Positions 1 to 19,284 of a stretch of 19,284 bases of DNA are shown piece by piece. Location of the stretch: the NCBI GenBank assembly GCA_027577415.1, contig JANBQS010000384.1:1-19284 (forward strand). The letters run 5' to 3'. Under the pieces are notes generated by a model. The model saw only the letters and a list, made by a program, of their open reading frames with translations. It did no database searches and had not been told where the DNA came from. Each line of letters starts with the position of its first letter. The first letter of the stretch is position 1. The translations under genes and the position numbers were made by a program. The DNA is from Coemansia sp. RSA 922 (taxonomy: Eukaryota; Kickxellomycota; Kickxellomycetes; Kickxellales; Kickxellaceae).

Positions 1-633
1 GCCGAGCGACTGATGCGCCTGCGAGAGACCAAATTTGCCAGTCAAGTCGACAACGACAGCGATTTCTCTGACGAGAGTCACTCTGAAGCAGTCTCCTCTG
101 GACAAAGGGACGTCGTGCTGTCGACTTCACGGCGGCCAGTAGCGGCCGCCACCTATGGCCGAGAACGGCGTGCAGCTGCTGACGATGTTGACGTCGACGA
201 CAACATGAGCGACGGCGATAGCGATCTGGGTGTTGAGACATTGGAGCTTGGGAAGGGCGCCACCACCACCCGCCCGCCTCTGCCAGAGGCCCTCCTCATG
301 CGCAGCGGAGCAAATACAGCAGGTGCATTTGCCGACAGTGCTAGCCGCAGCCTTGTATCGCGGCCAGTTCAACCGCCTACTACTTCCAAGCCATTCAACC
401 CGTTTGGAGTGGCAACGCCCAGCAAGTCAATGGAGATCAAGCGTAGCGACAGCTTCTTCAACGCCGCCGACATGCACAGCGATGAGTCAGCAGGCCCGTC
501 CACACCCTCCAAGCGTCAGCAACCGTCGCCAGACGATGATGATGTCACCACACGAAAGCATGCGAAGAAGGCGACCAAGCTGACGGCTTTTGCTTTCAAA
601 AAAGGCGCCAATGACATGACGGATGATGACTAA
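1..633 (+). CDS. C-terminal part of an acidic nuclear protein, possibly Ctf4/Mcl1/WDHD1-like (5' end outside window)
   Basis: The reading frame is open from the first base, so the gene enters from the left; 210 residues are visible before the TAA/TGA-type stop at 631-633. It begins with a short charged helix-like stretch (AERLMRLRETKFA) and then becomes low-complexity, rich in Asp, Ser, Pro and Arg. Two short conserved-looking pieces stand out: an FNPFG motif and, about 20 residues later, KRSDSFFNAAD. The tail is basic then acidic (KATKLTAFAFKKG, ending in DDD), and the LTAFAF piece looks like a degenerate PCNA-binding motif. A helical end followed by NPF and SFF motifs is reminiscent of the tail of fungal Ctf4/Mcl1 replisome adaptors. 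That is an inference from weak similarity; any acidic chromatin protein remains possible. Confidence 0.45.
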   Translation, partial: AERLMRLRETKFASQVDNDSDFSDESHSEAVSSGQRDVVLSTSRRPVAAATYGRERRAAADDVDVDDNMSDGDSDLGVETLELGKGATTTRPPLPEALLMRSGANTAGAFADSASRSLVSRPVQPPTTSKPFNPFGVATPSKSMEIKRSDSFFNAADMHSDESAGPSTPSKRQQPSPDDDDVTTRKHAKKATKLTAFAFKKGANDMTDDD

Positions 634-707
634 CACAAATATCCGCCAGCCTTGACCCAATCAGTAGACTTTTTGCGATTACACGCATAAACCCGCCTCC
701 ACCACCG

Positions 708-715
708 CCAATTGG
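708..715. promoter_or_regulatory. CCAAT box (symmetrical CCAATTGG)
   Basis: The sequence reads CCAATTGG, presenting a CCAAT core on both strands. It lies about 20 bp upstream of a TATA box and about 110 bp upstream of the ATG at 826. CCAAT cores are bound by the heterotrimeric HAP/NF-Y factor in fungi. Use here is inferred from position. Confidence 0.4.
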
Positions 716-733
716 TATCAGAGTCAACAAGCA

Positions 734-741
734 TATAAATA
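734..741 (+). promoter_or_regulatory. TATA box of the small membrane-protein gene
   Basis: TATAAATA sits 92 bp upstream of the ATG at 826. Initiation about 30 bp downstream would fall at the end of the 26-bp palindrome that follows. Confidence 0.5.
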
Positions 742-767
742 TAGAGGAGCGCAGCTGCGCTCCTCTA
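742..767. repeat. Perfect 26-bp palindrome in the core promoter
   Basis: Each half reads TAGAGGAGCGCAG from its own end, with no spacer, so the 26 bp are fully self-complementary. It begins directly after the TATA box and ends about where transcription should start. It could be a symmetric binding site for a dimeric factor or a cruciform/hairpin at the 5' end of the transcript. The symmetry is seen in the sequence; the function is not known. Confidence 0.75.
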
Positions 768-825
768 CCACTCTTGCTTCGACACTTTGGTAAATTATCC
801 TACTATATCTCAATTAAGAACCATC

Positions 826-1194
826 ATGGCATTCGCAGCTGGTGCAGCAGTCACCATTCCTACCCTAAGCGCTCTAGGCACCATTGCCTACTACGCTCAA
901 CATCCCGACGAACCTGACAAGCACCAGGATCGTCGCAGCTCCTTCATGTCTATTGACAGTCATCGCGAGTTTGTCAACGATGACGACCCCAGCGACTTTT
1001 CGTCGTTCGCGTCGGTTCCAAGCATCATGGACGCACGCATGAGCCGCCGTCGGTCGATGCCAGTGACACCTCGGCGCAGCCAATCGCTGGTTCCAGATCA
1101 CAGCCTACTTGAAGAACCAGAGCTGCAAGTGTGGCGGGACCGCTACAAGTGGGGTCGAAACTACGGCATGAACTTTGCTCACAACGACCGCTAG
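826..1194 (+). CDS. Small hypothetical protein with N-terminal membrane segment
   Basis: A 122-residue protein of no recognised family. The ATG at 826 is chosen because the upstream in-frame extension has only a TTG at 787, and CATC-ATGG is a good start context. Residues 1 to about 23 (MAFAAGAAVTIPTLSALGTI) form a hydrophobic segment that could be a signal anchor or a mitochondrial/ER membrane span. The middle is polar, with acidic (DDDPSDFS) and basic serine-rich (MSRRRSMPVTPRRSQS) parts that look like phosphorylation substrates. The C-terminus (ELQVWRDRYKWGRNYGMNF) is aromatic and charged, and is the part most likely to be conserved. Its own CCAAT, TATA and downstream stop support a real gene. 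It is convergent with the TFIIIC gene, 52 bp away. Confidence 0.7.
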   Translation: MAFAAGAAVTIPTLSALGTIAYYAQHPDEPDKHQDRRSSFMSIDSHREFVNDDDPSDFSSFASVPSIMDARMSRRRSMPVTPRRSQSLVPDHSLLEEPELQVWRDRYKWGRNYGMNFAHNDR

Positions 1195-1246
1195 GGTTGT
1201 ATTGTTTTTCTAGAACAAGTTGTAAGCATACTTTGCAATGTATCAT

Positions 1247-1603
1247 TTATTTTTTATTATCTTTTTGCCTGACGCTAACGGGATAAAATGAGATGACTCG
1301 CGATGTTTTCGCGATAAATTCGGCAGCTGTTTGCTCAGGGTCAGTATCGTCAGGCCCAGAGTCAAAAAGTAAACTTGTACCTAGCAATTCATCGGTGGTA
1401 CCTCGGTAGATAGCACCCTCCAGTTCGAGCATGGGTTGGTTCGATCCAATGTCAATTAGAGCATACTTTGGCTGATCTTCGTCACTGTTGGGATGATCTG
1501 CGGCTTCCATGTAGGCATTCTTTAGGGCATCACTAGGCAGGACAGCAACTATATAGTATTCTTCATCCTCGTACTCGTACTCGGGAAAAGTTTTGGCAGA
1601 CAT
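1247..1603 (-). CDS. TFIIIC triple-barrel subunit (GTF3C6/Sfc7/tau55-like)
   Basis: A 118-residue protein matching the TFIIIC triple-barrel domain family, a small subunit of the general factor that recruits RNA polymerase III to tRNA genes. After an acidic, Tyr/Glu-rich start (PEYEYEDEEYY) the domain runs from about residue 16 to 110. It shows the family pattern YALIDIGSNQPMLELEGAIY, then RGTTDELLGTSLLFD, then FYPVSVRQK; the alternating hydrophobic strands, the Y-x-G-x-x-D-x-LGT-x-LhF motif and the length fit the human and fission yeast small subunits. In budding yeast this domain is fused to a phosphoglycerate-mutase-like domain; here it stands alone. The TAA stop is embedded in an AATAAA hexamer (1246-1251), so stop and poly(A) signal overlap. 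An AAATAT repeat lies 12-35 bp upstream. Confidence 0.8.
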   Translation of the reverse strand: MSAKTFPEYEYEDEEYYIVAVLPSDALKNAYMEAADHPNSDEDQPKYALIDIGSNQPMLELEGAIYRGTTDELLGTSLLFDSGPDDTDPEQTAAEFIAKTSRVISFYPVSVRQKDNKK

Positions 1604-1614
1604 CGATTTGAAGT

Positions 1615-1638
1615 AAATATAAATATAAATATAAATAT
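1615..1638 (-). repeat. Four copies of AAATAT, probable TATA region of the TFIIIC subunit gene
   Basis: Exactly four tandem AAATAT units are followed by a few more AT steps. On the minus strand this reads as repeated TATATTT just 12-35 bp before the ATG at 1603. It probably works as an extended TATA element, which implies a very short 5' UTR. Confidence 0.55.
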
Positions 1639-1735
1639 ATATGCAATATTGAGGGCAGTTAGAGTTAGGCGCCCAATTTGGTAGATGATTTCTTTTTCAT
1701 TATCAAAGCTGATCAGAAACAACTATGGCAGCCGC

Positions 1736-3730
1736 TTAAATTGCAGCCAAAACCAAGGTGCTCATTATTGACAGCAAGTCGCGGGTCAAGGCTACTGCGT
1801 CACCTCCAACGCCTGCGCAATTGTCCACGTCGAGCAATTGTAGTCTCCACACTCGCTTTGCGTGCTGGCTATTACGTTGGCGGCGATATCGGGCTGAGCA
1901 AGCAGCAGCGAAATCTCGAACAGCAGCGCCAGTAACGTCTGTGGCGTCGAGCACTAAGACCTCGATACCAGAGGCATCAGAAGTATTAACTGACTCCGTT
2001 AGCTGGTTCAGTACATAGTTATCGGCAGCAGTTTGGCTAAGGTTCACATGGGTCAATCTAGGACAGCAAGATACCAGGGCCAGCAGCGCCTGCGGAGGGA
2101 CACCCACGCATCCGCTAAGATCGAGCGAGACTAGTAGCAGCGACACAGGCATAGGGCCCACGGCCAACACCTGAGCGTCCAAGGCGGTTGCGCGAGTCAA
2201 GTGAAGCTGCTGCAGCGAAGAGAGATTTTGGCTGAAAAGGGATTGCATCTGATCGTGGCTGGCAGCAGACGAATCCAAAGCAGAGAAGCGCCGCAAATTG
2301 CACGAAAACAAACGACAGGCCCCCAGCAAGGTCGACAGCCGCGTACTCTCAAAGCGATGAGCTGACAGGGTCGTGTCCCAAAGGCCGTCGATATTCAGCT
2401 CGCGCAAGTCGGGAAAGGGCGCCTGCGTGATTTGCATCTGCCTAAAGTAACCAAGCAAGGGCCCCAGGTTCTTAACCATGGCAAACACTGCTTGGTCGCG
2501 GATGGCGGCATGCAGCACTCGTAGCTTGGCAAAGTGTCGGAGCTTGGAGCTGTAGATTAAAAGCTCGGCAATTCCTGGGTGGTCGTTGATGATTAGCTCT
2601 TCGATTCCAGTTGACGCGTCCACCAGTACCGAGTTCCATGCCACGAACAGCCGCTTCATGCTCACTCGAATGCAGCCCGATATATCCAGCGCCCGGAGCT
2701 TGTGGCCCAGCTTGGCAATGACTTTAATCTCCTCGTCTCCAACCTGCACGCAGTAGGGGAGCCGGATATCAGTAACCATGGCAGGCAAGCACCAGCTCAG
2801 GATGCGGTAAATCGATTCTGATTTTAGCGCAGAGGCTCGGCCAAAGGCTATCTGCGCTAGGTTGGGCCGCCGGCATGCGAGCAGTGCCTTCAAGACCTTG
2901 GCAGACACTGCAAGCCCGTCTGGGACGGTAGCAACTACTAGGCTTCCTTGCGACTTTTCAAACACTCGCTGAACAACAGCATCAGGAGGTGCCCGATAAG
3001 CCCTTTGCTGCATTCGCTTTTGTGCTTTCGAGTACCCAGGCAGCTGCCGTGCCAGCGTGCGCGCAGGACTCTCTACGAGATAGCACGGCTTGCTCCATAT
3101 AACTGGCGTGTTGTCTATTAAATTTAGCCAGCGCGTCGACACGCTGCGACATATATAGAGCATGCGCGTATCCAGCAGCCGCATTATCATTACAACTAGG
3201 TCTGTGGGTAAGCGTCTAATCGGGTCAAAGTCGCTTTCAAACTCAAGCTCGTATGTTGGGTCCAGGCGTAAGGAGAGCGAGCTATGTAACAGCTGCAGGT
3301 CCTTGTAGTCAGGGGCGCTTCTGTCTACTTGGCTAAGGCCTCGCTCGACTACCTCCAAAGCCACTTTGGGCCTGCCTGAATCATCCAGAATGCTCGCCAT
3401 GCAAATGTAGCCTGCGGACGAATGGGCATTGATGCGAATTGCCTCCTTTGCGTCGGATAGCGCACGCGTAAACTCGCGCAGCTTGTATAGAGTATGTGCC
3501 CGCGCCTCATAGAGCTTTGCATCTCTGATACCCTCGTTGCCGGCAAGCGCAACGGCGCGGTTGTAGTAGTCGAGCGCATTTCGATACTGTCGCTCGCGAA
3601 AGTTCTCTCGGCCAAGCACATACCATCGGTGTACTTCAGCCAGGGGAGCAGATGTCGATAGAGTGCGATGCGATGTGGAGGCCTGGTTGGGCTCTGCCGC
3701 TTGCTTGCGCTTTCGACCAGCAACAAACAT
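1736..3730 (-). CDS. TPR–F-box–LRR protein, Dia2/Pof3-like SCF ubiquitin-ligase subunit
   Basis: A 664-residue protein with the domain order that defines the fungal Dia2/Pof3 family. A basic GRKRKQ near residue 5 may be a nuclear signal. TPR-like helices span about 33-155 (AEVHRWYVLGRENFRERQYR; YEARAHTLYKLREFTRALSD). An F-box follows at about 172-215 (RRLPTDLVVMIMRLLDTRML...STRWLNLI), then leucine-rich repeats from about 290 to the end (LRALDISGCIRV; LVSLDLSGCVGV; LTHVNLSQTAADN). In yeast, Dia2 binds the replisome through its TPRs, contacting Mrc1 and Ctf4, and ubiquitylates the CMG helicase at termination. An in-frame ATG at 3778 would add 16 strongly hydrophobic residues; I prefer 3730 for a nuclear protein. 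The RecQ gene ends only 65 bp upstream, on the same strand. Confidence 0.75.
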   Translation of the reverse strand: MFVAGRKRKQAAEPNQASTSHRTLSTSAPLAEVHRWYVLGRENFRERQYRNALDYYNRAVALAGNEGIRDAKLYEARAHTLYKLREFTRALSDAKEAIRINAHSSAGYICMASILDDSGRPKVALEVVERGLSQVDRSAPDYKDLQLLHSSLSLRLDPTYELEFESDFDPIRRLPTDLVVMIMRLLDTRMLYICRSVSTRWLNLIDNTPVIWSKPCYLVESPARTLARQLPGYSKAQKRMQQRAYRAPPDAVVQRVFEKSQGSLVVATVPDGLAVSAKVLKALLACRRPNLAQIAFGRASALKSESIYRILSWCLPAMVTDIRLPYCVQVGDEEIKVIAKLGHKLRALDISGCIRVSMKRLFVAWNSVLVDASTGIEELIINDHPGIAELLIYSSKLRHFAKLRVLHAAIRDQAVFAMVKNLGPLLGYFRQMQITQAPFPDLRELNIDGLWDTTLSAHRFESTRLSTLLGACRLFSCNLRRFSALDSSAASHDQMQSLFSQNLSSLQQLHLTRATALDAQVLAVGPMPVSLLLVSLDLSGCVGVPPQALLALVSCCPRLTHVNLSQTAADNYVLNQLTESVNTSDASGIEVLVLDATDVTGAAVRDFAAACSARYRRQRNSQHAKRVWRLQLLDVDNCAGVGGDAVALTRDLLSIMSTLVLAAI

Positions 3731-3795
3731 GAGTGAAATTGGAAATATAATTAGCAAATGAGCAAGAAAGAGAAGCATAGACGCGTCAGCAACAG

Positions 3796-6700
3796 CTATG
3801 GCCGGCTGCCACGCATCAGCATGGGCTTGATCGCTGTCGTAGCACGATTACTGCTTTTAGTATTTCTACCACCAAAGTGTGTAGACGTGTCTCGAGTAAA
3901 TACGGCCTGGGTTGTGACAGCGCCGTGTGATGCGCCAGACGCACTAGCAGACGTTTTCGACGACGACGACGCCTTAGTGGTGCTTGTCTGCTTTGTCACA
4001 CGTGGAGCTCGAGCAGGCTTGTCAGATTGCGCTGTCTTCTTTAGCCTTGGATCCGTTAGCTGCAGCGACACTCGTAGCTGGCCATGGCTGACTCGATTTG
4101 CAGCGGGTCCCAGCCGAACATACGTGCACACATACCCTGCCGCATTGTTCTCGCAGTACTCGTCGAGCACCTGGCGCAGCACCAAGTGCTGACATAGACG
4201 ATCCGCATCGCCCCTAGTCAGCGCCTTGCCCAGGCCGTACGCAGACAAGACGTTGTCGCCCCGATCCATGATGCGCTTGGATTTTGAGCCCCTGAAGATG
4301 TCCGTCAACTGCAAGAGCGTGGTCTTCTGGCCCTGAGCCACTAGCGCCTGGACCGTCTCGATCAGTGCGCAAGCCTCGCGCATCATGTCGGTCTCTACCA
4401 ATGGCGTCTGGCTCCGCTTGCGGCAGTTGTCACACGTCTTTTGGCACTTTGCCACGTCGAATTGCTCGCCAAAGTAAGACAGAACCAATTGCCGCCTGCA
4501 GTCGGTGATGTTTTCGCAGAACTGGACTACTTGCCGCAGCTGCTGCCGCTGCCGCTCCTTGACATCCCAGTCTCCCTCGCCGCGGTCTATCATAAAGTCA
4601 ACAGAGGACTTGTCGCGGAAGGAATAGAACAAGACGCAGACCGCCGCCTTGCCGTCTCGACCTGCACGACCAGTCTCTTGGTAGTAGCCCTCAAGCGAGT
4701 TGGGCAGCGAGTGGTGAATGACAAAACGCACGTCAGCCTTGTCAATACCCATGCCAAAGGCGACGGTGGCTACAATCACCTGTAGCTCGTTGTGCTGCCA
4801 CGCCCGCTGCACGCGAGTTCGGTCCTCCTTGTCCAGCCCCGCGTGGTAGTGCTCGGCCCGCAAGCCGTAGCGAGAGCGCAGGTCGTGAGCCATCACTTCG
4901 CAGTTCTTTTTGCTCGTGCAGTAGATGATGCCAGACTCGCCAGGGTGTCGGGACGTGATCAGCGCGTGGATGTCGGCCGAGATCGAGGACGTCTTTGGTC
5001 GGATCTCATAAAACAGGTTAGGTCGATTAAAGGACGACGTCGTAGTCACGCACCCGTGGATGTACAGGTGGTTAATAATATCCAGGCGCACTTTGGCGTT
5101 GGCCGTCGCTGTCAGCGCCATAAATGGAACGTTTGGGTACAGCTTGTGAAAGTTTCCGATTTGCGTATAGTCGGGCCGAAAGTCATGACCCCACTGTGAC
5201 AGACAATGTGCCTCGTCCACTACAAAGCGCGCTAGCTGGCCGCGCTTGTGCAAGCGATCGATGGCATCCTTTGCCTGGCTGCTCTTGTTGAGCATCTCGG
5301 GCGTAACATACAAGAGCCGTAGTCGGGGCTCAGGCTCGTCAATCTCGCGAAAGACCTGTGCGCGACGATCGGCTGGCATGGTTCCCGTCAAAGACAGTGC
5401 CGCAACTCCCCAGCCGACGAGATGCTCGATCTGGTCTTGCATCAGCGACAGCAGAGGAGACACTACGACAGTCACGCCACGAGTATTGCCCTTTTGCACT
5501 ATTGCTGGCAGCTGGAAGCACAGGCTCTTGCCTCCTCCGGTCGGCATAAGCACAAACACGTCCTTTCCCTGCAACGTCGCATTGATGGCCTCGAGCTGCC
5601 GAGATCGGAATTCCTTCATCTTGAACACCTGCCGAAGCGCCTTGTACACGTCCTTGGTCCAGTGGTAGTTGACTTGCTGTTGGTTAGGATCAGGATCGGA
5701 GGGCTTTACGATTTCGGCATTTGTCGCTGGTTGATACGCGGCCATACTCCTGTCGGCTACATTGCGCGCAGCAAGTGTAGGTTGGCGGACAGGCTCGTTA
5801 GCCCACAAGGCGTTTCCGTCATTACTCAAAGCGTGCGAGCCATATGACGTGTCCACCGACGGCTGCACAGCCTGGACTGTCCGACTAGAGCTGTTTCTCG
5901 GGGAGTCTGCTGGTGGTAGCACGCTCAAAGAGACCATGCTCTTCAGACGATTTATCTCATTGATAACGATCGCACGATCTTGCTTACAGAGAGAGATGTC
6001 ATTGTCGTTGGCAATTTCGTTTGCAAACTCCAGATCACATATCTCATCGCTGATATTGGCCTTCCTAATGGCGAGCTGCGTCAGTCGCTCCTCTACACTC
6101 AGCGAGTCGTAGTTTGCTATTTTAAACGTCGCGGCAGCATCGACGGGTTTGGGCTCAGCAGCAGTCTCCTATGCATCGATAAATATGCAGCGGCAAGAAA
6201 TGGAACATACACGGCGTTAGAGCGAGTTCGCCTTGGTATCAGTTGGGCAATAGATGACAGCATATAACCTACCTTTTGGGGCAAAACAAACGCGACATCA
6301 TCACCTTCGATGAGAAGCAGGTCGTCGTGGTCACTGTCGATCGCTCCGTAGTACGACTCGACTTCATCTAGGTAGAAGCCGTGGACATCGTCGGCGATGC
6401 TCGGATTGGGGCTTGCTGATATTGAGCGTGCGTTGCTTCTAGAGACCCTGGCACGCTTTTGGGCCGGAGACTGTCCGCGCATATACCCACTTCGCTTTGG
6501 GCTGACCGTAGTGGCGGTGGCCGAGCAACTGAAGTCGACAGAGTCGTCAAAGTCCTGCGCGTCAATGACCTCCAGATCACCCTCAAAATCAGAACACAGA
6601 TCGATTGCCATGTCGCTGTTGTTGATGCTGGTCTCGGATGGCACCTTGACAACTCCACTGATGCCTGGAAAGTCATCGAAATCACTCAAGTCGTAGGCGT

Positions 6701-7298
6701 CAAAGGAGTCGTCTGGGATGACATTGACACTAGGCAGAGCCACTCGCTCTTGCGTAGATGGCTGACCACTAACAGGCAGCGAGTCTTCGAGGTCGGACAG
6801 GTCGTCAGGAATCTCGATGGCTAGCAACAAGTCCTCATCACATGGTGCCCGACTATGCTGTGGATTGGTGGCGCGCTGAGTCCTAGTCTTGGTCCGCGTG
6901 TCGACCTGAAAGTCGTCGTCATCATCTTCGTCAACACTGTGGTCAACAGCGGTGCTAGTAGTAAGATCAAAAGCGGCACTTGTGTCGGCTGCTGGTATGC
7001 GCGGTGTGCGCAGGCCGGCTGAAGGAGCTTGGCCACTCGATACATGGGAAAATCTGCTCCCTTGCTGTGTGCCTGGCTGCGGATTGTAGACACCAGGAGT
7101 TGCTGTGACGTGACTAGCTTGCGACTTTTGTGGACATAGAATTTTGTCAAGAGGAATTCGCAAATCCAACAGGTCCGTCGTCACAGGCCGGAAGGAGTTG
7201 GCATTGCTGCTAGTCGAGGGTGGCACATGCTGCGTGTTCTGGCCGGACCGCACCCAGTCGTCGTGCCACTTTTTCATTTGCTGGAAATTGTGCTTCAT
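3796..7298 (-). CDS. BLM/Sgs1/Rqh1-type RecQ DNA helicase (two exons)
   Basis: CDS is complement(join(3796..6168,6273..7298)), 1132 residues. It is a 3'-5' helicase that resolves recombination and stalled-fork intermediates, acting in the family with topoisomerase III and Rmi1. Residues 1 to about 500 are disordered and acidic, with many DD/FDDF clusters, as in the N-terminus of Sgs1 and Rqh1. The helicase core then shows Walker A TGGGKS (about 552-557), DEAH (660-663) with the RecQ aromatic loop CLSQWGHDFRPDY, and motif VI ETGRAGRDG (840-848). The RQC region has zinc cysteines at about 899, 917, 921 and 924, and a winged helix near 935-1040. A Ser/Thr/Lys-rich tail follows; no HRDC domain is visible. 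Start: ATG at 7298 (MKHNFQQMKKWHDDW), because the only in-frame candidate further upstream, at 7358, is TTG. The exon join is inferred from splice signals and phase. Confidence 0.88.
6169..6272 (-). other. Spliceosomal intron (104 bp) in the RecQ helicase gene
   Basis: On the minus strand exon 1 ends in AAAAG, followed by donor GTAGGT at 6272; the acceptor is GCATAG ending at 6169, and a CTAAC branch site lies at 6216-6220. Splicing is in phase 0 and joins VLPQK to ETAAEPKPVD. The exon 2 frame has an in-frame TAG exactly at the acceptor (6169-6171), and exon 1 would otherwise read into an unrelated tail ending at 6117. The length is not a multiple of three, so splicing is needed for one continuous helicase. 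Confidence 0.8.
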
Positions 7299-7506
7299 TA
7301 TAAAGCGAATAGTACAAATGAGGAAATAAAATAAATAAGTAAATAAAGAGAAAAGCAAGGTGCGTTGGACTGCGCAAAAAAAAAAGTCACCAGTATAATT
7401 TCATGGCCCATACAGGGCTCCAACAAAACGGCTTCGACATCAGGCAAAAACGACTTTCTTTTTTATTTACTCGAAACAGCTAGAAACTAATTGCATCTAC
7501 TTTGAA
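7299..7506. promoter_or_regulatory. Shared divergent promoter region, RecQ helicase / OST5
   Basis: These 208 bp separate the helicase ATG (minus) from the OST5 ATG (plus). The helicase side is AT-rich (TAAATAAA-like runs at about 7326-7352), with TTTATA abutting its ATG. A run of A's lies at about 7376-7385. No clear CCAAT box or canonical TATA position was found. Confidence 0.45.
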
Positions 7507-7746
7507 ATGACAACAGCACTTGACATTGACGCGCTCTGGGTCGGTACGCCCTTTGCTCCCGTGTTTAGTCCGAATATGCACCCGATGCTGGCGCTGGTAT
7601 TTGCCTCGGTCGGCTTGGTATACGCAGGAAAGTTCGCCGTCACTCGTGCCGACTTTAAGCGCGAAGTTCTGTTTGCTGGCGTGGCGTCTGCGGCATTGGG
7701 CCTAGCGGCTGTCTTGGGAGTCCAGGCACTAGGACTGTATCTGTAG
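7507..7746 (+). CDS. OST5: Oligosaccharyltransferase subunit Ost5/TMEM258
   Basis: A 79-residue protein, the same length as human TMEM258. It has two membrane spans (about residues 24-44 and 55-77) joined by a short charged loop (TRADFKREV). The conserved outline is a PxxPxxxP-type lumenal start (TPFAPVFSPNMHP), a first helix ending near GKFAVT, the loop R-x-x-x-K-R-E, and a second helix ending in GVQALGLYL; this matches the Ost5 family. Ost5 is a small subunit of the ER oligosaccharyltransferase that transfers the lipid-linked glycan to asparagines, associated with Ost1 in yeast. The ATG at 7507 is the first in frame. The gene is convergent with the SNAPC4-like gene, the stop codons being 55 bp apart. 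Confidence 0.85.
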   Translation: MTTALDIDALWVGTPFAPVFSPNMHPMLALVFASVGLVYAGKFAVTRADFKREVLFAGVASAALGLAAVLGVQALGLYL

Positions 7747-7801
7747 CAAGTGCATCGCATATTTTTTTTATAATCATCGTTGACTAGGATTGCAAGTAAT
7801 A

Positions 7802-10555
7802 CTACTTTCTGTTGCTCTGGATGTCCAGAGTACCCAGCATCAATGGCCAAATGAACAGCGCTTCAATGCGCTGGCGAAGCCAGTTCGCTGGAATCGAATC
7901 TAGAGACGGCATAGATTCGTCCTCATCAATGCCCAAGAGCTCAGCGTTGAAGGCGGCACTCAAATCAGGCACGGCCTCAAGCAGACGCTGTAGTCCCTGC
8001 ACGGTGCTCAGGCATGGAAGCACTGGGCGCAAGTGAGAGTCGGGGGCTACATTGCCTGCGTCCTTTCCCTCGACGCCAGCCTGGAGGATATTGACCCAGT
8101 TCAGCACGCGCCCACGTCGCATCGTCGAGCCACGGCGGCCACCTGGCGACGTGACAAACTCGCCCTGGTCATCACCCGGAAGGCTCATCCGACTCTTGGG
8201 CGGCCGACCAACACGCCCGCGCCCAGCCGTGCGAGTGGGAGTGCCCCCGCCATGGTCACTAGCAGTGTCGTCGCGATCAAGCATCAACCTCGATGTGATG
8301 TTACCCGTAGACTTTGCGCGGCTGTTACGGGGCGGCGGGCGCGACGGCGACTCCAGCTCCTGAGCCCGCTCAGCCGACAGCGGGGTTGATGGCAGCAGCG
8401 GCACAAAATTTGTGGAGGTAGCCCTCTTCCACTGGCGCTTGCGTGCGCTCTCAATGCCCGACGTCGTCTTGCGCTTGCGCCCATTCCCCTGCGTGTGAGC
8501 AAAGTAGAGCAGCGACTCGTCATCGTGCGTGCCATGTTCAGTGCTGGCACTCATCGGCTGTAGTACGTCCTCGTCTTGTAGCTGGCTCTGGCGGCGGCGG
8601 CGGCGCTCTTCCTCCCACTCGGGGAAGCTAGGCACAGTGCCCTCTTCGCCGTTCTCTCCCTCGAGATCCTTGGGCGGCTCGGGCGCCTTGCCCTTTTTGT
8701 TCAGGCTGCGCCAGTGGCGCCAGCACTGGTTGTCAGTGCGGTTGCCCAAGAGATCGGCAACATACGACCACTTGCCAATGCCCACTCTGTTAACAATGGC
8801 AATCAAGCGCCCGTCCTCCTCTGACGTCCACTGCGAATTGTTGACGTCGGGAGTAAGCACGTTCATGTAGCGCTCGCGGCACTTGACATCCGTGCGCCCA
8901 GGTACGTGCTTGGCGATTTTGGTCCACTGGCCAACGCCATAGAGCCGCACGGCTGCAAGCAGAGCAACGTCCTCGTCCTTGTCCCACCGACCCGATCGAA
9001 TGGCGGGGTTGATTGACTTGCACCAGCGATGCAGCACTTGCTGGCCCGTGCGATTATCCAAGCACGACGCGACCGCCTGCCAGTCGCCCTCGCCGTACGT
9101 CATCACCGCCTCATGCAGCAGCTGGTCTTCCTCGGGCGTCCACTTGGACCGAGACATGTCTGGGTTCAACTTGCGCTGGTACACTTGGAAGCACTGCGCC
9201 GCCGTGCGCTGCGTGTCCAGCTCCTTGGCAATGTTGACCCAGTCGTGCCCGTTGTGCTTTTGCACAATGTCGTACAGCGTCCGCTCCTCCTTTTTAGTCC
9301 ATGGCTCGCGGTTGATTATCGGGTGGTCCTGCGTGGCATACTGGATGGCACACTCGACGGGCTTGTGCTGAGGCACAAACTGCTTGGAAATAAACTTCCA
9401 GTCAACCCCCATCAAGTTCATCTCCAGCTCCTGGTCGCTGACCTTGTCGGCATCCCAGATCGCTCGCGGATCGGTGTTTTGCTGATACAGCTTTTGCAGC
9501 ATAAGCTTGCGGTTGGACTGCCGCACACCCCTAACCAGAGCCTCGCGCTCGGCGTCAGTCCAGCGCCTGGCACGATAGACAATCGGCGGGTGCTTCTTCT
9601 TGCGCACCGTGTCTCTGTTGTCGGGCGGCCGGCTGTTATCGCTATCGACAAAAAAGCTGCTGGAGGCAATCTTGAGTTCGTTCGTCACAGGATCCACTTG
9701 GCTCGAGCGCTCGTCCTTGTTGCGTCGTCCACTCCGCCGATTAGTAGCCCGTGCCTGGATCGTCAGCAGCGTACCAATGTTCTCTTGCAGCTCCTTGTTG
9801 CGCCGCTGTGCCGCGTCAATCGCCGCCAGCTGAGCGCGAAGCAGCCGCTGGTAGCGCAAATTGCCCTCCAGCGTTTCGCACGCCAGCTCATACGCCTCGC
9901 CGTCGTCAAGAGGCGCGCTGTCGCCGTAGCCGTCCACGCCCTCGGCTCTGCCCCCTGCAGCCGTAAGACCGTGCCCGATCAGCGCGCGGAAGTTGCTGGC
10001 AACACGAGATAAAAGGGCTTGATGGCTCTCATCATCATCTGCTGCCACGTCGCTGCTGTTGCCGCCAGCTTGCACAAGGCCCTCTGCCAAAGTATGGCGC
10101 GCTAGCTCGTCGCCGCCGCCGCCACCACCACCAAAAAAGTATTCGGCGCTTGAGGGGTGCATATCCAGAATGCTTCCACCAACACTTCCATTCGTGTAAT
10201 CGAACATCGCGCCGCTTGCCTGGTAGATGTCATTTTGATGAGAAAGCGGGCGACCGGCGACATGGCCGCTGGCTACCTCTTCTTCCGAGTCGCTCAGAGT
10301 CCCGGCATCGCTATGGCTCCGATCCGATTCACCTGAGCTACCCTGATCGCCACCGTCCTCATCGCTCATGTTTTCGCCATCGTTTGCGTCGTCGTGGCCA
10401 AGCAGGCCGTGTGCGTGCAATCCTGCCGCTACAAGGGCTTGCAAGTTTCGCTTGGCAGACTCGACGTCCAGCGCTGCACCATCGTCGACATCAGCAGTGT
10501 CTAGAGCAGCCGGCTGTGGATCCTCGTACTCCTTGCCATTAGTCTCCCTTGCCAT
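7802..10555 (-). CDS. SNAPc subunit 4-like multi-Myb transcription factor
   Basis: A 917-residue protein with the layout of SNAP190/SNAPC4, the DNA-binding subunit of the complex that recognises snRNA promoters for Pol II and Pol III. An acidic N-terminus (about 50-100) and a seven-glycine run (142-148) precede a coiled coil (about 224-268) at the place where SNAP190 contacts its partner subunits. Then come a half repeat (about 330-410) and four Myb repeats: WTKKEERTL (416-466), WTPEEDQLL (469-518), WDKDEDVAL (521-570) and WTSEEDGRL (573-622). This is the 4.5-repeat arrangement diagnostic of the family. The C-terminal 290 residues are basic and disordered, with an AT-hook-like GRGRVGRPPK. The start is the ATG at 10555 (CAAACATGGC); the frame further up has only a TTG. 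A bas1-like Myb activator is less likely given the half repeat. Confidence 0.85.
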   Translation of the reverse strand: MARETNGKEYEDPQPAALDTADVDDGAALDVESAKRNLQALVAAGLHAHGLLGHDDANDGENMSDEDGGDQGSSGESDRSHSDAGTLSDSEEEVASGHVAGRPLSHQNDIYQASGAMFDYTNGSVGGSILDMHPSSAEYFFGGGGGGGDELARHTLAEGLVQAGGNSSDVAADDDESHQALLSRVASNFRALIGHGLTAAGGRAEGVDGYGDSAPLDDGEAYELACETLEGNLRYQRLLRAQLAAIDAAQRRNKELQENIGTLLTIQARATNRRSGRRNKDERSSQVDPVTNELKIASSSFFVDSDNSRPPDNRDTVRKKKHPPIVYRARRWTDAEREALVRGVRQSNRKLMLQKLYQQNTDPRAIWDADKVSDQELEMNLMGVDWKFISKQFVPQHKPVECAIQYATQDHPIINREPWTKKEERTLYDIVQKHNGHDWVNIAKELDTQRTAAQCFQVYQRKLNPDMSRSKWTPEEDQLLHEAVMTYGEGDWQAVASCLDNRTGQQVLHRWCKSINPAIRSGRWDKDEDVALLAAVRLYGVGQWTKIAKHVPGRTDVKCRERYMNVLTPDVNNSQWTSEEDGRLIAIVNRVGIGKWSYVADLLGNRTDNQCWRHWRSLNKKGKAPEPPKDLEGENGEEGTVPSFPEWEEERRRRRQSQLQDEDVLQPMSASTEHGTHDDESLLYFAHTQGNGRKRKTTSGIESARKRQWKRATSTNFVPLLPSTPLSAERAQELESPSRPPPRNSRAKSTGNITSRLMLDRDDTASDHGGGTPTRTAGRGRVGRPPKSRMSLPGDDQGEFVTSPGGRRGSTMRRGRVLNWVNILQAGVEGKDAGNVAPDSHLRPVLPCLSTVQGLQRLLEAVPDLSAAFNAELLGIDEDESMPSLDSIPANWLRQRIEALFIWPLMLGTLDIQSNRK

Positions 10556-10588
10556 GTTTGTTGACAAAGTCGAGCTACAGCGTAGGGA

Positions 10589-10596
10589 TATATAAA
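10589..10596 (-). promoter_or_regulatory. TATA box of the SNAPC4-like gene
   Basis: The AT block reads TTATATAT on the minus strand, 34-41 bp before the ATG at 10555. Initiation 25-30 bp downstream would leave a leader of only about ten bases. Confidence 0.5.
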
Positions 10597-10855
10597 TACA
10601 TTTGTGAAATTAGTATTACTTGTCAGCAAGGAAGGTATGAAAATTGCAGCCAGAGGTGGTATTTGTTAGATTGAGCAAAGAAGCAAGCTTGCTGGCGAGT
10701 GCACAAAGTAGAAACAACACAAGATTAGTGCTTTACCTGTTAATAATTTCAAAAGAACGCAAAAAAAAAATTAAATAATATAAATTTTTAAAGTTGCAAG
10801 AGATGAAATGCAAAACCCATTTTGGATTGCATGCCGGCCTGTCTTACTCGCTTTG

Positions 10856-10884
10856 ATCACGTGATGTAGACGCTATTCTATTGG
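10856..10884 (-). promoter_or_regulatory. E-box (ATCACGTGAT) and CCAAT core
   Basis: ATCACGTGAT (10856-10865) is a 10-bp palindrome around CACGTG, the core bound by bHLH factors such as Cbf1, Pho4 or USF. ATTGG (10880-10884) is CCAAT on the minus strand. Both lie within 40 bp downstream of the LRR-like stop codon and about 300 bp upstream of the SNAPC4-like ATG, so they may be its upstream activating elements. Use is inferred. Confidence 0.4.
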
Positions 10885-10891
10885 TTGTTCT

Positions 10892-12892
10892 TTACATGTA
10901 GTAGTCGCAGACATTGTACTCGAAGCGGTGTGCGTGTACGGCAGGCATCTCCTTCTTCATGTGCTGCATTATCAGCCGCGTCTCAACCTCTGATGGCGAG
11001 TTGATGCCAGAAATGTATGGCACGTACACGCGAGGCAGCTTGCGCGACTGTGCAAACAAGTCCATGATCTGGCCCAGGGTACTGGTTGCTGACGACCAGT
11101 CAGACCAGATCCAAAGCGAGTTGAGCTCGGCTGGTCGACGACCACTCTTGCCGTCATGTGCCTGGCGCGGAATTGCCTCCTTGACTCGCGACAGTAGCTT
11201 GCGCCGAGACGAAGAGGCAGGGCGCGGTGTTGCAGCTAGTCGTACCTCAAGCGTCGACAAGCTCTGAAAGGCACTAAGGATGCCTGATATGCCATGTACG
11301 GTCAGGGGAATAAATGGAATGCTCAGGTAGCGCAAGAGACGGGGATACTGTGAGTTGGATGTCTCTACTGCCTTGAGCAGCGACGACGCCAGCGAGTAGT
11401 CAATATCCTGTGGCTTGGTCAGAGGGTCGACATAGAGCGGATAGTTGAGATCGAGCACACGCAGCAATGGCAGTCGAGTTAAAAGGTAGTGCAAACTCTT
11501 GGGCGTAAAGCGCATGGACGGCATGTTGGGCAAGGGGATCAGGTTCCGGTGAATGTCAAACGAGTTGTTTGCCATCAGTTGCTCGTGTGTGGCAGAGTTG
11601 AATACGATCAGCTCGGACAGCTGCGGACAGCTGCTGGCCAGCAGTTGGACCAAGGTATCGTTGATATGAGCCAACTGCAGCCGCGACAGCTGCTGCCACC
11701 GCTCGAGAAACATACAGCCATACAGGGTGTTTTCTAGCGATGGATGGCCAACATCGGCATGGGCGGTAAGCACAAGGCGCCTCAGATTAGGGAAATGTCG
11801 AGCAGCAAGCGGGATGCCAAGCTTTCCAATCTCTTTGAAGCGCAATGTGAGCTCGCGGACCGAGGGCTTGCAAAAGGCCAGCTCGTCAGCATTGGCGTTG
11901 GCATCTGAGCCCTCTTCTTCGGGATAGGTGGATATAAAGTGCAGGGTTTTGTTCTCGGTGATCTTGTACAAGAGATCGGTAGAGTCGACGTTAAGGCGCA
12001 GATTGGTCGGGGCAGCCAAGTCAGTCAGCAGCACGGTTCGGATGACGGTAAAGACATAGTCGGGGTAGTTGGGCTCGCTGTTGATAGTCAGGCTCAGGTT
12101 GGTCAGGAGAAAGTTGGCGTGGGCCATGTAGCGCATCAGGCGCGAGCTGAGATTCAGCACGTCCATGTGGCGTTGCGACGCGCGAAAGACGACCGACTTT
12201 GGCTGCTGGCGACCCATGGAGTGGCACATCTCGCGAAAGTATCCGGTGTGGGTGTTGTAGGCAATGTATGATATCGATCCAAGGTTTGGAAAGTAGCGCT
12301 CGTAGTCGCGCGGCATCCAGATCTTATAGTCTAGCTCGTCGTCGAGACTGGTGATGTTGTTGATAATCTTTATCGTCGTCACTCGCGGCCAGCCCAGCTT
12401 GAGGGCGTTGCGAGCGACTCTGGGCAAGCGACGGGCGCCGGCGGGCACAGTCAGCAGCAGCACGTGTGTTGTGGCGGCCTTTGTCTCGTGGATGCGTAGG
12501 AACAAGGGCAGAGTACTGCGCGCCAACAGCTTGGTCAGGTCCAGCAAGGTGTATGCCTCTGCCTCGAGCTGCTCGCGGAACGCCGGCGGGCATGCCATCA
12601 TATCCAGCTCAAACGGCAGGTTACACACCCCTTCTTCGAGTGACTCGGGCAGGCCCTTGTACTTTTCCAGCCTCGACACCTTGTCGACTCGGCCGCTGTG
12701 GCCAGAGCTGCTGCTGGTGTTGCTTCTGACTGTGCCGTGGCCGTCGCCGTCGTCATCATCGTCGTCTACGGCAGAGCTGTATGTCGACGAGCGATTTGTG
12801 TCTGCCGTGTAGCGCAACGTATCATGTCCAGTTTGGATGCCGCCATTACCAGTGATGCCGTTGGCAGGGCCGCTTCGCGACAATGTCAGCAT
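10892..12892 (-). CDS. LRR-like protein of unknown function
   Basis: A 666-residue protein that I do not recognise at family level. Residues 1-85 are low-complexity, with a run of aspartates (SAVDDDDDDGDGHG) and serines. A helical part follows (about 85-160). From about residue 165 on there are irregular leucine-rich units, such as LRLNVDSTDLLYKI, PNLRRLVLTAHADV, WQQLSRLQLAHINDT, CPQLSELIVFNSAT and LLRVLDLNYPLYV, spaced about 25-60 residues apart, as in ribonuclease-inhibitor-like LRR folds of fungal F-box proteins. A clear F-box is not visible before them; LPFELDMMACPPAFREQL sits where one would be expected but lacks the usual pattern. The frame is intact from ATG to stop. It has the look of a lineage-specific protein-interaction scaffold. 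Confidence 0.75.
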   Translation of the reverse strand: MLTLSRSGPANGITGNGGIQTGHDTLRYTADTNRSSTYSSAVDDDDDDGDGHGTVRSNTSSSSGHSGRVDKVSRLEKYKGLPESLEEGVCNLPFELDMMACPPAFREQLEAEAYTLLDLTKLLARSTLPLFLRIHETKAATTHVLLLTVPAGARRLPRVARNALKLGWPRVTTIKIINNITSLDDELDYKIWMPRDYERYFPNLGSISYIAYNTHTGYFREMCHSMGRQQPKSVVFRASQRHMDVLNLSSRLMRYMAHANFLLTNLSLTINSEPNYPDYVFTVIRTVLLTDLAAPTNLRLNVDSTDLLYKITENKTLHFISTYPEEEGSDANANADELAFCKPSVRELTLRFKEIGKLGIPLAARHFPNLRRLVLTAHADVGHPSLENTLYGCMFLERWQQLSRLQLAHINDTLVQLLASSCPQLSELIVFNSATHEQLMANNSFDIHRNLIPLPNMPSMRFTPKSLHYLLTRLPLLRVLDLNYPLYVDPLTKPQDIDYSLASSLLKAVETSNSQYPRLLRYLSIPFIPLTVHGISGILSAFQSLSTLEVRLAATPRPASSSRRKLLSRVKEAIPRQAHDGKSGRRPAELNSLWIWSDWSSATSTLGQIMDLFAQSRKLPRVYVPYISGINSPSEVETRLIMQHMKKEMPAVHAHRFEYNVCDYYM

Positions 12893-13203
12893 ATGTGCGT
12901 ATTAAAAAAGAAAGAGAATAAATAAAAGAGAAAAATTTTGCTTTCATAGCTGGATAAAAACAGAGACAGACAGACACTGATGCAGATATCAGAGAAATGG
13001 GGGAAGGGTGAGTGTAGGATGTCGCCTGATGGTGAGAGACTTGAGAAAAAAAAGTACTCTCCTTGCATACCATGCTATGAATAGTATTTCTCAAGATTTG
13101 AATATCTATTTCAGGATCATGGATATATGCACTGGGATGCCACACTATTTGTTTTGCAAGGCGAGAACTTTTTCAAAAATTAAACATCTATTTCAGGAAC
13201 ACC
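12893..13203. other. 311-bp intergenic region between LRR-like and TatD genes
   Basis: Both flanking genes are on the minus strand, so this holds the TatD 3' UTR and the promoter of the LRR-like gene. Directly upstream of the LRR-like ATG the minus strand is pyrimidine-rich (about 12905-12945) without a convincing TATA box. The TatD side contains a 13-bp direct repeat. No gene is seen. Confidence 0.5.
13104..13198. repeat. Pair of direct repeats ATCTATTTCAGGA
   Basis: ATCTATTTCAGGA occurs at 13104-13116 and again at 13186-13198, 82 bp apart, with loosely similar AT-rich sequence before each copy. Both lie just past the TatD stop codon. On the plus strand each looks like a splice acceptor (TTTCAG), but no plus-strand gene is visible there. 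They may be 3' UTR elements of the TatD transcript or remnants of a small duplication. Confidence 0.6.
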
Positions 13204-13992
13204 TTATTTTGCAAAGAAGGCTTGGGCATTTTCAGCCAGTTGGCGACAAGCATCATCCAGCGACCAGCCATGTGCCTCTGATACCATGCCGATTGCCTGG
13301 TCAAGTGCCAGCGCCGCCGTACTCGCGTCATGGAGGTCGGACTCGACCAACACTCGGCTATGTGGCATGACTCGGATGCACTGCAATGTCTTTTGCAGAT
13401 TCCGCCCGTTGACTAGGCGCGAGTAGCTGGCGTACACGCGCGCGCCCAGCTCGCCTCGCAGAAAGAGTTGCTGCAACATATCGGGTGACCCGCTATACGA
13501 GTGAAGCATGATGCGCGGTGGCAGGGTGCCTGCTGCCTCTGCCTCTCGCAGCACGTCAGCCAGCGCCCCAAATGCCCGCACGCAGTGCACTGAGACGGGG
13601 ACGTCCAACTCGTGCGCAATGGCCAGCTGGGCCTTGAGGAGAGCTATTTGTGGCTCGAATGGGTACAGCTGGCCCGTGGCGGGGTTTCGTGCAGCCTTGT
13701 CGAGCCCACACTCCCCCACAATTCCGCCGTATTTTGTGACAAGAAGCTTGAGCTCACTACGCCACGTCTCGGGGATCTCGCCAGACTCGACCTGCTCGAC
13801 AAACCAGGGATGCAGGCCAAACGCAGGGACTATTCTGTCGCCATACTCCTCTTTGAGCCGTGCTACGCTGCCCCAGTCTGAGTATCGCGTCGCCTGCACG
13901 CAGTAGGCGATATGCTTGTTGCTGCTGCTGTCAAGCACGCCAAGCGTTGCCGGCGTCTCGTGGATGTGACAGTGGACGTCAAACGTGCTCAT
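13204..13992 (-). CDS. TatD-family metal-dependent hydrolase (Scn1-like)
   Basis: A 262-residue amidohydrolase-fold protein of the TatD family, whose members are metal-dependent phosphoesterases/nucleases or orphan hydrolases. The metal ligands expected for the family are all visible: H7 and H9 in DVHCHIHE, E94 in GIVGECGLD, H136 in VSVHC, H164 in MLHSYSG, and D219 in LVESD. FGLHPWF (59-64) is also typical. The length fits the usual 260-300 residues. Among fungal members it most resembles the fission yeast Scn1 (Cut9-interacting) group, judged from the HPWF and ECGLD context, so a role in DNA degradation should not be assumed. The start is the ATG at 13992, directly before the motif-bearing first strand. 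No frameshift is seen. Confidence 0.85.
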   Translation of the reverse strand: MSTFDVHCHIHETPATLGVLDSSSNKHIAYCVQATRYSDWGSVARLKEEYGDRIVPAFGLHPWFVEQVESGEIPETWRSELKLLVTKYGGIVGECGLDKAARNPATGQLYPFEPQIALLKAQLAIAHELDVPVSVHCVRAFGALADVLREAEAAGTLPPRIMLHSYSGSPDMLQQLFLRGELGARVYASYSRLVNGRNLQKTLQCIRVMPHSRVLVESDLHDASTAALALDQAIGMVSEAHGWSLDDACRQLAENAQAFFAK

Positions 13993-14439
13993 ATTGCGAA
14001 TCTTTGAAGTTGATGATTGTACGTACAGACTAACACCTGGTCTCTCACTGAACAGCGAGCCCTGGCTCTAATACCGTACGCGGCTTTAATCTCTGAAGCG
14101 GGAATCCCCAGAGTTCTATAGAAAATTAGACAAATGGGACTATTAAGCTGCATTAGCGTTTCGCTTGGAACGGATGTTCCAAACGAGACAAGGTAAAGAA
14201 AAACCCATGAAATCCGTGCGCCCAACACGATGGATTGCTAGACCCTAGACTAAACAATCGATCCATTATGGCAAATTCAGTCTGCGGCGATCAGCGTCAT
14301 TCTGGATAATTGGAGAAGACAAGACCACCATGCTCACGTTGTCTTGGCATTCCTGTGGTAGCATATCCAAGGGCTATAGTCCCCTCAACTTCGCTCTCTT
14401 TTCTCGCTGTCTTTATTATTTTTTAATGCAATTATTACA
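13993..14439. other. 447-bp divergent intergenic region, TatD / LURP-one-like
   Basis: It separates two divergent start codons and must hold both promoters. No ATG-initiated protein of note is present; the longest frame starts at GTG. Visible structure: palindrome TGTACGTACA (14018-14027) close to the TatD start, a small imperfect hairpin around 14091-14113, a strong hairpin at 14158-14189, and a pyrimidine-rich tract before the ATG at 14440. I could not match it to tRNA, U1-U6, RNase P or SRP RNA signatures. Confidence 0.5.
14158..14189. repeat. Hairpin-forming inverted repeat, 14-bp arms, 4-base loop
   Basis: The arms are GTTTCGCTTGGAAC and GTTCCAAACGAGAC around a GGAT loop. As plus-strand RNA they pair with one C-A mismatch and one U-G wobble. 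It lies mid-way between two divergent genes, so it may be a regulatory dyad for a dimeric factor or part of a small RNA. Only the symmetry is certain. Confidence 0.55.
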
Positions 14440-14958
14440 ATGCCTGCTACTTTCACCCTCTTCAATAAAGGCGCATTTTCACAACGTGCGCTAGTATTTG
14501 ATCGCGACTTTAAGAACCGGTCGGAAGCACTAGAAAACGCGGAACCACTGTACCTAGTAAACACCAAATGGAGCACCGTCGAGATACTGCACAACACAGT
14601 AACAGGCCCGAAAGCCCTACTGTCAGGGAACTATAAAGGATGGTTGAAACGCTCTGTCTCGCTCAATGGGTTTGGCTCGAATACACTGGCCAAGCGCACA
14701 GCGGTCGTAAGGTCGGGGTGGTCGTTTGTCGACTTTACGAGCAATGAGTTTACTTGGCGTGTGTCTGGCTGGAGCACGTCGTGGACGCTGACTGACGTCA
14801 ACGGGTCGGTCGTAGCCAAGTTGACTCGTGCGACTCTCCACAGAAACAAGCTCGGGACCTTGGAGATTATGGAGGACGTACCTGAATCTCTGCTGGCCCT
14901 GATCCTTGTAACCTGCAAGCTTGTGCACCAGACCGTTGTGGATGGCGAACGAAGCTAG
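14440..14958 (+). CDS. LURP-one-related / tubby C-terminal-like domain protein
   Basis: A 172-residue protein with the look of a single LURP-one/tubby-like beta barrel. The strands are rich in Trp and aromatic residues and match the pattern of those folds: an opening FSQRALVFDRDFKNRSEALE, then LVNTKWSTVEILHN, a central KRTAVVRSGWSFVDFTSNEF, WRVSGWSTSWTLTDVNGSVVAKL, and a closing hydrophobic helix PESLLALILVTCKLVHQTVV. In tubby and scramblase relatives the final helix threads the barrel. Such proteins bind membranes or lipids in some families; the fungal single-domain members have no assigned role. The start is the first ATG after a pyrimidine-rich leader. Confidence in the fold is moderate, because it rests on pattern alone. 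Confidence 0.65.
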   Translation: MPATFTLFNKGAFSQRALVFDRDFKNRSEALENAEPLYLVNTKWSTVEILHNTVTGPKALLSGNYKGWLKRSVSLNGFGSNTLAKRTAVVRSGWSFVDFTSNEFTWRVSGWSTSWTLTDVNGSVVAKLTRATLHRNKLGTLEIMEDVPESLLALILVTCKLVHQTVVDGERS

Positions 14959-15043
14959 ATTGATTATAATCACAACGAAGAAATCTACCCTGTCTTGCTG
15001 CTGCGGACTACAATTTAGCGGTCTCTCTTGCCTCTTCCACTTT

Positions 15044-15049
15044 TATAAA
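15044..15049 (+). promoter_or_regulatory. TATA box of the RAD51C-like gene
   Basis: TATAAA is 43 bp before the ATG at 15087. The stretch in between contains repeated CTAATT units (15056-15079), which would form most of a very short leader. Confidence 0.55.
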
Positions 15050-15086
15050 CCAACCCTAATTCTAATTCCTATTCTAATTGCTTGCC

Positions 15087-16001
15087 ATGTCCCGGTCCGT
15101 GCTGTCGCTGCGCCTACCCGCCTACTTGCAGACCAAACTCATTCAGAATGGCTATCACACGGTAGCTGACTTTGACGAGACCCCGCTGGCCGAAGACTTG
15201 GCGCAGTTCCTTACACAGCCAGAGGTGCGCAGCTTGGCATCGGCAGCTCAGGCGCAGCCATCCGCCCACTCTGCATGGTCCATACAGCAGCAAGCCCTGA
15301 CGCGGAGCTACTTTTCGACACAGCTCGGCCAGCTGGATGCCCTGCTGGGAGGACGCGGCATCCCTCTAGGCTGTATCACAGAGGTTATTGGTGACGCAGG
15401 GAGCGGGCAAACTGAACTCTGCCTCCGCCTATGCCTTTCTGCCCGCCTGCCTGCTACTCAGGGCGGTCTTGGTGTTAATTCGGTGTATATTGACACTGTA
15501 GGCTCGTTCTCATACTGTGGAGCTGCACGAGCCGCCCATCGCCTGAGCGCGCTGCCATCTACACTAGCAACGAGTCTCCTTGACAGCATCCATGTATTTC
15601 GGGTATACGCGGCACACGAGTTAATGGCGCTGTTTTGCTCCTTTGACCAGATCGCTAGCCACATTGCTGGAGTTGGGCTGGTGGTGGTCAACACCGTGAG
15701 CTGGCCGTTTCTGGCCTCGTTCGCAAGCAACATTGCCCGCCGACAAGCGTTACACGCAGAGCTGTCACGTATGCTGTCGCAAGTCGCAACAAAGCACAAG
15801 GTTGCCATCGTATTAGTCAGCCAGGCGAAATCGCCCTTTGGCCGCTCCAACTTGCTCACTTCGTCGTCGATGGACGGCGACGTGTGGGCACGAGTAGCCG
15901 CCAACCGTATTTCGCTTCAGCGCCACTCCAATGGCTTCGATATTGCCTTGAGCGCATCGACCATGCATCCAACTGGCGAGGCCTTTGTCAGCGACCTCTA
16001 A
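15087..16001 (+). CDS. RAD51C-like RecA-family paralog with degenerate ATPase motifs
   Basis: A 304-residue RecA/RAD51-family protein. An N-terminal helical part (1-60; LPAYLQTKLIQNGYHTVADF is the HhH-like start) precedes the core. LDALLGGRGIPLGCITEVIG (84-102), YIDTVGSF (134-141), GLVVVNTVSWPF (197-208), a long helix, and AIVLVSQ (240-246) align best with RAD51C, particularly the aromatic-proline-Phe after Walker B. Three key ATPase positions are altered. Walker A reads GDAGSGQT with Gln108 (codon CAA) in place of Lys. The DTEG glutamate is Val138 (GTA). The Walker B aspartate is Asn202 (AAC). The frame is intact, so decay of a dead gene is unlikely. Start: ATG at 15087; the frame further up has only TTG. 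Paralogs of this class act in RAD51 filament assembly. Confidence 0.8.
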   Translation: MSRSVLSLRLPAYLQTKLIQNGYHTVADFDETPLAEDLAQFLTQPEVRSLASAAQAQPSAHSAWSIQQQALTRSYFSTQLGQLDALLGGRGIPLGCITEVIGDAGSGQTELCLRLCLSARLPATQGGLGVNSVYIDTVGSFSYCGAARAAHRLSALPSTLATSLLDSIHVFRVYAAHELMALFCSFDQIASHIAGVGLVVVNTVSWPFLASFASNIARRQALHAELSRMLSQVATKHKVAIVLVSQAKSPFGRSNLLTSSSMDGDVWARVAANRISLQRHSNGFDIALSASTMHPTGEAFVSDL

Positions 16002-16090
16002 GCCTGACTCCCCCTATCCCGGCTTTTTGTAATCTCCTGTCTCACGCTCGTCTGCGCTCTCTCTGACCCCTCATCTGCCCCTTTTCTCCG
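16002..16090 (+). promoter_or_regulatory. Pyrimidine-rich tract upstream of the GST promoter
   Basis: The plus strand is strongly C/T-rich from just after the RAD51C-like stop up to the TATA box of the next gene. It combines the RAD51C-like 3' end and the GST upstream region in under 100 bp. Pyrimidine-rich non-template strands are common before strongly transcribed fungal genes. Confidence 0.4.
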
Positions 16091-16098
16091 TATAAATA
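16091..16098 (+). promoter_or_regulatory. TATA box of the GST gene
   Basis: TATAAATA lies 118 bp upstream of the ATG at 16209, after a C/T-rich tract. Initiation about 30 bp downstream gives a pyrimidine-rich leader of about 85 bases. Confidence 0.55.
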
Positions 16099-16208
16099 TG
16101 TCCCCTCGGCTCCTCCCTACGTCGTTGCGCGCCCTTGCTACTCTCAATCGCCTCGCTACCACGCCTCGCCTCTTCATACCCAGTTAGCGTATCTTTCATC
16201 TGCAAACC

Positions 16209-17201
16209 ATGTCTTCGTCTAAACCTGGTGCCGCCGCCGCCCCCGAAATCACAAAGTGGCACTCCAAGGACGGAGAGTTCCGTCGCCAAGTGTCGAGCTT
16301 CCGTAGCTTTGTCGAGGCAGACCCCAACGCCGAGTTCCCTGCCGAGGCCGGACGCTACCACCTCTACGTCAGCTATGCCTGTCCCTGGGCACACCGCACC
16401 CTTATCGTGCGCAAGCTCAAGGGACTCGACAGCCTCATTGGACTGTCCGTCGTACACTACCTGATGGGACCCAACGGCTGGGAGTTCTCGTCGCCCGACG
16501 ACGTGCCAGGCGCGACGCTGGATGACGTCAACGGCGCCAAGTACGTCCGCGAAGTCTACTTCAAGGCCGAGCCCGAGTACTCTGCCCGCTTCACCGTCCC
16601 AATTCTGTGGGACAAGAAGAAGCAGACCATCGTCAACAACGAGAGCTCCGAGATTATCCGCATGTTCAACTCTGCCTTTGACGAGCTCCTGGCGCCAGAG
16701 TACCGCGGCATCACCTTTTACCCCGAGGAGCTGAGGCCGCAGATCGATGAGATTAATGAGTGGATTTATGATACCGTAAACAACGGCGTTTACAAGTCGG
16801 GCTTTGCGACTGCTCAGGCCGCCTACGAGAAGAACTGCAGGGCCCTCTTCCAGTCGCTTGAGCGCATCGAGGAGATCTTGTCAAAGAACGAGTTTCTGCT
16901 GGGCAAGCGTCTCACCGAAGCCGATCTCCGTCTGTTCACGACCATTGTCCGCTTTGACCCAGTGTACCATGGTCACTTCAAATGCAACCTAAAGCAGATT
17001 GCAACCGGCTACCCGAACATGTTGCGCTGGACTCGCGAAATCTACCAGCTGCCGGGTATCAAGGAGACCGTCAACATGGAGCACATCAAAAAGCACTACT
17101 ATATGAGCCATACCCAGATCAACCCAACACAGGTTGTCCCACTCAGCAATGGACCCGACCTTGATGTGCCCGCTGTCAAGTCGGCTGCTCGGCCATACTA
17201 G
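16209..17201 (+). CDS. Glutathionyl-hydroquinone reductase / omega-like glutathione S-transferase (Ecm4/Gto type)
   Basis: A 330-residue enzyme of the Xi/omega-like GST group (yeast Ecm4/Gto2, bacterial YqjG/PcpF), which uses glutathione to reduce glutathionyl-hydroquinones and mixed disulphides through a catalytic cysteine. The thioredoxin-like part has YVSYACPWAHRTLIVRKLKG, with Cys58 in the CPWA motif; the cis-proline strand RFTVPILWD; and the glutathione-contacting NNESSEIIRMFN. The helical domain has the family's NNGVYKSGFATAQAAYE and LLGKRLTEADLRLFTT, the N-capping motif region. The length matches the family (320-370). It has no evident targeting peptide and is probably cytosolic. Codons favour C-ending forms more than in the neighbours, suggesting high expression. 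Start context ACCATGTC follows a clear TATA box. Confidence 0.9.
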   Translation: MSSSKPGAAAAPEITKWHSKDGEFRRQVSSFRSFVEADPNAEFPAEAGRYHLYVSYACPWAHRTLIVRKLKGLDSLIGLSVVHYLMGPNGWEFSSPDDVPGATLDDVNGAKYVREVYFKAEPEYSARFTVPILWDKKKQTIVNNESSEIIRMFNSAFDELLAPEYRGITFYPEELRPQIDEINEWIYDTVNNGVYKSGFATAQAAYEKNCRALFQSLERIEEILSKNEFLLGKRLTEADLRLFTTIVRFDPVYHGHFKCNLKQIATGYPNMLRWTREIYQLPGIKETVNMEHIKKHYYMSHTQINPTQVVPLSNGPDLDVPAVKSAARPY

Positions 17202-17231
17202 CCAGTAGCTGAGATATTTATTTAAGAACAT

Positions 17232-17861
17232 TCAAGTAGCAATAGTTGATGATAAAATCGTTATATGTTGAGTACACACACCTTTGCTTACAACAAGTGG
17301 CTCAGTCACAGTCCAGACTACATCAGGTCCCTCGTAGCATTCCTTAAAGGGGTCATCCTCGATATATATTGGCTGCTTTTCGCTGGAAAGTGTCTGGCAG
17401 CGAGCTCGCCAGCCTTTGTGCCCGCGTCCTCTGTTGTGGCCACGCAAAAACTCATAGTTGCAAACAAAGTCGCCAATCTTGTATCCAATAACCAGTAGTA
17501 GAATGCTTAACGCAAGCGAGATTGCCAGAAACCCTAGCTCGGTAGCGGCAAATCCAGCGACACTAGTGTTGCGCAGAGTGGCTTGAGCGGATAAGGTCGG
17601 ATGCGAGGCATGAACCATATATCCATGACCATGGTACTCATGAGGATGATAGTAATGATGGCAATGGTGGTGGCGGTGCTTTGCCTGGCGAATGACCACA
17701 GCAGTTGTAGACACCTTGGTGGGCTGGTCCTTGTCCATGCTTGCGCTGCTGCCGAGTCTCCAGTACTCAATGATCACAGATACCATGCTCTGACGTACTG
17801 CAGTGCCATTTACAGGGCGCCTGGAGGCGTAGTAAGAGCGAGTAATGTCAACTGGTGGCAT
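17232..17861 (-). CDS. Histidine-rich single-pass membrane protein, unknown
   Basis: A 209-residue protein of no recognised family. Residues 62-87 hold twelve histidines and one cysteine among tyrosines and glycines (KHRHHHCHHYYHPHEYHGHG), a plausible metal-binding segment. One strong membrane span follows at about 107-128 (GFLAISLALSILLLVIGY). The C-terminal part is basic after the span (RGHNRGRGHKGW) and ends in a polar segment. A GTAAGC near the 3' end (SKGV codons) resembles a splice donor, so the last residues could differ if an intron exists there. The gene is convergent with the GST gene, the stop codons being only 30 bp apart. A role in zinc or copper binding is inference from composition alone. 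Confidence 0.65.
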   Translation of the reverse strand: MPPVDITRSYYASRRPVNGTAVRQSMVSVIIEYWRLGSSASMDKDQPTKVSTTAVVIRQAKHRHHHCHHYYHPHEYHGHGYMVHASHPTLSAQATLRNTSVAGFAATELGFLAISLALSILLLVIGYKIGDFVCNYEFLRGHNRGRGHKGWRARCQTLSSEKQPIYIEDDPFKECYEGPDVVWTVTEPLVVSKGVCTQHITILSSTIAT

Positions 17862-17933
17862 ATTTTCTAGAAGAGATTTTGAAAGCTGGCGATTTTATCA
17901 GGTATACTCGGAGGGAAAGAGTGTTTGCAGTGG

Positions 17934-17946
17934 TATAAATAAAATA
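17934..17946. promoter_or_regulatory. AT-rich TATA-like element upstream of the His-rich gene
   Basis: The plus strand reads TATAAATAAAATA, and the complement TATTTTATTTATA. It is 73 bp or more upstream of the minus-strand ATG at 17861. The better TATA match is in plus orientation, where no gene follows, so its direction is ambiguous. Confidence 0.35.
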
Positions 17947-18009
17947 GTGAAACCAGCATTATTACCCCCCACACCTAGCCACGCGATTCGAAGCCATGCT
18001 CAATACAGG

Positions 18010-19065
18010 TTAATCTTTAGATGAACAGCAGCTTTTGCCAATAGCGGCAGCCGCGGCCAAAGTGCGAATGTGCTCGGGTGTGGTCTTGCAACAGCCCCCG
18101 ACAATAAGAGCGCCGTTTTGCACCCACTCCATGGCGCTCTTGGCGTAGTCCGCAGGCGACACTTGCGTGCTAGCATCGCCCCACGCGTCGGCAGACCCCT
18201 GCCAGGTCTGCCCGTTCGGGTAGCACACGACTGGCACAGGCGACACGCGTGCTATGTTAGCTAGCAGCTCAGGAACAACATGCGTCGGAACGCAGTTTAT
18301 GCCCACCGCGCACACACAGGGCGAGCTGGTGGCAGCCCTGACAGCATCCTCAATGGGCTCGCCAAGCACAGTCTGGTTAGTGGCGGGAGTAGTAAAGGCT
18401 ATCCAGGCAGCAGGGAGCACAATATTGTCCCAGCAAAGCTGCTCCAGAGCGCGAACAATAGCAGTAGCCTCTTCTGCTGACGGTATGGTCTCCATCGCCA
18501 GCAAATCAATCTGGCCTCGCAGCTCGGTAGTATCCAGGCACCTCGCCAGCATTGAGAACCGACTTAGGTGGAACTCATAGACACCTTGCATAGTTAGCCC
18601 TTGGCCAAACTTGCCCGTATACTCGCTACAGTCACCCAGCGTCGCACCAACAGATCCTAGAGATACAGCAATGAGGGGCTTCTTCACATCCAGTCCAGCC
18701 TCTGCCTGGGCCTTTACGAACTGCGCACGGGCATCTACAGCCATGCCCACAGTCGCTGCCAGCAGGGCATCAGCCTCTGCCTCAGTCGCTGCTAGCCCAG
18801 CCGCGATGTAGCCGCCAGCCGATACCTGGGAAGTTGCCGTCGTTATGATATCAGCGCCAGCCTCCAAGTAGCGTCTGTGCGCGTCCCTGATAGCATTAGG
18901 CGCCCTGACGGCCACGCCTGACACCCACATCCCGCCTGACTGGTCCAGCTCTGGGTATTCGTCGGCAATCAACTGGCCGAACCCGCCATCGAGGATAACT
19001 GGGCGGCCCTCCAAGCGGGCGGCAGCGAGAAGCGGCCCAAGCGGGCAGGGTGCGGTTTGTAGCAT
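18010..19065 (-). CDS. Homocysteine S-methyltransferase (Mht1/Sam4-like)
   Basis: A 351-residue zinc-dependent TIM-barrel enzyme that transfers a methyl group from S-methylmethionine or S-adenosylmethionine to homocysteine, making methionine. Visible family landmarks are LDGGFGQLI (25-33), ADIITTATSQVS near 71-82, SLGSVGATLGDCSEYTG (135-151), METIPSAEEA (191-200), GINCVP with zinc ligand Cys258, YPNGQTW (282-288), and the closing GGCCKTTPEHIR with zinc ligands Cys325 and Cys326. The length matches yeast Mht1/Sam4 (about 325) plus a short C-terminal tail ending SCCSSKD. The usual Tyr-Gln of the TxTYQ motif is replaced by Ser-Gln. It belongs to the cytosolic methionine-salvage branch. The start is the first ATG, just ahead of the first barrel strand; no intron is needed. 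Confidence 0.9.
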   Translation of the reverse strand: MLQTAPCPLGPLLAAARLEGRPVILDGGFGQLIADEYPELDQSGGMWVSGVAVRAPNAIRDAHRRYLEAGADIITTATSQVSAGGYIAAGLAATEAEADALLAATVGMAVDARAQFVKAQAEAGLDVKKPLIAVSLGSVGATLGDCSEYTGKFGQGLTMQGVYEFHLSRFSMLARCLDTTELRGQIDLLAMETIPSAEEATAIVRALEQLCWDNIVLPAAWIAFTTPATNQTVLGEPIEDAVRAATSSPCVCAVGINCVPTHVVPELLANIARVSPVPVVCYPNGQTWQGSADAWGDASTQVSPADYAKSAMEWVQNGALIVGGCCKTTPEHIRTLAAAAAIGKSCCSSKD

Positions 19066-19227
19066 TGTTGGGGTTGGTGGCAGAATTAGTAATCGAGAAG
19101 TAGAAAGCGACGATTTGGTCCCTGCATCTTTTCTCTGCGCGCAGGATACCGCAGCTTTCTACATTCTTCGACGTGTCCGACAGGCATGTCACAATTATGT
19201 GTCTGTCTCTAGCTAGATTATTTACTT

Positions 19228-19284
19228 TTATATATTTACCTTAACATAGGCCTCGTGCAAGACCTTGTGGAGAGGGGGGAGACC
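19228..19284 (-). CDS. Possible end of an exon or gene entering from the right edge
   Basis: On the minus strand the last bases of the window read as PPLHKVLHEAYVK, a plausible coding stretch, followed by AAG|GTAAAT (exon end at 19240), which resembles a splice donor. Unspliced, it would stop at the TAA at 19228-19230 after three more residues (VNI). Too little is visible to identify a family or to prove that it is coding. Confidence 0.25.
   Translation of the reverse strand, partial: GLPPLHKVLHEAYVKVNI

What the first reader, a model, noticed from the sequence alone, without database searches (positions are those of the whole stretch)
15087..16001. RAD51C-like paralog that has lost all three core ATPase residues
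Walker A reads GDAGSGQT (Gln108 for the invariant Lys), the catalytic Glu of the DTEG motif is Val138, and the Walker B Asp is Asn202. All three are visible in an otherwise intact 304-codon frame with clear RAD51C-type motifs. Human and plant RAD51C need these residues; losing all of them while keeping the frame open suggests a pseudo-ATPase kept as a structural subunit of a RAD51-paralog complex.
Basis: partly seen in the sequence, partly recalled or inferred. Interest (0 to 1): 0.75.

Follow-up and report, generated by a model that had tools for sequence, protein, structure and literature searches.

The report
RAD51C that lost its ATPase site
Fungi related to Coemansia keep a DNA-repair protein that looks like RAD51C although its ATP-using residues are gone, which suggests that there it works as a structural spacer rather than as an engine.

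Summary
The window is from a Coemansia-like (Kickxellales) genome. The 304-aa frame at 15087-16001 is a RAD51-family protein closest to RAD51C, with Gln108, Val138 and Asn202 where human RAD51C has K131, E161 and D242. It is no sequencing error: in 28 Kickxellales-type rows, window included, Lys is present in 0 of 25 readable rows, Glu in 0 of 27, Asp in 1 of 26; 112 of 112 listed RAD51C rows from elsewhere keep all three (a capped list). The trans-acting "lysine finger" is gone too (0 of 17). New here: the same genome encodes a RAD51D-like protein with an eroded P-loop under purifying selection (dN/dS 0.12), XRCC3-like and XRCC2-like proteins with intact nucleotide motifs, and no detected RAD51B. 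In humans RAD51C hydrolysis depends on RAD51B and is idle in the XRCC3-RAD51C-RAD51D-XRCC2 cap (PMC7618403). Best reading: in Kickxellales that cap keeps ATP sites only at its two ends; RAD51C, and perhaps RAD51D, became spacers. Untested: nucleotide binding, the complex, dN/dS of RAD51C. Trees do not settle which paralog it is; profile scores and elimination favour RAD51C.

The parts
15087..16001 (+). RAD51C-like gene, one open frame, 304 aa plus stop
   Evidence: same start in P0002
15273..15275 (+). Ala63, linker alanine at the place of the alanine of the polymerisation motif (that identification is my own column count); Ala in 17 of 17 full-length Kickxellales-type rows and 108 of 112 other rows
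15390..15413 (+). former Walker A (residues 102-109, GDAGSGQT; Gln108 at the lysine position)
   Evidence: column entropy
15492..15509 (+). DTVGSF (residues 136-141); Val138 at the catalytic glutamate position
15678..15695 (+). former Walker B strand (residues 198-203); Asn202 at the aspartate position
15738..15740 (+). Arg218, at the place of human RAD51C R258 (contacts ssDNA); Arg in 14 of 17 full-length rows
   Evidence: role from PMC7618403
15954..15956 (+). Ala290, at the place of the trans-acting lysine finger K328 of human RAD51C; Lys in 0 of 17 full-length rows (the end of one of them, P0014, is an odd gene model)
   Evidence: role from PMC7614784
16209..17201 (+). glutathione-transferase-family gene (glutathionyl-hydroquinone reductase by database name of relatives); in two other Coemansia records a gene model runs from the RAD51C gene into it
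   Evidence: Pfam GST; P0024, P0025

Best explanation
The gene encodes the Kickxellales RAD51C, kept as a catalytically dead and most likely nucleotide-free structural subunit of an XRCC3-RAD51C-RAD51D-XRCC2-type cap on RAD51 filaments. Shown here: the three ATPase residues and the lysine finger are missing in the relatives seen; the fold (by prediction), the linker alanine and one DNA-contacting arginine are mostly kept; the genome has XRCC3-like and XRCC2-like proteins with intact nucleotide-binding motifs, a RAD51D-like protein with an eroded P-loop, and no detected RAD51B. Inferred: RAD51B was lost, which in humans is the subunit that switches on RAD51C's ATPase; with no activator the RAD51C site became idle and decayed, and the neighbouring nucleotide site of RAD51D with it, leaving ATP only at the RAD51-facing end (XRCC3) and the cap end (XRCC2). 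The protein then works by holding XRCC3 and RAD51D-XRCC2 together through its linker and RecA-like core and by touching ssDNA.
For: K 0 of 25, E 0 of 27, D 1 of 26 readable Kickxellales-type rows, against 112 of 112 other RAD51C rows with all three. In P0016, P0017, P0019 and P0022 the P-loop is gone beyond the lysine, and P0046 has lost its first glycine and the threonine. The columns of G102, A104, G105, G107, Q108, T109 and V138 move from invariant in the 112 rows to the 25th-66th percentile of variability in 17 full-length rows, while D136, G139 and F141 stay invariant (N202 is at the 14th percentile). Lysine finger: 0 of 17 full-length rows against 105 of 112 others. Annotated relatives of nearly full length at 42-50% identity, where in a neutral simulation 0 of 300 frames stayed open at 50% and 0 of 300 at 45%. 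Structure model mean pLDDT 92.1, best Foldseek hit RAD51C in the human XRCC3-RAD51C-RAD51D-XRCC2 complex, 9zzr_C. Genome inventory: RAD51 on two contigs; XRCC3-like P0028 with GESASGKT, STEG, IVDS; RAD51D-like P0142 with AKEARVAT where human RAD51D has GGPGSGKT and with the Walker B Asp kept; XRCC2-like on two contigs with GLAGSGKT and LVLD; a RAD51B query finds only the RAD51, XRCC3-like and RAD51C-like places. RAD51D-like haplotype pair dN/dS 0.118, XRCC2-like pair 0.126. Human XRCC3 complex: RAD51C E161A has no effect on ATPase, the RAD51B lysine finger K324 is what couples RAD51C, XRCC3 lacks one (PMC7618403, parts 1 and 2 of 5 read).
Against: No experiment. The trees leave the paralog assignment open and in their best form do not group these rows with the other RAD51C rows: one RAD51C group in 4% and 6% of 200 bootstrap trees, and the other RAD51C rows go with XRCC3, RAD51B and RAD51D (92/77) to the exclusion of the Kickxellales-type rows. 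Held together with the other RAD51C rows the likelihood falls by only 0.94 (p-AU 0.377), with XRCC3 by 1.25 (0.202), with RAD51B by 4.28 (0.141), with RAD51D by 4.09 (0.168). ATP binding is said to be essential for complex formation among human paralogs, and the analog sits between RAD51C and XRCC3 (PMC10366140, passages), so a nucleotide-free subunit would need another way to hold on. Xenopus tropicalis lacks RAD51B (PMC7618403), yet its RAD51C row P0062 keeps K, E and D, so loss of RAD51B does not by itself bring decay. Gln108 is the same in 20 of 25 rows and the last P-loop glycine is kept in 14 of 17, which would fit a residual or altered nucleotide function. R249 is kept in 0 of 17 (Leu in 15), so DNA contact may be altered. 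DNA of the relatives was not seen, so annotated introns could hide stops. RAD51D of other Kickxellales was not looked at. RAD51B absence rests on one fragmented assembly (960 contigs).
Confidence: 0.58

Rival explanations
1. The protein is catalytically dead but still holds a nucleotide: the P-loop with Gln in place of Lys binds ADP or ATP weakly and the bound nucleotide glues the XRCC3-RAD51C interface, as a nucleotide does in human RAD51C.
For: Gln at the lysine position in 20 of 25 readable rows; in 17 full-length rows G105 and G107 are kept in 14 each and Thr109 in 11. In the human XRCC3 complex RAD51C sits with ADP and does not turn it over (PMC7618403).
Against: P0016, P0017, P0019 and P0022 have lost the loop and P0046 part of it, and all keep much of the rest of the protein; Asn replaces the Walker B Asp in 25 of 26 rows.
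Confidence: 0.22
2. It is not RAD51C by descent but another paralog (a decayed RAD51B, or a lineage-specific copy) that took over RAD51C's place.
For: The best trees do not group it with the other RAD51C rows, the AU tests do not reject grouping with XRCC3, RAD51B or RAD51D, and the branch is long, 2.3-2.8 changes per column.
Against: The profile of 23 rows scores best with RAD51C, 121 bits, then RadA 99, RAD51 85, XRCC3 82, RAD51B 78, RAD51D 70 (a six-copy RecA fusion reaches 120 in sum), and its match to human RAD51C starts at residue 1, human residue 10. Separate XRCC3-like, RAD51D-like and XRCC2-like proteins exist in the genome.
Confidence: 0.15
3. A pseudogene or a gene under relaxed selection on its way out.
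For: Fast evolution, loss of catalytic residues, several truncated or oddly spliced gene models among relatives (P0014, P0018, P0021, P0025, P0026). Its own dN/dS is not known.
Against: Nearly full-length relatives at 42-50% identity against 0 of 300 open frames in neutral simulations; 15 invariant and 27 nearly invariant columns in 23 rows, some of them partial. The odd models look like annotation errors because other records of the genus hold the skipped stretch.
Confidence: 0.03
4. Sequencing or assembly error at the three codons.
For: None found.
Against: Records from other Coemansia, Kickxella and Martensiomyces show the same or equivalent residues wherever they are readable (the Martensiomyces row lacks the Walker A part; one row, P0016, has Asp at the Walker B place).
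Confidence: 0.01

Closest known systems
RAD51C of animals (human RAD51C, FANCO)
   Same: RecA-like core, N-terminal domain, linker alanine, DTxGSF motif, R258 position, best profile and Foldseek match
   Different: No Walker A Lys, no catalytic Glu, Asn for the Walker B Asp, no lysine finger, R249 replaced by Leu
XRCC3-RAD51C-RAD51D-XRCC2 filament cap (PMC7618403)
   Same: The genome encodes a likely counterpart of each of the four subunits and no detected RAD51B; in the human complex RAD51C hydrolysis is idle as well
   Different: Human RAD51C and RAD51D both hold a nucleotide (ADP and ATP); here both P-loops are damaged. Complex formation untested
Other RAD51-family proteins that lost ATPase motifs (yeast Psy3 and Csm2, worm RIP-1; recalled, not from a call)
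   Same: Non-enzymatic members kept as partners
   Different: Those are divergent small paralogs; here it is the hub paralog RAD51C itself, in the relatives seen across Kickxellales

Membership tests
RAD51/RecA-like recombinase superfamily (Pfam Rad51) | Match over the curated cut-off | tested here: met
   PF08423 74.7 bits, cut-off 22
RAD51/RecA-like recombinase superfamily (Pfam Rad51) | N-terminal helical domain plus RecA-like core | tested here: met
RAD51C | Closest to RAD51C by sequence profile | tested here: met
   121 bits against 99 or less for any chain of another family except fusions of several RecA copies, up to 120 in sum
RAD51C | Groups with RAD51C in a tree | tested here: inconclusive
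   Not grouped in the best trees, one group in 4% and 6% of bootstrap trees; not rejected, p-AU 0.377, smallest likelihood cost of five placements; RAD51 rejected, p-AU 0.005
RAD51C | Functional Walker A, catalytic Glu and Walker B Asp | tested here: not met
   Gln108, Val138, Asn202. So the protein is filed as a RAD51C-like pseudo-ATPase, not as a RAD51C ATPase
RAD51C | Trans-acting lysine finger (human K328) | tested here: not met
   Ala290; Lys in 0 of 17 full-length rows
XRCC3-RAD51C-RAD51D-XRCC2 complex | All four subunits encoded | tested here: met
   XRCC3-like, RAD51D-like, XRCC2-like (best match XRCC2 at E 2e-8), this protein; each by best PDB match, fused RecA chains set aside
XRCC3-RAD51C-RAD51D-XRCC2 complex | Subunits assemble and cap RAD51 filaments | not testable with these tools
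   Only monomers can be predicted

The most novel reading that the evidence does not exclude
In Kickxellales the loss of RAD51B freed the middle of the RAD51-paralog cap from ATP: RAD51C and RAD51D became nucleotide-free spacers between two nucleotide-binding ends (XRCC3 facing RAD51, XRCC2 at the cap), and the lysine fingers went or stayed with the sites that they serve: RAD51C's finger is gone with RAD51D's site, a KS motif near RAD51D's end stays with XRCC2's site. The order would be a natural experiment that separates the scaffold role of RAD51C from its ATPase role.
Probability: 0.4. Interest if true: 0.75.

Novelty: new variant of a known kind. Interest (0 to 1): 0.62.

Why it matters
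What the ATP sites of the RAD51 paralogs are for is an open question with medical weight (RAD51C and RAD51D are cancer genes). Fungi that keep RAD51C without its ATP site, with a RAD51D whose site is broken too, would show which of these sites a working cap can do without, and would test the idea that RAD51C's ATPase serves only the RAD51B complex.

Tried and rejected
Sequencing error: rejected by the relatives. Pseudogene: unlikely by lengths of relatives and conserved columns. A second intact RAD51C in the assembly: searched with the window protein, with Pfam Rad51 and with an annelid RAD51C; besides the window copy only RAD51, XRCC3-like and RAD51D-like places. RAD51B: the human sequence found only the RAD51, XRCC3-like and RAD51C-like places. 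A second haplotype of the window's gene for dN/dS: a 92% identical contig end (C803) covers window 13000-13521 and stops before the gene, so no DNA pair for RAD51C; dN/dS was done for RAD51D-like, XRCC2-like and RAD51 (786 bases of RAD51 compared, 18 synonymous and 0 non-synonymous differences). Fungal RAD51C outside Kickxellales: the third and last protein search listed 120 of 756 hits, 8 of them Kickxellales-type, 87 named animals and 25 of unnamed source, so the trees hold no row known to be such; the trees do not resolve the paralogs. By VIA-align the best rows are DMC1 and RAD51 chains, with RAD51C chains about 1 Z lower, so that comparison does not single out RAD51C. Folding the RAD51D-like protein alone gave pLDDT 34.8, of no use, and was not searched further. 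The MAFFT pair alignment of the RAD51D-like protein puts human K297 on Val350, not on the nearby KS motif at 353; that its lysine finger is kept is a motif reading, not an alignment result. Three of the 13 differences between the two RAD51D-like haplotype proteins fall in residues 127-137, around the former P-loop (Fisher p 0.005, the stretch chosen after seeing the data). Papers: RAD51C with Coemansia (0 papers), RAD51 paralog with pseudo-ATPase, RAD51 paralog with Walker A and degenerate, RAD51 paralogs with evolution, Walker, lost, fungi, RAD51C, RAD51D with K113R, Kickxellomycotina with homologous recombination; of the listed papers only titles and abstract starts were seen, none on this. 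Two broader searches (15 of 23 listed, 10 of 2,007 listed) gave the papers cited. So nothing found in the held library describes it; subscription journals are mostly not held.

Full report
What is there. The frame 15087-16001 (+) encodes 304 aa in one open frame. Pfam Rad51 matches at E 8.7e-21. The window lies in a 20.4-Mb assembly of 960 contigs, and its nearest database relative is a protein of Coemansia sp. RSA 2673, 99% identical. The further named relatives are from Coemansia, Kickxella and Martensiomyces, all Kickxellaceae, order Kickxellales. P0009 comes from an unnamed source.

The three residues. Gln108, Val138 and Asn202 stand at human K131, E161 and D242 (human numbering from passages of PMC7614784). 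In 28 Kickxellales-type rows, window included, Lys is present in 0 of 25 readable rows, Glu in 0 of 27, Asp in 1 of 26 (P0016, C. guatemalensis); 112 of 112 other RAD51C rows (87 named animals, 25 of unnamed source) have all three. Those 112 are what was shown of a list cut at 120 of 756, found with a query that held an annelid RAD51C, so they lean towards intact motifs. In P0016, P0017, P0019 and P0022 the P-loop is gone beyond the lysine; P0046 has lost its first glycine and the threonine. The lysine finger, which in human RAD51C reaches into the RAD51D site, is Lys in 0 of 17 full-length rows and in 105 of 112 others. The P-loop columns and V138 go from invariant in the 112 rows to the 25th-66th percentile of variability in the 17, while D136, G139 and F141 stay invariant.

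It looks like a kept gene. Relatives of nearly full length exist at 42-50% identity, where 0 of 300 neutrally evolved copies of the window gene stayed open; at 80% identity 13 of 300 did. The relatives' DNA was not seen, so introns in their models could hide stops. The linker alanine is kept in 17 of 17 full-length rows; the DNA-contacting arginine R258 in 14 of 17, R249 in 0 of 17. In two other Coemansia records a gene model runs from this gene into the same glutathione-transferase-family neighbour. The model is confident (pLDDT 92.1; 41 of its 61 rows were canonical RAD51C, which helps the fold along) and its best Foldseek hit is human RAD51C in the XRCC3-RAD51C-RAD51D-XRCC2 complex; by VIA-align DMC1 and RAD51 chains lead and RAD51C chains lie about 1 Z lower.

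Which paralog. By profile RAD51C leads: 121 bits against 99 for RadA, 85 for RAD51, 82 for XRCC3, 78 for RAD51B, 70 for RAD51D; fusions of several RecA copies reach 120 in sum. Trees do not settle it. In their best form the Kickxellales-type rows do not group with the other RAD51C rows (one group in 4% and 6% of 200 bootstrap trees). Held together, RAD51C costs least (0.94 log units, p-AU 0.377); XRCC3, RAD51B and RAD51D are not rejected; RAD51 is (p-AU 0.005). XRCC3-like, RAD51D-like and XRCC2-like proteins exist separately in the genome, which leaves RAD51C or RAD51B.

The partners. PF08423 finds RAD51 on two contigs, an XRCC3-like protein with intact motifs and the window gene. The XRCC3-like protein groups with annelid XRCC3 (99/96; PDB hits XRCC3 and RAD57). 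A fourth place, found at E 0.087, is RAD51D-like: its best PDB match is human RAD51D at E 1e-12 against 2e-6 for XRCC3. Its P-loop is AKEARVAT where human RAD51D has GGPGSGKT; the Walker B Asp is kept. It occurs in two versions on two contigs, 36 synonymous and 14 non-synonymous differences, dN/dS 0.118. An XRCC2-like protein, also on two contigs, keeps GSGKT and the Walker B Asp (best PDB match XRCC2 at E 2e-8; dN/dS 0.126). No RAD51B was found.

How it most likely works. In human BCDX2 the RAD51B lysine finger drives RAD51C's ATPase (PMC7614784 passages; PMC7618403 parts 1 and 2 of 5). In the XRCC3 complex RAD51C is idle, its glutamate mutation has no effect on ATPase activity, and the little activity left is XRCC3's. 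A fungus without RAD51B would have only that second complex. There RAD51C's catalytic residues carry little load, and their loss is understandable; what remains is the hub that joins XRCC3 to RAD51D-XRCC2 and touches DNA. This is inference. Human RAD51C and RAD51D still hold nucleotides in that complex, ATP binding is said to be essential for human paralogs to form complexes (PMC10366140 passages), and ATP binding by RAD51C is needed for fork protection in mammalian cells (PMC4787763 passages); so the Kickxellales case would be a further step, not a copy. Against a simple rule stands Xenopus tropicalis, which lacks RAD51B (PMC7618403) and keeps K, E and D in RAD51C (row P0062).

Limits. Nucleotide binding and the complex are untested; no DNA pair for RAD51C was available, so its own dN/dS is open; RAD51D of other Kickxellales and RAD51C of other early fungi were out of reach after the three protein searches; the assembly is fragmented. 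Novelty is judged on the held library only.

Noticed in passing
L013:1204-2313 (G000:C87) and L025 (G000:C372): RAD51D-like protein with eroded P-loop in two versions, 356 of 369 residues identical, under purifying selection (dN/dS 0.118).
   Followed up: partly
G000: C325/C603, C418/C714, C87/C372, C384/C803: Three of the five RAD51-family genes examined lie on two contigs that differ by about 7-14% at synonymous sites, and part of the window by 8% from another contig end: the assembly seems to hold two diverged haplotypes or two strains.
   Followed up: no
window 1736-3778 (-) and 3796-5937 (-): A TPR plus F-box protein (domain order recalled from the Dia2/Pof3 genome-stability proteins) next to a RecQ helicase, about 9 kb from the RAD51C gene; whether this nearness means anything was not examined.
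   Followed up: no
P0014, P0018, P0021, P0025, P0026: Public gene models of Kickxellales RAD51C that skip or scramble stretches around or behind the Walker B strand, or (P0025) fuse the gene with its neighbour; they look like annotation errors.
   Followed up: partly
window 14440-14958 (+): Gene with a weak DUF6593 match below the cut-off; two other places in the genome (C20, C44) are 65% identical in DNA.
   Followed up: no
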